Below, piece by piece: positions 1 through 63,701 of a stretch of 63,701 bases of DNA; the first letter of the stretch is position 1; each line of letters starts with the position of its first letter. Origin of the DNA: Propionimicrobium lymphophilum DSM 4903 (GTDB lineage Bacteria > Actinomycetota > Actinomycetes > Propionibacteriales > Propionibacteriaceae); NCBI RefSeq assembly GCF_000423485.1, contig NZ_AUIB01000010.1, forward strand, positions 1-63,701, read 5' to 3'. The translations under genes were made by a program, and so were the position numbers. Under the pieces are notes generated by a model, which had not been told where the DNA came from, made no database searches, and saw nothing but the letters and a program-made list of their open reading frames with translations.

Positions 1-15
1 GTCGGGAGTGATAGC

Positions 16-48
16 TCGTTAATCGCGAAAGCGATGAGAGATAAACGA
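16..48. other. Small hairpin with GAAA loop at the window edge
   Basis: An outer stem TCGTT/AACGA encloses an inner stem ATCGC-GAAA-GCGAT, with an unpaired GAGAGATA on the 3' side. The rest of 1-193 holds no ORF I trust. It contains a short direct repeat (CAGCAGCCGACCA, twice within about 40 bases). A similar hairpin lies upstream of rpmG at 19233-19264. The host transcript is outside the window, so its role is unknown. Confidence 0.3.
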
Positions 49-193
49 AGACACGGCGACTCGCTCGACAACCCAACCCAGGCCAGCAGCCGACCATAAG
101 CAGCAAGCCCAGCAGCCGACCAAAAACAGCCAAGTCAGCCACCACCCAAGATCGTCTAGGCAAACCGCAGCGTCACCTTAGAAAAAACAATAT

Positions 194-230
194 AAAACGG
201 CCACTGGGAAAGAACCCGAGTGGCCGTTTT
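194..230 (-). terminator. Rho-independent terminator of the exchanger gene
   Basis: A 12-bp perfect stem (AAAACGGCCACT with AGTGGCCGTTTT) plus three inner G-C pairs closes a short loop. Read on the minus strand it is followed by a T-rich run. It lies just downstream of the minus-strand transporter that ends at 245. Confidence 0.85.
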
Positions 231-244
231 GGTTAGTGAATGGT

Positions 245-2116
245 TTAAATCATCATCACGACTTGGACAAGCAGGATCTTCACGATGATTCCGAGGGCGA
301 ACGTCGCGGAGTATCCGGACTCGGTGCGCTCGTCAACGACAACGGACTGCACGTGGCTGAGGATCGCGGGCTGACCGATGAACCCTGCCATGGCGCCGGC
401 GACGCGTGGCATCGACAGGCCGAGTTTGTTGCCCAAGAACCAGAAGATGAGAAGAATCGGGGTCAGCAGTACGGCCGAAAGGACACCGATCTTGATGCCG
501 GTGGGGCTGAATGCGGTGGAGGCGAATGCCTGACCACTGGATAGGCCGACAGCTGCCAGGAACAAGACGAGACCGAGTTGGCGAATCGTCAGGTTGGCCG
601 CGTTTGGCATGGCCCAGATGATAGGGCCGGTGCGGTCCAGTTTGCCGAGGATCAGGCCAACAACCAGCGGGCCTGCGGCGCTGCCAAGTGAGAGTACGGC
701 TCCGCCGCCAAGCGGGATAGCGACCAGGCCGATCGCCACGCCGATGGCGATGCCGATGCCAACAGACCAGAAGTCCACCTCGGTGATCTTGCGCTCGGAG
801 TTGCCGAACAAGTGCTCGATATCTTCCATGTTTTCGCCGGGCACTACAACCATCACGCGGTCGCCGGTCTGGAGCCTGGATTCGGCGGTGGCGAGCATGT
901 CGGTGTCGCCGCGTTGGATCCTGGTGATTAAGCCGTTGAAGCGCGAAGGAATGTGCAGCTCGGCGACGGTTCTGCCAGCAATCTTGGGGTTGGATACGAC
1001 GAACCTGCGGAAATCCACCGAGGAGCGGTCGTGAGTGATGTTTCGGTCGAGAACATGCCCGAGCGCGTCCGCGGCGATCGCTACGGACTCCGGGGTTCCG
1101 ACGACAAGGACTTCGTCGCCCGGGAAAAGATTCTCTTCAGGATCTGCGACGCGAACTCGTCCGCTGCGGTTCAGGTAGCTAATTCTCACCTGACCCTCTT
1201 CGCTGCCGACGATCTCTGCGATGCCCGGCACGTCGAGGATGCGCATGGGGCGGTCTACATGAACCGTCTCCGAGTGCAGGCCGGCCGCGGAAACCGGGTC
1301 GGGGTCCTTGCCGCCAGGCAGGCGCTTGCTGGTGACGAAAGTGATGATCACCATGGTTACGATTACGCCCACAGGATAGGCGATAGCGTAGCCGACGGCA
1401 GGCTCGGTGGAGCCGCCAGCCGCAGAAGTTGCTGCTGCTAGGGCAGGCGTCGTCGTCAAAGAACCGGCGAACATGCCGCCGAGCAGGTTGGACGAAATGT
1501 CCAGCGGTTTGCCTGAGAACGCGATCAGCAGGGCGTAGATGGCAAGGAGAACCACCGTGCCGATGAGCAGCGGGGTCTGCTTGCGCAGGTCGCGGAAGAA
1601 TGATGCTCCCGCCGCCAGGCCGATGGTGTAGACGAAGAGCGCCAGGCCGATGGATTGCACGATGCCGAACCCCTCGCCCAGAGAGGGATCAAGGGCGCCG
1701 ATTGCCAGGCCTACGAATAATGCACCTGCTGGGCCGAACTTGATCGGGCCGAATGGGATCGCTCCGACCAGGGTGCCCAACGCTATAACCAGAAAAAGCG
1801 TTAATAGTGGGGCTTGCGCCAAAATTTCAATCACGCGCTCTAGGCTATAACGCTTGCCAGGAAAATGCTTGCCCGCGGCCTTCGGCGAGTACTTTCGCAA
1901 CACAGGATCTATGCGCATGAAGAAGGCTGCGGCCAGCGTGAAGATACCGCAGAACACGAGCGTCATCCAGGAAGGGAAGATGCCTGGTGCGATGCCGAAG
2001 AGCATCGTTGCTAACGCGACGGCAACACCAGAGACCATGCTGAACGCGGACGTGACTCGGCCAAGCTGTGCGCCGCGCTTCCAATGCTGAGTCGGCTGCG
2101 TAGTCGAATTCGTCAC
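245..2116 (-). CDS. Aspartate:alanine exchanger (AAE) family transporter
   Basis: This is an integral membrane transporter of the AAE/YidE-YbjL duplication family, which moves organic anions or amino acids across the cytoplasmic membrane. The visible order is an N-terminal pair of hydrophobic segments, a first membrane half (from about residue 100), a central hydrophilic stretch with two RCK_C/TrkA_C-like units (about 285-445), and a second membrane half (about 450-623). The repeated halves share GLFVYTIGLAAG-like and LVLFLAAVGLSSG-like blocks, the family hallmark. At about 620 residues it is longer than the usual 550-560, the excess being the first 80-90 residues. The start is uncertain: TTG at 2119 is followed directly by GTG at 2116, and a GGAGG lies about 18 nt upstream. 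The substrate cannot be read from sequence. It is divergent from the nitroreductase. Confidence 0.85.
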   Translation of the reverse strand: MTNSTTQPTQHWKRGAQLGRVTSAFSMVSGVAVALATMLFGIAPGIFPSWMTLVFCGIFTLAAAFFMRIDPVLRKYSPKAAGKHFPGKRYSLERVIEILAQAPLLTLFLVIALGTLVGAIPFGPIKFGPAGALFVGLAIGALDPSLGEGFGIVQSIGLALFVYTIGLAAGASFFRDLRKQTPLLIGTVVLLAIYALLIAFSGKPLDISSNLLGGMFAGSLTTTPALAAATSAAGGSTEPAVGYAIAYPVGVIVTMVIITFVTSKRLPGGKDPDPVSAAGLHSETVHVDRPMRILDVPGIAEIVGSEEGQVRISYLNRSGRVRVADPEENLFPGDEVLVVGTPESVAIAADALGHVLDRNITHDRSSVDFRRFVVSNPKIAGRTVAELHIPSRFNGLITRIQRGDTDMLATAESRLQTGDRVMVVVPGENMEDIEHLFGNSERKITEVDFWSVGIGIAIGVAIGLVAIPLGGGAVLSLGSAAGPLVVGLILGKLDRTGPIIWAMPNAANLTIRQLGLVLFLAAVGLSSGQAFASTAFSPTGIKIGVLSAVLLTPILLIFWFLGNKLGLSMPRVAGAMAGFIGQPAILSHVQSVVVDERTESGYSATFALGIIVKILLVQVVMMI

Positions 2117-2212
2117 CAAGAAAGGCTAAGTGAACCTCCAAATCAACGACGAAAAGTGTCTCGGAAAAAAATGCCAACCCGCTAATTACAGTTTTTTGGG
2201 CCTTACTGCTTT

Positions 2213-2218
2213 TAGAAT
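2213..2218 (+). promoter_or_regulatory. -10 box of a probable leaderless promoter (nitroreductase)
   Basis: TAGAAT ends 6 nt before the ATG at 2225, and no Shine-Dalgarno sequence is present. Transcription would begin at or next to the start codon. Confidence 0.5.
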
Positions 2219-2224
2219 TGGTCA

Positions 2225-2740
2225 ATGGCTACACCAATACACGAAATCAATGATTTGTTGCGCGGTCGTTGGAGCCCACGCAATTTTGACGCCACCCACG
2301 ATATAGCCCGCGAAGACATCGACCTGATGCTCGAAGCCGCCAGGTGGGCGCCCTCGGCGATGAACCGGCAGCCGTGGAAATTTATCGTCGGCTTGCGCGA
2401 CGAAACCCGTGAACGCATTGATAAACACGTGCGCGGCTACTCGGATTGGGCGTTGGATGCCAGCGCGTTGATCGTCAATTGCTACCAGAAAACCCCGGAT
2501 TCGGCGCTCGACTTCGCCCTTTACGATCTGGGCGGGGCCGTGGCGCACATGAGTGTAGAGGCTGAAGATATCGGCGCGAAGCTGCGTCAATTCGCCACTT
2601 TCGACCGCGATGGTCTGGCTAACGAATTTGGGCTGGGCGACGAGTGGATCCCAGTCACCATCTGCGCGGTTGGGACGCCAGGTGAGATGGCCAGCTCGTT
2701 CGGACGCGAGCGCAAACCCGCCTCTGAACTGACCCTTTAG
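2225..2740 (+). CDS. Nitroreductase family protein
   Basis: This is a small FMN-dependent oxidoreductase of the nitroreductase superfamily (171 aa, normal for a single-domain member). The N-terminus has the typical RWSPRNFD segment and then ARWAPSAMNRQPWKF, which lines the FMN phosphate pocket. The C-terminal GRERKPASEL matches the family's terminal GR-x-RKP motif, which contacts the flavin. Such enzymes use NAD(P)H to reduce quinones, nitroaromatics or other electrophiles; the physiological substrate is unknown. Its TAG stop abuts the TAA of convergent ilvE with no base between, and no terminator separates them. Confidence 0.85.
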   Translation: MATPIHEINDLLRGRWSPRNFDATHDIAREDIDLMLEAARWAPSAMNRQPWKFIVGLRDETRERIDKHVRGYSDWALDASALIVNCYQKTPDSALDFALYDLGGAVAHMSVEAEDIGAKLRQFATFDRDGLANEFGLGDEWIPVTICAVGTPGEMASSFGRERKPASELTL

Positions 2741-3814
2741 TTAGGCGACTGGGGTGAGCCAGCCGAAGGTGTCTTCGCGTTTGCCCAGCTGTATGCCGGT
2801 GAGGTGTTCGCGAAGCGCCATTGTCTTTTCGCCTGGCTTGCCGTCCCCGACGCTCACCTCGAAGTCGGACGCCTTCAGACCGATGACCGGGCTGACCACA
2901 GCGGCTGTTCCGCAGGCGAATGCCTCGGTGATCTGGCCCGACGAGATCTGCTCGCGGACCTCCGCCAGCGCCAGCTCCCTCTCCACGGGCTTGAGATCGT
3001 GGAATTCGGCGAGTTTCAGCAGGGAATCCCTGGTTACGCCAGCGAGGATATTGCCGTCCAGGGCGGGGGTAACCAGTTCGTCGTCCTTGGTGACGACGAA
3101 GAAGTTCATCGTGCCACCTTCCTCGATGTTGGTGCGGGTGGCCGAATCGAGCCACAGCACCTGTCCGCAGCCGTTCTCGTGCGCCTGCGCCTCCGCGGAC
3201 ATGGAGGCCGCGTAGTTTCCGCCGCACTTGGCCATTCCGGTGCCTCCGGAGGCCGTGCGGGAATAATCGGGGGTGACCCAGAGCTTCAGCGGTTCCGGGT
3301 AGAAGGGTGATGCCGGAGTGGCGATGACCATGTAGGTGTATTCCGCCGCCGCGCGAACGCCGATGAGTGTTTCGGAAGCGAACATGAACGGACGCAGATA
3401 CAGGCTGCGTTCGCCATCCCCGTTCGGCACCCAAGCCTTGTCCGCGGAGACGAGCTCGAGAACCGAATCCAGGAAGTCCTGCTCGGGCAGGGGAGTCATG
3501 GCCATTCGACGGGCCGAGGCGGCGAACCGTGCCGCGTTCATTTCCGGACGGAAAATCCAGACGCTGTCGTCGGCGTGCCGGAAGGCCTTTAGCCCCTCGA
3601 AAATCTCTTGCCCGTAGTGCAGGGCGGCAGTTCCCGGATGCAGCTGCAGCGACTCCCGTCCGATCAGTGCGCGATCGTGCCAGCCCTTCTCGGGGCTCCA
3701 GCGGGCGAGGGCGCTGTGGTCGCTGAAATATTTTCCGAAGCTCGGCTTCGCCAGCGCTTCGGAGATTTCCTTCGGGCTGGAGAACCCGGCACCTTCTGCA
3801 ATCGGGAATGCCAT
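2741..3814 (-). CDS. ilvE: Branched-chain amino acid aminotransferase
   Basis: This PLP enzyme of fold type IV (357 aa, the usual actinobacterial length) interconverts Leu, Ile and Val with their 2-oxo acids, using glutamate/2-oxoglutarate. The Schiff-base lysine is probably K196 in GGTGMAKCGGNYAAS. Other family blocks are LHYGQEIFEGLKA (65-77), FRPEMNAARF (88-97), LYLRPFMF, and RTNIEEGGTMNFF, which supplies the glutamate next to the PLP pyridine nitrogen. It lies 7 bp downstream of the Pro/Gln-rich membrane-protein gene on the same strand, and its GGAG ribosome site sits in the end of that gene, so the two are probably co-transcribed. Confidence 0.95.
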   Translation of the reverse strand: MAFPIAEGAGFSSPKEISEALAKPSFGKYFSDHSALARWSPEKGWHDRALIGRESLQLHPGTAALHYGQEIFEGLKAFRHADDSVWIFRPEMNAARFAASARRMAMTPLPEQDFLDSVLELVSADKAWVPNGDGERSLYLRPFMFASETLIGVRAAAEYTYMVIATPASPFYPEPLKLWVTPDYSRTASGGTGMAKCGGNYAASMSAEAQAHENGCGQVLWLDSATRTNIEEGGTMNFFVVTKDDELVTPALDGNILAGVTRDSLLKLAEFHDLKPVERELALAEVREQISSGQITEAFACGTAAVVSPVIGLKASDFEVSVGDGKPGEKTMALREHLTGIQLGKREDTFGWLTPVA

Positions 3815-3821
3815 TCGCTAA

Positions 3822-5186
3822 TTACTCCTTGTTTTCGTTTTCATCGTCGGTTTGAGCCGGGGCCTCGGTCTGCTGTTTTGCATCCTGCTCGGGAGCTGCA
3901 TTTTGCTGAGCCGGGGGAACGAAGAATTGCTGGGCGGGCTGGTTCTGGTAGTTCGGCTGGAACTGCTGGGAACCAATCTGCTGGTTGTTGTTGGTGAGGT
4001 TGTGGGCGGTCTCTTGAATGTTGTCGACGATGTTCGCGACTCCCTTAGAGCCAAACTGGTCGAGAATCGAGAACGCGATGATGGCCAAAGATGCCACCAG
4101 CGCCAAGAAAATGCCGAAGCTCAAGGATAGGCCTATGTAATCATTGGTGAACACACTGACCATAACGATGATCGTGAACACGACGGCGAGCACGCCGGAG
4201 CTCAAAGCGACCCAGGCCAGCTGCTTGCGGTATTTGAACTCCGGAACGACCAGCTTAACGACGAAAGCAGCGATTGCTATCAGGCTCACTAAGAACGCGC
4301 CGATGCCGGCGAAACCGTGGTTGAAAGCGTTGAAACCGATGCTGGAGTCGAAAATGCTCGCGCTAGACCAGGGGAAAAGTGTGCTTAAAAGCAGCACAAT
4401 GCCCGAGATGCCGCCGAGGATCGGCCAGCGACGACTTTCCTTGGCCATCAGTTTGCTGATCTCTTGGCCGGCCTGGGATGCGGTTCGGCTCAGATCGTCG
4501 AACGCGCTGCTCTGGTTTTGCTGGTTGCTCTGGGGCTGCCCGAAGTTCTGCGGAGGCTGCTGAGCGAATTGCTGATTATTCGGGACGAACTGCTGGGGAC
4601 GTCCCTGTTGAGGCTGGAACGCCTGAGGCTGTGCCTGGGGCTGAATGCCCTGCGGGCGATCTGCGCGCTGCTGGACGGGCTGTTGGTTGAATTGCTGGCC
4701 CTGTTGCTGGCCTTGGAAAGCTTGCTGGGGTGGGAAAGGCTGGCCTGGCTGGGGCGGGAACTGGTTGCCCTGCGGCTGACCGGGGAACGGTCGGGGAGGC
4801 TGGCCCTGGAAAGGAGGCTGGCCGGGGAATGGACGTCCCTGGAACTGCTGCGGGTGGGGCTGGCCAGGGAACTGCTGGGGTGGGAACTGCTGGCCGGGGA
4901 AAGGACGGGGAGGCTGGCCCTGGAACTGGCCCTGAGGAGGGACGGGTTGCCCGGGCCTCTGGAACTGACCGTAGTTCGGAAAACCTTGAGGCCCCTCCTG
5001 CATAGGTGCTTGATTGGAGGCGCTGCAGCTGGCGTCAGCCTCCTGGCCGCCGAAAGGGCCCTCCGTCGGGACTGGATTAGCAGCCTTTTCGGGCGCTTCG
5101 GATCGAGCAACGCCGAGTTGTTCTGGTTGGGCTTCCTGATTTTCCGCAGGGTTGAAATCTTGGTTGCTGTTTTGATCTTGCGACAC
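3822..5186 (-). CDS. Pro/Gln/Phe-rich disordered N-terminus plus four-TM membrane protein
   Basis: I do not recognise a named family. Residues about 1-225 are low-complexity, with irregular repeats built on GQPFPGQ, FPPQQ and GQPPRPFPG. A short amphipathic stretch follows, then four predicted transmembrane helices at about 255-274, 291-313, 323-346 and 351-374. The tail after 375 is again Asn/Gln/Glu-rich and ends in acidic residues. The start is taken as GTG at 5186: GGAGG lies 5 nt before it, and the resulting MSQD-like N-terminus matches the second protein of this type at 47299. A TTG 12 nt further upstream overlaps the ribosome site. It is followed by ilvE. A role in envelope or cell-pole organisation is possible but unproven. 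Confidence 0.75.
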   Translation of the reverse strand: MSQDQNSNQDFNPAENQEAQPEQLGVARSEAPEKAANPVPTEGPFGGQEADASCSASNQAPMQEGPQGFPNYGQFQRPGQPVPPQGQFQGQPPRPFPGQQFPPQQFPGQPHPQQFQGRPFPGQPPFQGQPPRPFPGQPQGNQFPPQPGQPFPPQQAFQGQQQGQQFNQQPVQQRADRPQGIQPQAQPQAFQPQQGRPQQFVPNNQQFAQQPPQNFGQPQSNQQNQSSAFDDLSRTASQAGQEISKLMAKESRRWPILGGISGIVLLLSTLFPWSSASIFDSSIGFNAFNHGFAGIGAFLVSLIAIAAFVVKLVVPEFKYRKQLAWVALSSGVLAVVFTIIVMVSVFTNDYIGLSLSFGIFLALVASLAIIAFSILDQFGSKGVANIVDNIQETAHNLTNNNQQIGSQQFQPNYQNQPAQQFFVPPAQQNAAPEQDAKQQTEAPAQTDDENENKE

Positions 5187-5321
5187 TTTTTCCTCCAAGC
5201 TTGCTACTTAACTCCCAACTTTACAGACATAGCCGAATCTGCGCAGCGACAAATTACGGAGTAAGTCAGCCCGTCGATAAGGCTTTGACGGGATAGACGG
5301 AATCTGAATTGCACAAGGTTT

Positions 5322-5327
5322 TAGAGT
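5322..5327 (+). promoter_or_regulatory. -10 box of a probable leaderless promoter (nadE)
   Basis: TAGAGT ends 7 nt before the GTG start at 5335, and no Shine-Dalgarno sequence is visible between them. Confidence 0.5.
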
Positions 5328-5334
5328 TAGACGT

Positions 5335-7281
5335 GTGAACCGCAATCTGTATAGCCAAGGCTTTGTCCGGGTGGGCGCATACAGCCCACGCATCTATCTT
5401 GGGCAGCCTAAAAAGAACGCTGAACAAGTAATTTCCGTCTCCAAGAAAGCCAGCGACGAGGGCGTCGGGCTGGCGGTATTCCCGCAGCTATGCCTGACCG
5501 GCACGTCGCTAGGGGATCTTTTTACTTCGAACGCTATGCTCTCGGCTGTGCTCGATGCCTTAGAACATGTCATCGAGGCCTCTCGCGAGCTGCTGCCCGT
5601 CATAGTGGTTGGCGGGCCGATGGCGATCGGGGCTAAAACCTACAATTGCTCATTTGTCGTTCACCGTGGCTCTTTGATTGGCGTAGTGCCCAAGAGATTT
5701 TTGAATGCGGAGGAAAAGCGCTGGTTCTCCGTCGGCGAGGGCCTGGAACTGTTCACCGAAATTTTCGACGAGGCAGTCGCGGTCGGCTCAAACTTCAACG
5801 TTCAGGCAGTAGACCTGCCAGACTTCACGATCAGCTTCAGTCTAGACGCCCCCGGAGTCGGCGCGGACGCAGCTAGCGCAGTGCTCTCCGGCGCTACGGT
5901 GCTGGTTTGGCCAAGCGGTGCGCCCGCCGTGGCAGATAGTTTTTCGCGCAGGCGCACAGCGATCGCTGCGGAATCGGCCAGGCTAAGCTCCGCGATCGTC
6001 TCCGCGGCTCCCGGGCTGGGCGAGTCCACCAGCGAATCCGCCTGGTCGGGCGGCTGCCTGATCGCGGAGAACGGCGAGGTTCTGGCCGCCAAATCTGGGG
6101 CAGAGAAAAACGCCGTAACAGCAGACGTCGATCTGGACTTGCTGGTTGCTACCCGCAGGGCCAACGATTTTGCATGCCGGGAACGCGCAGAAATGGCCAG
6201 CAGACAGATAGAGCTCGGCGCGCCCAGCGGAGATCTTGGCCTGCAGCGCAGCGTGCCCAGGCAGCCATTCTTCCCCGTCGGTGACGAAAGCTACGCGGAA
6301 ATTTTCGAGCTTCAGGCGTCCGCATTGGAGACCAGGCTTTTGGCAATCGGCGGGTCGAAAGTAGTCTTGGGGGTTTCCGGTGGCCTGGACTCCACTCACG
6401 CGTTGCTCGTCGCAGCCGAAACGATGGACCGTGCCAAGCGTGGCCGCGATGAAATCCTGACTTTTACGCTGCCCGGTTTTGCGACGACGTCACACACCAA
6501 GTCCAACGCTCAGCGGCTCGCGGAGGCGCTCAGCGCCTCCTTCGAGACGATCGACATTCGCCCAACAGCGGAACTAATCCTCAAGAACATCGGTCACCCG
6601 CTCGACGAATACGACGTCACATTCGAGAACGTCCAGGCGGGCGTGCGCACGGATTACCTGTTCAGGATTGCCAATCAGCGGGGCGGAATCGTGCTCGGCA
6701 CCGGCGATCTGTCGGAGCTCGCGCTCGGTTGGTGCACCTATGGGGTCGGCGACCAGATGAGCCACTACGACATCAACGCAGGGCTTCCGAAAACTCTTAT
6801 GCAGCAGTTAGTGCGCTGGGTGATAAAGACCGACAGGTTCGGGGCTAAGGTCAGCCGGGTGCTCCAGTCGATTCTAGACACCGAAATCACGCCCGAACTG
6901 ATCCCGACCGCTGGCGACGCCAAGCCGCAGTCGACCGAAGGCAGCATCGGCCCATACAACCTGCACGACTTTTTCCTGTATTGGATGCTCTTGGGCTACG
7001 AACCCACCAAGATCCAGTTCTTGGCGCAACACGCCTGGGCGGATGCTAGCAAGGGGCAGTGGCCCGACGGCTTCCCAGAAAGCTCGAAGGTGGAATATTC
7101 GGCTGATGAAATCAACCGCTGGTTGAAGGTATTCCTGCGCAGGTTCACCACACAGCAGTTCAAGCGCACAGCAAGCCCCTCCGGTCCCGCGCTGTTAGGC
7201 GGCGGATCCCTCTCGCCAAGGGACGGTTGGGTTGCCCCGAGCGATGCGAACGCGGAAGTATTTCTGGAGAACCTCGACTAG
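5335..7281 (+). CDS. nadE: NAD+ synthetase with a degenerate glutaminase domain
   Basis: This catalyses the last step of NAD+ synthesis, amidation of deamido-NAD+ with ATP. The layout is that of the large glutamine-dependent type (648 aa): an N-terminal nitrilase-like domain (about 10-280) and a C-terminal ATP-pyrophosphatase domain (about 325-620). The synthetase half is intact, with SGGLDST at 348-354 and strong blocks such as NVQAGVRTDYLFRIANQ and GTGDLSELALGW. The glutaminase half is not. The catalytic Glu of FPEL is Gln51, the Lys is kept (K120 in VVPK), and the segment that should carry the nucleophilic Cys has none; no cysteine lies between 106 and 240. It probably uses free ammonia or an external donor. 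The GTG start has no ribosome site. It overlaps convergent mshB by 4 bp (CTAG). Confidence 0.93.
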   Translation: MNRNLYSQGFVRVGAYSPRIYLGQPKKNAEQVISVSKKASDEGVGLAVFPQLCLTGTSLGDLFTSNAMLSAVLDALEHVIEASRELLPVIVVGGPMAIGAKTYNCSFVVHRGSLIGVVPKRFLNAEEKRWFSVGEGLELFTEIFDEAVAVGSNFNVQAVDLPDFTISFSLDAPGVGADAASAVLSGATVLVWPSGAPAVADSFSRRRTAIAAESARLSSAIVSAAPGLGESTSESAWSGGCLIAENGEVLAAKSGAEKNAVTADVDLDLLVATRRANDFACRERAEMASRQIELGAPSGDLGLQRSVPRQPFFPVGDESYAEIFELQASALETRLLAIGGSKVVLGVSGGLDSTHALLVAAETMDRAKRGRDEILTFTLPGFATTSHTKSNAQRLAEALSASFETIDIRPTAELILKNIGHPLDEYDVTFENVQAGVRTDYLFRIANQRGGIVLGTGDLSELALGWCTYGVGDQMSHYDINAGLPKTLMQQLVRWVIKTDRFGAKVSRVLQSILDTEITPELIPTAGDAKPQSTEGSIGPYNLHDFFLYWMLLGYEPTKIQFLAQHAWADASKGQWPDGFPESSKVEYSADEINRWLKVFLRRFTTQQFKRTASPSGPALLGGGSLSPRDGWVAPSDANAEVFLENLD

Positions 7282-8036
7282 CGGATGCCGATCTCGGTGT
7301 GGAACTCCTCAGTGTTTCCGCCGACGTGACGCACGTGATCTTCGCAGACCGTCAACTGGGTTCGGTAGAAACCGAGCGCTTCGCGCAGCTTCGGCAGCTT
7401 GTCTGAAAAATCGAAGTAGGTGAACCCCTCTTGCCCGGGCTCAGACGCGATCTCGTAGAAAGTGACGTCAAGGTCGGCGCATGCCTTATTAGCGATCTCG
7501 TGGGTCCGGACGTGGTCGGGGTGGTTGTAGCTGCCTCCCGCGTCGTAGCTGATCACCGCGCAGGGCGATAGCTCTTCGATCGCAGCCATGAGATCGGCGA
7601 CGGCCTCGTCGAAGTCGGATTTGGTTAGGGAATCGGCGCCGGCGTTCTCCTCGGGGCCTGCCATGCCCTCTCGGATCCAGCGCATTCCGGAGTCCTTGTA
7701 TTCGCGGGGCTGCTTACCGCGCGTTCTGGCAGGGTACTCGCCGAGGAAAAACCTGCGATGGATGCCTAGCTTGGCGCAGGCGTCGGACAATTCGGTTTTT
7801 CTCGCCAGCACGAGATCTTCTTCGGTGATGTTGTCGGGCAGCACGCCGGAGACGACCTCGCCCTGCTCGCCGCGTGTGCAAGTGATCAGATCGACAACCG
7901 CATTGTTCTCGGTCAAAGTCGCGATGAGCGTGCCGGTCTGCAGAGTTTCGTCGTCTGGATGGGCATGGACGAAAAGAAGTCGTTTGCCGCTTAGCCTTCC
8001 ACGGTCTTCGCTCAAGATCTCGATTAGGTCAGTCAT
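7278..8036 (-). CDS. mshB: PIG-L/LmbE-type deacetylase, probable MshB
   Basis: This is a zinc-dependent N-acetyl-glucosaminyl deacetylase of the PIG-L family (252 aa). The metal site is visible as AHPDDE (25-30) near the N-terminus and NHPDH (around 167-171). TCTRGEQGEV is the segment typical of mycothiol enzymes. The family includes MshB, which deacetylates GlcNAc-inositol, and Mca, the mycothiol-conjugate amidase. MshB is favoured because the gene directly follows mshA in an 8-nt overlap (ATGACTGA), which implies translational coupling and consecutive steps of one pathway. The length is slightly short for either enzyme. The 3' end overlaps convergent nadE. Confidence 0.85.
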   Translation of the reverse strand: MTDLIEILSEDRGRLSGKRLLFVHAHPDDETLQTGTLIATLTENNAVVDLITCTRGEQGEVVSGVLPDNITEEDLVLARKTELSDACAKLGIHRRFFLGEYPARTRGKQPREYKDSGMRWIREGMAGPEENAGADSLTKSDFDEAVADLMAAIEELSPCAVISYDAGGSYNHPDHVRTHEIANKACADLDVTFYEIASEPGQEGFTYFDFSDKLPKLREALGFYRTQLTVCEDHVRHVGGNTEEFHTEIGIR

Positions 8037-9249
8037 TATTTCGCCTTGCCTTGATCTGGTTGTAGGTCGCCGCGAGTCTTTCCGCCGAGTCCGCCCAACT
8101 GTGTCTTTCGGCGAACTCGCGAGCGGATTTGGCGTATTGAGCTCTAGTGCGCGCGGAGCCGGTGAATTTCTTTATCGCCTGCGCCCAATTTTTCGGGTTG
8201 CGATTGTCTAGCAGGATTCCGCTGAGCCCGTCCGCGACGGATTCCTCCAGACCGCCTGCGCGAGACGCGATAACTGGCACCCCGCTCGCAGCAGCCTCGA
8301 GGTTGATCAGCCCGAACGTTTCCGAATAGCTCGGGTTTAGCAGCACGCACGCGCCGCGAATCATGCGGGCAAGCTCTTCGCGCTTCTGGGTGCCGAGGAA
8401 AATTACCTCGTCCGCAACGCCCTTTTCGATGGCTAGATCCTGCAGTAGATCTTCGTAGTCTGCGAATTCGCTCGCCGCCTGACCCGCAATTACCAGCCGA
8501 GGCTTATCTGTCATCTCGGCAAGGGCTTTGATGGCAAGGTCCGCGCCTTTAAGGGGTTCCAGTCGGGCGGCGAATAGCGCGTAGCAGCCCGACCAGTTCC
8601 AGTGCCGTTCCCGGCAGCTCAGCGGCCTGAACAACTCGAGGTCGACGCCGGGGTGGACAACCGCGATTGAATCGGGCGAAACGCCGTAGCGCTCGATGAT
8701 AGTCCGCTTCTCCGCTTCGCTGACGGTGACGATCAGGTCCGACTCGTTCGCTGTCATTCGTTCGCCTTCGATCCTGCCCGGCGATTCAGCCTTCTCGCCT
8801 GCGGCGGGATCCGTCGTGTCTGCTGGGGCCGCGACCGAGTGGAAGGACTGGACGTGCGCGATTCCGGCCTCTTTTGCGACAGGCAGGGCCGCCACGCCGG
8901 AGAACCAGTGCTGAGAATGGATCAGCCCGGTATTTGAGCCGGGGCCCGCTAGCCAATCTTTCAGTGCCGAGGAAAATTCACCGATGAATTGTTCCTGATC
9001 GGATTTCGCCACCGGGTGCTTAGGCCCGACGGGAAGATTGAAAAGCCGCACGTCGTTCGCGATCTCTACGCAGTCTGCCGAGGGGCCGTCGCGTCTGGTC
9101 ACCAGGTCGACGCCATAACCCAGCTGTGCTAAAGAAAGAGCCCAGTTAAGTTCGACTACGTTCATTCCGCCAGCGTCGGGGGTGCCCGGTTCGGCGACCG
9201 GAGACGTGTGCATCGACACAAAAGTTATGCGTCGCTCATTAGTGTTCAC
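8029..9249 (-). CDS. mshA: D-inositol 3-phosphate glycosyltransferase (mycothiol)
   Basis: This GT4-family glycosyltransferase (406 aa) transfers GlcNAc from UDP-GlcNAc to 1-L-inositol-1-phosphate, the first step of mycothiol synthesis. The N-terminal domain has HTSPVAEPGTPDAGGMNV, the characteristic MshA nucleotide-sugar/inositol loop. The C-terminal domain has the GT4 block NPSYSETFGLINLEAAASG with its E-x7-E pair, and FAARLEPLKGADLAIKAL. The start is GTG at 9249 without an obvious ribosome site. mshB follows in overlap, so one transcript makes the first GlcNAc-inositol intermediate and its deacetylase. Confidence 0.9.
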   Translation of the reverse strand: MNTNERRITFVSMHTSPVAEPGTPDAGGMNVVELNWALSLAQLGYGVDLVTRRDGPSADCVEIANDVRLFNLPVGPKHPVAKSDQEQFIGEFSSALKDWLAGPGSNTGLIHSQHWFSGVAALPVAKEAGIAHVQSFHSVAAPADTTDPAAGEKAESPGRIEGERMTANESDLIVTVSEAEKRTIIERYGVSPDSIAVVHPGVDLELFRPLSCRERHWNWSGCYALFAARLEPLKGADLAIKALAEMTDKPRLVIAGQAASEFADYEDLLQDLAIEKGVADEVIFLGTQKREELARMIRGACVLLNPSYSETFGLINLEAAASGVPVIASRAGGLEESVADGLSGILLDNRNPKNWAQAIKKFTGSARTRAQYAKSAREFAERHSWADSAERLAATYNQIKARRNND

Positions 9250-9366
9250 TCAAAATAGCAAACCACACGCCAGTGACATTTTCTAAAAAGAATGAAGGAT
9301 ATTCGGGCGTTGAGAACAAATAGGTAAAAATTGGCCCAAGGTCTTCCGTGTAAACACAATTGCGTT

Positions 9367-9372
9367 TATCGT
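9367..9372 (+). promoter_or_regulatory. -10 box of a probable leaderless promoter (mutarotase)
   Basis: TATCGT ends 6 nt before the ATG at 9379, with no Shine-Dalgarno. This supports the start at 9379 over the in-frame TTG at 9331. Confidence 0.45.
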
Positions 9373-9378
9373 CTGGTT

Positions 9379-10257
9379 ATGGATTTTGTTGATTTGCCGG
9401 CCGGGTTGAGCCTGGTCGAAGAGCCTATGCGCGGTATCAAAGTTGATACGCAATTGTGCACCGGGCTAGTGCTTGAACATGGCGCACACGTGGTTGAGTG
9501 GACGCCGAAGTCCGCATCTGATCCTGTGCTGTGGATGAGTGAGAAGTCGGATTTTGCCGACGACAAACCGATCCGCGGAGGCGCGCCGATCGTCTACCCT
9601 TGGTTTGGTCCCGGCCGAAAAGGTACCGAGCAGCCTGGGCATGGGTTTGGGCGTCTAGCGCCGTGGCGTCTGATGTCTGCGAAGGTCACCGATCGTGGGG
9701 CGGCGCACCTGGTATTCCAGATGAACGCCAAGGACGATTCCCTGTTGGGGGTTAATCGCTACCCAGAGGCAACCGTCGAGCTGCATCTTTCGATGGGTTC
9801 TGTGCTGCAGATGTCGTTGGTTGTGACGGCCCGCGAGCACAAGATCGACTTCGAGGAGGGGCTGCACACCTACTTCACTGTTGGCGACGTCAGAAAGATC
9901 AAGATCAACGGCCTTGACGGCGAGCCCTACACGGATAACCTGACCGGCAAGTTTCACAGGCTAGAGGGCGATTTAACTTTCGACGCCGAAACGGATATTC
10001 GTTTCGACACGGTGAAGAACCCCAGGATCGTCGACGAAGAGTTGGCTCGCGTGATCAGCATCGAGAGCGTGGGCGCTAGCAACGTCGTGGTTTGGAACCC
10101 GTGGGTCGACAAGTCGAAGGCGATGCCGGACTTCGGTGACGACGAGTGGCCGGGAATGGTTTGCGTCGAAGTGGCGAACGCCAGGAGCGGCTCACTGGTG
10201 CTTGCGCCGGGGGAGCGTCACGTCATGAGCCAAGTAATCACGGTCAGAGAGATTTAA
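9379..10257 (+). CDS. D-hexose-6-phosphate mutarotase (YeaD-like)
   Basis: This is an aldose 1-epimerase superfamily protein (292 aa) that interconverts alpha and beta anomers of hexose 6-phosphates. The family blocks GGAPIVYPWFGP, with the phosphate-side arginine region just before it, and HGFGRLAPWRL, with the catalytic-type histidine, are present. FEEGLHTYFTVGDV supplies the second histidine, and CVEVANA near the end supplies the catalytic glutamate region. I start at ATG 9379 because the family begins there and a -10 box lies directly upstream. It is divergent from mshA and followed by a shared bidirectional terminator with prs. Confidence 0.88.
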   Translation: MDFVDLPAGLSLVEEPMRGIKVDTQLCTGLVLEHGAHVVEWTPKSASDPVLWMSEKSDFADDKPIRGGAPIVYPWFGPGRKGTEQPGHGFGRLAPWRLMSAKVTDRGAAHLVFQMNAKDDSLLGVNRYPEATVELHLSMGSVLQMSLVVTAREHKIDFEEGLHTYFTVGDVRKIKINGLDGEPYTDNLTGKFHRLEGDLTFDAETDIRFDTVKNPRIVDEELARVISIESVGASNVVVWNPWVDKSKAMPDFGDDEWPGMVCVEVANARSGSLVLAPGERHVMSQVITVREI

Positions 10258-10278
10258 GCTCTGCCGGTCTAAATATTT

Positions 10279-10315
10279 AAGGAGAGGAAACCCCGTTTTG
10301 GGTTTCCTCTCCTTA
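10279..10315. terminator. Bidirectional terminator between the mutarotase gene and prs
   Basis: A 15-bp perfect stem (AAGGAGAGGAAACCC with its complement) surrounds a 6-nt loop, and it is A/T-flanked on both sides. It separates two convergent genes and can serve both strands. Confidence 0.85.
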
Positions 10316-10335
10316 TTCTTAGGTACTGAGAGTTT

Positions 10336-11316
10336 TTAGAACAGACCCTCAAGATCTTCCGGCGGGGCAAACGTCGGATCGACGTCCGTGAACATTTTGC
10401 TAACCGAGCGGCCCTTGTGGATGCGTTCGATGGCCTCGGCGAACAGCGGGGCGACCGTCTGTACCTGAAGCTCTGGCCAGTGCAGGGGAGCGGGCAAGGT
10501 GTCGGTGGTGATGACCTCTTTAATGAAGCTCTCCGCGCGCATTTTCGCCACGGCTTTCCCGCTAAACAATCCGTGCGTGCATGCGACGCGGGCATCCAGC
10601 GCACCGAAATCTTTCAACCTGCGACATAGCGCGATGATCGAACCGCCAGTTGCGATTTCGTCGTCCAGAACGATGGCGTGCTTGCCCTCGACGTCTCCAA
10701 CGATGTTGTCGATGACCACCTTGTCGTCACCGAGACGACGCTTGGAGCCGGCCGCAACCTGCAGGCCGAGAAGGCGGGAGAACTGGGTCGCGTTCTTTGC
10801 GTTGCCCAAATCGGGCGAAACCACGACCGAATTTTCTAAGTCGCTTTGGAGGAAATAATCGGCGAGGACCCCGAGCGCCGTCAATTGGTCTACGGGGACG
10901 TCGAAGAAAGCCTGCACCTGAGGTGCGTGCAGCTGCATCGTGAGCACCCGGGAGACGCCGGCGGTGACCAGCAGGTCCGCCACGAGCTTGCCGCCAACGG
11001 AAATCCTGGAAGCGTCCTTCTTGTCCGAACGGGCATAAGAATAGTGCGGGATGACCGCGGTGATCTGGGAGGCCGATGCGCGCCTCGCCGCGTCGATCAT
11101 CAGCAGAAGCTCCATCAGGTGCTCCTGAGTTGGGGGAGTCAACGGCTGGACTAGGTAGACGTCGCGCTGCCGAACGTTAACCATCAGTTGCGCCTGCAGG
11201 CAGTCGTTGCTGAACCTGCTGATTTTCACGTCAGAAAGATTTATATCCAGATGATCACAAATTTCCTCGGCCAACTCCTTGTGCGCTGAACCCGAGAAAA
11301 CCACGATGTCTTTCAC
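10336..11316 (-). CDS. prs: Ribose-phosphate pyrophosphokinase (divergent paralogue)
   Basis: PRPP synthetase makes 5-phosphoribosyl diphosphate from ribose 5-phosphate and ATP for nucleotide, His, Trp and NAD synthesis. At 326 aa the length is normal. The flexible-loop region PHYSYARSDKKD (90-101) and the PRPP/ribose-phosphate loop VLDDEIATGGS (216-226) are visible. The latter differs from the usual VDDmiDTAGT form, and LHAPQVQAFFDVPVDQLTA replaces LHA-QiQGFFdiPvDnL. These differences suggest a second-type paralogue rather than the standard housekeeping copy usually found beside glmU, but this is inference. AAGGGG lies 7 nt before the ATG. It is divergent from the acyl-CoA ligase gene. Confidence 0.88.
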   Translation of the reverse strand: MKDIVVFSGSAHKELAEEICDHLDINLSDVKISRFSNDCLQAQLMVNVRQRDVYLVQPLTPPTQEHLMELLLMIDAARRASASQITAVIPHYSYARSDKKDASRISVGGKLVADLLVTAGVSRVLTMQLHAPQVQAFFDVPVDQLTALGVLADYFLQSDLENSVVVSPDLGNAKNATQFSRLLGLQVAAGSKRRLGDDKVVIDNIVGDVEGKHAIVLDDEIATGGSIIALCRRLKDFGALDARVACTHGLFSGKAVAKMRAESFIKEVITTDTLPAPLHWPELQVQTVAPLFAEAIERIHKGRSVSKMFTDVDPTFAPPEDLEGLF

Positions 11317-11461
11317 GTTGAAAACCCCTTGCGGCGAGAAGACTATTTATAGAAGAAGACTAACGCTTATAGGCGGGTCTTTCATGTCGAAGTCGAACAC
11401 CATTCTTCCGTCAAATTTTTCATCTCACCAAGCTGTTGGGCCTTTGTGAAAGAATTGGATC

Positions 11462-13153
11462 ATGAGACAGCGTCGTAACCTCAAGCCAGACCCAGCATGG
11501 ACGAAGCATTATCAGCATGGCGTTAAGCCAAGAATTGTTCCGCCGACGGAGTCGTTGGCCGAAATGTTCGCTCGTTCCGTCCAGCAGGCTGGCAAGAAGA
11601 CGGCAACTGTTTTCTTCGACGCAAAAACAAGCTACAAAGCGCTAGGCGACCAAGTCTCTAGGGCCGCCAATTCGCTGCGCCGTATGGGGGTTCGCCCCGG
11701 CGACAGGGTGGCCGTATTGCTGCCAAACTGCCCGCAGCATCTGGTGGCCATGTACGCGATCTGGCGCATCGGGGCGGTGCTCGTCGAACACAACCCGCTC
11801 TACACCCAGCCCGAGCTCGAGACGATGTTCGCCGACCACGACGCCCGCGTCGCTATCGTCATGGACTCCGTGGTGCCCAAGCTGAAGAAGATGCCTCTAA
11901 ACGTGCGTCCCCGTACGATCGTTTCGGTGAATCTGCTGCACGCGCTTCCGAAGCTGAAGCGGATGGCCCTTTCGCTGCCGTTACCCAAACTGCGTAAGAT
12001 GCGCGCCCAGCTAAGCAGTGGCGATAGGGGCTCGATGACCTGGGAGGAGATGCTCTCGGCCAAGCCGATCAGCAATCGGGTGCCGTATCCGCAAGTAAAT
12101 TCTCTGGCGGCAATCCAATACACGTCCGGCACCACTGGCAAGCCCAAGGGCGCCATGCTGACCCACTTCAACCTCTACTCGAACGCGCTGCAGGGTGCCG
12201 CCTGGATGCGCGGGGCCGAAACAGGCAAGGAAACCAGCTATGCGGCGCTTCCCATGTTCCACAGCTTCGGCATCACCATGCACGCCACCTTCGGCGTGCT
12301 CAAGCAGATGCGTCAGGTGCTGTTCCCCAAGCCGGACACCGACATGATCGTCTCGGCGATGAAGAAATACCCGGCAACCGTCTACTGTGTGGTGCCGATC
12401 CTCTACCAGCGCACGGCGGAAACCGCCCGCAAGCGTGGCGTCTCGCTGAAGAGCTGCAAATACTGCATTTCTGGCGCCGCTGCGCTGCCCGATTCGACGC
12501 GCACCCTTTGGGAGAAGGTTTCGGGCGGGCTGCTCGTTGAGGGCTATGGTTTGACGGAGGCGTCCCCGGTGGCCCTCGGCAACCCGTTTTGGAAGTCCAG
12601 GCGTCCGGGCACCATCGGCATTCCTTTCCCGTCCACTTTGATGAAGGTCGTCGACGACGAAGGCAACCAGGTGTCGCCGAACACTCCCGGTGAGCTGCTG
12701 CTGCAGGGGCCGCAGATCACCCAGGGGTACTGGCACGATCGTGAGGCCACCGAACAGGTGCTCAAGGATGGTTGGCTACATACCGGCGACGTCGTCACCG
12801 CTGATGAGGACGGCTTCGTGACAATCGTCGCCCGCAAGAAGGAAATCATCGTCACCGGTGGCTTCAACGTCAGCCCAGCAGAGGTCGAGGAAGTGTTGAA
12901 TAGCCACGAGGGAATAGTCGAATCTTGCGTGGTCGGGCTGCCCACCGAGCGCGGCGACGAGGAAGTCGTTGCCGCCGTTGTGCTGAAACGAGACGTCAAG
13001 CTGGACACCGAGGAGACGCGCAATTGGCTGAAGAAGCAGCTTGCCGCATACAAGGTGCCCCGAAAATTCTTCCCCGTCGACGAAATCCCGAAGTCGATGC
13101 TGGGCAAGGCACTGCGCAAGCAGACCCGAGACCAGATTCTGAGCAACCTGTGA
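11462..13153 (+). CDS. Long-chain acyl-CoA ligase (AMP-forming)
   Basis: This ANL-superfamily adenylate-forming enzyme (563 aa) activates fatty acids to acyl-CoA through an acyl-AMP. The P-loop YTSGTTGKPKGAMLTH, the substrate/adenine motif VEGYGLTEASPV, the hinge HTGDVVTADEDGF and the C-terminal GFNVSPAEVEEVL and GKALRK (with the catalytic lysine) are all in order. The family is FadD-like; the chain-length preference is not readable. The TGA stop overlaps the GTG start of the downstream flavoprotein (GTGA), so the two products are translationally coupled. Upstream there is no ribosome site; an AAGAAT 6 nt before the ATG may be a weak -10 box. Confidence 0.9.
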   Translation: MRQRRNLKPDPAWTKHYQHGVKPRIVPPTESLAEMFARSVQQAGKKTATVFFDAKTSYKALGDQVSRAANSLRRMGVRPGDRVAVLLPNCPQHLVAMYAIWRIGAVLVEHNPLYTQPELETMFADHDARVAIVMDSVVPKLKKMPLNVRPRTIVSVNLLHALPKLKRMALSLPLPKLRKMRAQLSSGDRGSMTWEEMLSAKPISNRVPYPQVNSLAAIQYTSGTTGKPKGAMLTHFNLYSNALQGAAWMRGAETGKETSYAALPMFHSFGITMHATFGVLKQMRQVLFPKPDTDMIVSAMKKYPATVYCVVPILYQRTAETARKRGVSLKSCKYCISGAAALPDSTRTLWEKVSGGLLVEGYGLTEASPVALGNPFWKSRRPGTIGIPFPSTLMKVVDDEGNQVSPNTPGELLLQGPQITQGYWHDREATEQVLKDGWLHTGDVVTADEDGFVTIVARKKEIIVTGGFNVSPAEVEEVLNSHEGIVESCVVGLPTERGDEEVVAAVVLKRDVKLDTEETRNWLKKQLAAYKVPRKFFPVDEIPKSMLGKALRKQTRDQILSNL

Positions 13154-14589
13154 GGGATAACCAGATAGCGCCGCCAGCCAGGCGCTATCTGACGGACGTT
13201 GTTGTCTTAGGCTGCGGCGCCCCGGGTCTGCTGGCCGCTCTTCGAGCCAGAAGGGCCGGCCTTGAGGTGACCGTCCTAGACGTGGGCGATGGCCGCGATG
13301 AGAACCTGCTGTGGATCCCTGAAAGTTATCACTCGGCCAGGAACTACCTAGATCAGGTGTTGGGCGACGCAACCGTCGAACAGTCTCAGCGCAGACACGA
13401 TTTTTTGCAGGCGGCCACCTCGCTGCCACAGCTGTTAGCCGAGTTCGGTGTCGGGCTCGCTAAAACGAAGATCCGGGACAACTATCCGCAGCTTTCATCA
13501 GCCTCGAAAGGCCGGGTGTGGCGAGTCATCTACAAGGAAAAATTTTGGAACCTGGCGAACGCAGTCATCGATTCGTCGGTTCTGAAGATGCAGTTCCTCA
13601 GCGTCGCTGCTCAAGAGGAGGTCAGCGTTTGGAGCGTTGAGGGTCTGGAGGATCTGGTTTGGCGTGACGGACGAGTTATCGGACTCAGGGTTCGACGTGC
13701 TGGGACGCCGATAATAGTCGAGGCCAATTTTGGGGTCGTGCTGTCAAGCGGAGGTTTCGGCCAGAACGTGAAGCTGCGCAGGCGTTTCCTTCCAGGCACT
13801 AGGGCGGATCGCCAGCTTGAGGTCGACGGTGATGGGTGCGTCATCGAGGCTGCCGTCAACCACGGCCTCGACCTTGGTGCGATGGCTCGCACGTGGTCGT
13901 CGATCGGGATGCAAGATCCGCTTGGCGAGGGCTGGGTGGACGCCACCGAGGCCGTCCGGGCTGGCCATTCGATGCTCGTGGATTCCGCTGGCCTCAGGTT
14001 CTGTGACGAGTCCGAGCCGCCGGAGGTGCTTGCCGAACGATTTGAAAAGGCCTGGTTAGTTTTCGATTCGGCACACCGAAAGACGGTTCCGCTGGGCTCG
14101 CTGAAGCCCGGGCACGTGCCCCGGAAGGCGGCCGAGAACGGGGGACTGCGAAAGGCAAAGAGCCTCGAGGAGCTCGCGCGAGTGATCAGGGCTCCCCGCC
14201 TTACCGAATCCGTAAAACGGTTCAACGCGATGGCGGATGCCGGTAACGACCTGGATTTCGGACGAGACTGGCAGATTCTTGGCAACGAAGAAAATGCCGG
14301 AATTAGGGGCAGGCTGACCCAAGCCAGGCAGAGTCTCGGCTCGTTAGCCAGACGCGGCAACGGGCTAACTAACGGGCCCTTCTATGCGGTTGAGATTCGC
14401 CCGTGCGACGCAGGCACCAAGGGCGGAATAATCGTCGATTCGCAGGCCCGCGCCCTTCGCGGTGGCGAACCCGTCCCAGGCCTATACGCCATTGGCTCTG
14501 CTGCCGCCTCGATCTGCGAACTTCGTAGCCCGGCTACGGGGACGAGGGCAACCGAGCGGCTCTGCGGAGCGGCCCAGATAGCCTTTTAG
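13150..14589 (+). CDS. FAD-binding dehydrogenase, KstD/fumarate-reductase flavoprotein type
   Basis: This is a flavoprotein (479 aa) of the FAD_binding_2 family, which includes 3-ketosteroid delta-1-dehydrogenases and fumarate-reductase-like enzymes. The N-terminal dinucleotide fold is VVVLGCGAPGLLAALRARRAG. The C-terminal part has GPFYAVEIRPCDAGTKGGI and GEPVPGLYAIGSAAAS, the usual second FAD-contacting block. The start at GTG 13150 overlaps the stop of the acyl-CoA ligase; the frame is open upstream but only as antisense-like sequence. Coupling to an acyl-CoA ligase suggests a lipid or sterol-like substrate, which is inference. The TAG overlaps the stop of convergent mptB by 4 bp. Confidence 0.82.
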   Translation: MRDNQIAPPARRYLTDVVVLGCGAPGLLAALRARRAGLEVTVLDVGDGRDENLLWIPESYHSARNYLDQVLGDATVEQSQRRHDFLQAATSLPQLLAEFGVGLAKTKIRDNYPQLSSASKGRVWRVIYKEKFWNLANAVIDSSVLKMQFLSVAAQEEVSVWSVEGLEDLVWRDGRVIGLRVRRAGTPIIVEANFGVVLSSGGFGQNVKLRRRFLPGTRADRQLEVDGDGCVIEAAVNHGLDLGAMARTWSSIGMQDPLGEGWVDATEAVRAGHSMLVDSAGLRFCDESEPPEVLAERFEKAWLVFDSAHRKTVPLGSLKPGHVPRKAAENGGLRKAKSLEELARVIRAPRLTESVKRFNAMADAGNDLDFGRDWQILGNEENAGIRGRLTQARQSLGSLARRGNGLTNGPFYAVEIRPCDAGTKGGIIVDSQARALRGGEPVPGLYAIGSAAASICELRSPATGTRATERLCGAAQIAF

Positions 14590-16097
14590 GCGCCGTCCTC
14601 CGTCGAGATCCGATTTTTCAGCAGATGCCGGCGGGCGATCAGCCAGATGACGCCGATGAGGGCGATGCCCAGCGCGGTGGAGTCGTTGCGCCAGGCCATG
14701 TTGATGCCGTCGTAGCACAGCAAAACGAGAGTGAACCAGCAGGCGATCTTGACTGCCTTCGGGCTAGGTTTCGCCCACGGCAGCGCGATCCAGCCCCAGA
14801 GGATGTACCAGCTGCGCAGCGCCGGAGCGCAAATTGCCGCGGCCAGGTATCCCCACGCGATAAACGCGCGCGGCTTTTTTCTCGCCACGCTCAGCGCTAG
14901 GCACGCCACTATCGCCGCAGCCACGGCGATGCCCAGGCTCCTGGCATAGTGAACCGCTGCACGCCCGGTGGGGTCGATACCGAGCATGTCGACGAATATC
15001 TGAACCACCTGGCCGGCTAGCGTGAACGGCGCCACCGTTATGACGCGTCCCGGGACATTGACGGCCTCCAGCCAACCGAATCCAAGCCTCGTCGCGAGGC
15101 TGATTAGCGCGAACACTCCGATCGCGATGCCCAGGCTGATTAGTGCCCGCGTCGCGATCACTGCGACGTGTCTTGCCCGCCAACTCGTCCAGCGTTTGGA
15201 GATCAGTGGCAGGGCATAAGCCACAAGAAAAGCCGGTTGTTTGATGGCGGCGCTCACGCCGATCACTGCGGCACCGAGCAACCACATGTTGTTGGCTAAC
15301 AAGCCAAATGTTCTGGATTTTAATCCCGCGACCCAGACAGCCAGCACAACCAGCCCCATCATCAGGGAGTCGTTGTGCGCACCGCCTACGAAGTCGATCA
15401 CCAGCAGCGGGTTAAGCACGGCGAACCAGGCTGCGAACGCGGGATTCGCGCCCACCTGACGACTAACTCTAGGGGTGAAAGCGCTGATCATCGCGACGCC
15501 AATTAGGGCAGGGATTCGCTGCAGAACCGCGGCGAGGTAAGGCTGTCCACCGCTAAGCAGCACCAGAAGATGTTGGATGCGCAGGCTCAGAGGACCGTAG
15601 GGTGCAGTAGTGTTTCGCCACACCCACGCAACCTGGTCTGCAAAGGGGCCAGGCAAAACTGCTGGGCCTGCGTCGTAAGGGCTGATGCCGTTGACCAGCT
15701 GCCAGCCCTGCGCCGCGTAGGAATACGCGTCGTGGCTGAATATCGGGGGAGCCAACAGAAACGGCGCTGACCAGATCAAAAGAACTGCCCAGTGCTTAAT
15801 GTTTCTGTACGGCTGTTCCTTGCTTGCCTTCGACCCGGGGCGCAGCCTGAGCCAGGCATCCACCAGAAGCAGAAGCCCCGTCATAGTGACGAGGGTACCC
15901 AGAATCCTGAACGGCATCCCCGTCATCGATAGGCGGTCTAGCCAGCGCCAAATGGGCGTCGATCTGGGCAGGTAGGCGGCGGAGATACTGCCCAGCGCGA
16001 TCAGCACAGTGCCTAGAAAACCCCGCTTGACGAAACGCGCGCGCCAGGCGGCCGCGATGTCCGCAGCCACCCTCGTTCGGAGTTTGATTCCTGGCAT
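14586..16097 (-). CDS. mptB: Polyprenol-phosphomannose-dependent mannosyltransferase, MptB-like
   Basis: This multi-spanning GT-C type alpha-1,6-mannosyltransferase (503 aa) uses polyprenyl-phosphate-mannose on the outer face of the membrane to extend mannan chains of lipoglycans. It has about 12 hydrophobic segments. The first extracytoplasmic loop carries FSHDAYSYAAQG, whose acidic residue corresponds to the catalytic Asp of GT-C enzymes, then NGISPYDAGP and APYGPLSL. The start is set at ATG 16097 (GTAAGGT 9 nt upstream). A longer reading frame upstream would run into the divergent crotonase gene. The 3' end overlaps the flavoprotein stop. Confidence 0.82.
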   Translation of the reverse strand: MPGIKLRTRVAADIAAAWRARFVKRGFLGTVLIALGSISAAYLPRSTPIWRWLDRLSMTGMPFRILGTLVTMTGLLLLVDAWLRLRPGSKASKEQPYRNIKHWAVLLIWSAPFLLAPPIFSHDAYSYAAQGWQLVNGISPYDAGPAVLPGPFADQVAWVWRNTTAPYGPLSLRIQHLLVLLSGGQPYLAAVLQRIPALIGVAMISAFTPRVSRQVGANPAFAAWFAVLNPLLVIDFVGGAHNDSLMMGLVVLAVWVAGLKSRTFGLLANNMWLLGAAVIGVSAAIKQPAFLVAYALPLISKRWTSWRARHVAVIATRALISLGIAIGVFALISLATRLGFGWLEAVNVPGRVITVAPFTLAGQVVQIFVDMLGIDPTGRAAVHYARSLGIAVAAAIVACLALSVARKKPRAFIAWGYLAAAICAPALRSWYILWGWIALPWAKPSPKAVKIACWFTLVLLCYDGINMAWRNDSTALGIALIGVIWLIARRHLLKNRISTEDGA

Positions 16098-16245
16098 GAT
16101 GTAATACCTTACTGTTACGCCCCGATAAATTATTACCGGCGTTGGCCCGAAAGGTATCCGCCCTAGTGAAAAACGCATAGGCAGTAGGGCGGCCAGAAGC
16201 CGGGCCACTAAAATCGCTAGTGGAGTAGGCGACGAAAGGATCCAA

Positions 16246-17202
16246 GTGAGCGACGAAGTCCTGTTTGAAATTAACCGCGGGGTGGGCAAGATCACCCTCA
16301 ATCGTCCGAAGGCAATTAACGCGCTGACAAGCGACATGTTCAGGAGCCTAGATGCCAAGCTAGACGAGTGGGCCGAAGACGAGCGCGTCGAACGCGTCGA
16401 GCTCACTGGCGTCGAGGGACGCGGATATTGCTCTGGCGCCGACATTCGCGCGTTGCGCGAGTTGATCGTCGAGAAGGGCGACGGCTCCCCGTTGCGTGAA
16501 TTTTTGGAGCTCGAGTACGACGTCGATGCCAAGATCGTCAGGTTCCCAAAGCAGTTTGATTCTTACCTGTTCGGGGTTTCTATGGGTGGCGGCTTGGGGC
16601 TGTCAATGCATCGCGGAGGCGCGGGCAAGCGCGTCGCTAAGGCGGACCTCAGGTGGGCGATGCCGGAAACCGGCATCGGGCTGTGGCCAGACGTTGGAGT
16701 GACGTACGAGCTGGCCAGGATGCCCGGTGAACTAGGCACCCACCTGGCGCTAACCGGAGCCCCCATCGACGCCGCTTCTGCTCTGTATGCGGGCGTGATT
16801 ACCGAGGTCGAAGGCGACGTGGCCCCGGCTAATTCTGCGCTGGCTAAGAACCAGCCGTGGATCGACGAGTGCTACAGCGGCGACGATCCGGTCGAGATTC
16901 TGCGTCGGCTGGAGGAGCACCCGATAGCAGCAGCCCGCGAGACTGCTGAGCTGATTCGGGGTCGCTGCCCGATGTCCGTTTGCGTTTCGCTCGAGGCCGT
17001 TCGTCGCGCTGCGAAGGCAAAGGACGTCTTCGAGGTGCTCGATCAGGACATGGCCCTCGGCCGCGCATGGGCCAAGCAACCCGAAGAATTCGTCGAGGGT
17101 GTGCGCGCCCAGCTGGTGGACAAGGATCGTCAGCCGCGTTGGCGAAACCAGCGTGTCGAGGAAGTCGATCCTGCTGAGGTGCAGGCCAGGTTCGAAGCCT
17201 AA
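16246..17202 (+). CDS. Enoyl-CoA hydratase/3-hydroxyisobutyryl-CoA hydrolase family protein
   Basis: This is a crotonase-fold protein (318 aa). The oxyanion-hole glycines are in GYCSGADIRAL and GVSMGGGLGLS. The block MPETGIGLWPDVGVTY matches the 3-hydroxyisobutyryl-CoA hydrolase branch (PEt-IGlfPDVG), which releases 3-hydroxyisobutyrate in valine breakdown. The protein is somewhat shorter than typical hydrolases of about 345 aa, so an enoyl-CoA hydratase function is not excluded. The start is GTG at 16246 with AAAGGA 5 nt upstream. TAA overlaps the stop of convergent exonuclease III by 4 bp (CTAA). Confidence 0.85.
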   Translation: MSDEVLFEINRGVGKITLNRPKAINALTSDMFRSLDAKLDEWAEDERVERVELTGVEGRGYCSGADIRALRELIVEKGDGSPLREFLELEYDVDAKIVRFPKQFDSYLFGVSMGGGLGLSMHRGGAGKRVAKADLRWAMPETGIGLWPDVGVTYELARMPGELGTHLALTGAPIDAASALYAGVITEVEGDVAPANSALAKNQPWIDECYSGDDPVEILRRLEEHPIAAARETAELIRGRCPMSVCVSLEAVRRAAKAKDVFEVLDQDMALGRAWAKQPEEFVEGVRAQLVDKDRQPRWRNQRVEEVDPAEVQARFEA

Positions 17203-18095
17203 ATCTTGTAGTCGATGGCTAGCGCCGCGTGATCGCTCACCCTCGACGCATAGTCGGGGGCTCTCCAGACCTTGGATGTCTCGGCGCGCGCGGCCAGCTT
17301 CGGCGTCGCCAGCTGGTAGTCGATGCGCCAGCCCGCGTCGTTGTTAAAGGCTTTGCCGCGCCAGCTCCACCACGTATACGGGCCTTCCTCGCCAGGGTGT
17401 AGATCTCGGCTGACGTCGACGAGTGAATCGGGTGAGATGATCGAGTCGAGCCATTGCCGTTCTTCCGGCAGGAACCCGGAGGACTTCTGGTTGCCCTTCC
17501 AGTTTTTCAGGTCGAGGTTGGTGTGGGCGATGTTGTAGTCGCCGACGATCACCAGTTCGCGTCCGGTCTGCGCAGAGCGCTTCAACATTTTGGAAAGCTG
17601 CTTCGCGAACCCGGACAAGAACGACATTTTCGAGTCGTACTTGGCTTTGGCGTTTTCCAGATCCTTGTTTCGAGTGTTGTACGGCGAATCGCCTTTGGGT
17701 AGGTACAACGATGCGACAGTGACGGGTGCATCGGCAAGGTCCACCTCTATCCAGCGGCCTGCCTGCCTGAAATCTTCGAGCTCCGGCTCCAGCGGAAGCT
17801 CGTCGGGAGTGTCTAGCTCGGTCTGCTCGACGCCCACGAGCTGCATCGACTTGCCGTTCCAGGTGCGCACGGCTTTCGGGGCGTTGCGCGTCATGATCGC
17901 GACGCCGTTACGCCCCGCAAGATTGCCTTCGCAGTAGCTGACGTGATAATCGCCAAACGAATCCGGCAGCTGCTCGGCGCGGCAACGCACCTCTTGAAGG
18001 GCGATGACGTCGGCGTCCACGTCTGACAGCCACTCGACGAAGCCACGTCGGGTTGCGGCCCTGATTCCGTTTACGTTGAAGGTGACGATTCGCAT
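17199..18095 (-). CDS. xth: Exodeoxyribonuclease III / AP endonuclease
   Basis: This Mg-dependent exonuclease/endonuclease/phosphatase-fold DNA repair enzyme (298 aa) incises abasic sites and trims blocked 3' ends. The motifs are in order: FNVNGIRAA at the N-terminus, LQEVRC with the metal-binding Glu, GDYNIAHTNLDL with the catalytic Asp/Asn pair, and VSDHAALAIDY at the end with the catalytic Asp-His. It is a little longer than the E. coli enzyme (268 aa). It is convergent with the crotonase gene, sharing four bases at the stops. Confidence 0.92.
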   Translation of the reverse strand: MRIVTFNVNGIRAATRRGFVEWLSDVDADVIALQEVRCRAEQLPDSFGDYHVSYCEGNLAGRNGVAIMTRNAPKAVRTWNGKSMQLVGVEQTELDTPDELPLEPELEDFRQAGRWIEVDLADAPVTVASLYLPKGDSPYNTRNKDLENAKAKYDSKMSFLSGFAKQLSKMLKRSAQTGRELVIVGDYNIAHTNLDLKNWKGNQKSSGFLPEERQWLDSIISPDSLVDVSRDLHPGEEGPYTWWSWRGKAFNNDAGWRIDYQLATPKLAARAETSKVWRAPDYASRVSDHAALAIDYKI

Positions 18096-18188
18096 GGATC
18101 TCAGGATACCTAAGGCAAAATCGTCGCCTCGAAGGTTGAACTTGGCTTTCCAAGCAGTTTCGTCTACCCGATAATTAAGAAAACCAAC

Positions 18189-18194
18189 TAGATT
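18189..18194 (+). promoter_or_regulatory. -10 box of a probable leaderless promoter
   Basis: TAGATT ends 8 nt before the ATG at 18203 and no ribosome site is visible. Confidence 0.4.
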
Positions 18195-18202
18195 TGTTCG
18201 CC

Positions 18203-18610
18203 ATGAAGAAGTGGCGCACGAAGTCGGCGGTTGTTGCAGTTATAGCGGCTTGGGTCGCTCCCGTTGCGGCGCTCGCAAGCTATCTGCTGCTCGTGGCCGC
18301 ATATGGCGGCGTCGGTGGGGCCGCGACGACGCTAATCGGTCTAAGCATGGCCGTGATCGCGATCTTCGCGCAGGCCACCGCGCTGATCTCTGCCCTGCTT
18401 GCCGCAGCCAAGAACAGGGAAAGGGTGCGCGCCGGCGCCATTATTTTGGCGACGATTCCTCTAGCACTATTGGTTTATGCGGCATATGCGTTCGCGCAGA
18501 CAAACACCGCGAGCGACGTCTTCGGCCCGCTCGTTTTCATCTACTCAGGCATCGCGCTGCTGATATCTACGCTGCTTATTACGTTGCCCGAACACCTCGG
18601 AACGCGCTGA
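18203..18610 (+). CDS. Small four-TM membrane protein of unknown function
   Basis: This 135-aa protein has a short basic N-terminus (MKKWRTK) and four hydrophobic segments (about 9-32, 40-65, 75-100, 107-128). A charged loop KNRERVRAG lies between the second and third. I do not recognise a family. It stands alone between divergent xth and the tRNA-Tyr gene. The ATG at 18203 is preferred over an in-frame TTG 9 nt upstream because a TAGATT -10 box lies just before it. Confidence 0.6.
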   Translation: MKKWRTKSAVVAVIAAWVAPVAALASYLLLVAAYGGVGGAATTLIGLSMAVIAIFAQATALISALLAAAKNRERVRAGAIILATIPLALLVYAAYAFAQTNTASDVFGPLVFIYSGIALLISTLLITLPEHLGTR

Positions 18611-18633
18611 GTTCCGCCAGTATTGCCCGATTT

Positions 18634-18661
18634 TTGTCATCTCGCAGAATTCTGTTAGAGT
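18634..18661 (+). promoter_or_regulatory. Promoter of the tRNA-Tyr gene
   Basis: TTGTCA (18634-18639) and TAGAGT (18656-18661) are separated by 16 bp. This puts transcription start about 60 nt upstream of the tRNA. Confidence 0.6.
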
Positions 18662-18726
18662 CTTGCACTGCTGGTCATCAAGTTTGAGCGTTCGCTACGC
18701 GGGCACGAAGATTTGAAGCTTTGCAA

Positions 18727-18812
18727 GGCAGCTTGCCCGAGCGGCCAATGGGAGCGGTCTGTAAAACCGTCGGCTTACGCCTACGATGGTTCGAATCCAT
18801 CAGCTGCCACCA
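18727..18812 (+). tRNA. tRNA-Tyr (GTA)
   Basis: A 7-bp acceptor stem GGCAGCT/AGCTGCC, a D-arm, an anticodon loop CTGTAAA (anticodon GTA), a long class II variable arm and a GGTTCGAATCC T-arm are present. The 3' CCA is encoded (18810-18812). The long variable arm excludes a class I tRNA. Confidence 0.95.
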
Positions 18813-18818
18813 GAGGAC

Positions 18819-18843
18819 GCCCCGCGGGTGCGGGGCTCTTTTG
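18819..18843 (+). terminator. Terminator after tRNA-Tyr
   Basis: GCCCCGC-GGGT-GCGGGGC is followed by TCTTTT. Confidence 0.8.
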
Positions 18844-18894
18844 CTCTGTGAAGCAAACCGGCAAAAACAATTTCAGGGTTAACTTGCGCTGAAT

Positions 18895-18924
18895 TTGTTT
18901 ATCAGTTGGCTCGTCGGCTAAATT
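18895..18924 (+). promoter_or_regulatory. Promoter of the tRNA-Thr gene
   Basis: TTGTTT (18895-18900) and TAAATT (18919-18924) have an 18-bp spacer and end 13 nt before the tRNA. Confidence 0.5.
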
Positions 18925-18937
18925 AGTTCGTCGGCTG

Positions 18938-19010
<73 letters not shown>

Positions 19011-19048
19011 CTGTTGGTGGCAGACCCGCAACCGCGTGGGTTAACCAA

Positions 19049-19080
19049 AAACCGCCCTTGCCGGGGCGGTTTAAGTTTCC
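19049..19080 (+). terminator. Terminator after tRNA-Thr
   Basis: AAACCGCCC and GGGCGGTTT pair around a 6-nt loop, followed by a T-containing tract. Confidence 0.75.
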
Positions 19081-19100
19081 TTAGGGATGTTGCCGGCAAT

Positions 19101-19173
19101 GGCGGGATAGCTCAGGCGGTAGAGCAAGCGGCTCATAATCGCTGTGTCACGGGTTCGAGTCCCGTTCCCGCTA
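19101..19173 (+). tRNA. tRNA-Met (CAT), elongator type
   Basis: A 73-nt cloverleaf has acceptor stem GGCGGGA/TCCCGCT and anticodon loop CTCATAA (anticodon CAT). The anticodon stem (AGCGG) lacks the three G-C pairs of initiator tRNA, so elongator Met is favoured. A tRNA-Ile with lysidine at the CAT wobble position is a less likely alternative. Confidence 0.88.
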
Positions 19174-19191
19174 CGAACGATTGAGCCGAGC

Positions 19192-19219
19192 AAAATGCTC
19201 AAGCTTGCTTGAGCATTTT
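19192..19219 (+). terminator. Terminator-like palindrome after tRNA-Met
   Basis: A 13-bp perfect stem (AAAATGCTCAAGC with its complement) has a minimal TT centre and A/T ends on both sides. Confidence 0.7.
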
Positions 19220-19232
19220 CGAGGCGATTGAG

Positions 19233-19264
19233 TTCGTTTGAGTCGCGAAGCGATGAGATACGAA
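19233..19264 (+). promoter_or_regulatory. Hairpin in the rpmG upstream region
   Basis: TTCGT/ACGAA encloses TCGC-GAA-GCGA, with an asymmetric TGAGAT on the 3' side. It shares the string CGCGAA(A)GCGATGAGA and the nested-stem plan with the hairpin at 16-48. It may be part of a 5' leader of rpmG. Confidence 0.3.
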
Positions 19265-19378
19265 CAACAAACGGCCAGATGCCCGGAGCGTTTGGCTAAA
19301 GCTCGAATTGCGGGGCTTGTGTCGGCAGGCTCTACGACGAAGGCATTTAGATAACGCAGACCAATAGAGAAGGTAACG

Positions 19379-19549
19379 ATGGCTAAGAAGTCTGGGGACG
19401 TTCGTCCTAAGATCACGCTCGCTTGCACCGAGTGCAAAGATCGCAACTACATCACCAAGAAGAACCGTCGCAACACTCCCGACCGCCTCGAGGTGAAGAA
19501 GTTCTGCCCGCGTGACAACAAGCACACGCTGCACCGCGAGACTCGCTAA
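19379..19549 (+). CDS. rpmG: 50S ribosomal protein L33
   Basis: This is a 56-aa protein of the large ribosomal subunit, translated from ATG 19379 with GAAGGT upstream. The zinc-ribbon form of L33 usually carries two CxxC pairs. Here the first pair is present (CTEC, residues 16-19), but the second reads CPRD, so the fourth ligand is Asp and only three cysteines remain. It heads the conserved actinobacterial order rpmG-hadA-hadB-murB, but a strong terminator separates it from hadA. Confidence 0.95.
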
Positions 19550-19559
19550 ATAACTTTTT

Positions 19560-19590
19560 AAAAAAGCCGCCTTCGGGCGGCTTTTTATTT
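19560..19590 (+). terminator. Terminator after rpmG
   Basis: AAAAAGCCGCC-TTCG-GGCGGCTTTTT is a strong stem with a UUCG tetraloop and a T tail. Confidence 0.92.
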
Positions 19591-19640
19591 TGTTCAACAA
19601 TCTAGTAGACGCTTACAGTCCGCAGTCTTTCGTCTCTGGC

Positions 19641-19646
19641 TAAACT
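19641..19646 (+). promoter_or_regulatory. -10 box of a probable leaderless promoter (hadA-hadB-murB)
   Basis: TAAACT ends 7 nt before the GTG at 19654, and no ribosome site is visible. Confidence 0.5.
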
Positions 19647-19653
19647 GGCACAC

Positions 19654-20079
19654 GTGGCTATTTCGTCAGAACACATTGGACGCTCGTACCCGTCCACTTC
19701 CGTATACGAGGTGAACGCCGAGAAGATCGCCGAATTTGCGACGGCTCTCGGTGACGATAATCCGGCATATTTCGGCGACGACCCCGTCGCCCCGCCGACG
19801 TTCCCCGCGGTCATCGCGTCCAAGGCCTGGGGGCCATTCTTCGACGACCCGGACCTGGGCTTGGCGTTGCATCGAACGATTCACGCCGATCAGCGTTTCG
19901 ACTATGAGCGTCCGCTGCGCGCCGGAGATCGCGTGAGCGCAAAACTGACCATCACCAAGGTGCGCAACCGCGGCAACGTGAACATGGTCACCATCGACGT
20001 AGAGATTTCCGACGAGCAGGGTAAGCGTGTCGTGACCGCGACCAGCCAGTTGATCCACACCGCAGAGGAGCAGCAGTGA
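19654..20079 (+). CDS. hadA: MaoC-like dehydratase subunit, HadA type
   Basis: This is a hot-dog-fold protein (141 aa) of the N-terminal MaoC dehydratase (UPF0336) type. In mycobacteria HadA pairs with HadB to form the (3R)-hydroxyacyl-ACP dehydratase of fatty acid elongation. Blocks seen are VYEVNAEKIAEFATALGDDNPAYF and FDYERPLRAGDRVSAKLTI. The catalytic Asp-His motif is absent, as expected for the non-catalytic partner. The stop overlaps the hadB GTG start (GTGA). In organisms without mycolic acids the same pair exists with an unclear acyl substrate. Confidence 0.85.
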   Translation: MAISSEHIGRSYPSTSVYEVNAEKIAEFATALGDDNPAYFGDDPVAPPTFPAVIASKAWGPFFDDPDLGLALHRTIHADQRFDYERPLRAGDRVSAKLTITKVRNRGNVNMVTIDVEISDEQGKRVVTATSQLIHTAEEQQ

Positions 20080-20483
20080 TTGACGTCCAGATCGGCCAGG
20101 AACTGCCCTCGCTAGAGATCGAGGTCACCAGGACCACAGCGGTCATGTATGCGGGTGCGTCCGGGGATTTCAACCCAATCCACCACTCGGATCACGCCGC
20201 ACAAGCAGTCGGCATGCCCCAGGTGATAATTCACGGCATGTGGACCATGGGCGCGGCACTTCGGGTGGTCACCGATTGGATCGGCGACCCGACCAGGGTG
20301 GTTAACTACTTCGTCCGCTTCACCAAGCCTCTTCCGCTCCCTGACGACGGAGTGGGGGCGAAGATGCTCGTCACCGCCAAGGTGAGCGCCGTCGACGAAG
20401 GCCTTGCCACCATCGCCATCGAAGCCAAGAATGATGAAGAAAAACTTCTAGGAGCCGCGAAAGCGCAGGTGCGTCTTGACTAG
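20076..20483 (+). CDS. hadB: MaoC-like dehydratase catalytic subunit, HadB type
   Basis: This is a hot-dog-fold hydratase 2 protein (135 aa). The hydratase motif ASGDFNPIHHSDHAAQAVGM carries the catalytic Asp and His, followed by IIHGMWTMG. It is expected to dimerise with HadA to dehydrate 3-hydroxyacyl thioesters. It sits between hadA (4-nt overlap) and murB (8-nt overlap, TTGACTAG), so all three are coupled. Confidence 0.88.
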   Translation: MIDVQIGQELPSLEIEVTRTTAVMYAGASGDFNPIHHSDHAAQAVGMPQVIIHGMWTMGAALRVVTDWIGDPTRVVNYFVRFTKPLPLPDDGVGAKMLVTAKVSAVDEGLATIAIEAKNDEEKLLGAAKAQVRLD

Positions 20484-21630
20484 CATCAATTTGAATTTCG
20501 ATCCGTCCGATTCCAGCGCTTGCCACGTCGAGAGAGGCTCGGTGGAGAACCTGAGCCGTTGGCAGCCGTCCGCTGATTCGAGCCTGGCCGCTCGCACCAC
20601 CACCAGGGTGGGCGGACCCGCGAAGAAACTCGTCGTAGCTAGAAGTTCCGAGGAGATCGTCGACGCGGTAAAGGCCGCAGACGAGGCTGGCGAGCCGCTG
20701 CTGGTTCTGTCAGGTGGCTCCAACATGCTAGTCAGTGACGAGGGTTTTGACGGCACTGTGGTGCAGGTTGCGTCCAGGGGCGTCACCTTCGATCAATCCG
20801 ACTGTGGCGGAGCTATGGTTCGCGTCGCAGCGGGAGAGGTGTGGGATAACTTCGTCGAGTTCACGATCACCCAGGGCTGGGTGGGCCTCGAGGCGCTTTC
20901 GGGTATCCCCGGCCTGGTAGGCGCGACCCCGATTCAAAATGTCGGAGCTTACGGTCAGGAGGTCGCCACCACCATCGCCCGCGTTCGCACCTGGGATCGC
21001 CAGGCAGGGGAGCAGCGCACTTTCACCTTCGACCAGTGCGGCTTCGGATATCGAGACTCGATGTTCAAGCGTTCCCTGGCAGAGATGGGCGAAGGAGCAG
21101 TGACCGGGCGGTACGTGGTGCTAGAGGTCTGGTTCCAGTTCGAGCTTGGCTCGATGTCCACCCCGATCGCCTACAAGCAGTTGGCGGAAGCGCTGGGCGT
21201 CGAGATCGGGCAGCGAGCGGACGCGCGCGAGGTTCGCGAGGCGGTTCTCAAACTGCGTGCCAGCAAAGGCATGGTGCTCGATGAGGCTGATCACGACACC
21301 TGGTCGACGGGTAGTTTCTTCACCAACCCGATCCTCTGCGCAAAAGACGCCGCGAAACTTCCTGACGAGGCGCCCAAATTCGAGCAGGCCGACGGATCCG
21401 TGAAATCTTCTGCCGCCTGGCTAATCGACCACGCGGGTTTCAAGCGCGGCTATCCAGGCGAGGGCGCGGCGACGCTGTCCACCAAACACGTCCTCGCCCT
21501 GACGAACAGGGGAGGCGCGAGCGCCACCGAGCTCGTCGAATTGGCGACGAAGGTGCGCGACGGAGTCGAAGAGACCTACGGCGTTAAACTCGTTCCCGAA
21601 CCCGTCCTCGTCGGATTGAAACTGGGGTAG
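20476..21630 (+). CDS. murB: UDP-N-acetylenolpyruvoylglucosamine reductase
   Basis: This FAD enzyme (384 aa) reduces UDP-GlcNAc-enolpyruvate to UDP-MurNAc with NADPH for peptidoglycan synthesis. Motifs are TTTRVGGPAKKLVVARS, LSGGSNMLVSDEGFDG (FAD diphosphate), GLSGIPGLVGATPIQNVGAYGQE-type residues, WSTGSFFTNPIL with the catalytic Ser, and PEPVLVG with the terminal Glu. It is type I MurB. The N-terminus before TTTRVGG is about 40 residues, longer than usual; the TTG start overlaps the hadB stop, so the true start could be slightly downstream. Confidence 0.95.
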   Translation: MTSINLNFDPSDSSACHVERGSVENLSRWQPSADSSLAARTTTRVGGPAKKLVVARSSEEIVDAVKAADEAGEPLLVLSGGSNMLVSDEGFDGTVVQVASRGVTFDQSDCGGAMVRVAAGEVWDNFVEFTITQGWVGLEALSGIPGLVGATPIQNVGAYGQEVATTIARVRTWDRQAGEQRTFTFDQCGFGYRDSMFKRSLAEMGEGAVTGRYVVLEVWFQFELGSMSTPIAYKQLAEALGVEIGQRADAREVREAVLKLRASKGMVLDEADHDTWSTGSFFTNPILCAKDAAKLPDEAPKFEQADGSVKSSAAWLIDHAGFKRGYPGEGAATLSTKHVLALTNRGGASATELVELATKVRDGVEETYGVKLVPEPVLVGLKLG

Positions 21631-21673
21631 GCGAAGCGAAAATTGCAGCGCCGATGCAAGGTCCATTTTTCTG

Positions 21674-21702
21674 TTGACAAATTTGGCGCTAGACTACTGA
21701 TC
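21674..21702 (+). promoter_or_regulatory. Promoter of the tRNA-Trp gene
   Basis: A consensus -35 TTGACA lies at 21674-21679. The -10 is less clear: ACTGAT at a 16-bp spacing, or the nearer TAGACT used with another -35. Confidence 0.45.
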
Positions 21703-21722
21703 TTGGTGGCTCAGTTGCGGCT

Positions 21723-21748
21723 GTTTACAGCAAGCCGGGGCTGTAAAC
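21723..21748 (+). promoter_or_regulatory. Perfect hairpin in the tRNA-Trp leader
   Basis: GTTTACAGC and GCTGTAAAC form a 9-bp perfect stem with an 8-nt loop, ending 12 nt before the mature tRNA 5' end. It may be a processing signal or a transcript-stabilising stem. Confidence 0.45.
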
Positions 21749-21760
21749 CACCCCTTGAAT

Positions 21761-21833
<73 letters not shown>

Positions 21834-21945
21834 CAAAGCGGGGCGGATAAGTCTCGCACGCGGGTTTCGACTGAAACCCGCTTTTTAAGATCGAATAGCT
21901 TTCGTATCGGCTCCGATGCGAGACGCAGCGCAGATAAGGAAAACG

Positions 21946-22314
21946 GTGGCTGATAGCAATAAGCGTCCAGACGACTCGGTAGACGAGCCGTCCAAAAAGA
22001 CGTCCCCTTCCGCCGAAGAAAAGACCTCAGATCTTGCTGCCGCCAAGCCGGTAAAACGCAAGCACACGCAGGCCCCTGTCAAGAAAGCCAAGCCAACCAA
22101 GAAGCGCGGCGAGGTAGCTGAGAACGAGAGCGTTGGCCCGATTAGGTTCGCTAAGCAGTCCGTTGGCGAGTTGAAGAAGGTCGTATGGCCGACCGGCGAC
22201 CAGACACGCCAGTATTTCATTGTGGTTTTGGTCTTCGTTCTGTTCATCATGACTGTCGTCGCCGGGCTCGACGCCCTGTTCGGCTGGGGCCTCCTGCAGG
22301 TCCTGGGCCGCTGA
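21946..22314 (+). CDS. secE: Preprotein translocase subunit SecE
   Basis: SecE clamps SecY in the SecYEG protein channel of the cytoplasmic membrane. The conserved amphipathic segment FAKQSVGELKKVVWP precedes one C-terminal transmembrane helix (about 92-113). The N-terminal 60 residues are a Lys/Ser/Asp-rich disordered extension common in actinobacteria. The start is set at GTG 21946 because AAGGA lies 6 nt before it; an in-frame ATG 30 nt upstream lacks a ribosome site. nusG follows after 13 bp. Confidence 0.92.
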   Translation: MADSNKRPDDSVDEPSKKTSPSAEEKTSDLAAAKPVKRKHTQAPVKKAKPTKKRGEVAENESVGPIRFAKQSVGELKKVVWPTGDQTRQYFIVVLVFVLFIMTVVAGLDALFGWGLLQVLGR

Positions 22315-22327
22315 TTAGGAGATTTTC

Positions 22328-23209
22328 ATGACTCAGACCCCTAACGAGGATCAGGATTTCCTCGAAGACGGCCAGCTCGCTGGCGAGGTGAACGAGGAAA
22401 CTGGCGAGGTGGACATCGATCTTTCGGCGCTCGGTCTCGGCGAAGAAGAGCCCGAGACAACCGAAGAAGTAGAGATCAACCTGAACTTCGACGCTGACGA
22501 GGAAGAGGAAACTCCCTCCGAACCCGAGATCAACCTCGATGCCCTTTCCGAAGACGAAGAGTCCGAAGAAGACGAAGATGCGGACGACACCGAGCAGGCC
22601 TTGGAGCGCGAGCTGGTAGCCCTTGAGGACGAGCTTCGCACCAAGCCCGGCGACTGGTACGTCGTGCACACCTACTCGGGCATGGAAAACCGCGTAAAGC
22701 AGAACATCGAGGCCCGAATCGTTAACTTCAACCTCGAGGACGAAGTCTACGAGGTCATTGTCCCGACCGAAGAGACCGTCGAGGTCCGCAACGGTCAGCG
22801 CAAGAACGTCACCCGCACATTCATGCCGGGCTACGTCCTCGTTCGCATGGACATGACCGACGAGGCCTGGCAGGTCGTTCGTCACACTCCGTCCGTTACG
22901 GGCATTGTTGGCTACGAGAACCAGCCGGTTCCGCTGTCCATCGACGAAGTGATGAACATGCTCAAACCGCTTGTTGTTTCCAAGGTTGCTGCAGAGACGA
23001 ACGCTCGCGCCAAGAAGGTCGACAAGATCGTTGTCGCCGACTACAAGGCGGGCGATTCGGTCATGGTCACCGACGGCCCGTTCGCTGGTGTTCACGCGAC
23101 GATCGTCGAAATCAACGCCCACAATCAGAGGGTTCGCGCAAACGTCGAGATTCTCGGCCGTGAGACCCCTGTTGATCTGACTTTCGAGCAGATTCAGAAG
23201 GTTATCTAA
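22328..23209 (+). CDS. nusG: Transcription termination/antitermination factor NusG
   Basis: NusG binds RNA polymerase and modulates elongation, pausing and Rho coupling. The NGN domain begins at GDWYVVHTYSGMENRVKQ (from about residue 108), with FMPGYVLVRM typical of its core. The C-terminal KOW motif is VMVTDGPFAGVHATI. The protein is 293 aa against about 180 in E. coli. The excess is an N-terminal stretch of about 105 residues dominated by Glu and Asp, a type of extension known in actinobacteria. It is co-directional with secE and rplK. Confidence 0.95.
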   Translation: MTQTPNEDQDFLEDGQLAGEVNEETGEVDIDLSALGLGEEEPETTEEVEINLNFDADEEEETPSEPEINLDALSEDEESEEDEDADDTEQALERELVALEDELRTKPGDWYVVHTYSGMENRVKQNIEARIVNFNLEDEVYEVIVPTEETVEVRNGQRKNVTRTFMPGYVLVRMDMTDEAWQVVRHTPSVTGIVGYENQPVPLSIDEVMNMLKPLVVSKVAAETNARAKKVDKIVVADYKAGDSVMVTDGPFAGVHATIVEINAHNQRVRANVEILGRETPVDLTFEQIQKVI

Positions 23210-23339
23210 TCTGCCCGTCTTGCAGAGTTAGCTGGCAATGCTGCAATTGCTATTTTCGCTATCGCACTTTGGGTGCGTAAACTCTGTGTGTTCATAACTG
23301 AATAGAAGAAAAAGTAACTACTAGCAAGGACCCTAAAAC
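23210..23339 (+). promoter_or_regulatory. rplK leader with nested inverted repeats
   Basis: CAGAGTT and AACTCTG form a long-range pair, enclosing GCAAT/ATTGC and the hairpin CGCAC-TTTGG-GTGCG. In many bacteria L1 binds the rplK-rplA leader to repress translation. This folded leader is the natural place for that, but I cannot identify the L1 motif with confidence. Confidence 0.35.
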
Positions 23340-23774
23340 ATGGCCTCCAAGAACAAGAAGGTTGCGCAGGTCGTAAAGATCGCGATCCAGGCTGGTGCGG
23401 CTACTCCGGCTCCGCCAGTTGGTACCGCGCTTGGCCCGACCGGCGTCAACATCATGGAATTCGTCAAGGCGTACAACGCTGCGACGGAAGGTATGCGTGG
23501 ATCGATCGTTCCGGCTGAGATCACGATCTACGAAGACCGCTCTTTCGATTTCATCACCAAGACCCCTCCGGCCTCAGACCTTCTGAAGAAGGCTGCTGGT
23601 CTGCAGAAGGGCTCCGGCGTTCCTAACAAGGAAAAGGTCGGCACCGTGACCAAGGATCAGGTGCGCGAGATCGCCGAAACCAAGATGAAGGACCTGTCCG
23701 CTAATGACGTCGAGGCTGCGATGAAGATTATCGCTGGCTCCGCACGTTCCATGGGCATCGTCGTAAAAGACTAA
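23340..23774 (+). CDS. rplK: 50S ribosomal protein L11
   Basis: L11 (144 aa) forms the GTPase-associated centre with 23S rRNA. The conserved N-terminus [20 protein letters not shown] and [20 protein letters not shown] contains the proline-rich hinge targeted by thiopeptides. The C-terminal RNA-binding domain ends in [11 protein letters not shown]. It is followed after 81 bp, which contain a small hairpin ACAGCC-TGCGA-GGCTGT (23823-23839), by rplA. Confidence 0.97.
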
Positions 23775-23855
23775 CTTTTTAAACTCTGGGTCGGGCAGCA
23801 CGCCCTTACCAGAACTGGTGGAACAGCCTGCGAGGCTGTCGAGAAAGGAACCAGC

Positions 23856-24551
23856 ATGAAGCGCAGTAAGCGTTATAACGAGTCGGCCGCTCTGGTCGAC
23901 GGCTCTCAGCTGTACACGGCTGAAGAGGCAATTAGCATCATCAAGCAGTACGGTGTTGGCAAGTCCGACGAGTCCGTCGAGGTTTCCATGCGTCTGGGTG
24001 TAGACCCGCGCAAGGCTGACCAGATGGTTCGTGGCACTGTCAACCTGCCTCACGGCACCGGCAAGACGGCAAGGGTCCTCGTCTTCGCTCAGGGCGCCAA
24101 GGCAACCGAGGCTGAGCAAGCTGGTGCGGACGAGGTCGGTGCAGACGAGCTCGTCGAGAAGATCAACGGCGGCTACCTCGACTTCGACGCGGTCGTTGCT
24201 ACCCCGGACATGATGGGTAAGGTCGGCCGTCTGGGTCGCGTCCTCGGTCCGCGTGGATTGATGCCGAACCCGAAGACTGGCACCGTCACCATGGACGTCG
24301 CCAAGGCTGTTTCCGACATTAAAGGCGGCAAGATCGAGTTCCGTGTCGATCGTCACGCGAACCTGCAGTTCATCATTGGCAAGCAGTCCTTCGATAAGGA
24401 CGCATTGGTGGAGAACTACCGCGCCGCTGCAGGCGAGGTGCTGCGTCTGAAACCGACCAGCGCTAAGGGTCGCTACGTTCGCAAGATCGTGATTAGCACG
24501 ACTTTCGGTCCGGGTGTCCCGATTCAGCCGACCGCTAAGGACGAGGCCTAA
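23856..24551 (+). CDS. rplA: 50S ribosomal protein L1
   Basis: L1 (231 aa) forms the mobile L1 stalk that moves E-site tRNA, and it commonly represses its own operon by binding mRNA. The signature [21 protein letters not shown] and [18 protein letters not shown] are present. It has GAAAGG before the ATG. A strong terminator follows, so transcription of rplKA ends here and does not continue into rplJL. Confidence 0.97.
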
Positions 24552-24561
24552 AACATTTTTG

Positions 24562-24595
24562 AAGGAGCGCAGCCTGCGGGCTGCGCTCCTTTTTT
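24562..24595 (+). terminator. Terminator after rplA
   Basis: AGGAGCGCAGCC pairs perfectly with its complement around a 4-nt loop, followed by six T. The T run merges into the first copy of the inverted-repeat element. Confidence 0.92.
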
Positions 24596-24713
24596 CTGCC
24601 AAACTTAACTCGCTAATACAGTGCTTCAGGCCGGAGTTTTGCGTTTGCCGTAGTCATAGGGTTTCGGATTGTGGGGGCCACGCAGATTTCGTTTTAAGCG
24701 TTGAGTTTGGCAG
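24596..24713. repeat. Inverted-repeat element, copy 1 (MITE-like)
   Basis: This 118-bp non-coding element begins CTGCCAAACTTAACTCGCT and ends AGCGTTGAGTTTGGCAG, so its ends are imperfect inverted repeats. The flanking T5 and A5 extend the symmetry. An internal block GTTTTGCGTTTGCCGTAGTCA is shared with copy 2. It follows the rplA terminator directly and lies 14 bp from the stop of the DUF559 gene. Confidence 0.75.
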
Positions 24714-24727
24714 AAAAATTAATTTGT

Positions 24728-25594
24728 CTATTGCCAGCTACGGCACTTCAAAGTTGAAGCGACTTGCTTGATCACTTCTTTGGGGGAGCGCCTAATGGCT
24801 CGCGGAGTGATGTGAAGGACTATCCACCCTTCTGCCGTGAGCAGGTTGTGTCGAGAGCGGTCCTCGTGAAAAGCGGTTTGGTTTAGGTGGTACTTTTCGC
24901 TGTCGATCTCGATCGCGACTTTCTGTTCTTCGAAAGCTATGTCGAGGATGAAATTCCTCCCAGAAATTTTTGTGGTTATGTTTCCACGCCATCCGGTTAT
25001 CCCGAAGGCGTTCAGTAGTTCTTGCATTTCGAGTTCGGGCAACGACCACGGATTCCCGCGAGCTTTAGTTACGCAGTCAAGATTCCTCAGCGATGACCGT
25101 TCCGGCAGTCGTTGGTAGGCCTTGATTAGGGATTCTGCGCTCACGACCTTTCTTCTGAGCGCCTCGCAAAGCGCAGAGTAGTCGTCGTTTAGGGACATGT
25201 GAAAAACAGAGATTTCGGGAGCTGCAACGAAGCCTGATCCCCAGGAAGTCTTGAGGTCATCGGGTATGGATGCCCTCGTGAAGCGAAACTTTGGGTACTG
25301 TCTGGCAGAAAACTGCGCCGATTGGCAGGCTGCAGTTATGAGTTCTGGCTTGAGATCAGGCATGAATTGGAGCTTTGCTGCGATTTCACCAAGCAAGACA
25401 AAATTCGGGTTGTAGATGAGCGCTGCGGCCGCCAAAGTAAGCGGGTCGTTTTCGAGGTGACTCTGGCAGTAAACACCCGGGAGGAGCTTCGTTATTTTCT
25501 TCGAAGCTGCGGCTTTTGCTAGCCCGTAGCGGACAGCTCTGTTGTCTTTGCTGCGTAAAATACCGGGTGCTGCGTACGAAAAGTGCTTCTTCAC
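24728..25594 (-). CDS. DUF559 nuclease-like protein with AbiEi-type N-terminal domain
   Basis: This 288-aa protein has an N-terminal winged-helix region resembling the AbiEi antitoxin domain (about 10-70, ITKLLPGVY) and a C-terminal DUF559 domain of the Vsr/PD-(D/E)xK fold (about 180-285). Candidate catalytic residues are E188, D218 (FILDIAF), E229 and D231 (AIEIDSEKYH), with DRSRHNLLTAEGWIVLHIT as the family's closing block. Many actinobacteria carry such genes, usually scattered; the function is unknown, possibly DNA cleavage or regulation. It runs antisense to the ribosomal operon, lies between two copies of the inverted-repeat element, and is visibly more AT-rich than its neighbours, all of which suggests insertion. 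No toxin partner is adjacent. Confidence 0.8.
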   Translation of the reverse strand: MKKHFSYAAPGILRSKDNRAVRYGLAKAAASKKITKLLPGVYCQSHLENDPLTLAAAALIYNPNFVLLGEIAAKLQFMPDLKPELITAACQSAQFSARQYPKFRFTRASIPDDLKTSWGSGFVAAPEISVFHMSLNDDYSALCEALRRKVVSAESLIKAYQRLPERSSLRNLDCVTKARGNPWSLPELEMQELLNAFGITGWRGNITTKISGRNFILDIAFEEQKVAIEIDSEKYHLNQTAFHEDRSRHNLLTAEGWIVLHITPRAIRRSPKEVIKQVASTLKCRSWQ

Positions 25595-25679
25595 GGCGTA
25601 ACCATTGTCGAAAGCGTGAAGGAAAAATCACCGTGACAACACTGAAGCGATGCTGCCAATGTTTACCAAGATAGTTTTC

Positions 25680-25798
25680 CTGCCAAACTCAACTCGCTAA
25701 CGCGACGCTACGGGCCGAAGTTTTACGTTTGCCCTAGTCAGAGAGTTTTTGGAGCAAAGCTGCTGCGCTGAGCCTCTTTTGAGCGTTGAGATTGGCAG
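25680..25798. repeat. Inverted-repeat element, copy 2 (MITE-like)
   Basis: This 119-bp element is in the same orientation as copy 1. Its ends are CTGCCAAACTCAACTCGCT and GAGCGTTGAGATTGGCAG, with A5 after the right end. The middle shares GTTTTACGTTTGCCCTAGTCA with copy 1; other interior bases differ. It lies between the DUF559 gene and the rplJ leader. Confidence 0.75.
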
Positions 25799-25829
25799 AA
25801 AAACGTGGTGTTGCAGCAATTTTGTCCTG

Positions 25830-26005
25830 CCTGGCCTATGGGCTAATGTTTGTCGAGCCGTAGACCGCAGGTGGAAACTTAATGCGAAAGCGCCCGCGCA
25901 GGTGCCGTTCTTGTGACGTTTAGTCACAAATACCCGGGCATCTGTGCGCCGGGTTTTCTTTTTCTACTCGCGCAACGCGGCGTTAATGAAGTGGAAGGAG
26001 AACCA
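25830..26005 (+). promoter_or_regulatory. L10 (rplJ) leader with attenuator-like terminator
   Basis: The leader contains GTAGACCGCAGGTGG, resembling the L10-binding kink-turn region of rplJ leaders, then a stem-loop ending in ACCCGGGC-ATCTGT-GC-CCGGGT-type pairing (25932-25954) followed by TTTCTTTTT. L10 or L10(L12)4 is known to bind such leaders and repress rplJL. The distal hairpin looks like an intrinsic terminator, suggesting attenuation. It is recognised from motif memory, not from a covariance model. Confidence 0.6.
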
Positions 26006-26626
26006 ATGGCGAGGCCAGATAAGGCAGCTGCTGTTGCAGAGCTGAAGGAAAAATTTAGCAACTGCGCCGCTGCTGTGCTGACTGATTACCGTGGTCTGAC
26101 CGTTGCTGAGATGAAAGATCTTCGTCAGCAGCTGGGTGCGGACACGAGCTACGCCGTTGCGAAGAACACGCTTGCTGCTATCGCTGCTAAGGAAGCCGGC
26201 ATTGAGGGTCTTGACGACCAGCTGGCCGGCCCGACCGCTATCGCCTTCATCAATGGCGATATCGCAGTTGCTAGCAAGACTATGCGTAGCTTCGCAAAGG
26301 AACAGCCGCTTCTGATTGTCAAGGGCGCTGTGCTCGAGGGCAAGGTTATGGACGCCGACATGGCGAAGAAACTTGCCGATCTCGAGTCCCGCGAGGTGCT
26401 ACTGGCCAAGCTGGCTGGCGGCATGAAGGCCAGCATGAGCAAGGCTGTTGCCACCTTCGCCGCTCCGCTTTCCAAGGCTGCACGCCTGGTTGGCGCCCTC
26501 GAAACCAAGGCCAAAGAAGACCCGTCGGTAATCGGCGGTGCAGGCGAGGCTGATCAGAAGCCGCAGGCGCAAGAAGCAAAAGAAGAATCTACCGATGTGG
26601 CGGCCGATTCCGCCGCGAGCGAATAA
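26006..26626 (+). CDS. rplJ: 50S ribosomal protein L10
   Basis: L10 anchors the L7/L12 dimers to the ribosome stalk base. The N-terminal RNA-binding part [17 protein letters not shown] and [16 protein letters not shown] is typical. At 206 aa it exceeds the usual 165-175 by an acidic, disordered C-terminal tail after the L12-binding helix. The start is ATG 26006 with GGAAGGAG upstream; the frame is open further upstream only across the leader. rplL follows after 26 bp. Confidence 0.96.
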
Positions 26627-26652
26627 ATACATCAAGAAAGGACGCCACAATA

Positions 26653-27048
26653 ATGGCTAAACTGAGCACTGAAGAGCTGCTTGAGCAGTTCAAGGAAATG
26701 ACCCTGATCGAGCTTTCCGATTTCGTGAAGGCTTTCGAGGAAGAGTTCGACGTTGAGGCTGCCGCTCCGGTTGCCGTCGCTGCTGCTGCCGCTCCGGCTG
26801 CTGCTGGCGGCGAGGCTGCTGCTGCAGACGACGCCGATGCCGAGGTTGACGTTATCCTCGACTCCTTCGGCTCCAACAAGATCGCCGTCATCAAGGAGGT
26901 TCGCGCTCTGACTGGTCTCGGCCTGAAGGACGCTAAGGACCTGGTTGAGGGCGCTCCGAAGCCTGTCCTCGAGAAGGCTAAGAAGGAAGATGCCGACAAG
27001 GCTAAGGCTGCTCTGGAAGAAGCCGGCGCAACCGTCTCCTTCAAGTAG
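26653..27048 (+). CDS. rplL: 50S ribosomal protein L7/L12
   Basis: L7/L12 (131 aa) forms the flexible stalk that recruits translational GTPases. An N-terminal dimerisation domain ([21 protein letters not shown]) is followed by an Ala/Gly-rich hinge (about 38-60) and the C-terminal factor-binding domain ([26 protein letters not shown]). AAAGGA precedes the ATG. A strong terminator follows within 15 bp. Confidence 0.97.
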
Positions 27049-27060
27049 TAATTACTTAAG

Positions 27061-27095
27061 AAATATCGCCCGACTTTTGTCGGGCGATATTTTTA
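27061..27095 (+). terminator. Terminator after rplL
   Basis: A 14-bp perfect stem (AAATATCGCCCGAC with its complement) around TTTT is followed by T/A-rich bases. The next gene starts only a few bases beyond it. Confidence 0.9.
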
Positions 27096-27101
27096 TATGC
27101 G

Positions 27102-28010
27102 ATGGACGAATTCTTTTCCGGCAAGACGGTACTCATCACGGGTGCGGGCGGCAGCATCGGCGTTGAGCTTGCCGAGCGCTTGAGCGGGTGTTGCCGATTG
27201 GTTTTGTTAGACCGCGACGAGTCCGCGCTGCACGCCGCCCAATTGCGTCTCTATGGCAGGGCGAATCTTGCCGATGACGGCATCATCCTCGCGGACATTA
27301 GAGACGAGCAGACAATTTTCGACCAAATTGCGTCTCTTCGTCCCGATGTCGTCTTTCATGCCGCTGCGCTGAAGCATGTGGTCGCTTTAGAGAAGTTTCC
27401 TGCCGAGGCTTGGAAGACCAACGTTCTTGGCACGTTGAACGTTCTGCGTGCCTGCGTCGAGGCCGGCGTGGATACGTTCGTCAATGTTTCGACGGATAAA
27501 GCCGCGCAGGCGTCCTCGGTTTTAGGTAAATCGAAAAGGATCGCCGAGGGACTGACCGCGTGGGCGGCTCGGCAGAGCGGTCGGCAATACCTCAGCGTCC
27601 GGTTTGCCAATGTATTGCACACTCGCGGATCCGTCTTCGACACCTGGAATGCGCAGATTTGTGCGAGCGGGCCGCTAACGCTAAGCGACGATGATGCCAC
27701 GAGATTCTTTATCACGAAAGATCAAGCGGTCGAGGTACTTCTAGAGGTGGCCCGATCCGGAGCTGCCGGTGAGGTGCTGGTTTCGACCGACTCGAAAGAA
27801 CTTCGGATGCTAGACCTCGCTCGCCAAGCCATCGCCGATAGCGGCAGAGATATCGAAATTATTCGGACCGGTCTCGGTGCGGGGGAGCGAATGCACGAGA
27901 GCTTGGTTGGGGTGGATGAGGTCGTCGTACCTTCTCCGGGTAAGGGGTATTTGCGCTTGGTGACAGAGCCTTTAGCTCCAGAAGATCTTCGCGTGGAGAT
28001 GCTGAGCTAA
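27102..28010 (+). CDS. SDR-family nucleotide-sugar dehydratase/epimerase-like protein
   Basis: This 302-aa protein resembles the Polysacc_synt_2/CapD group (UDP-GlcNAc 4,6-dehydratases and related enzymes). It has the dinucleotide motif TGAGGSIGVELA (13-24), HAAALKHVVALE, and NVSTDKAAQASSVLGKSKRIAE. The STDKA block is conserved, while the position of the usual active-site Tyr/Met is not clear. It is shorter than membrane-anchored CapD and lacks its transmembrane part. Its placement between rplL and rpoB is unusual, as is its start about 7 bp after the rplL terminator with no ribosome site. It probably makes a sugar nucleotide for surface glycans, but the substrate is unknown. Confidence 0.75.
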   Translation: MDEFFSGKTVLITGAGGSIGVELAERLSGCCRLVLLDRDESALHAAQLRLYGRANLADDGIILADIRDEQTIFDQIASLRPDVVFHAAALKHVVALEKFPAEAWKTNVLGTLNVLRACVEAGVDTFVNVSTDKAAQASSVLGKSKRIAEGLTAWAARQSGRQYLSVRFANVLHTRGSVFDTWNAQICASGPLTLSDDDATRFFITKDQAVEVLLEVARSGAAGEVLVSTDSKELRMLDLARQAIADSGRDIEIIRTGLGAGERMHESLVGVDEVVVPSPGKGYLRLVTEPLAPEDLRVEMLS

Positions 28011-28476
28011 TAAGCAGATCGGCGCGAAGGTTCTCGGGGTTGCCAGAATCTAATGTGGACAGCGGAATTTCGTCGTAGCTCGGCTTTAACTTAAGCGATG
28101 CTTTTTCTGGCCTCACGAACCGGGCCCGTGAGACCAGACTAGGCGATGATTAAGTAATCAGGAGATGGGGATGAGAACCCTCTAATCTTGCGGCGGTCGT
28201 AAACGTAACGATTGTGAGTTCTAAGGCCTGAAATGCTTGGAAATGCGCCTAGTAGTCGCTACAGTCGTTAATGTTCAGTGATGAAACGGCCTCGCGATTT
28301 TAAAATAGTTCGGCGAGTCTCAACCGGCAGTGGAAACATTGTCGGCTACTTTTGCTATGTAGATTTGCCTACATGCCTAATTTTGGTTAAAGTCAATCCT
28401 TGCCCTAACGCTTTCACGTGCCCGATTTGACTCGGGTCGTTTAGCGTGCACTGAACCTTCTTGGAAGGATTGCATC
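28011..28476 (+). promoter_or_regulatory. rpoB upstream region with two inverted repeats
   Basis: This 466-bp gap has no credible ORF. It holds a 12-bp stem-loop with one mismatch (28106-28138, TCTGGCCTCACG with CGTGAGACCAGA) that lacks a T tail, and a small dyad ATGTAG-N6-CTACAT (28357-28374). A possible promoter is TTGGTT (28383-28388), 17 bp, TAACGC (28406-28411). It is the expected site for the rpoBC promoter. Confidence 0.45.
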
Positions 28477-31400
28477 TTGGCCGCCTTGCGCAATGCCTCG
28501 AAGAATAGAAATGTTATATCGCCTAGCGGGCGTATCTCCTTTGCGAAGATCGCTGAGCCGCTAGAGGTACCGAATCTGCTCGATCTGCAGATCAAGTCCT
28601 TCAACTGGCTGGTCGGTAATGCCGACTGGCAGGCTGAAGTGGACGAAGCCCTGGCACAGGGTCGTACCGACATCAATACAGTCTCAGGCCTCGAAGAAGT
28701 CTTCAAAGAGATTTCTCCCATCGAGGACTTTGCTCAGACAATGTCTCTGAGCTTCCGCGACTACCGCTTCGAAAACCCGAAGTACTCGGTTGAGGAATGT
28801 AAGGACCGCGACGCCACCTACGCGTCGCCGCTGTTCGTCACCGCGGAGTTCATGAACAACGAGTCCGGCGAGATTAAGAGCCAGACCGTTTTCATTGGCG
28901 ACTTCCCGCTGATGACCGACAAGGGTACCTTCATCATCACCGGCACCGAGCGCGTGGTCGTTTCCCAGCTCGTTCGTTCGCCTGGCGTGTACTACGAAGT
29001 GCTGCCCGATAAGACCTCCGATAAGGACATCTACACGTGTAAGGTCATTCCTTCGCGCGGTGCCTGGTTGGAGTTCGAGATCGACAAGCGCGACACCGTC
29101 GGCGTGCGTCTCGACCGCAAGCGTAAGCAGAACGTCACCGTCCTGCTGAAGGCTCTCGGCTGGAGCGAGGATCGCATCCTCGAGGAGTTCGGCCAGTATG
29201 AGTCCATGCGCATGACGCTGGAGAAGGACACCGTCACCACAACCGACGAGGCCCTGCTCGACATCTACAAGCGTCTGCGTCCCGGTGAGCCGCCGGCGCG
29301 CGAGGCCGCTCAAACGCTGCTGAACAACTACTACTTCAACGACAAGCGTTACGACTTGGCAAAGGTTGGTCGGTACAAGATCAACCAGAAGCTCGGCCTG
29401 AACCTGCCGTTCGACAAGCGCGTCCTGACCATGGACGACATCGTCGCAGCGATCCACTACATCTGCGCACTCCACGAGGGCGTAGAGGAGGTTACCAACT
29501 CCGAGGGCGTCGACATCCTGGTTGAGGCCGACGACATTGACCACTTCGGCAACCGTCGTCTGCGTACCGTCGGCGAGCTGGTGCAGAACCAGCTTCGCAC
29601 CGGCATGGGCCGCATGGAGCGCGTCGTTCGCGACCGCATGTCCACCCAGGACGTCGACTCCATCACCCCGCAGTCGCTGATCAACATTCGTCCGGTCACC
29701 GCTGCGCTGAAGGAGTTCTTCGGAACTTCGCAGTTGAGCCAGTTCATGGACCAGAACAACCCGCTGGCCGAGATGACCCACAAGCGTCGTCTTTCCGCGC
29801 TTGGTCCTGGTGGCTTGAGCCGCGACCGTGCGGGCATGGAAGTCCGTGACGTCCACCCGTCTCACTACGGCCGTATGTGTCCGATTGAGACCCCTGAAGG
29901 CCCGAACATTGGTCTGATCGGTTCGCTGGCAACCTTCGCCCGCGTCAACGCCTTCGGCTTCATCGAGACCCCGTACCGTAAGGTCGTAGACGGCAAGGTA
30001 ACCGACCAGATCGATTACCTGACCGCAGCCGAGGAAGACCGCTACAACATTGCTCAGGCGAACTCGGAGCTCAACGCCGACGGCAGCTTCGTCGAAGACC
30101 GCGTTACAGTTCGCGTTCGTTTCGGTGACGTCGACGAGGTTCCCCCGAGCGAGGTCGGCTACATGGACGTTTCGCCGCGCCAGATGGTGTCGGTCGCAAC
30201 CGCACTGATTCCGTTCCTCGAGCACGACGATGCATCTCGAGCTCTGATGGGTGCGAACATGCAGCGCCAGGCCGTTCCGTTGATCAAGACCGAGGCTCCT
30301 TACGTGGGCACCGGCATGGAGTACCGCACTGCTACCGACGTCGGCGACGTCGTCATGGCTAACAAGACCGGTACCGTCACCGACGTTTCGGCCGACATGA
30401 TCGAGATCGCTAACGACGACGGCACTTACCAGACCTTCCGTCTGGAGAAGTTCAATCGTTCGAACGCGGGCACTTGCGTTAACCAGCGCCCGATCGTCCA
30501 CGTCGGTCAGCACATCGAGCCGGGCACGCCTCTGGCCGATGGTCCTTCCACCGACAACGGCGAGCTCGCTCTCGGCCGCAACCTGCTGTGTGCGTTCATG
30601 CCGTGGGAAGGCCTCAACTACGAGGACGCGATCATCCTCAGCCAGCGCGTTGTTAGCGAAGACCTGCTCACTTCGATTCACATCGAAGAGCACGAGGTCG
30701 ACGCTCGCGACACCAAGCTTGGCCCCGAGGAAATCACCCGCGACATCCCGAACGTCTCCGACGACATGCTCGCCAACCTCGACGAGCGCGGCATCGTCCG
30801 CATCGGCGCCGAGGTGACCACCGGCGACATCCTGGTCGGCAAGGTTACGCCTAAGGGCGAGACCGAGCTCACCCCGGAGGAGCGCCTGCTTCGCGCAATC
30901 TTCGGCGAGAAGGCGCGCGAGGTTCGCGATACCTCCATGAAGGTTCCGCACGGCGAGACCGGCATCGTGATCGGTGTTCGCGTCTTCGACCGCGACGAGG
31001 CCGACGACGAGATGCCCCCTGGCGTCAACCAGATGGTGCGCGTCTACGTCGCCCAGAAGCGTAAGGTTCAGGAGGGCGATAAGCTCGCTGGCCGTCACGG
31101 TAACAAGGGCGTCATCTCCAAGGTGCTTCCGGTCGAGGACATGCCGTTCCTCGAGGATGGCACCCCGGTCGACATCATTCTGAACCCGTTGGGTGTTCCT
31201 AGCCGAATGAACTTGGGTCAGGTGCTCGAGCTTCACCTCGGTTGGATCGCTCACTCCGGTTGGGACCTGGACGACGTCGAGGGCGAATGGGCCGACCGCC
31301 TGCGCGAGGTTGGTCTCGGCCACGTCGATCCGGGTGCGCGAGTCGCCACTCCGGTTTTCGATGGCGCCAACGAGGAAGAAATCACCGGTCTGCTCGAAAA

Positions 31401-31968
31401 CGGACTGCCCACCGAGGACGGCCACAAGCTGGTCGGCGCCAGCGGCAGGGCCACCGTTTACGACGGCCGCACCGGACGTAAGTTCCCGGAGCCGGTGGGT
31501 GTTGGCTACATGTACATGCTGAAGCTGCACCACCTGGTCGACGACAAGATCCACGCCCGTTCCACCGGTCCTTACTCGATGATTACGCAGCAGCCGCTGG
31601 GTGGTAAAGCCCAGTTCGGTGGCCAGCGTTTCGGCGAGATGGAGGTTTGGGCACTGGAAGCCTACGGTGCCGCATGGGCGCTGCAGGAGATGCTCACTAT
31701 CAAGTCCGACGATGTCGCAGGCCGCGTGAAGGTCTACGAGGCGATCGTCAAGGGCGAGAACATCCCCGAGCCAGGCATTCCGGAATCGTTCAAGGTGCTC
31801 GTCGAAGAGATGAAGTCGCTGTGTCTGAACGTCGAGGTCCTCGGCAAGGACGGCCAGATCGTTGACCTTCGGGAAAGCGATGACGACTACCGCGCAAGCG
31901 AAGACTTGGGCATCGACCTGTCTAGGCGTCCCGGAGCTGATTCTTCGTTCGCTGTTGACGAAATCTGA
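28477..31968 (+). CDS. rpoB: DNA-directed RNA polymerase beta subunit
   Basis: This is the beta subunit of RNA polymerase (1163 aa, normal for actinobacteria). The rifampicin region reads [18 protein letters not shown] followed by [18 protein letters not shown], with the usual Asp, His and Ser present, so the sequence looks rifampicin-sensitive. Other landmarks are [13 protein letters not shown] and [11 protein letters not shown] near the active site, and the C-terminal [20 protein letters not shown]. The start is TTG 28477, with GGAAGG 8 nt upstream. rpoC follows after 57 bp. Confidence 0.98.
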
Positions 31969-32025
31969 GCCTCCAGCTCAGACCCTCAAACAACTTTTCG
32001 ACTTCAGTAGGAAAAAGAGATAACT

Positions 32026-35000
32026 GTGCTGGATACCACTAATTACGATCAGATTCGAATCAGGCTGGCTTCGGCCTCCCAGATTCGGGATTGGTCCTTC
32101 GGTGAGGTTAAGAAGCCGGAGACCATTAACTACCGCACGCTCAAGCCGGAGCGCGACGGTCTCTTCTGCGAGAAGATTTTCGGCCCGACCCGCGACTGGG
32201 AGTGTGCTTGCGGTAAGTACAAGCGCGTCCGCTTCAAGGGCATCGTGTGTGAACGTTGTGGCGTGGAGGTTACCCGCAGCAACGTTCGTCGCGAGCGCAT
32301 GGGACACATCGAGCTGGCCGCTCCGGTCACGCACATCTGGTACTTCAAGGGTGTGCCGAGCCGTCTGGGTTACCTGCTCGACGTCGCCCCGAAGGACCTG
32401 GAGAAGGTCATCTACTTCGCGGCATACATGATCACGAAGGTCGACACCGACGCCCGCGATCGCGATCTGCCGAGCCTCGAGGCTAAGGTTTCGACCGAGC
32501 GCAAGCTCATCACGAGCCGTCTCGACGCCGACATTGCCGAGCGCTCCAAGAAGCTAGAGGAAGACCTCGAACGTCTTGAAGAAGAGGGCGCAAAGTCCGA
32601 CGTCAAGAAGAAGATCAAGGACGCCGGCGAGAAGGATCTGCGCGCCATTCGCAAACGTGCGCAGCGCGAAAGCGACCGCCTGGACGCCGTCTGGAGCAGG
32701 TTCAAGACCCTCAAGGTTCAGGACCTAGAGGGCGATGAGATCCTCTACCGCGAAATGAAGAAGCGTTTCGGCAAGTACTTCGAGGGCTGCATGGGCGCTG
32801 AGGCTATTCAGCGTCGTCTCGCGGATTTCGACCTCGACGCCGAATGCGAGAAGCTTCTCGAGATCATCAAGACTGGTAAGGGCCAGCGCAAGACTCGCGC
32901 ACTGAAGCGTCTCAAGGTGGTTCGTGCTTTCCAGGGCAATTCGGATTCTATGCAGGGCATGGTTCTGGACGCCGTTCCGGTTATTCCGCCGGATCTTCGT
33001 CCGATGGTTCAGCTCGACGGTGGCCGTTTCGCAACGTCCGACCTCAACGACCTTTACCGCCGTGTCATCAACCGCAACAACCGTTTGAAGCGTCTGCTTG
33101 ATCTTGGTGCGCCTGAGATCATCGTTAATAACGAGAAGCGCATGCTCCAGGAGTCGGTCGATTCGCTGTTCGATAACGGTCGCCGCGGCCGCCCGGTCAC
33201 TGGACCTGGCAACCGTCCGCTGAAGTCTCTGTCCGACATGCTCAAGGGCAAGCAGGGTCGTTTCCGTCAGAACTTGCTGGGTAAGCGTGTTGACTACTCG
33301 GGTCGTTCCGTTATCGTCGTTGGTCCGCAGTTGAAGCTGCACCAGTGTGGCCTGCCGACGCAGATGGCTCTGGAGCTCTTTAAGCCGTTCGTAATGAAAC
33401 GCTTGGTTGAGCAGAACTATGCGCAGAACATCAAGAGCGCTAAGCGCATGGTCGAGCGCCAGAGGGCCCATGTTTGGGACGTTCTGGAAGAGGTCATTAA
33501 GGAGCACCCGGTTCTGTTGAACCGTGCACCTACGCTGCACCGTCTGGGTATTCAGGCGTTCGAGCCGCTGCTGATCGAGGGCAAGGCTATTCAGCTGCAC
33601 CCGCTCGTTTGTGCCGCGTTCAACGCTGACTTCGACGGTGACCAGATGGCTGTTCACCTGCCGCTGAGCTCCGAGGCCCAGGCAGAGGCTCGCATCCTGA
33701 TGCTGTCGGCTAACAACATTCTGAAGCCTGCGGACGGCCGTCCGGTTGCGCTGCCGAGCCACGAGATGATCATCGGCATGTACTACCTGACCATGGATGT
33801 CGACGGCCTGCCCGGCGAGGGACGTGCGTTCAGCAGCCCCGAAGAGGTCACCCTGGCCTACGACAGGAACGAGATTGACATTCGTTCGAAGATCAAGGTC
33901 AAAGTGCAGGATATGGTTCTGCCTGAATCGCAGGCCGACCGCAAGCGTGCAGATGGCTCTGCAGTCATCGACACCACAATGGGCCAGTTGATCTTCAACA
34001 AGGTTCTGCCGGAGTCCTTCCCGTTTGTGGATTACCTCTGCGGCAAGAAGCAGATCAGCGCCATCATCAACAGGCTGAGCGAAGAATACCCCCGCACGGT
34101 CGTCATCGAGACCCTCGACGCTTTGAAGGACCTCGGTTTCCGCTGGGGTACCCGTTCCGGCGTCACGATTTCTATCGGCGACGTCGAGACTCCTGGCAAC
34201 AAGGCAGACATGATGGCCTCCTACGACGCCAAGGCAACCAAGATCGACAAGCTCTACGAGCGGGGTGCGGTTACAGACGACGAACGTCGTCAGGAGCTCA
34301 TCCACATTTGGACTGACGCTACGACCGAGCTGACCAACGCGATGGAGAAGAACTTCTCCAAGACGAACCCGATCTTCATGATGGTGAACTCGGGTGCTCG
34401 AGGCAACATGACTCAGATGCGTCAGATCGCTGCTATGCGTGGTCTGGTGGCCAACCCGAAGGGTGAGATTATTGCTCGCCCGATTAAGTCGAACTTCCGC
34501 GAGGGCCTGACCGTTCTCGAGTACTTCATTTCGACGCACGGTGGCCGAAAGGGCCAGGCCGACACCGCTCTGCGTACCGCAGACTCCGGTTACCTGACCC
34601 GTCGTCTGGTCGACGTCTCGCAGGACGTCATCGTCCGCGAGAAGGATTGTGGCACAGAGCGCGGCCTGTTCAAGACCGTCGGTGTTCGTGGCGAGGATGG
34701 CGTGCTTCGTGCCGCAAGCAACGCTGAGACCTCTCTCGAGGCCCGCAACCTGGCCGTCGACGCAGTTGACGCCGAGGGTAACGTTGTTGTTCCGGCTGGC
34801 ACCGACCTGACCTCTATCGAGGTTGCGAAGCTGCTGGCTGCCGGCATCGAGCGCGTCAAGGTTCGTTCGGTTCTCACCTGTGAGTCCCAGGTCGGCATCT
34901 GCGCCATGTGCTACGGCCGTGGCCTGGCGGACGGCAAGCTTGTCGACGCCGGCGAAGCCGTGGGTATTCAGGCTGCGCAGTCGATTGGTGAGCCGGGCAC

Positions 35001-35916
35001 CCAGCTTACGATGCGTACCTTCCACACCGGTGGTGTTGCAGGTGACGACATCACGCAGGGTCTGCCTCGTGTTGTCGAGCTCTTCGAGGCCCGCGTGCCT
35101 AAGGGCAAGGCTCCGATCGCCGAGGCCGATGGCCGCGTCAAGCTGGAGGAGTCTGACCGTGGCCGCAAGCTGATCATCGTCCGTGATGACGGCCAGCCGG
35201 ACATCGAGTACTCGATTCCGCGCCGTGCTCGCCTGGAGTTTGAGGATTCAAACCGAGTTCGTCACTCCATCAAGGACGGCGATCACGTCTCCGTTGGCGA
35301 TCAGCTGACTGGTGGCACCATCGACCCGCACGACGTCCTGCGCGTTCAGGGTGTTCGCAAGGTTCAGGAGCACCTGGTGGCCGAGGTTCAGAAGGTGTAC
35401 GCCACGCAGGGTGCGCCGATTCACGACAAGCACATCGAGATCATCATCCGTCAGATGATGCGTCGCATTACCGTCATTGAGTCGGGCGACACCGAGATGA
35501 TGCCGGGTGAGCTGGTGGATCGTCAGCGTTACGAGCAGGAAAACCGTAAGGCTGTCACCGAGGGTGGCAAGCCTGCAGAGGGTCGCCCGGTGCTGATGGG
35601 CATCACGAAGGCCTCTCTTGCTACGGATTCCTGGCTGTCCGCTGCGTCATTCCAGGAGACCACCAAGGTTCTGACCGACGCCGCTATCAACGGCAAGTCG
35701 GATCACCTTGAGGGTCTGAAGGAGAACGTCATTCTCGGTAAGCTGATCCCTGCCGGTACCGGTCTGGATCGTTACTGCAACATCCGTGTTGAGCCCACAG
35801 CCGAAGCTAAGGCTGGCGCCTTCACGATGAGTTACGATCCGTTCGATTACGACTTCGGTGCTGGTTCCGGTGACGCGGTTCCGCTGGATGATCTCGACTT
35901 CAGCGATCTGCACTAA
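32026..35916 (+). CDS. rpoC: DNA-directed RNA polymerase beta' subunit
   Basis: This is the catalytic beta' subunit (1296 aa). The N-terminal zinc site is [19 protein letters not shown]. The active-site Mg-binding motif [12 protein letters not shown], the [12 protein letters not shown]-like segment, the trigger loop/bridge-helix region and the second zinc site ([14 protein letters not shown]) are in order. It starts at GTG 32026. It is co-transcribed with rpoB and followed by a strong terminator. Confidence 0.98.
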
Positions 35917-35928
35917 AGCAAATAACTT

Positions 35929-35964
35929 AACGGGCGTCGGTTATCCGACGCCCGTTTTGTTTTT
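35929..35964 (+). terminator. Terminator after rpoC
   Basis: AACGGGCGTCGG-TTAT-CCGACGCCCGTT is followed by TTGTTTTT. Confidence 0.93.
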
Positions 35965-36013
35965 GGTCAATTTTTCGCAGTTTGGCCGTATTTATCACGC
36001 CGGCCTTGCGGGA

Positions 36014-36763
36014 TTAGTTTCCGTCTTTGGGCTCGTCTTTTAACTTAATCAGCGCTTCCGCGACTGAAGATAAGTCGTGGCTATTTGCGTCGTCGTACAG
36101 CGCATTGTCGAATACTTCGCTGTATCCCCAGTTGATCAGCAGTTTTCGAAGGGCGCGCGTGCCGATTTTAGAGTAGGCGTTGTTTGCCGTAAGTACCGAG
36201 TCGATGATGGCCTCTACCGCTTGCGCGATTTCCTTCAGGAGGCTGCGGATGGGTTTAGCGGGAGTGGGGTAGCGCAACGCGTATCCGCGCAACTCCTGCA
36301 TCAGTAGATAGCTTTCTTGGTCATCTGGCAAAGCCTCAACTATCTGGCCAGCAATTTGGCCAAGTGTCTGCTGGCGCTTTGGCTGCCGCTCAATCCATTG
36401 TCCAAGTTTTTCCGCAAGCAGTTTGTTGACTTCCTCGATTTCGTCTGGAAGCTCTTCTTGTGGCTCTCCGATGCGTGCCAAAAGCGTCTGAACGATGTAG
36501 CGCCATAGCCCGCGTGTCAGGTCGACCAAAAAGCTCGGCATGTCAGAAAAGTTTGAGTAGAACGCACCTCGTGTGAAGCCGGCCTTTTTGCAGATGTCGC
36601 CGACAGAGGTGGCGCCAACGCCCTTTTCGACGATTAGTTTTCGACCAGCGTCAAGTAATTTGGTTTGAGTTTCTTTCCGTCGTTTGGAAGCGCCCTCTGT
36701 AGCTAGCCGATCCAACATCTTTGCTCTACGGGCGCTGATTGTTTGGGCGGCCTTATTTCTCAT
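36014..36763 (-). CDS. TetR-family transcriptional regulator
   Basis: This 249-aa regulator has an N-terminal helix-turn-helix at about 30-76 (KLLDAGRKLIVEKGVGATSV then GDICKKAGFTRGAFYSNF), typical of TetR/AcrR. About 20 basic residues precede it. The C-terminal ligand domain has no specific signature. It is divergent from the YhgE/Pip gene, and two identical-arm inverted repeats lie between them, so it most likely represses that gene in response to an unknown ligand. Its own transcript is probably leaderless. Confidence 0.88.
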   Translation of the reverse strand: MRNKAAQTISARRAKMLDRLATEGASKRRKETQTKLLDAGRKLIVEKGVGATSVGDICKKAGFTRGAFYSNFSDMPSFLVDLTRGLWRYIVQTLLARIGEPQEELPDEIEEVNKLLAEKLGQWIERQPKRQQTLGQIAGQIVEALPDDQESYLLMQELRGYALRYPTPAKPIRSLLKEIAQAVEAIIDSVLTANNAYSKIGTRALRKLLINWGYSEVFDNALYDDANSHDLSSVAEALIKLKDEPKDGN

Positions 36764-36769
36764 GCTTCG

Positions 36770-36775
36770 ATCCTA
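36770..36775 (-). promoter_or_regulatory. -10 box of a probable leaderless promoter (tetR-family gene)
   Basis: On the minus strand TAGGAT ends 6 nt before the ATG at 36763. Confidence 0.45.
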
Positions 36776-36813
36776 ATCTGTGCAGCAGCGATGACTCGTC
36801 ATTTCATAGTTCG

Positions 36814-36827
36814 ATACATATGTGTAT
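36814..36827. promoter_or_regulatory. Operator 1, ATACA-N4-TGTAT
   Basis: This perfect inverted repeat ATACA-TATG-TGTAT overlaps a likely -10 (TATTCT, 36825-36830) of the YhgE/Pip gene. It shares identical arms and spacing with operator 2. Confidence 0.65.
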
Positions 36828-36847
36828 TCTAGTTCTGTTCGTTTTGG

Positions 36848-36861
36848 ATACACCTCTGTAT
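36848..36861. promoter_or_regulatory. Operator 2, ATACA-N4-TGTAT
   Basis: The repeat ATACA-CCTC-TGTAT has the same arms as operator 1, centred 34 bp downstream, a little over three helical turns. It ends just before the GAAGG ribosome site. Confidence 0.65.
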
Positions 36862-36868
36862 TGAAGGT

Positions 36869-39391
36869 TTGATGAAGAAAAGAAAGCATCTGGTTGCCAA
36901 CATCGTTGTCGTAACAGCACTGGTACTGATTCCATTGCTGTACGCGAGCGTCCTGACTTCCGCTTACCACGACAACACTGCAAACATCTCTCGGGTTACA
37001 GCAGCAGTAGTCAACGAAGATGAACCCGCGCAGTTCGAAGGGCAGCGCTTGGCTGTCGGCCAAAGCCTCACCGAGAAACTCTTGGCGGGAGACGGCGGAT
37101 TCAGATGGAAGCAGATGGAAAGCCAAGATGCAGACGATGCTTTGGCCGAAGGGAAGGTCCGGGCAGTGCTGAAGATGCCGGTCAATTTTTCTGCTGCGGT
37201 CGCAGGGTTGGGTGACTTCGAAAAAGACCCCGAAGCGACGCAGCTATCACTGACGACGGATGACGGCGTCAACTATTTGTCTGGAACGCTGGCTGCGACT
37301 GTAGCCGCCAATCTGGAAAATTCCCTAACCTCAGAGATCGCAAGCCAGTACATCTATAACGTATTGAACGGATTCGGTATCGTCGACGAAAAGCTCGCAG
37401 ACGCGCAGAATGGGGTTGCTCAACTATCTGATGGGTCTGCCAGGCTGACCTCTGGTCTTAGCGAGCTGGAAAATGGTGCAGTTCGTGCTGACGCAGCAGG
37501 CGTGCGTCTCGCCGATGGAGCTACCAAAATCCAAAATGGCGCCGACTCGTTGGCCAATGGATCGGTTCAACTACGTGACGGCCTCCAGGCGTCGGCGCCT
37601 GGTGCCGAGAAACTCGCCGATGCATCCGGTCGGCTTGCCCAAGGCACTCAGACTATGAATGGCTACATGCCCGAGCTGGGTTCCGCGACTGACCGACTTG
37701 CGAGCGGTAGCGCGAAGCTGGTGGGCGGCTTGGCTTCGTTCGCCGAAGCCCTTTCTCGCTATACCACTGGCGCGGATCAACTGGCAGCGGGAATTGGTGA
37801 ACTGAACGCAAAAATGCCCGCTCTGCAGGAGGGTGCTGCGAAATTAGGGCAGGGCTCCGCAGACTTGAACTCAGGACTCGCCTCACTTAGCGATAATTCA
37901 GTTGTCTTGGCCCAAAAACTGGGTCAGGCTAAAGCAGGGGCGTCAGAGCTGCAAACCGGAGTCACCCAAGCGGCTAACTCGATACAACAGCTGAGCAATG
38001 CGTGTGCCGCCTTGCATACCGGACAAGATCCGATATGCGTCTCGCTCGCTAATCTCAACGAGCAGCTTCCGCAAGCGGTTGCAGGCACTCAGAAACTGAC
38101 TTCAGGGGTGGCTCAGGCATCCCAAGCGGCAGGCCAGTTATCTGCCGGAGCAAAATCTCTGTATTCGGGAAGCGAGGCGTTGAATCAGGGGGTCCAGTCG
38201 CTTGTAGTGGCTATTGGTGACGAGGACGACGGTCTTGTCGAGGGCGTTAACAGGCTAAACGTAGGTGCTAACAAGCTGGTCGGACCCTACGACGAACAAA
38301 ACAAAACGAGGCTGAACTCTTCGGCACTGATCGCTGGATTCAGTGAGATATCCGATGGCTCAAGCGAACTGGCTTCTGGCATGAAAGCGCTAGATTCGAA
38401 GGTCCCCAGATTGGCAAACGCAGCAAACGCGTTAGGTAGCGGAAGCCAGCAGATAGCTTCCGGCAGCGCGGCTCTCGCATCAGCGCAGACCAGATTGCTC
38501 CAGGGAGCTAACGACCTTGCGGCTGGACAAGGTTCTCTGGCATCCGGGGTAGGCGAGCTTTCGTTCGGTAGTCGGACGCTGTCCGAAGGATTGACTTCCC
38601 TTAAGCAGGCGAGCTCGACCGCCAAACAAGGCAGCGGAAAAATCGATGATGGTCTAAATTCCCTCAAAGATGGCATTCAAGAGGGTCGCCAAAGCCTTCC
38701 CAAGGTTTCTGCCGAGCAGGCTCAGGACAGAGCGGACGTAGCGGCAAGCGCTGCCCAAGTGAATGCCTTGCGAAACAATCCGGTCAACTCGAATGGCGCT
38801 GGGTTCGCCCCGATGTTCATGACGCTGGCCATGTGGGTTGGTGGAATCGGCATTTTCATGGTTATCCCAGCGGTCGATCGGCGCTTGAAGAATAAGCCGT
38901 GGCGCATCGCTGTGGGACGAACCACAGGTACGGCAATCCTGCTTGGCGTGGCCCAGGCAGTATTGATCAGTCTTGGATCGAATTGGCTTTTGGGGCTGGG
39001 GACGGAAAACTTGCCTGCACTCGTCGCCGTATGTCTGGCCGGCTCGCTGGCATTCGTCATCTTCAACCAGGCGTGCGTGGCAGTGTTTGGGTTCAGGGGA
39101 CGCTTCATCTCGCTGGTGCTTATCGTCCTGCAGATCGGATCGATGGGAGCTACATTCCCCATCGAGACCAGCCCGCAATTCTTCCAGGTGATCAGGCCTT
39201 GGCTGCCTATGACATACGTGAGCCAGGGGATCCGGGCTGCGATCAGCGGAGGAGGAGCTAACAACGCGATATCACTGGCGCTTTTGTTCTCTGCCGGCAT
39301 GTTGCTTATGTCGATAGCTCTAGTGGCGCTCGCAACTTGGCGTCGCTGGCGCTACGCCGACAAGCAAGAGAAGCTAGCCGTCGCCTCCTGA
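36869..39391 (+). CDS. YhgE/Pip domain membrane protein
   Basis: This 840-aa envelope protein has one N-terminal transmembrane helix (about 8-28), then the YhgE/Pip extracellular start (VTAAVVNEDEPAQFEG). A very long Ala/Leu/Ser/Gly-rich heptad region (about 170-640) is built from repeats such as LxxGAxxLxxGSxxL, and a C-terminal ABC-2-like domain of about six helices (640-830) follows. Members include the phage-infection protein of lactococci and EsaA of type VII secretion. No other secretion genes are adjacent, so a stand-alone efflux or envelope role is more likely here. The GAAGG ribosome site is 4 nt before the ATG. It is probably controlled by the adjacent TetR. Confidence 0.87.
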   Translation: MMKKRKHLVANIVVVTALVLIPLLYASVLTSAYHDNTANISRVTAAVVNEDEPAQFEGQRLAVGQSLTEKLLAGDGGFRWKQMESQDADDALAEGKVRAVLKMPVNFSAAVAGLGDFEKDPEATQLSLTTDDGVNYLSGTLAATVAANLENSLTSEIASQYIYNVLNGFGIVDEKLADAQNGVAQLSDGSARLTSGLSELENGAVRADAAGVRLADGATKIQNGADSLANGSVQLRDGLQASAPGAEKLADASGRLAQGTQTMNGYMPELGSATDRLASGSAKLVGGLASFAEALSRYTTGADQLAAGIGELNAKMPALQEGAAKLGQGSADLNSGLASLSDNSVVLAQKLGQAKAGASELQTGVTQAANSIQQLSNACAALHTGQDPICVSLANLNEQLPQAVAGTQKLTSGVAQASQAAGQLSAGAKSLYSGSEALNQGVQSLVVAIGDEDDGLVEGVNRLNVGANKLVGPYDEQNKTRLNSSALIAGFSEISDGSSELASGMKALDSKVPRLANAANALGSGSQQIASGSAALASAQTRLLQGANDLAAGQGSLASGVGELSFGSRTLSEGLTSLKQASSTAKQGSGKIDDGLNSLKDGIQEGRQSLPKVSAEQAQDRADVAASAAQVNALRNNPVNSNGAGFAPMFMTLAMWVGGIGIFMVIPAVDRRLKNKPWRIAVGRTTGTAILLGVAQAVLISLGSNWLLGLGTENLPALVAVCLAGSLAFVIFNQACVAVFGFRGRFISLVLIVLQIGSMGATFPIETSPQFFQVIRPWLPMTYVSQGIRAAISGGGANNAISLALLFSAGMLLMSIALVALATWRRWRYADKQEKLAVAS

Positions 39392-39426
39392 GACGCTGAA
39401 CGCGGGCCTCAAGCTAAGCCTGGTGG

Positions 39427-40761
39427 TTACTCGTCGTACTCGCCGCCGAACAGCTTGACGCCCGTGTTCAACCAGTCGCTATCAGGGCGGCTCACCAGGC
39501 GGGCGTTGTTGTAGGCCATGCGCATCGTGAGGATGGTGTGGCCGACATAGACGCCCGTGGGCATCAGCTCGGAGACAAGCGCGACGTCGGGACGCTCGTC
39601 GTCGGTCAGGTCTAACGGCAACAAGAGGGTCATGGTGCCCTTAGTGGGGTAGTAGGCGGGAACTGCGGTGCGGTAATTCCACTGCGCGCGTTTCTGCGCC
39701 AACTCGATGGCGTCGTTGAGCCGGTTGGTTAGCCTGCGCATGTACTTCGGCTCGTTTTGGATTAGCTCGGCGAGATCGGAGAACTTGTCTTTGCGCGCCC
39801 GACGGTCAGCTGTTGAGTAGATGTTTTCCAGAAACGAGGACGCCTCATTGAAGCCGCGTAACTCCTCGGATAGGAAGGCATCCGGCAGACGGTCGATATT
39901 GTCCAGAAGAATGTGCTCGCGATCGGCGTCAAGACGTCGGGTGCCGTCGAAAACCAAGTCTTCAAGACGCTTCACATACTTCGCTCTCGGCGGCAGCGGG
40001 TTAAAAGTGGAAACCAGTTTTTTGCCGGCACCCGACTGCCCTGCATAGCAAAACTCTTGGAAAATCCAGGGCTGCGGGCCCCTCTCGTTGGCTGTAAAGC
40101 AGGCGTAAATCGCTTCGTAGGTTTTGTTCACCAGGCCGGTGTTAAACGCGGCGAATTGCGCATCTTCGTCCTCGAAGACCATGCCGTCGCTCTGCAGTTT
40201 GTAGAAGGTGTACTTAAGGTAGCTGCGCAGAATGCTGTACGGTTTCCTGCTGTTACCGCGCTCCTCGATGAAATCCCAACTCTCGTCCAAGGCCAAATCT
40301 GCAAGCGGAGGAAGGATTGTTTCCCAGCCACCAGGGAAGAAAGCCCAATCCCATAACGCGTTTGCCGGGTTCGAGTACGTTTTGGAGTGCTTGTGCGTCA
40401 CATATGCCATGTACCAGGGCAGTCCCTCGGGACGAGAGCTACGCCTGATGGATGCGACGATCGGCTGGCCGTCGTCGGTGAGATCGTGAAGCGGAAAAGT
40501 GATGGTATCAGGGCTGAACATGTACACCGCGCCCAGTTGCCTGGCGGCCTCCCAGTCGGCGTTCAAGTTCGTGAACCAATTCTGGTCTTGGCCATAGACG
40601 TCGGTCAGCGTCCGTTGCTGATGGTGAGGCACGAAAACCAGGTCTGTGATTGGGCCGAGGAGCTCTTGGCGCAATTCAAGCGGAACGGGGCTATCTTGCG
40701 CCCCTTGTTTTTGAGCAGACTGCCTGATGACGTCAATTTGTTCGGCGGTAAGCTCAATCAT
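39427..40761 (-). CDS. DUF3825 domain-containing protein
   Basis: This is a soluble 444-aa protein. The central and C-terminal parts match DUF3825: LWDWAFFP, YLKYTFYKLQSDG, AAFNTGLVNKTYEAIYACF, PLPPRAKYVKR, NYRTAVPAYYP and MAYNNARLVSRPDSDWL. The N-terminal 85 residues look unrelated. DUF3825 has no established biochemical function; I recall it in association with RNA-related domains, but nothing here proves that. The start is set at ATG 40761, with GAGGA 6 nt upstream; an ATG 15 nt further upstream overlaps that site. It is divergent from the HAD gene across a 26-bp palindrome and ends 35 bp from the convergent YhgE/Pip gene. Confidence 0.75.
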   Translation of the reverse strand: MIELTAEQIDVIRQSAQKQGAQDSPVPLELRQELLGPITDLVFVPHHQQRTLTDVYGQDQNWFTNLNADWEAARQLGAVYMFSPDTITFPLHDLTDDGQPIVASIRRSSRPEGLPWYMAYVTHKHSKTYSNPANALWDWAFFPGGWETILPPLADLALDESWDFIEERGNSRKPYSILRSYLKYTFYKLQSDGMVFEDEDAQFAAFNTGLVNKTYEAIYACFTANERGPQPWIFQEFCYAGQSGAGKKLVSTFNPLPPRAKYVKRLEDLVFDGTRRLDADREHILLDNIDRLPDAFLSEELRGFNEASSFLENIYSTADRRARKDKFSDLAELIQNEPKYMRRLTNRLNDAIELAQKRAQWNYRTAVPAYYPTKGTMTLLLPLDLTDDERPDVALVSELMPTGVYVGHTILTMRMAYNNARLVSRPDSDWLNTGVKLFGGEYDE

Positions 40762-40852
40762 GTTTAATCCTCGCATTTGGTGGTTTTACAACCATTCTAA
40801 ATAACCTGACTGACAAAATTTATCCTCAGCTATCGGCCCTCGTTGGGCAACA

Positions 40853-40878
40853 AGCCGCATTCGCTAGCGAATGCGGCT
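40853..40878. promoter_or_regulatory. 26-bp perfect palindrome in a divergent promoter region
   Basis: The half-site AGCCGCATTCGCT is followed directly by its reverse complement. It lies between the DUF3825 and HAD starts. No T run follows on either strand, so it reads as a protein-binding operator rather than a terminator. TTGGGC (40844-40849) precedes it and could be a -35. Confidence 0.65.
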
Positions 40879-40926
40879 CAAACAGCACAGTATTGATGTA
40901 CAGGCCAAAAAGCGAGGAGGCTTTTC

Positions 40927-41862
40927 GTGACATACCCCGAGGTCGTTCAAGAACTAGTTGATTTCGAACCGACGAAGGAGTTCTTCGTCGGCATCGACTC
41001 TGATGGCTGTGCCATGGATGCGATGGATATTAAGCATCAGGAATGTTTTACCCCCTGCTACATCAAGCACTGGGACCTACAGCCAATCTCCACGCTCGCT
41101 AGGCAGACGGCGCTCTTCGTAAACCTAGGCTCGATCACTCGCGGGTTGAACCGTTGGCTTGCTCTAAAGCAGCTGCTCGACCTGCTTCGCGACCGTGTCG
41201 AGGTGGCAGAGCGTGGCGTCACCATTCCGGAGTATCCAGAACTTACAGATTTCACCCAGGCGCCCGATTATCCGCTCTCCGATAAAGGCATAGCTGCCTA
41301 CTACAAGGATCACCCATCCGAGACGATCGAACGCGCGATTCGTTGGGGCGACGCGGTGAACGATTCGATCGCAGACATGGTTCACGGCTGCGGCCCGTTC
41401 CCCGGAGTCCGCGAAGCCATCGAGGCCATGCAGGCTGATGTCGACACCATGGTCGTTTCAGCCACACCGGTCCATGCGCTCGAATATGAATGGAATGCGC
41501 ACGGCCTGGCCCCTTACATGAAGATGGTCGCCGGCCAGGAGCAGGGATCCAAGGCGGAGCACGTCCAGTACGCTGCCAGCGGCAAGTACGATCCCGAAAA
41601 GATCATGCTTATCGGCGACGCACCAGGCGATCGTGACGCGGCTAAGAAGGCGGGTTGCCTTTACTACCCGATCCTGCCCGGCAACGAGAAATACTCCTGG
41701 CAGCGTTTCAAAGACGAGGCACTAGACAAATTCTTGAAGGGCAAGTACTCGGGCAGCTATCAGGAGAAACTCATTGACGAGTTCAACAGCTACCTGCCAG
41801 ACAAGGTTCCGTGGGAGACGATCTCCGGTAATAAAGACGTTCCGATGCCAAAGGTGAAGTAA
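40927..41862 (+). CDS. HAD-superfamily hydrolase
   Basis: This 311-aa protein has a HAD fold. Motif I is GIDSDGCAMDAM (nucleophile D23, acid D25), unusual in lacking the common DGTL. Motif II is the Ser/Thr of MVVSATP, motif III is the Lys of GSKAEHV, and motif IV is IGDAPGDRDAA. The long insertion between motifs I and II (about 35-145) suggests a cap domain that sets substrate choice; the substrate is unknown. It has a strong GGAGG ribosome site before GTG 40927. It is divergent from the DUF3825 gene and followed by its own terminator. Confidence 0.82.
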   Translation: MTYPEVVQELVDFEPTKEFFVGIDSDGCAMDAMDIKHQECFTPCYIKHWDLQPISTLARQTALFVNLGSITRGLNRWLALKQLLDLLRDRVEVAERGVTIPEYPELTDFTQAPDYPLSDKGIAAYYKDHPSETIERAIRWGDAVNDSIADMVHGCGPFPGVREAIEAMQADVDTMVVSATPVHALEYEWNAHGLAPYMKMVAGQEQGSKAEHVQYAASGKYDPEKIMLIGDAPGDRDAAKKAGCLYYPILPGNEKYSWQRFKDEALDKFLKGKYSGSYQEKLIDEFNSYLPDKVPWETISGNKDVPMPKVK

Positions 41863-41872
41863 AAAATTATTT

Positions 41873-41906
41873 AAAAAATGATCCGTTTTCGGGCGGGTCA
41901 TTTTTT
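41873..41906 (+). terminator. Terminator after the HAD gene
   Basis: AAAAAATGATCCG pairs with CGGGTCATTTTTT (one G-T pair) around an 8-nt loop. The rest of the gap to 42107 contains an imperfect TTTGGCC/GGCCAAA stem of unknown role. Confidence 0.85.
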
Positions 41907-42107
41907 GTTGCGCTCGCTTTAACAAGCGCTTTTGCCTTGCATTTGCCCCATTTGGTTAGGGTAGTGACTATGCCTTCTTGTTGCATCTGATAATTTGGCC
42001 GCTGCAGGTGTTTTGGTTGCGGGGCCAAAAGAGCGAATTTTTCGTTAGGGAATTGTTAGCCCCCCAGTGCTGCAACTATCTGGAATGGGGAAGGCTATCT
42101 AGTTACT

Positions 42108-43556
42108 ATGAAGCACGTGTCAAAGAACAAGTCTAAGGTTAAGCGGATAACGCTGTGGGCGACGCTGGCAGTAGTTCTGATGCTGGTGCTGTCCGTCGCG
42201 GCGTACTGCTTCTACTTCTCGGGCAAGGGCTTGCCACGCACGTCCGTTGCAGGTTTCTCTATCACCGGCAAGAGCAGGCCAGATGTGGCCAAAGAGATGA
42301 CTCAAAGGCTGAACGATACGAAAGTCAACGTAGAGGTCAACGGAGAGCAGAACTCTTACGCTCTCAGCGATCTTGGTGTGAACGTCGACGTTGACGCTAC
42401 CGTTAAAGAGGCCTTCGCCAAGAACTCCAATTTCCTGAACTCGCTTGGCGCTTTGTTCAAGAGTCGGAACGTCGAGCCGGTCACTACCACCGATGAGGCC
42501 AAGCAGAAGGAAGCGCTGGATGCCTTGATCGCTAAGACTGGCGTTCCGGCCGAAAACCCCGCCGTCAAGTTCGACGAGAACGAGGGAGTCTTCAAGGCTG
42601 TCGAGGGCAAGAGCGGTAACGCTATCGACGTCGATAAGGTCAAGGAAACCCTCGACAAAGCTATCGATTATTTGAGCACTCAAGATATTTCGCTGACCAC
42701 TTCTCAAGTTGAGCCGTCGATCAGCGTGGAACAAGCCACCGAAACGGCAAATAAAGCTAACGAACTGTTGAAGCTTTCTGCTTCCATCCAGGGACGTGCG
42801 CAGGCTTACGAGGCAACTGCCGCGACCAAGGCCGGCTGGGTGCAGATCGAAGCTGAAGACGACGCATACGCAGCCCCTAAGCTGAACGGCGACAAGATCG
42901 TCGAATGGGTGAATGAGGTGGCCGCAGCCGAAAAGGTTGAACCGAAGAACGGTGTTCGCAACTTCTCCGAGGAGGGCGAAGTTCTAGCCGTGGCTGTCGA
43001 TGCTGTGGATGGATACACGGTCAAGAACGCAGATGCGGTAGCCTCCGAGGCTGTTGCTGCGCTGCAGGACGGTCAGAAGTACGCCGGCAAGTTCGAGTTC
43101 GACGTCACCAAGGCCGGGTACGAAGACAAGGTTGTTGCGGAAGGCGCAGAGAATCTTGCCTATGCGGCTGCTCCGGGAGAAAAATGGCTCGAGATTAATT
43201 TGGGTAATAACACGAGCTCAGCTTATGAAGGTGCAACCCTGGTTCGCGGCCCGATGCTGATGGTTCCCGGAATGCCCGGCGCCGAAACTGTTACCGGCAA
43301 GTTCAATGTTTATCTAAAGTACAGTTCACAGACCATGCGTGGCACTCACCCTGATGGTTCGCGGTACGTCACGCCGAACGTGCGCTGGGTGACTTACTTC
43401 CACGGTAGCTATGCATTCCACTACGCACCCTGGCAGACGAGCTTCGGGTGGAGCGGACCCGGCGGCTCCAACGGCTGCATTAACATGAACGAGGCGGATT
43501 CAAAGTTCATCTACGACTGGGCGCCGATGGGCACGGTTGTGGTCAGCCACTATTAA
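42108..43556 (+). CDS. L,D-transpeptidase with peptidoglycan-binding domains
   Basis: This 482-aa exported cell-wall enzyme forms 3-3 cross-links or attaches proteins. An N-terminal basic stretch and one transmembrane helix (about 12-35) anchor it. The ectodomain (about 45-340) looks like repeated PG_binding_4/VanW-type modules, and the C-terminal YkuD domain ends with HGSYAFHYAPWQTSFGW and GGSNGCINM, placing the catalytic cysteine at about 457. Sequence after the Cys is short, as in the family. It is a single gene between two terminators. Confidence 0.88.
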   Translation: MKHVSKNKSKVKRITLWATLAVVLMLVLSVAAYCFYFSGKGLPRTSVAGFSITGKSRPDVAKEMTQRLNDTKVNVEVNGEQNSYALSDLGVNVDVDATVKEAFAKNSNFLNSLGALFKSRNVEPVTTTDEAKQKEALDALIAKTGVPAENPAVKFDENEGVFKAVEGKSGNAIDVDKVKETLDKAIDYLSTQDISLTTSQVEPSISVEQATETANKANELLKLSASIQGRAQAYEATAATKAGWVQIEAEDDAYAAPKLNGDKIVEWVNEVAAAEKVEPKNGVRNFSEEGEVLAVAVDAVDGYTVKNADAVASEAVAALQDGQKYAGKFEFDVTKAGYEDKVVAEGAENLAYAAAPGEKWLEINLGNNTSSAYEGATLVRGPMLMVPGMPGAETVTGKFNVYLKYSSQTMRGTHPDGSRYVTPNVRWVTYFHGSYAFHYAPWQTSFGWSGPGGSNGCINMNEADSKFIYDWAPMGTVVVSHY

Positions 43557-43573
43557 AAAACTAAATATTTATT

Positions 43574-43620
43574 ACGGGTCAAAAGTTGCCTATGATGCGG
43601 CAGTTTTTGACCCGTCTTTA
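43574..43620 (+). terminator. Terminator after the L,D-transpeptidase gene
   Basis: A 17-bp stem with two G-T pairs (ACGGGTCAAAAGTTGCC with its partner) and an 8-nt loop is followed by CTTT. Confidence 0.85.
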
Positions 43621-43911
43621 TGCGCGGGGTATCCTGTTCAATTGTGTTCGGTGTGTTGCTACCCGAATACAAGCGCCCTGGCATGGCGCGGGACACCTAA
43701 ACGTTGCGAGGAGCCCGCGAGTGTGAAAGGCCGCACAACGATTTTTGACGTCCGTGTGAGATGCTTGAACGGCTACGGTTTTAACGCCGACCAAGTCAGG
43801 CTCCATGTGATTTCAGGCCGTGATCTTCCTGGATGAACGGTGGTTCAGGCCGGCTTGACGAAAATTGTTAATGCTTAGGGAAACCCAAGACAACGAAAGA
43901 GAACCGAAAAG
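43621..43911 (+). promoter_or_regulatory. str operon upstream region
   Basis: No credible gene lies here. The interval should contain the rpsL promoter and leader. It includes GCGCCCTGGCATGGCGCGGG-type pairing near 43674-43693. I cannot place a convincing promoter. Confidence 0.3.
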
Positions 43912-44283
43912 GTGCCTACAATCCAACAGCTGGTGCGCAAAGGTCGCACCGACAAGACTAAGGCGAGCGCGACCCCTGCGCTGAAGGGATCTCCGCAGCG
44001 CCGCGGCGTTTGCACGCGCGTTTACACCACTACCCCGAAGAAGCCGAACTCTGCGCTCCGAAAGGTCGCTCGTGTCAGGCTGTCCTCGGGCATCGAGGTC
44101 ACCGCTTACATTCCGGGTGAAGGCCACAACTTGCAGGAGCACTCGATGGTGCTCGTGCGTGGCGGTCGTGTTAAGGACCTGCCTGGCGTTCGCTACAAGA
44201 TTATCCGCGGTGCACTCGACACCCAGGCCGTCAAGAACCGTAAGCAGGCTCGTAGCCGCTACGGCGCGAAGAAGGAGAAGTAA
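43912..44283 (+). CDS. rpsL: 30S ribosomal protein S12
   Basis: S12 (123 aa) sits at the decoding centre. The streptomycin-related regions [17 protein letters not shown] and [10 protein letters not shown] are of the wild-type form, with the two key lysines present. It starts at GTG 43912. Its stop shares bases with the rpsG start (TAATG). Confidence 0.97.
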
Positions 44284-44753
44284 TGCCACGTAAAGGCCCA
44301 GCCCAGAAGAGGCCAGTGGTAGTCGATCCGGTTTACGGATCTCCGCTGGTTTCGCAGTTGGTAGCAAAGATCCTTCGTGACGGCAAGAAGTCCGTCGCTC
44401 AGAAGATCGTTTACACCGCCCTTGAGGGCACTCGTGAGAAGACTGGTGTCGAGCCGCTGCAGACCCTGAAGAAGGCTCTGGAGAACGTTCGTCCGGCAGT
44501 CGAGGTTCGTTCCCGACGCGTCGGTGGCGCCACCTATCAGGTGCCCGTCGAGGTCAAGCCGGCTCGCGCTAACACGCTGGCCATGCGCTGGCTCGTCTCC
44601 TTCTCGCGTGATCGTCGCGAGAAGTCGATGTCCGAGCGTCTCATGAACGAGATCCTGGACGCCAGCAACGGCCTTGGTGCTTCCGTCAAGCGTCGTGAGG
44701 ACGTTCACAAGATGGCGGAAGCCAACCGCGCTTTCGCTCACTACCGCTGGTAG
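44283..44753 (+). CDS. rpsG: 30S ribosomal protein S7
   Basis: S7 (156 aa) nucleates assembly of the 30S head and contacts E-site t[23 protein letters not shown] and [18 protein letters not shown] are typical. It is coupled to rpsL. A stem GGTCGCCCA/TGGGCGACC at 44763-44791 follows; it lacks a 3' T run, so it may be an attenuating or processing structure before fusA. Confidence 0.97.
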
Positions 44754-44962
44754 ATTTTTTCTGGTCGCCCATCGTCAGCCGGTGGGCGACCTTAAAACGC
44801 TTACTGAACTTTTACGCAGGGTAACTACAAAACGAAATCTTGGTTACGGGCTTGCCCGCCTTGCCAAGATCATTCCTTTAGTCTCGATCGCATCGGGTAC
44901 AAAAGGGATGTGGCCCTGCGGGGCAATAAAACTATTCATTCAACTAGAACTTAGGGGAACAC

Positions 44963-47062
<2,100 letters not shown>

Positions 47063-47070
47063 ATAGCTAC

Positions 47071-47109
47071 AAAAATTGCCGGTCGGGATATCCTGGCCGG
47101 CAATTTTTT
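47071..47109 (+). terminator. Terminator after fusA
   Basis: AAAAATTGCCGG pairs perfectly with CCGGCAATTTTT around a 14-nt loop that is itself partly paired. Confidence 0.9.
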
Positions 47110-47298
47110 GGGTGAAAGCTAAGCTTTCCTGTCGAAATTGTATTTGCCCTATCCGCAGCCGATATCGAGTGGTGACTTAATTATTCGGTAAACAAGTACG
47201 GATGTTCGGCATCTGTCGATTTGGCGTGTGCTAGCGTTATTTCTCGCGTGGCCATGCCTTGCTAATTACTTATTCACTTGTCTTGGAAGAAGGGGCGT

Positions 47299-48450
47299 AT
47301 GTCGCAAGACTTTTCTCCGGAGGAACAGAAACCCGGATCAGACGTAAACCAGGAGAATTTCTCCCAGGAGAATTTCCAGGAAGGCGCAGCCCAGGAGCCT
47401 CAGGGGTATCAACAGGGCGGCGATGCAGGCCAGTATTACGCTAACCAGCAGTATGGGCAGCAGCCCAATTACGGTTATGACCAGTATGGTAATCCGCTAC
47501 AGCCTCAGCAGGGGTACGCAGGGCAGGGTAATTATCAGTACCCTCCGTCGAATAATGAGCCAACGGTAGCAATTGGTCAGTACGGCGATCCGTATGCGCA
47601 GCAGTCCCAGGGCTACCAGGGCTATTATCCGGAAAATGGCCAGTATGCCCAGCAGGGTTATTACCAGCAAGGTTATTACGGTAACCAGCCGCAGCAGGGC
47701 TACTACGGTAACGGGCTACAGTCCCAGCAGGGCTTTGATCCTGCCGTAAACCAGCAGGCCCAACAGATAGCTCAGCACATCGGCAACGTCTCTGCTTCCG
47801 CTCAGTCTTTCTTAGGAAAGTCCTGGAAGGCCTTCCAGCATGTACTAAGCGGTGCTCCAGAGAAGGCGCTAGAGATCGCTGAATCTTCTAAAAACTTCGG
47901 TTTGATCGCAGCGGGCGTGATGAGCGTACTATTCGGTTTCGCTTTCGCGAACCAGCGTTGGCGCGCGTCGGACGCGGCTGATAGCGCCTTGAGTGAAGTA
48001 TTTGGTGGCTACACTTACTTCAGCTTCAACTTCGGCACCTGGCTGGTCACCTTGATCACGGCAGCTATCTGCTTCTTCATCATCGCGATGCTTCGTCCTT
48101 TGACCGTCAAGTGGGTGTTCGGCCTTCGTCAGCGCAGTGCAGATTTCCGTTCGATTCTTTCTTTGTCTTCGGTTTCCTACCTGCTGTCGGGTGCTGTTCT
48201 TGCCATTACTGGAATTCTTTGGTTGATTCCGAATGGCGCTACCTTCGCGCTTGGCCTTATTTTCTTCGCGCTAGCGATGCCATTCACGATGTTTGTAGCA
48301 GAGCTGCTGATCTTCACTACAATGAGTCAGAAGGGCAACTTCGATAAGTCCCCGATCATCCCGCACGCCCTCTTCACGGGTCTGTGGATGCTCTTCGTTG
48401 CGCTGACCGTTTCCTTCGAGCTTTGGTTCGTGTTTGAAATGATGAGCTAG
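47299..48450 (+). CDS. Gln/Gly/Tyr-rich (prion-like) N-terminus plus multi-TM membrane protein
   Basis: This 383-aa protein starts at ATG 47299 (AAGGGG upstream). Residues about 15-148 are a low-complexity region rich in Gln, Gly, Tyr and Asn (QQGYYG and similar), resembling prion-like domains. An amphipathic segment (150-195) leads to about five transmembrane helices near 200-217, 246-265, 294-311, 315-341 and 356-380. It shares the MSQD start and the general layout with the protein at 3822-5186, although the helices are not obviously homologous. It interrupts the usual fusA-tuf linkage, with its own terminator. Function unknown; membrane-tethered condensate formation is speculation. Confidence 0.72.
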   Translation: MSQDFSPEEQKPGSDVNQENFSQENFQEGAAQEPQGYQQGGDAGQYYANQQYGQQPNYGYDQYGNPLQPQQGYAGQGNYQYPPSNNEPTVAIGQYGDPYAQQSQGYQGYYPENGQYAQQGYYQQGYYGNQPQQGYYGNGLQSQQGFDPAVNQQAQQIAQHIGNVSASAQSFLGKSWKAFQHVLSGAPEKALEIAESSKNFGLIAAGVMSVLFGFAFANQRWRASDAADSALSEVFGGYTYFSFNFGTWLVTLITAAICFFIIAMLRPLTVKWVFGLRQRSADFRSILSLSSVSYLLSGAVLAITGILWLIPNGATFALGLIFFALAMPFTMFVAELLIFTTMSQKGNFDKSPIIPHALFTGLWMLFVALTVSFELWFVFEMMS

Positions 48451-48466
48451 AAAAGCTGATTTAGCG

Positions 48467-48508
48467 ATCGGCCACCATGGGATAGTCCGTGGTGGCCGAT
48501 TTCTTTTT
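48467..48508 (+). terminator. Terminator after the Gln/Gly/Tyr-rich gene
   Basis: ATCGGCCACCA pairs with TGGTGGCCGAT, followed by TTCTTTTT. Confidence 0.9.
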
Positions 48509-48892
48509 ATAACCAGACGTATTGCCTGATTTGGGCCTTGAAATGGTGGGCTACTATTGTGGAGTTGGTTTAATATCCATGACTGCGTAGGCAACATAGC
48601 GGGCGGCATTTGTGCTGCCAGTTTGACTATCGGCGCCAGCAAAGCAAAAATGGATAGAGTTCGTGGGCAATGCCCCGCGCCTTTAGCCGGACGACGAAGC
48701 CAAACCGGGCTCCGTAAGTTCTTGAGCTTGGGCCGGCAAAACCCGCAACCACAGACAAACTGTCTTGGGGGACGACGAACGATCGTGGTTTCGCACTGAC
48801 AGTTGAAAAAGATAGGTCGAGGGTCTTTAGTCCCCGACGAAGTCCAGATGAGCCTCGCAACCAGCGAGGCGATAATCCGTAAAGGAGCCCAA
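48509..48892 (+). promoter_or_regulatory. Long tuf upstream region/leader
   Basis: No credible gene is present. A possible promoter is around 48535-48560 (TACTAT near 48551). Downstream are several stems: GGCGGCA-TTTG-TGCTGCC (about 48602-48620), GTCGaGGG/CCCCGAC (48816-48838), and GCCTCGC-AACCA-GCGAGGC (48852-48870), the last ending 11 nt before the GGAG ribosome site. A structured 5' UTR of about 330 nt is likely. Confidence 0.4.
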
Positions 48893-50083
48893 GTGGCAAA
48901 GGCCAAGTTCGAGCGGACCAAGCCGCACTGCAATATCGGCACCATCGGCCACGTCGACCACGGTAAGACCACCTTGACCGCGGCGATTACCAAGGTGCTG
49001 CACGACAAGTACCCGGAACTCAACGAGGCATCCGCCTTCGAGAACATCGACAAGGCGCCGGAAGAGCGTCAGCGTGGTATTACCATCTCGATTTCTCACG
49101 TTGAGTACCAGACCGAGAAGCGTCACTACGCGCACGTTGACTGCCCGGGTCACGCCGACTACGTAAAGAACATGATCACCGGTGCTGCTCAGATGGACGG
49201 CGCCATCCTCGTTGTGGCCGCCACTGACGGCCCGATGGCTCAGACCCACGAGCACATCCTGCTGGCTCGCCAGGTTGGCGTTCCGGCCATCGTCGTTGCG
49301 CTGAACAAGTGCGACATGGTTGACGATGAGGAGCTCATCGAGCTCGTCGAGATGGAGATCCGTGAGCTGCTCAGCTCGCAGGACTTCGACGGCGACAACT
49401 GCCCGGTCGTTCGCGTTTCCGCCCTGAAGGCGCTGGAAGGCGACGAGAAGTGGGCAGAGTCCATCATGGAGCTCATGAACGCCATCGACGAGTACGTTCC
49501 GCAGCCGGAGCGCGACCTCGACAAGCCGTTCCTGATGCCGGTTGAGGACGTCTTCACCATTACCGGTCGTGGCACCGTCGTTACCGGTCGTATCGAGCGC
49601 GGTGTTGTTCACACTGGTGACACCATTGAGCTCGTCGGCCTGGCCCCGACTCAGACCACCACCATCACCGGTGTTGAGATGTTCCGCAAGATCCTCGACG
49701 AGGGCGAGGCTGGCGACAACGTCGGTCTGCTGCTCCGCGGCACCAAGAAGGAAGACGTTGAGCGCGGCATGGTTGTTACCAAGCCTGGCTCGACCGAGCC
49801 GCACACCGAGTTCACCGGTAGCGTTTACGTTCTGAAGAAGGAAGAGGGTGGCCGTCACAAGCCGTTCTTCTCCAACTACAGCCCGCAGTTCTACTTCCGC
49901 ACCACCGATGTCACCGGCACCATCAACCTGCCGGAGGGCACTGAGATGGTTATGCCTGGCGACAACACCGAGATGGATGTTGTTCTGCAGAAGCCGATCG
50001 CTATGGAAGAGGGCCTGAAGTTCGCTATCCGCGAAGGTGGCCACACCGTTGGCGCTGGCCGCGTAACCAAGATCGTCAAGTAA
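48893..50083 (+). CDS. tuf: Elongation factor Tu
   Basis: This GTPase (396 aa) delivers aminoacyl-tRNA to the ribosome. G1 [11 protein letters not shown]2 with [13 protein letters not shown]3 DCPGHADYV and G4 NKCD are intact, and the C-terminus ends [15 protein letters not shown]. The start is GTG 48893, with AAAGGAG upstream; the frame is open 90 nt further upstream but only within the leader. Only one copy appears in the window. Confidence 0.98.
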
Positions 50084-50097
50084 CGATTTTTTAGTCA

Positions 50098-50134
50098 GTG
50101 ATGCCCCGCATTTTTTGCGGGGCATCACTTTTTC
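50098..50134 (+). terminator. Terminator after tuf
   Basis: GTGATGCCCCGC pairs perfectly with its complement around a 7-nt T-rich loop, followed by TTTTT that runs into repeat copy 3. Confidence 0.93.
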
Positions 50135-50252
50135 TAGCCAAACTCAACTGAATAATCGTGTAGCTGCTGCGCACTTTTGTGTTCTCCCTTGTCGGAGCGT
50201 TTTGCAGTTTTTGATCCAGCCCCTGGGCGAATTTGAGCGTTGAGTTTGGCAG
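50134..50252. repeat. Inverted-repeat element, copy 3 (MITE-like)
   Basis: This 119-bp element has ends CTAGCCAAACTCAACT and GAGCGTTGAGTTTGGCAG. The interior is more diverged than in copies 1 and 2, but the ends are well kept. It abuts the T run of the tuf terminator, as copy 1 does with the rplA terminator. Confidence 0.7.
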
Positions 50253-50368
50253 AATTTTTTCGGGCGCTCTTCAACGTGGCTGCCCCGCGTAGATGAGGGT
50301 TGCTGTTTAGCCGGGGTGTTTTTCTGCGTGGTCGCGAGTCTCGGTTTCTTGCGGATGGACCTTCGTTC

Positions 50369-50374
50369 TACGCT
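50369..50374 (+). promoter_or_regulatory. -10 box of a probable leaderless promoter (ABC operon)
   Basis: TACGCT ends 6 nt before the ATG at 50381. Confidence 0.4.
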
Positions 50375-50380
50375 TTAACT

Positions 50381-51208
50381 ATGACCAATCAGCCGATTTC
50401 GCAAATGTCAGGATGGCAGCCGTATTTTGAGCCGTTGATCGATGATCCAACATCTGTTGCGCTTTCTGCGCGTGGCCTGACGAAACGGTTCGGTGAGCTT
50501 GTTGCTGTTGACAGGTTGACGATGGACGTCCCCAAAGGCTCAATTTATGGACTAGTTGGGCCGAATGGCGCCGGCAAGACTACAGCTATTTCCATGTGGA
50601 CGGGTCTGACGCGTCCCGATGCGGGCGACGTCTGGCTTGATGAACACGATGTGTGGCGTGATCCTCAGGCGGCTAAGGTGTCGCTCGGGCTACTCGTCGA
50701 TGGGCTTCCAGTCTTCGATAGGTTGAGCGGTTCGGAACTTCTTTACTACTTAGGCGCCATTCGAGGTTTGGAACAGGAGACCGTTAAGGCCAGGTCCGGG
50801 GAGCTTCTCGAGGCTCTGGGGCTGAGCGACGCCGTCGACAAGAGGATCGTTGACTACTCGGCAGGCATGACTAAGAAGATCCTGCTTGCCGCTGCTTTGT
50901 TGCACAACCCCGCTGTGTTGATTCTCGACGAGCCACTGGAGGCGGTCGACCCGGCTTCCGGCAGGATTATCCAGCAGATCCTGCGAAACTATGCAGCATC
51001 TGGCGGAACCGTAATTTTGAGCTCTCACGTCATGGAGATCGTGGAGGGGCTTTGCGATCACGTCGCAATCATTGGCCGAGGCCAGGTGCTGACGTGCGGA
51101 CCGACTGAGAGCGTTCGCCAAAACCATTCTTTGACCGAAGTGTTCATTAATCTGGTTGGCGGTGGCCAGCTGGGGGAGGGATCGCTCGGATGGCTGGGAA
51201 CGAAGTGA
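50381..51208 (+). CDS. ABC transporter ATP-binding protein
   Basis: This 275-aa ATPase of an ABC-2 type exporter has Walker A GPNGAGKTT, the Q-loop near SLGLLVDGLPVFDRLSG, signature YSAGMTKK (a variant of LSGGQ), Walker B VLILDEPLEAVD and the switch His in LSSHVMEIVE. The first 30 residues before the domain are unusual. The start ATG 50381 is chosen because of the -10 box just upstream; the frame is open for another 27 codons. It overlaps the permease gene, so the two form one exporter of unknown substrate. Confidence 0.88.
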   Translation: MTNQPISQMSGWQPYFEPLIDDPTSVALSARGLTKRFGELVAVDRLTMDVPKGSIYGLVGPNGAGKTTAISMWTGLTRPDAGDVWLDEHDVWRDPQAAKVSLGLLVDGLPVFDRLSGSELLYYLGAIRGLEQETVKARSGELLEALGLSDAVDKRIVDYSAGMTKKILLAAALLHNPAVLILDEPLEAVDPASGRIIQQILRNYAASGGTVILSSHVMEIVEGLCDHVAIIGRGQVLTCGPTESVRQNHSLTEVFINLVGGGQLGEGSLGWLGTK

Positions 51209-52881
51209 TGCAGAGGCCCAGCACCCAAATCAAATCCGCTGGTTTATCGGAAAAGCAACTGGCGAGTCAGCGGGTCAAAGCACTCATCGGGCTGCAAGCG
51301 AAGCTGTGGTGGCGCTCACTGCGTGCCAACACGGCAGGCATGATCTTCAGCGTGTTTGTTCTGCTTTACGGAGCAGGCTTCATGTTCGTCGGTGCTTTCG
51401 CCGGGTTTGGCCTGGTGGCTGAATCGGCGATGCCGGAGGCGCTCGGCGCATTGTGCGCGTTAGGTACCTTGGGTTACTTGTTTTTGGGTCTGATGTTGGC
51501 CGCAGCCGAGGGCAGGTTTATTCCAGAGCAATATTCGTTCTTGCCGTTGCGGACAAAAGACATCAAGGTACCTGCCTTGGTTTGTTCGCTATTCCAGGTC
51601 AGGGCTGTGATCGCGATCCTGATCACATTTGCTACGACGTGGGGTGGCTGCTTCGGTTTGGCTAGCGCTGGAAAAGCGCTCTGGATAATCGCTTTTCTTC
51701 CGGCGATGGCAGCTACTTTGGTCTTTACCATCTTGCTCGGAGAGGTTTTTGCGCTTTTTTCCATGTCTTTCGCCAGTAGGGGATCGAGGGAAAAGAGGGG
51801 GCTGATCTCGTTCCTCGGCTTCATGGCTTTGACGATCGTGTTTGGCTGCTGGGGCTTTTGGATGCAGCGGGTTGAGGAATCCGGCGGCGACTTTGGCTTC
51901 GCTATGCAGGTGCTCAACGTCCTCGTGGTAATCGGGGCTTGGACCCTTGGCGCTCTCGTAGCGGGTATCATCAATCTGGCTTTCTCCGTCACACTCGTCG
52001 GTGTCGCTCAAGTTCTCATCGGTTGTGCTCTGCTGGTGGCAGTCGTCGTGGCCTGGCAGCGGCTTCTGATGCGCAGCCTCGTCGAGCCGATCAGGGAAAG
52101 TGTCTCGAAGAAGAAAAAGAAGCGATCGCCGGTCGGCGTTCCGCTTTTGCTTCGGGGGCTGCCCTGGGGAGCTGGCCCGATGATCCTGTCTAGGTCGCTT
52201 CGCTACTTCATTCGCGATACGCGACTTTTGATGAGCATCATTTTGTATCCGCTGCTATTGGTTTACGTAGTATTCATGCCTTCTAACGGCATGGAGCTGT
52301 TTTTCCTGCTGTTGTTCACCGTGACTCCCGCGCTGCTGGGCAGCAACGATTTCGGGTACGACGGCCCATCGAACTGGCTGCATATTTCGAGCCCGTTGCC
52401 TGCCAAGACTCTGGTGTTCTTTAGGCATTGTGCCTCGATCTTGCCTTCGCTTGCATTATTTGTATCGGGCTTCACGGTCTGCCTGATTTTTTCGCCCAAG
52501 CGTGACGTCATTGCCGAGCTTCTGGTGCTCTATGTGGGCGTCTTCCTTGGTTCGGCAGGCGTGGGAGTTTTGCTGAGCGCATTCAACCCTTATCCGATGG
52601 CTAGGCCAGGAACTAACCCGTGGAAGGATAAGAGCGGATTCTCTGGCGGCGCGTTCATCGCGTCGATGGCCTCGATGTTCGGATCTTTGCTGCCTATCCT
52701 TGCGGGTGGAATTTGTTTCCTCATCGGATTTTTGAACGGTAACCAGACGTTGAAGATCGTCGGTGGCGTGCTGGCCCTTGTCATCCCGTTGATCCTCTAC
52801 GTGTTCTTGCTGCGGGCAGCCGTGAAACGCGTCGAAAACCACTACCCGGAGATCTTCGCCAAAGTTAGAAACTACGTGTGA
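51190..52881 (+). CDS. ABC transporter permease protein
   Basis: This 563-aa membrane protein has about 12-14 hydrophobic segments in two halves, separated by a basic loop (SVSKKKKKRSPVG, about 305-317). It carries no known substrate signature. GGGAGGG lies 9 nt before ATG 51190, inside the end of the ATPase gene, and a second in-frame ATG at 51208 sits in a TGATG overlap. It is the membrane partner of the preceding ATPase. gltX starts 27 bp after its stop. Confidence 0.8.
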   Translation: MAGNEVMQRPSTQIKSAGLSEKQLASQRVKALIGLQAKLWWRSLRANTAGMIFSVFVLLYGAGFMFVGAFAGFGLVAESAMPEALGALCALGTLGYLFLGLMLAAAEGRFIPEQYSFLPLRTKDIKVPALVCSLFQVRAVIAILITFATTWGGCFGLASAGKALWIIAFLPAMAATLVFTILLGEVFALFSMSFASRGSREKRGLISFLGFMALTIVFGCWGFWMQRVEESGGDFGFAMQVLNVLVVIGAWTLGALVAGIINLAFSVTLVGVAQVLIGCALLVAVVVAWQRLLMRSLVEPIRESVSKKKKKRSPVGVPLLLRGLPWGAGPMILSRSLRYFIRDTRLLMSIILYPLLLVYVVFMPSNGMELFFLLLFTVTPALLGSNDFGYDGPSNWLHISSPLPAKTLVFFRHCASILPSLALFVSGFTVCLIFSPKRDVIAELLVLYVGVFLGSAGVGVLLSAFNPYPMARPGTNPWKDKSGFSGGAFIASMASMFGSLLPILAGGICFLIGFLNGNQTLKIVGGVLALVIPLILYVFLLRAAVKRVENHYPEIFAKVRNYV

Positions 52882-52894
52882 CGGGTTTGTGGGG

Positions 52895-52900
52895 TAGCAT
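52895..52900 (+). promoter_or_regulatory. -10 box of a probable leaderless promoter (gltX)
   Basis: TAGCAT ends 8 nt before GTG 52909; no ribosome site is present. Confidence 0.4.
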
Positions 52901-52908
52901 GGTTTGCC

Positions 52909-54375
52909 GTGATTGAAGCTCGTACTCGTGTTGCCCCAAGCCCAACTGGTGATCCGCACGTCGGCACCGCCTACATGGCCCTGTTCGACAAGGCGTGGGC
53001 GGAAAAAACCGGCGGAAAGTTCGTTCTGCGAATCGAAGACACCGATCAGAACCGTCTAGTCGAGGGTTCCGAACAGCAGATCTACGACATGCTGGATTGG
53101 CTCGGTCTGGATCCAGACGAGTCGCCGATTCTCGGCGGGCCATATGAACCCTACAAGCAGTCCGAGCGGCTGGACACGTACAAGCCTTACGTCGAGAAGC
53201 TAATCGAAGACGGCCACGCCTATTACTGCTGGTGCTCCGCAGAGCGGTTGGCTGACATGCGTGCCGAGCAGGCGAAAAGCAAGCAGGAAAACACCGGTTA
53301 TGACCGCATGTGCCTAGGTATGACCCGCGAGGAGCGCGCTAAACTGCCTGGCTTCTCCGAGACTCCCGTCGTGCGAATGCTGATTCCCGACGACGCGCCC
53401 ACCATGTTTGACGACCTGATCCGTGGCCACGTCAAGGCGCCTTTCCCCGACGACCAAGTTATTTTGAAGGCAGACGGCTTTCCGACATACCACATGGCTG
53501 TCGTGGTCGACGACCACTTGATGAATATCTCCACCGTCGTTCGCGGCGAAGAGTGGATCAGCTCGACCCCCAAGCACATGCTGCTATACAAGTGGCTTGG
53601 CTGGGACGTTCCTCAGTTCGCCCACATGCCGCTACTGCGTAACACAGATCACTCCAAGATTTCCAAGCGCAAGAACCCCGCAGCGCGCCTAACCTGGTTC
53701 CGTGAGCAGGGCTATCTGCCTGAGGCGCTGCGCAATTTCCTGCAGCTGTTGGCCTACCCGCCGACAGACGACAACGAGGTGGAGAGATTCGAGTCGTTCG
53801 TCGAAAACTTCGATTGGGCTAAGGTCAACACCGTCGGGCCGGTTTTCGACACCAAGAAACTCGATTGGTTGAACGGCGTCTACATCCGTTCCCTAAGCGA
53901 TGATGAGCTTGCAGACCGAATCATCGAGCACGCTAAGTCGAACGGCAAGTGGGAGTCGATGCACGAGGGTCATGAGGACGTCGTGCGCGCAGCCACCCCG
54001 ATCATCAAGGAGCGTCTGGTAACTCTAGACGAGGCCCTTGAAAAGATCCGTTTCCTCTTCATCACCAACGAAGAGTTGACCTTCGACGAGACAGCCGTCT
54101 CGAAGCTAAAAGAGAACGCCGGTGAGGTTGTCGAATCCGCGATCTCGGTTCTCGACACCATCGACGACTGGACAACCGAGAACATCGAGGCAGCGCTTCG
54201 AGAGGACCTGGTTGGCAAACTTGGCATCAAGCCGCGTTTCGCTTTCAACCCCGTTCGTCTCGGCACTAGCGGCCAGCAGGTTTCTCCGCCGCTGTTCGAG
54301 TCTCTGGATATTCTCGGCAAGGACGAGTCGCTAGCGAGGCTGAAGAAGTTCGCGGCTTTCTTGAGTGAACGCTAG
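52909..54375 (+). CDS. gltX: Glutamate-tRNA ligase
   Basis: This class I aminoacyl-tRNA synthetase (488 aa) charges tRNA-Glu, and tRNA-Gln where GatCAB is used. The HIGH-type motif is PSPTGDPHVGTAYMALF and the KMSKS-type motif is KISKRKNP. The catalytic zinc-like insertion and an all-helical C-terminal anticodon-binding domain follow. It starts at GTG 52909. It ends at a terminator. Confidence 0.96.
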   Translation: MIEARTRVAPSPTGDPHVGTAYMALFDKAWAEKTGGKFVLRIEDTDQNRLVEGSEQQIYDMLDWLGLDPDESPILGGPYEPYKQSERLDTYKPYVEKLIEDGHAYYCWCSAERLADMRAEQAKSKQENTGYDRMCLGMTREERAKLPGFSETPVVRMLIPDDAPTMFDDLIRGHVKAPFPDDQVILKADGFPTYHMAVVVDDHLMNISTVVRGEEWISSTPKHMLLYKWLGWDVPQFAHMPLLRNTDHSKISKRKNPAARLTWFREQGYLPEALRNFLQLLAYPPTDDNEVERFESFVENFDWAKVNTVGPVFDTKKLDWLNGVYIRSLSDDELADRIIEHAKSNGKWESMHEGHEDVVRAATPIIKERLVTLDEALEKIRFLFITNEELTFDETAVSKLKENAGEVVESAISVLDTIDDWTTENIEAALREDLVGKLGIKPRFAFNPVRLGTSGQQVSPPLFESLDILGKDESLARLKKFAAFLSER

Positions 54376-54438
54376 TAATTGCAATAACTTTTTGCCCGGT
54401 TCAGGATCTTTTCCTTACAGATCTGGATTGGTAGTAAC

Positions 54439-54481
54439 TAGCGGGTGCTTGGAACTTACTTTCCGTGCACCCGCTATTTTC
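54439..54481 (+). terminator. Terminator after gltX
   Basis: TAGCGGGTGC pairs with GCACCCGCTA around an 18-nt loop, followed by TTTTC. Confidence 0.8.
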
Positions 54482-54574
54482 AGGGATTTCAAAGCAACAA
54501 AATGTCTAACTGGTGGCAGGTTGAATGAAAACGCGTCGAGTCCCGTAAAATCGCTCTAGTTTCTTAGGAGTCAA

Positions 54575-56059
54575 ATGAGCGCAAAAGGCCAAAACCATAC
54601 CCTGCAACGGGGACTGAAGAATCGTCACCTGCAGCTGATAGCCATCGGTGGCGCGATCGGCACCGGCCTTTTCTTGGGCTCGGGACGAACCATCAGCATC
54701 TCTGGGCCGTCGATCATCCTTGTGTACTGCATTATTGGTTTCTTCCTTTTCTTCGTCATGAGGGCGATGGGTGAGATTCTGCTTTCCAACCTTGCTTACA
54801 AATCCTTCGCCGATTTCGCCACGGACCTGATCGGTCCAGCCGCCGGCTTTTATATGGGCTGGACGTATTGGATGTGCTGGGTGGTCATTGCGATCGCAGA
54901 TACGTGCGCGATCTGCGGATACTTAGAGGTTTGGTTTCCGGACGTGCCAAAGTGGATTCCGGCATTATGCGTAGTCCTGCTGTTGACTGGCCTGAATATG
55001 GTGGCCGTGAAGGTCTTTGGCGAACTTGAGTTTTGGTTCGCGATGATCAAGATTGCGACGATAGTCGCGCTCATCATGGTGGGGCTCTTCCTGGTTCTGA
55101 TCAGCTTTCAGCCCGATACTGTTGGCGCGCCGCCGGCTTCGGTGACGCACATGTGGGATAGGGGAGGATTCTTCCCTAACGGACTGCTCGGTTTCGTGGG
55201 TGGCTTCCAAATCGCCATCTTCTCTTTCCAGGGCATCGAGATGGCTGGCACAGCAGCGGCTGAGACCGCGGACCCCGAACACAACTTACCTCGCGCGATT
55301 AATTCGATTCCAGCCAGGATCCTGATCTTCTACGTTTTGGCGCTAACCGCCATCATGTCGGTTCAGCCTTGGGACCTGATCGATCCCGATAAGAGTCCAT
55401 TTGTTGAGATGTTCGGATTTATCGGAATCGGAATCGCATTTCACGTTGTTAACTTCGTAGTTCTGACGTCTGCCGCAAGCTCCGCCAACTCTGGTGTCTT
55501 CTCAACCTCCAGGATCATGTTCGGGCTGGCTCGCGAAGACAATGCCCCCAGGTACCTCGGCAAACTGAACCGCAGGCACATTCCGCAGAATTCTTTGCTC
55601 CTCACCGCGATCTGCATCGCACCGGCCATCGGAATCGTGATGCTGTCCGATTCGGTGATGGACGCCTTCAACATGGTGGCTGGCGTCTCTTCGATCCTCT
55701 ATCTATCAGTTTGGGGCCTGATCATGGTCTGCTACTTGAGGTATTTGAAGAAATTCCCAGAGCGTCATGCCGAATCGAATTTCAAAATGCCCGCCGGCAG
55801 GTTGATGTCGTTGGCGACGATCGGTTTCTTCGTTGTTGTCCTGGTCTTCTTGGCTCTCGACGCTCATTCGCGCATGGCGATCGCTGCTGCGCCCGTGTGG
55901 ATTGTGGCCATGCTTATCGTCTACCGGATGCTCGCTCCGACCAGGGCCAAGGCCGAACCGATCGATTTCGATGCCTTGCGTCAGCCCGCGTACGAGGCGG
56001 TGCAGCAACACGTTTCAGAGGAAGGTCTGGAAGCAAAACGCAAGGGCAGGAAGCGCTAG
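54575..56059 (+). CDS. cycA: D-serine/D-alanine/glycine transporter (APC family)
   Basis: This 494-aa amino acid permease has 12 transmembrane segments and imports D-Ala, D-Ser and Gly by proton symport. It is highly similar to CycA by eye: NRHLQLIAIGGAIGTGLF, FFVMRAMGEILLSNLAYKSF, GELEFWFAMIKI and VVLTSAASSANSGVFSTSR. AGGAG lies 6 nt before the ATG. Resistance to D-cycloserine depends on this uptake route in other bacteria. Confidence 0.88.
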   Translation: MSAKGQNHTLQRGLKNRHLQLIAIGGAIGTGLFLGSGRTISISGPSIILVYCIIGFFLFFVMRAMGEILLSNLAYKSFADFATDLIGPAAGFYMGWTYWMCWVVIAIADTCAICGYLEVWFPDVPKWIPALCVVLLLTGLNMVAVKVFGELEFWFAMIKIATIVALIMVGLFLVLISFQPDTVGAPPASVTHMWDRGGFFPNGLLGFVGGFQIAIFSFQGIEMAGTAAAETADPEHNLPRAINSIPARILIFYVLALTAIMSVQPWDLIDPDKSPFVEMFGFIGIGIAFHVVNFVVLTSAASSANSGVFSTSRIMFGLAREDNAPRYLGKLNRRHIPQNSLLLTAICIAPAIGIVMLSDSVMDAFNMVAGVSSILYLSVWGLIMVCYLRYLKKFPERHAESNFKMPAGRLMSLATIGFFVVVLVFLALDAHSRMAIAAAPVWIVAMLIVYRMLAPTRAKAEPIDFDALRQPAYEAVQQHVSEEGLEAKRKGRKR

Positions 56060-56101
56060 CTAAAGCAGGCTCGGCAAGTGGTTTTATAGGTGGCTAGCTT
56101 T

Positions 56102-56107
56102 TAGAGT
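56102..56107 (+). promoter_or_regulatory. -10 box of a probable leaderless promoter (FhuF-like gene)
   Basis: TAGAGT ends 6 nt before the ATG at 56114, with no ribosome site. Confidence 0.5.
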
Positions 56108-56113
56108 TGTCGC

Positions 56114-56884
56114 ATGCCTGAAAGTGTTAACGAACTCGACGCAGTGCAGATAGTCGAGCGTACCTTGCCTTATCTCGCTCATCACGATGTGCGATTTGGT
56201 GCGCCTGAGACGGATGATCCTGTTTACCCGGCTGTTGAGCTATGCGATCCAGCGTCGGGTGCTGCACGAAAAATGATCGAAGCGCATTGCGAAATGCGCG
56301 GGCTACCTTTCTGTAAAGAAGGCGCCTCGTTGATTTTTCAGCGTTACTGCCACAGGCTTTGCGGCTTGGCGAGCGCTAGCACGCTACTCACCGGCTCTGT
56401 GCCATTGTTAACCTCTGGCGACGTTTCTATGTCGCTGCGTAACGGCACCCCGAAGACGATGTGGTTGGCTGAAAACAAAACCATCGATAATCCTAACTTT
56501 GACGCTCTGACAGAAATGCTTCTGGACGGCCACCTTCTTGAAATGGCATCTAATTGGAAGCACATAGTCGGGCCTGGCATAAGAAATCTGCATGGAAACA
56601 TTGCGGCGTCATTGGCTTTGGGAGTTAGGAAAGTCGCAGATCAGGTGGGGCTTGAAAAAGCCAAGTTCTTTGGTGAAGAACTTTTGGCTAGCAGAAAAGA
56701 GCTGCGAGGCCTGGGGACGTTCGAGATAATCAGTGCATACGGGAAAACGGGATTGTTCTTCCACCGCAGGTCATGTTGCCACTGGTATGCGGCAAGGAAC
56801 GGAAAATACTGTTCCTGGTGCTCCAAGCGCACCAAGCAAGAACGAGTTGCGGCATTCCAAAACCAGATGAAGCCCAAGGGCTGA
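56114..56884 (+). CDS. FhuF-like (2Fe-2S) siderophore-iron reductase
   Basis: This 256-aa protein ends with RRSCCHWYAARNGKYCSWC, the C-C-x10-C-x2-C cluster-binding arrangement of the FhuF family, which reduces ferric siderophores in the cytoplasm. The N-terminal part is poorly conserved, as usual in the family. No siderophore uptake genes adjoin it. The first 60 residues have no counterpart I recognise. It is separated from rpsJ by a long leader region. Confidence 0.75.
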   Translation: MPESVNELDAVQIVERTLPYLAHHDVRFGAPETDDPVYPAVELCDPASGAARKMIEAHCEMRGLPFCKEGASLIFQRYCHRLCGLASASTLLTGSVPLLTSGDVSMSLRNGTPKTMWLAENKTIDNPNFDALTEMLLDGHLLEMASNWKHIVGPGIRNLHGNIAASLALGVRKVADQVGLEKAKFFGEELLASRKELRGLGTFEIISAYGKTGLFFHRRSCCHWYAARNGKYCSWCSKRTKQERVAAFQNQMKPKG

Positions 56885-57189
56885 GTTAGACAGTGACTAA
56901 AAACCGGTTTCATCCCTTGATTTGAATCTTGGCGGCCATCGTGAGATTATTTACAGGTTGCTCCAGCACCTTGGAGTGTGTCCAACAGCTAGAAAATCAG
57001 TCGAATTCGTTCGCTGATTCGAAAAAGGCAAGCGACACGCCCGACCTCGGGTGTCGGAGTAGCACGGCGTTGACTAGGCTGAATGGTCTTTTCTGAAGCC
57101 GGACATGAAAAGCAGGATATGGCTCAAACAGGGTCAGCAACTGCAAAAAACAGCATCGTGGCGGGTTAGGCTCCATCTCAAAAGCCACC
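56885..57189 (+). promoter_or_regulatory. Proximal part of the rpsJ upstream region
   Basis: No credible gene is present. It contains a possible promoter TTGAAT (56922-56927), 17 bp, GATTAT (56945-56950), a second -35-like TTGACT (57070-57075), and a bulged hairpin CGACA..CCCGA-CC-TCGGGTGTCG (about 57032-57055) without a T tail. Confidence 0.3.
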
Positions 57190-57508
57190 CGGGTAGCCCT
57201 TAAGGCAGCGAGAGCGTGTGTCGTGTCCGCCAGAAACCAATCGAGCCCAGCCGGCTCCGGTTAACTGCACTTGAGGGTTCAGTAGAAACTGAATTCAGTG
57301 GAAACTGAGGGTGGAAGCCCGAAGGCGAAGACTCTGCGGCTAAGGCTCGTAGGTCTGGTGCAGTGGACTGGACGAGCGGCCTCGAATGAGGCGGCAGCGC
57401 CAACACAAGACCGAGGGTCGCGAAAGCGACCAAGTAGCAGACCGAATCGGTTCTGATCGGACGAAAGTTCGAGACTGAATCGATGTGAGCGAAAAAGAGG
57501 AACCTAAC
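57190..57508 (+). ncRNA. Structured 5' leader of the S10 operon
   Basis: The last 320 nt before rpsJ hold several adjacent hairpins: TTCAGT-AGAA-ACTGAA and TTCAGT-GGAA-ACTGAG in tandem (57278-57309), GCTCGT/ACGAGC enclosing a smaller stem (57345-57377), GCCTC-GAAT-GAGGC (57379-57392), and GGTCGC-GAAA-GCGACC (57416-57431). Two loops are exact GNRA tetraloops. In E. coli L4 represses the S10 operon through its leader; this RNA could play an equivalent part, but I do not recognise the family. Confidence 0.5.
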
Positions 57509-57820
57509 GTGGCGGGACAGAAAATCCGCATCAGGCTCAAGGCCTATGACCACGAGGTCATCGATACTTCGGCGCGCAAGATCGTCGACACGGTGACACG
57601 TACCGGCGCAAAGGTTGCCGGCCCGGTGCCGCTGCCTACCGAAAAGAACGTGTGGTGCGTCATTCGTTCGCCCCACAAATACAAGGACAGCCGCGAGCAT
57701 TTCGAAATGCGTACCCACAAGCGGCTCATTGACATTCTCGAACCCACTCCGAAGACGGTTGATTCGCTGATGCGTCTCGACCTTCCGGCTGGTGTCGATA
57801 TTGAGATCAAGCTTCCGTGA
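57509..57820 (+). CDS. rpsJ: 30S ribosomal protein S10
   Basis: S10 (103 aa) belongs to the 30S head and also serves as NusE in antitermination. [18 protein letters not shown] and [12 protein letters not shown] are typical. It starts at GTG 57509, with GAGGA 8 nt upstream; an in-frame GTG 24 nt earlier would add residues foreign to the family. It heads the S10 operon, rplC following after 11 bp. Confidence 0.97.
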
Positions 57821-57831
57821 GGCAGGCAATA

Positions 57832-58488
57832 ATGACCGAACGCAATTTGAAGGGTGTGCTGGGCACTAAGCTCGGTATGACCCAAATGTGGGATCAGGAC
57901 AACCGCGTCATTCCGGTGACTGTCATTCAGGCCGGCCCGTGCGTTGTCACGCAGATCCGTACTCCAGAAACTGACGGCTACTCTGCCGTCCAATTCGGCT
58001 ACGGCGCCGTGAAGGCTAAGGCTCTTACCAAGCCTGCAGCTGGTCACTTCGCCAAGGCCAACGTTACCCCGCGCAAGCACCTCGTTGAGCTGCGCACCTC
58101 CAACGCCAGTGAATACGAGCTTGGCCAGGAGATCACCGCTGACATCTTCGCCGACGGCGAGTTCGTCGACGTTACCGGCGTAACCAAGGGCAAGGGCACC
58201 GCTGGTGTCATGAAACGCCACGGTTTCCGCGGTATCGGCGCAGGCCACGGTGTTCACCGTAAGCACCGCGCACCGGGCTCCATCGGTGGTTGTTCCACCC
58301 CGGGTCGCGTGCTCAAGGGCATGCGCATGGCTGGCCGCATGGGTAACAAGAACAAGACCGTCCAGAACCTGCAGGTTGCTGCTGTTGACGCAGAACGCGG
58401 CCTGATTCTGGTTCGCGGAGCCGTCCCCGGTAACAAGGGTGGCCTCGTCGTTGTACGTAGCGCCGCCAAGAAGGGTGATGCCAAGTGA
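57832..58488 (+). CDS. rplC: 50S ribosomal protein L3
   Basis: L3 (218 aa) reaches the peptidyl-transferase centre. [14 protein letters not shown] and [20 protein letters not shown] are conserved. The start is ATG 57832 with GAGG upstream. The stop overlaps the rplD GTG by four bases. Confidence 0.97.
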
Positions 58489-59168
58489 GCAAGGTAGACG
58501 TTTTGGGTGCAGACGGCAAAAAGGTTGGTTCCGCCGACCTGCCCGCCGAGATCTTCGACGCCCAGGCAAACATTCCGCTTATGCACCAGGTTGTTGTTGC
58601 CCAGCTAGCAGCTGCTCGTCAGGGCACTCACGACACCAAGACCCGCGGTGAGGTTTCCGGCGGTGGCCGTAAGCCTTGGCGCCAGAAGGGCACCGGTCGT
58701 GCACGTCAGGGTTCGACCCGCGCACCGCAGTGGACCGGTGGTGGCGTCGTCCACGGGCCGACCCCGCGTAGCTACGCACAGCGCATCCCCAAGAAGATGG
58801 TGGCCGCTGCACTGCGTGGTGCACTTTCCGACCGTGCTCGCGACGGCAAGCTGTTCATCATCGACTCGATCGTGACCGACGCCCCTTCCACTAAGAAGGC
58901 AGCCGCTGCTCTCGCCGCTCTTGGCGACTTCAAGCGCATCCTCGTTGTCCTCGACCGCAAGGATGAGGCAGCTTGGCTCAGCGTCCGCAACCTGAACAAC
59001 GTTCACGTCATCGCGTACGACCAGCTGAATGCTTACGACGTTCTGGCAAGCCAGGCAGTCGTCTTCAGCAAGTCCGCGTTCGACTCTTTCGTTGCTGGTC
59101 CGGCCAAGGGCAAGTCGGTTAAGGCTGTTGCCACCGAGACTGAGGCTGAACAGGAGGCCACCAAATGA
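58485..59168 (+). CDS. rplD: 50S ribosomal protein L4
   Basis: L4 (227 aa) lines the exit tunnel and in some bacteria represses its own operon. The tunnel loop [19 protein letters not shown] is conserved. It overlaps rplC and rplW by four bases on each side. The short C-terminal tail is Glu/Thr/Ala-rich. Confidence 0.97.
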
Positions 59169-59464
59169 GCGAAATTAAGATCGCCGATCCGCGCGACATC
59201 CTGATCGCGCCGGTCGTGTCTGAAAAGAGCTACGGGCTCATCGACGAGAACAAGTACACGTTCATCGTTGATCCCCGCGCCAACAAGACCCAGATCAAGA
59301 TCGCCGTTGAGCAGGTCTTCGGCGTCAAGGTGCTCTCCGTGAACACCATGAACCGTCAAGGCAAGACTCGCCGCACTCGCTTCGGCATTGGCAAGCGCGC
59401 TAACACAAAGCGTGCGATTGTCAGCGTCGCTGAGGGCCAGCGGATCGATATTTTCGGTAACTGA
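59165..59464 (+). CDS. rplW: 50S ribosomal protein L23
   Basis: L23 (99 aa) sits at the tunnel exit, where trigger factor and SRP dock. [17 protein letters not shown] and [15 protein letters not shown] are typical. The ATGA overlap with rplD implies coupling. Confidence 0.96.
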
Positions 59465-59493
59465 TCTCAAGAAGACAAGGACGAAGAAACCTA

Positions 59494-60330
59494 ATGGCTA
59501 TTCGTAAGTACAAGCCGACGACGCCGGGTCGCCGCGGGTCGAGCGTGTCAGACTTCTCTGAGGTCACCCGCTCGGTTCCGGAAAAGAGCCTGGTCAAGTC
59601 GAAGTCGAAGACTGGCGGTCGCAACAACTCCGGCCGCATCACTACCCGTCACATCGGTGGTGGCCACAAGCAGGCCTACCGTCTGGTTGACTTCAAGCGT
59701 TACGACAAGGATGGTGTTCCGGCAAAGGTTGCTCACATCGAGTACGACCCGAACCGCACCGCTCGCATCGCACTTCTGCACTACGCAGACGGCGCTAAGC
59801 GCTACATCATCGCTCCCGAGGGCCTGAAGCAGGGCGTCCAGATCGTTTCTGGCGCCGACGTTGACATCAAGCCTGGCAACAACCTGCCTCTGCGCAACAT
59901 CCCGGTCGGTACTACCGTCCACGCCGTGGAGATGCGCCCGGGCGGCGGCGCCAAGCTTGGCCGTTCCGCTGGCTCGTCGATTCAGCTCGTCGCTCGTGAG
60001 GGCAAGCACGCCACGCTGCGTATGCCTTCCGGTGAGATGCGCATGGTCGACGTTCGCTGCCGCGCAACCGTTGGTTCCGTAGGCAACGCCGAGCAGTCCA
60101 ACATTCACTGGGGCAAGGCCGGCCGTATGCGCTGGAAGGGCGTTCGCCCGTCTGTCCGTGGTGTTGTTATGAACCCGCACGACCACCCGCACGGTGGTGG
60201 TGAGGGCAAGACCTCCGGTGGCCGTCACCCGGTTAGCCCGTGGGGTCAGCTCGAGGGCCGTACCCGCTCGCCTAAGAAGGCCAGCAACAAGATGATCGTT
60301 CGCCGCCGCAAGAGTGGCAAGAAGCGCTGA
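59494..60330 (+). CDS. rplB: 50S ribosomal protein L2
   Basis: L2 (278 aa) is a core 23S rRNA-binding protein needed for peptidyl transfer. [37 protein letters not shown] with the conserved histidine, and the basic C-terminus are present. Confidence 0.97.
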
Positions 60331-60345
60331 TTGGGAGATTAAGAA

Positions 60346-60627
60346 ATGCCACGCAGCCTTAAAAAAGGACCGTTCGTCGACGACCATCTGCAGAAGAAGG
60401 TCGACGCACAGAACGAAGCCGGCACGCACAACGTCATTAAGACTTGGTCGCGCCGTTCGATGATTACCCCCGACATGCTTGGTCACACTCTGGCTGTGCA
60501 TGACGGACGCAAGCACGTTCCCGTGTTCGTGACCGAAGCAATGATCGGTCACAAGCTCGGTGAGTTCGCTCCCACGCGGACTTTCCGTGGTCACGTTAAG
60601 GACGACAAGAAGAGCCGCAGGCGTTAA
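60346..60627 (+). CDS. rpsS: 30S ribosomal protein S19
   Basis: S19 (93 aa) lies in the 30S head near the A-site finger. [17 protein letters not shown] and [18 protein letters not shown] are diagnostic. rplV follows after about 20 bp. Confidence 0.97.
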
Positions 60628-60647
60628 GCCCGCAGAAGGAATTGATG

Positions 60648-61364
60648 ATGAGCAAAACTAACGAGCGACCAAGCCGTCGCCTCGCCCTGCTCGGCGATCG
60701 ACCCGGCTCGTACGCTATCGCCCGCCACGTGCGCATGAGCCCGATGAAGGTTCGTCGCGTTGTGAACTTGGTTCGCGGCATGGACGTCACTGACGCCCTC
60801 GCGACCTTGAAGTTCGCTCCGCAGGCGGCCAGTGAGCCGGTCTACAAAGTAGTTGCCTCTGCGGTAGCTAACGCTGAGGCCACCGAGTCGCTTGGCGCCG
60901 AGGACCTCTACATCTCCACTGCTTTCGTGGATGAGGGTGTCACGCTCCGCCGCATTCGCCCCCGTGCGAAGGGTTCGGCTAGCGCCATCCTCAAGCGCGG
61001 CAGCCACATTACTGTGGTTGTCGAGCCGAAGGAAGCCCGCGAGATCGTGCACAAGCCTGCGCCACAGCAGGGTAAGGCTAAGAAGCCGGCCGACGTCGCA
61101 GCAGCTGCCGAGACCAAGGTCGAGGCAAAGGCAAAGGTTGAGGAAAAGCCCGCAGCCAAGAAGCCCGCTGCTAAGAAGCCGGCAGCGAAGAAGACCGCTG
61201 CTAAGGCTGAAAAGCCGGCGGCCAAGAAGCCTGCTGCTAAGAAGCCGGCAGCGAAGAAGACCGCTGCTAAGGCTGAAAAGCCGGCGGCCAAGAAGCCTGC
61301 CGCTAAGAAGCCGGCAGCCAAGAAAGAAACCAAGCCCGCTACTGATAAAGAGAAGGAGGCCTGA
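60648..61364 (+). CDS. rplV: 50S ribosomal protein L22 with Lys/Ala-rich tail
   Basis: L22 (238 aa) has a globular domain (about 1-120, [19 protein letters not shown] and [12 protein letters not shown]) and a beta-hairpin in the exit tunnel. The C-terminal 100 residues are a histone-H1-like tail of AAKKPAAKK units. Tails on L22 are known in other actinobacteria. The ATG at 60648 has AAGGA 7 nt upstream; another ATG lies directly before it. The encoding DNA contains a 66-bp tandem repeat. Confidence 0.95.
61167..61326 (+). repeat. 66-bp tandem repeat within rplV
   Basis: Units begin at 61167, 61233 and 61299 (about 2.4 copies, each starting GCTGCTAAGAAGCCGGCAG or one base different). The unit is 22 codons, so copy-number change keeps the frame and lengthens or shortens the L22 tail. 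Confidence 0.85.
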
Positions 61365-61366
61365 GC

Positions 61367-62197
61367 GTGGGTCAGAAGATCAATCCTAACGGCTTCCGTC
61401 TCGGCGTCACCACCGATCACACCGCTCGCTGGTATGCGGATAAGAAGTACTCGGACTTTGTTGCCGAGGACCAGAAGATCCGGGAATGGCTGCAGAGCCA
61501 CCTCGAGCGCGCTGGCGTCAGCTCGATCGAGATTGAGCGTCGCAGCGACGAGCGCGTGACCATTTACCTGTCGACTGCCCGCCCGGGCATCGTCATCGGT
61601 CGTAACGGTACCGAGGCAGAACGCATCCGTGGCGAACTGGAGAAGCTGACTGGAAAACAGATTCAGCTGAACATTCTCGAGGTTCGCAACACTGAGACCG
61701 ACGCGCAGCTCGTTGCTCAGGGCATTGCCGAGCAGCTCGGCGCCCGCGTCGCTTTCCGTCGCGCAATGCGTAAGGCCCAGCAGTCCGCTATGCGCGGAGG
61801 AGCAAAGGGTGTTCGCATCAAGTGCTCCGGTCGTCTGGGTGGCGCTGAAATGAGCCGCTCCGAGGGCTACCGTGAGGGTCGTGTTCCGCTACACACCCTG
61901 CGCGCTGACATTGACTACGGCTTCTACGAAGCTCGTACTCAGTACGGCCGCATTGGTGTGAAGGTCTGGGTTTACAACGGTGACGTCACAGGCACCCGCG
62001 CTGAGCGCGCTGCTCAGAAGGCTGCTCGTGAGCAGGCTCCTGCGCGTGGCCGTGGTGGTCGTGGCGGCAATCGTCGCCCTGGCCGCGGTGGTAACCGCCG
62101 TTCCGACCAGGCCCGCAAGCAGCAGGCCAACGCCGGTAGCGCTACCAAGGCGAGCGCTGAAAGCGCCGCCCCCGAAACTCAGAACGCAGGAGCTTAA
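61367..62197 (+). CDS. rpsC: 30S ribosomal protein S3
   Basis: S3 (276 aa) lies at the mRNA entry site. [13 protein letters not shown], the KH-domain [14 protein letters not shown] and [19 protein letters not shown] are typical. The C-terminal 60 residues are an Arg/Gly-rich then Ala/Ser-rich disordered extension ([10 protein letters not shown]). It starts at GTG 61367, two bases after rplV ends. Confidence 0.97.
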
Positions 62198-62199
62198 TT

Positions 62200-62619
62200 A
62201 TGTTAATTCCTCGTCGCGTTAAATACCGCAAGCAGCATCGCCCTGGCCGTTCCGGCCTCGCAAAGGGCGGCACGACGCTCGCATTCGGCGATTACGGCAT
62301 TCAGGCTGTTGGTCACGGTTACCTTACTAACCGTCAGATCGAGGCCGCTCGTATCGCTATGACCCGTCACATGAAGCGTGGCGGTAAGGTTTGGATCAAC
62401 GTGTTCCCAGACCGTCCGCTTACCAAGCACCCCGCAGAAGCCCGTATGGGTTCCGGTAAGGGTTCCCCGGAGTTCTGGGTAGCCAACGTAAAGCCGGGTC
62501 GCGTGATGTTTGAACTTTCGGGTGTTTCCGAAGAAGTTGCTCGTGAGGCGTTGCGTCTTGCTATCCACAAACTACCCATGAAGGCGCGTTTCATCGCGCG
62601 TGAGGCAGGTGAAAACTGA
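62200..62619 (+). CDS. rplP: 50S ribosomal protein L16
   Basis: L16 (139 aa) organises the A-site region of 23S r[17 protein letters not shown] and [19 protein letters not shown] are conserved. Its TGA shares bases with the rpmC ATG (TGATG). Confidence 0.97.
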
Positions 62620-62858
62620 TGGCATCCGCTAACAAGGCCGCTGACCTGCGTGGTCTCAGCGCTAAGGAGCTCAACGACCAGGTCGTTGCTCTCAAGGAGG
62701 AGCTGTTCGGCCTTCGTTTCCAGTCGGCCACCGGCCAGCTGGAGAACACCGCGCAGCTTCGTGAGGTCAAGAAGAATATCGCACGCATCTACACGGTGCT
62801 GCGTGAGCGTAGCCTCGGCATTATCGAGGATCCGGACGCACAGGAGGCCGCAGAATGA
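62619..62858 (+). CDS. rpmC: 50S ribosomal protein L29
   Basis: L29 (79 aa) is a small helical protein at the tunnel exit. [28 protein letters not shown] and the downstream [11 protein letters not shown] are typical. It overlaps rpsQ by ATGA. Confidence 0.95.
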
Positions 62859-63136
62859 GCGAGCAGGTAAACGATAAGGCTGCAGAGCGCGCCGGTCGCA
62901 AGGTTCGTACCGGTATCGTCACTTCGGACAAGATGGATAAGACCATCGTTGTTCGCATTGAGGATCGCGTTAAGCACCGCCTTTACGGCAAGATCATGAA
63001 CATGAGCACCAAGCTTCACGTTCACGACGAAAACAACGAGGCCGGCATTGGCGACCGAGTCCGCATCATGGAGACTCGTCCCACCTCTGCCACCAAGCGT
63101 TGGCGCCTACTCGAAATCGTCGAGAAGGCGAAGTAA
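62855..63136 (+). CDS. rpsQ: 30S ribosomal protein S17
   Basis: S17 (93 aa) is a primary 16S rRNA binder with an OB fold. [20 protein letters not shown] and [21 protein letters not shown] are diagnostic. It is the last gene of this S10 operon, followed by a terminator. Confidence 0.97.
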
Positions 63137-63150
63137 AAACCTTTTAGAAG

Positions 63151-63184
63151 AGCCCGGTTCCTTATGGAACTGGGCTTTTCTTTT
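63151..63184 (+). terminator. Terminator of the S10 operon
   Basis: AGCCCGGTTCC-TTAT-GGAACTGGGCT (one G-T pair) is followed by TTTCTTTT. Confidence 0.9.
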
Positions 63185-63206
63185 GCAAATAATGTCCCCG
63201 AAATAG

Positions 63207-63336
63207 CAGCCCAAACCTGCAAAGGAAGCCAAGGCAAAAGGGTTGCCCATTATCGGTGCTGGCGGCTGCGCTATCTCTTATTGCTGAGGGTGCGGCTGCC
63301 GATGGAATCAGAGCCGCTAGGAAACGCAAGAACTAA
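63207..63336 (+). pseudogene. Decayed C-terminal sorting signal of a surface protein
   Basis: One frame reads a Pro/Lys/Ala-rich linker ending in KGLPIIGAGG, resembling the LPxTG-G sortase motif with Ile in place of Thr. After a one-base frame change the next stretch reads a hydrophobic ALSLIAEGAAADGIRAAR followed by KRKN and a stop, like the membrane anchor and basic tail of sortase substrates. There is no start or upstream body, so this is a fragment, left next to an insertion element. The evidence is pattern only. Confidence 0.35.
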
Positions 63337-63375
63337 GTAAATGAAGAGAAAAGGCCCTGCGCAGCTTTTGAAGTG

Positions 63376-63421
63376 CTCCCCGAAAGTTGGACTGGTTAAT
63401 TTGGTTCCTTCTTTCGGGGAG
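63376..63421 (+). promoter_or_regulatory. Inverted repeat that would hide the orfA ribosome site
   Basis: CTCCCCGAAAG (63376-63386) and CTTTCGGGGAG (63411-63421) are perfect complements. The right arm contains GGGGAG, the likely Shine-Dalgarno 7 nt before orfA, so RNA entering from outside the element would mask it. Confidence 0.6.
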
Positions 63422-63428
63422 TATCTTT

Positions 63429-63701
63429 ATGCGCAAGAATGCTGCTTTGTCTTATAGTCAGCGGCTTCGTTTGATTGAGTTATTTGAGGCTGGTTACGGA
63501 AGAGAGGCGGCTGCTGACCTAGCCGGGTGTAGTAGGTATGCGTCGAGAAATTTTCAGGATCGGTGGCGTATTCATGGCAGGCTAGCTGTTGTGGATAGGT
63601 CAAAGTATTCGTCATATTCCTATGAGCTGAAGGTTCAGGCTGTTAAGCGTTTCCTTGCTGGTGAAACCAAGCCTGATATAGCTAAAGACTTGGAATTATC
63701 T
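63429..63701 (+). CDS. IS3-family transposase OrfA (partial, runs off the window)
   Basis: Ninety-one codons from ATG 63429 are open to the window end. The product has two helix-turn-helix-like units: SYSQRLRLIELFEAGYGREA with AADLAGCSRYASRNF, then YSYELKVQAVKRFLAGETKP with DIAKDLELS. This double-HTH start is typical of IS150-type OrfA, which works with a frameshifted OrfAB transposase. The rest of the element is outside the window. Confidence 0.8.
   Translation, partial: MRKNAALSYSQRLRLIELFEAGYGREAAADLAGCSRYASRNFQDRWRIHGRLAVVDRSKYSSYSYELKVQAVKRFLAGETKPDIAKDLELS

Follow-up and report, generated by a model that had tools for sequence, protein, structure and literature searches.

A solitary MTES_1575/DUF559 nuclease gene between two palindromic elements in the rplA-rplJ interval of Propionimicrobium lymphophilum, and its possible partnership with them

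The nuclease gene and the rplA-rplJ interval

The window, meaning the whole stretch of 63,701 nt that was analysed, is contig C9 (NZ_AUIB01000010.1) of the 2.04-Mb genome of Propionimicrobium lymphophilum DSM 4903, which is assembled in 26 contigs. Between its genes for the ribosomal proteins L1 and L10 lies a solitary nuclease gene with one short palindromic element on either side, R1 on the left and R2 on the right (Table 1). A sequence-only reading of this DNA had proposed a DUF559-type nuclease gene antisense to its neighbours, and this was confirmed by the open reading frame and by Pfam matches above the curated cut-offs, namely MTES_1575 (E 2e-10, 41.1 bits against a cut-off of 38.2) and DUF559 (E 3.9e-6, 27.1 bits against 20.6). 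Both matches fall in the C-terminal third, and no other Pfam domain was found in the whole protein at E values up to 1. The same two domains were recovered from 18 family members, together with Vsr in one of them. The AbiEi model, whose name the sequence-only reading had also attached to the gene, matched none of the 18 at E 0.01, and that label is not supported. The gene was rightly described as richer in AT than its neighbours, with a GC content of 51.9% for the gene and 46.5% and 50.0% for the repeats, against 60.1% for rplA, 58.5% for rplJ and 57.7% for the window.

Table 1 Features of the rplA-rplJ interval and the third element copy (positions in the window)
Feature	Position	Strand	Details
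rplA (50S ribosomal protein L1), left neighbour	23856..24551	+	Open reading frame, relatives
rplA intrinsic terminator	24562..24595	+	Inverted match 24562-24591; R1 starts where the T run ends
R1, left palindromic element	24596..24713	+	118 nt; ends CTGCCAAACTTAAC...GTTGAGTTTGGCAG
MTES_1575/DUF559 nuclease gene, solitary	24728..25594	-	288 aa, GTG start; open reading frame call, Pfam, alignment
Codon of core residue E229	24908-24910	-	
Codon of core residue D218	24941-24943	-	
Codon of core residue E187	25034-25036	-	
Region upstream of the nuclease gene	25595..25679	.	85 nt; CCGTGACAACACT at 25631
R2, right palindromic element	25680..25798	+	119 nt; same orientation as R1
rplJ promoter region and leader	25799..26005	+	Can be aligned to the short rplA-rplJ interval in relatives
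rplJ (50S ribosomal protein L10), right neighbour	26006..26626	+	Open reading frame, relatives
Third element copy in the window	50135..50252	+	Single, not adjoining a nuclease gene

Three acidic residues, E187, D218 and E229, are identical in all 18 aligned homologues and are the putative catalytic residues. In searches of the PDB, a profile built from the 18 homologues matched the endonuclease-like protein 3hrl (E 4e-7) and the mobile intron protein 3r3p (E 0.008), the latter of which we take to be a Vsr-like homing nuclease. The window protein on its own gave a single chance-level match (E 0.53), and its single-sequence structure model reached a pLDDT of 38. PADLOC and NCBIfam returned only weak similarity, to part of much longer models. 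A study of conflict systems describes MTES_1575 as a Vsr-family REase that occurs fused to HEPN and other domains (PMC3710099). The gene has no second copy and no other homologue in its own genome, and homologues were detected at E 1e-20 in 39 of 56 other genomes of the family, in up to seven places per genome. A phage or plasmid origin was considered and rejected, since no phage record matched and four plasmid records matched only in part; a search of viral contigs, which reached close relatives only, found none.

In ten relatives that were chosen for a short interval, rplA and rplJ are separated by 256-329 nt, which include the rplJ leader and a hairpin resembling a terminator. With R1 starting at the end of the terminator T run, no stray DNA in between, and R2 ending shortly before the part alignable with the rplJ leader region, the extra DNA relative to this short form consists of R1, the gene and R2. 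The window flanks joined together amount to 251 nt, compared with 288 nt in G012, which has the best RplA match (81%) and is too diverged for an exact insertion point to be read. The outer ends of R1 and R2 coincide with the interval 24596-25798 singled out in the sequence-only reading, and its description of one co-oriented repeat copy on each side of the gene agrees with the direct pair and with an insert that ends at the repeats. No Rfam family reached the gathering score in the stretch between R2 and rplJ.

The rplA-rplJ interval is a common site for extra DNA in this family. Both genes lay on one contig in 42 of 57 family genomes, the own genome included, with a gap of less than 600 nt in 19 and of at least 600 nt in 23; the notion that the rplKA and rplJL units are normally adjacent thus fits the former group and fails for the latter. 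Ranked by RplA match among genomes in which the interval could be measured, four of the top five have a short one (G012, G054, G016 and G066), and in the fifth (G072) it is 2255 nt long. For 80 named actinobacterial loci a gap was obtained in 61, one of them a mis-hit (L149), and 21 of the remaining 60 were under 700 nt; the best named RplA matches included an uncultured Propionibacterium MAG (79%) and Propionicicella (76%), both Propionibacteriaceae. A nuclease homologue lay between rplA and rplJ at none of 67 homologue places (33 genomes with both genes on one contig) and at none of the 80 named loci. Family-wide presence of the gene at this locus without the repeats, which the sequence-only reading had named as a finding that would refute it, was therefore not encountered.

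The palindromic element in the own genome

R1 and R2 form a direct pair with 81% identity over 74 nt and matching right ends, or 73-74% over approximately 128 nt. Each of their ends is an inverted repeat of about 14-18 nt, CTGCCAAACTCAAC and its complement, adjoining A/T-rich sequence. The terminal inverted repeat TTTTCTGCCAAACTYAAC occurs at six places in the window when three mismatches are allowed, compared with 0.05 expected, and these six sites correspond to three complete elements, R1, R2 and the copy at 50135-50252. Ten good copies are present in the genome as a whole, nine that served to build a model and a tenth (C4:94147) that was found with it, and two of the ten adjoin the only homologue of the nuclease in this genome. 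Their ends read TCTGCC...GGCAGA, with no GTAG/CGTC foot. Measured between the outer ends, eight copies are 118-119 nt long and two are 108 nt long.

The interiors of the elements are near random, with a median identity of 50% over 45 pairs compared with 46% after shuffling. A short motif near CCCTAGTCAG nevertheless recurs at position 53-54 in seven of nine copies when searched as a pattern, and it is alignable in all nine. The most similar interiors belong to two unlinked copies (50135 and C6:48785, 66%), followed by R1 and R2 (62%). Ends, central motif and length are thus conserved and the remaining interior drifts. Since R1 and R2 share only 73% identity, nothing recent is seen at the rplA-rplJ locus. 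Two-sided changes in the stem were observed in only one of 16 pairs, and this near absence of compensatory change in the paired ends points to a constraint on the DNA sequence and not on an RNA. An RNA gene was accordingly rejected as a candidate, the stem being kept by sequence and no Rfam family matching the elements. The element was likewise rejected as a terminator, because the T run belongs after the rplA hairpin and not after the element.

Across a sample of 116 further family genomes, neither the pattern nor the model detected the element. Both exact element ends were absent from named genomes, and the exact ends were absent from viral contigs, in searches whose range may have excluded the records nearest to the own genome. 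The aligned copies, whose flanks are A/T-rich, displayed no clear or consistent target-site duplication. End-sequence searches of the own genome with short patterns yielded no longer element or autonomous parent with the same ends.

Besides the ten good copies, a weak match was obtained at C4:60483. The stretch C4:60483-60609 (L219) holds a relative of the element that has different ends, CCGTGACAAA...TTTGTCACGG, but shares its central motif, CTGACTAGGG, which the sequence at 25631 upstream of the nuclease gene resembles. In the own genome this other type of end, TGACAAA...TTTGTCA, is present once (C4:60488), and five of the 116 other family genomes have it too. At C5:135362-135377 (L085), the left end of a shortened element reads GGCAGAAAAATCTGCC, like the end of one element meeting the start of another. 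At 61143-61324 the window also carries a tandem repeat with a unit length of 66 nt, its units consisting of stretches that resemble AAGCCGGCAGCC.

Palindromes beside homologous nuclease genes

In a first comparison of flanks, eight of 33 other homologue loci scored higher than any of 150 mismatched flank pairs. The survey was then based on 40 nuclease genes, 28 drawn from those 33 loci (8 positive) and 12 new (4 positive), with control ORFs taken from the same 20-kb stretches; the controls are mostly ordinary chromosomal genes, and accessory genes might carry more repeats. With 220-nt flanks, matching repeats of at least 40 bits bracketed 12 of the 40 nuclease genes and one of 395 controls (P 8e-13). 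The count of 12 instead of 11 results from setting by hand the end of one gene (G054), which had been miscalled with 400-nt flanks and had scored 19 there. Lowering the threshold to 30 bits gave 15/40 versus 3/395, and 400-nt flanks at 40 bits gave 11/40 versus 3/437. According to kinship labels, the 12 bracketed genes are spread over eight genera. A fresh set of 20 mostly lower-scoring homologues, which together with the 40 covers 60 of the 81 other homologue places, contained four bracketed genes at 40 bits, compared with four of 201 controls (P 0.003). Taken together, the two sets indicate that nuclease and palindrome are genuinely associated, though only in some of the homologues and less strongly in the fresh set. 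No matching repeats reach 40 bits at 28 of the 40 homologues and at 16 of the 20 from the fresh set.

The bracketing repeats are mostly imperfect palindromes spanning about 50-100 nt, with a different sequence for each gene. Among the 12 bracketed genes, the repeats of one (G052, L254) were not called palindromes by the script and those of another (G044, L236) were called weakly and on one side. An inverted repeat with an arm score of at least 11 was found on one side or more of 25/40 nuclease genes versus 51/395 controls, and on both sides of 8/40 versus 2/395. The corresponding values for the fresh set were 9/20 versus 29/201 (P 0.002) for at least one side and 1/20 versus 0/201 for both sides.

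Three of the four control matches in the fresh set came from a single locus, L318. Two of those four belong to adjacent ORFs at L318:2837-5081 (G055), whose flanks match at 248-273 bits and which seem to have arisen by duplication of a gene in place. The strongest control match in the survey with 400-nt flanks was an ORF of G051 (L237:3764-4531 and neighbours) flanked by direct repeats of 88.9% identity over 90 nt; the script called no palindrome in them.

Dispersed copies of bracketing palindromes were detected in two further genomes. A 420-kb sample of G062 contained the two bracketing and three dispersed copies of its palindrome, all exactly 76 nt long. A 480-kb sample of G003 contained two bracketing copies of palindrome P234 and four dispersed places, and the four copies displayed (one bracketing, three dispersed) are each 72 nt long; in the same sample P231 had one dispersed copy and P233 had none. 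A reversed-query control gave no match in either genome, and seven of the eight dispersed copies lie outside any called ORF. A de novo search for long palindromes with at least two copies gave four families in the G003 sample and two in the G062 sample, the largest in each being one that brackets a nuclease gene. A second G003 family brackets another nuclease gene, and a third looks by eye like the palindrome (GTGCGCAT...CTAGCTGGAG) that belongs to yet another. In each sample, one two-copy family is linked to no known nuclease gene.

Flanks were also compared across genomes. Similarity of at least 40 bits was seen in 7 of 68 gene pairs whose proteins are at least 45% identical. The corresponding counts were 1 of 140 for protein identities of 40-45% and 0 of 1497 below 40%. 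Five of the seven (four G013-G050, one G048-G066) involve genes that are unbracketed at 40 bits and thus show shared surroundings only, so that two G003-G042 pairs are the only ones with bracketing palindromes; palindrome P231 of G003 matches the G042 flank at 75% over 80 nt. Six of the seven pairs were checked and all lie in largely syntenic stretches, and vertical descent thus explains them. Flank sharing among orthologues therefore offers weak support for a pairing of nuclease and palindrome, and the finding that unrelated nuclease genes have unrelated flanks stands. In the 40-45% range of protein identity, L247 (G018) and L250 (G056) share 74 nt of flank at 85% (85 bits) with proteins 44% identical, and neither gene is bracketed at 40 bits.

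In G050, a 1306-bp block is duplicated at 99.3% identity (L241:9255-10560 and L242:9521-10826) in different surroundings. It contains a DUF559-type nuclease gene and an upstream repeat, and is a recent copy of such a unit.

The nuclease as a possible partner of its palindromes

Nuclease genes of this kind thus occur with bracketing, gene-specific palindromes, dispersed cognate copies, near-constant element length and conserved nuclease residues. Because homologues are bracketed and cognate palindromes are dispersed, the nuclease is likely a partner, perhaps the driver, of the palindromes rather than a passenger. The nuclease gene and its two palindromes may accordingly be one genetic unit, in which the nuclease would be the trans-acting partner of a small family of non-autonomous palindromic elements, a reading to which we give slightly better than even credence. 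In such a mechanism, each nuclease would recognise its own palindrome through the terminal inverted repeats and their fixed spacing, and would cut or nick there. Repair or replication could then copy the short palindromes to new, mostly intergenic sites, and R1 and R2 would be either the gene's own ends or copies kept beside it by the same reaction. Recognition, cleavage, copying or mobilisation, and the agency of this nuclease and not of another enzyme, are inferred. More tentatively, and with the balance somewhat against it, the MTES_1575/DUF559 Vsr-like nucleases may be the enzymes of a new REPtron-like class of selfish systems. Each would recognise a palindrome of fixed length specific to it and spread this palindrome through nicking, or through cleavage followed by repair, and no transposase or recombinase of a known type would take part.

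The main rival is a composite MITE of the TIME-COMP kind, in which another transposase moves the palindromes and the nuclease gene is cargo that came by chance to lie between two of them. This would fit the short elements with inverted-repeat termini on either side of the inserted gene. Genes with a MITE on each side are a known arrangement (PMC4133298; PMC10969869), and the nearly identical second copy of the G050 unit is also in keeping with this explanation. However, chance cargo would not predict that different repeats bracket the same gene family in several genera, and no longer element with these ends turned up in the own genome, so that this explanation is unlikely. The passenger role that the sequence-only reading had assigned to the gene, mobilised by or trapped between non-autonomous repeats, becomes the weaker view for a similar reason: homologues elsewhere have bracketing palindromes of their own that are unrelated to these, and the association thus goes with the nuclease rather than with any single family of repeats. 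As a whole, that interpretation was partly supported.

A further alternative, quite unlikely, casts the nuclease as a defence or toxin-like enzyme for which the palindromes serve as operators or as sites of self-protection; these would be retained next to the gene and would owe their dispersal to another process. Fixed spacing, conserved ends and a diverged interior do resemble protein-binding constraints, and the conflict-system context of the HEPN-fused MTES_1575 REase would suit such a role (PMC3710099). Two-sided copies together with dispersed copies of constant length nevertheless exceed the needs of an operator, and the similarity to defence models is weak and partial. Coincidence, in which an ordinary accessory nuclease gene was inserted in an interval that often holds extra DNA and the repeats arrived on its two sides independently, is disfavoured by the homologue survey and very unlikely: ten elements placed randomly in 1200-1800 intervals would yield neighbours with a 5-7% chance, but the bracketing recurs in homologues, the R1-R2 interiors rank second in similarity, and nothing stray lies between the rplA terminator and R1.

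MTES_1575/DUF559 genes are common in this family and are filed under unknown function. If they are partners of palindromes, the role of these solitary nucleases meets the question of what spreads species-specific palindromes without a RAYT. Each bracketed gene would then predict its own DNA substrate from the adjoining sequence, which offers a direct test. Within the open-access literature searched, no paper was found whose title or opening of the abstract tied DUF559 or MTES_1575 nucleases to palindromes.

Among known systems, the element shares with MITEs its short, non-coding form and terminal inverted repeats. Correia/NEMIS, RUP and ERIC elements are described as MITE-like, non-coding sequences of less than 200 nt with inverted-repeat ends, often intergenic (PMC2229807). 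The present element differs from them in having neither TA ends nor a clear target duplication, in being found so far in one genome only, and in the two copies that bracket a nuclease gene. In TIME-COMP structures, a gene is enclosed by a miniature element that is present on both sides (PMC4133298; PMC13367494). Their bracketing elements are identical or nearly so, derive from Tn3 and are accompanied by 5-bp duplications, whereas R1 and R2 are 73% identical and have no known parent. Pfam membership, conserved acidic residues and the profile match to 3r3p align the protein with the MTES_1575/DUF559 Vsr-like nucleases and the Vsr-like homing nucleases; unlike the latter, it is associated with no intron or interrupted host gene, and its gene stands alone between palindromes.

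The closest parallel in arrangement is offered by RAYT (TnpA-REP) and its REP/REPIN sequences, for which the literature describes one gene per palindrome type, flanked by its palindrome, with cognate copies dispersed intergenically (PMC2817692; PMC3116915; PMC6006769). In the same manner, the window nuclease gene is flanked by palindrome copies, as are 12 of the 40 homologues at 40 bits, and cognate palindromes are dispersed in the own genome, in G062 and, for two of three palindromes tested, in G003. The enzyme, however, is an MTES_1575/DUF559 nuclease and not an HUH-Y1 transposase. The elements are single units of approximately 50-120 nt that lack the GTAG/CGTC foot of REPs, and they number about ten, compared with the more than 100 copies usually given for REPs (PMC2817692). 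With another enzyme family and no REP foot, this system is no RAYT, but its mode of action may be similar.
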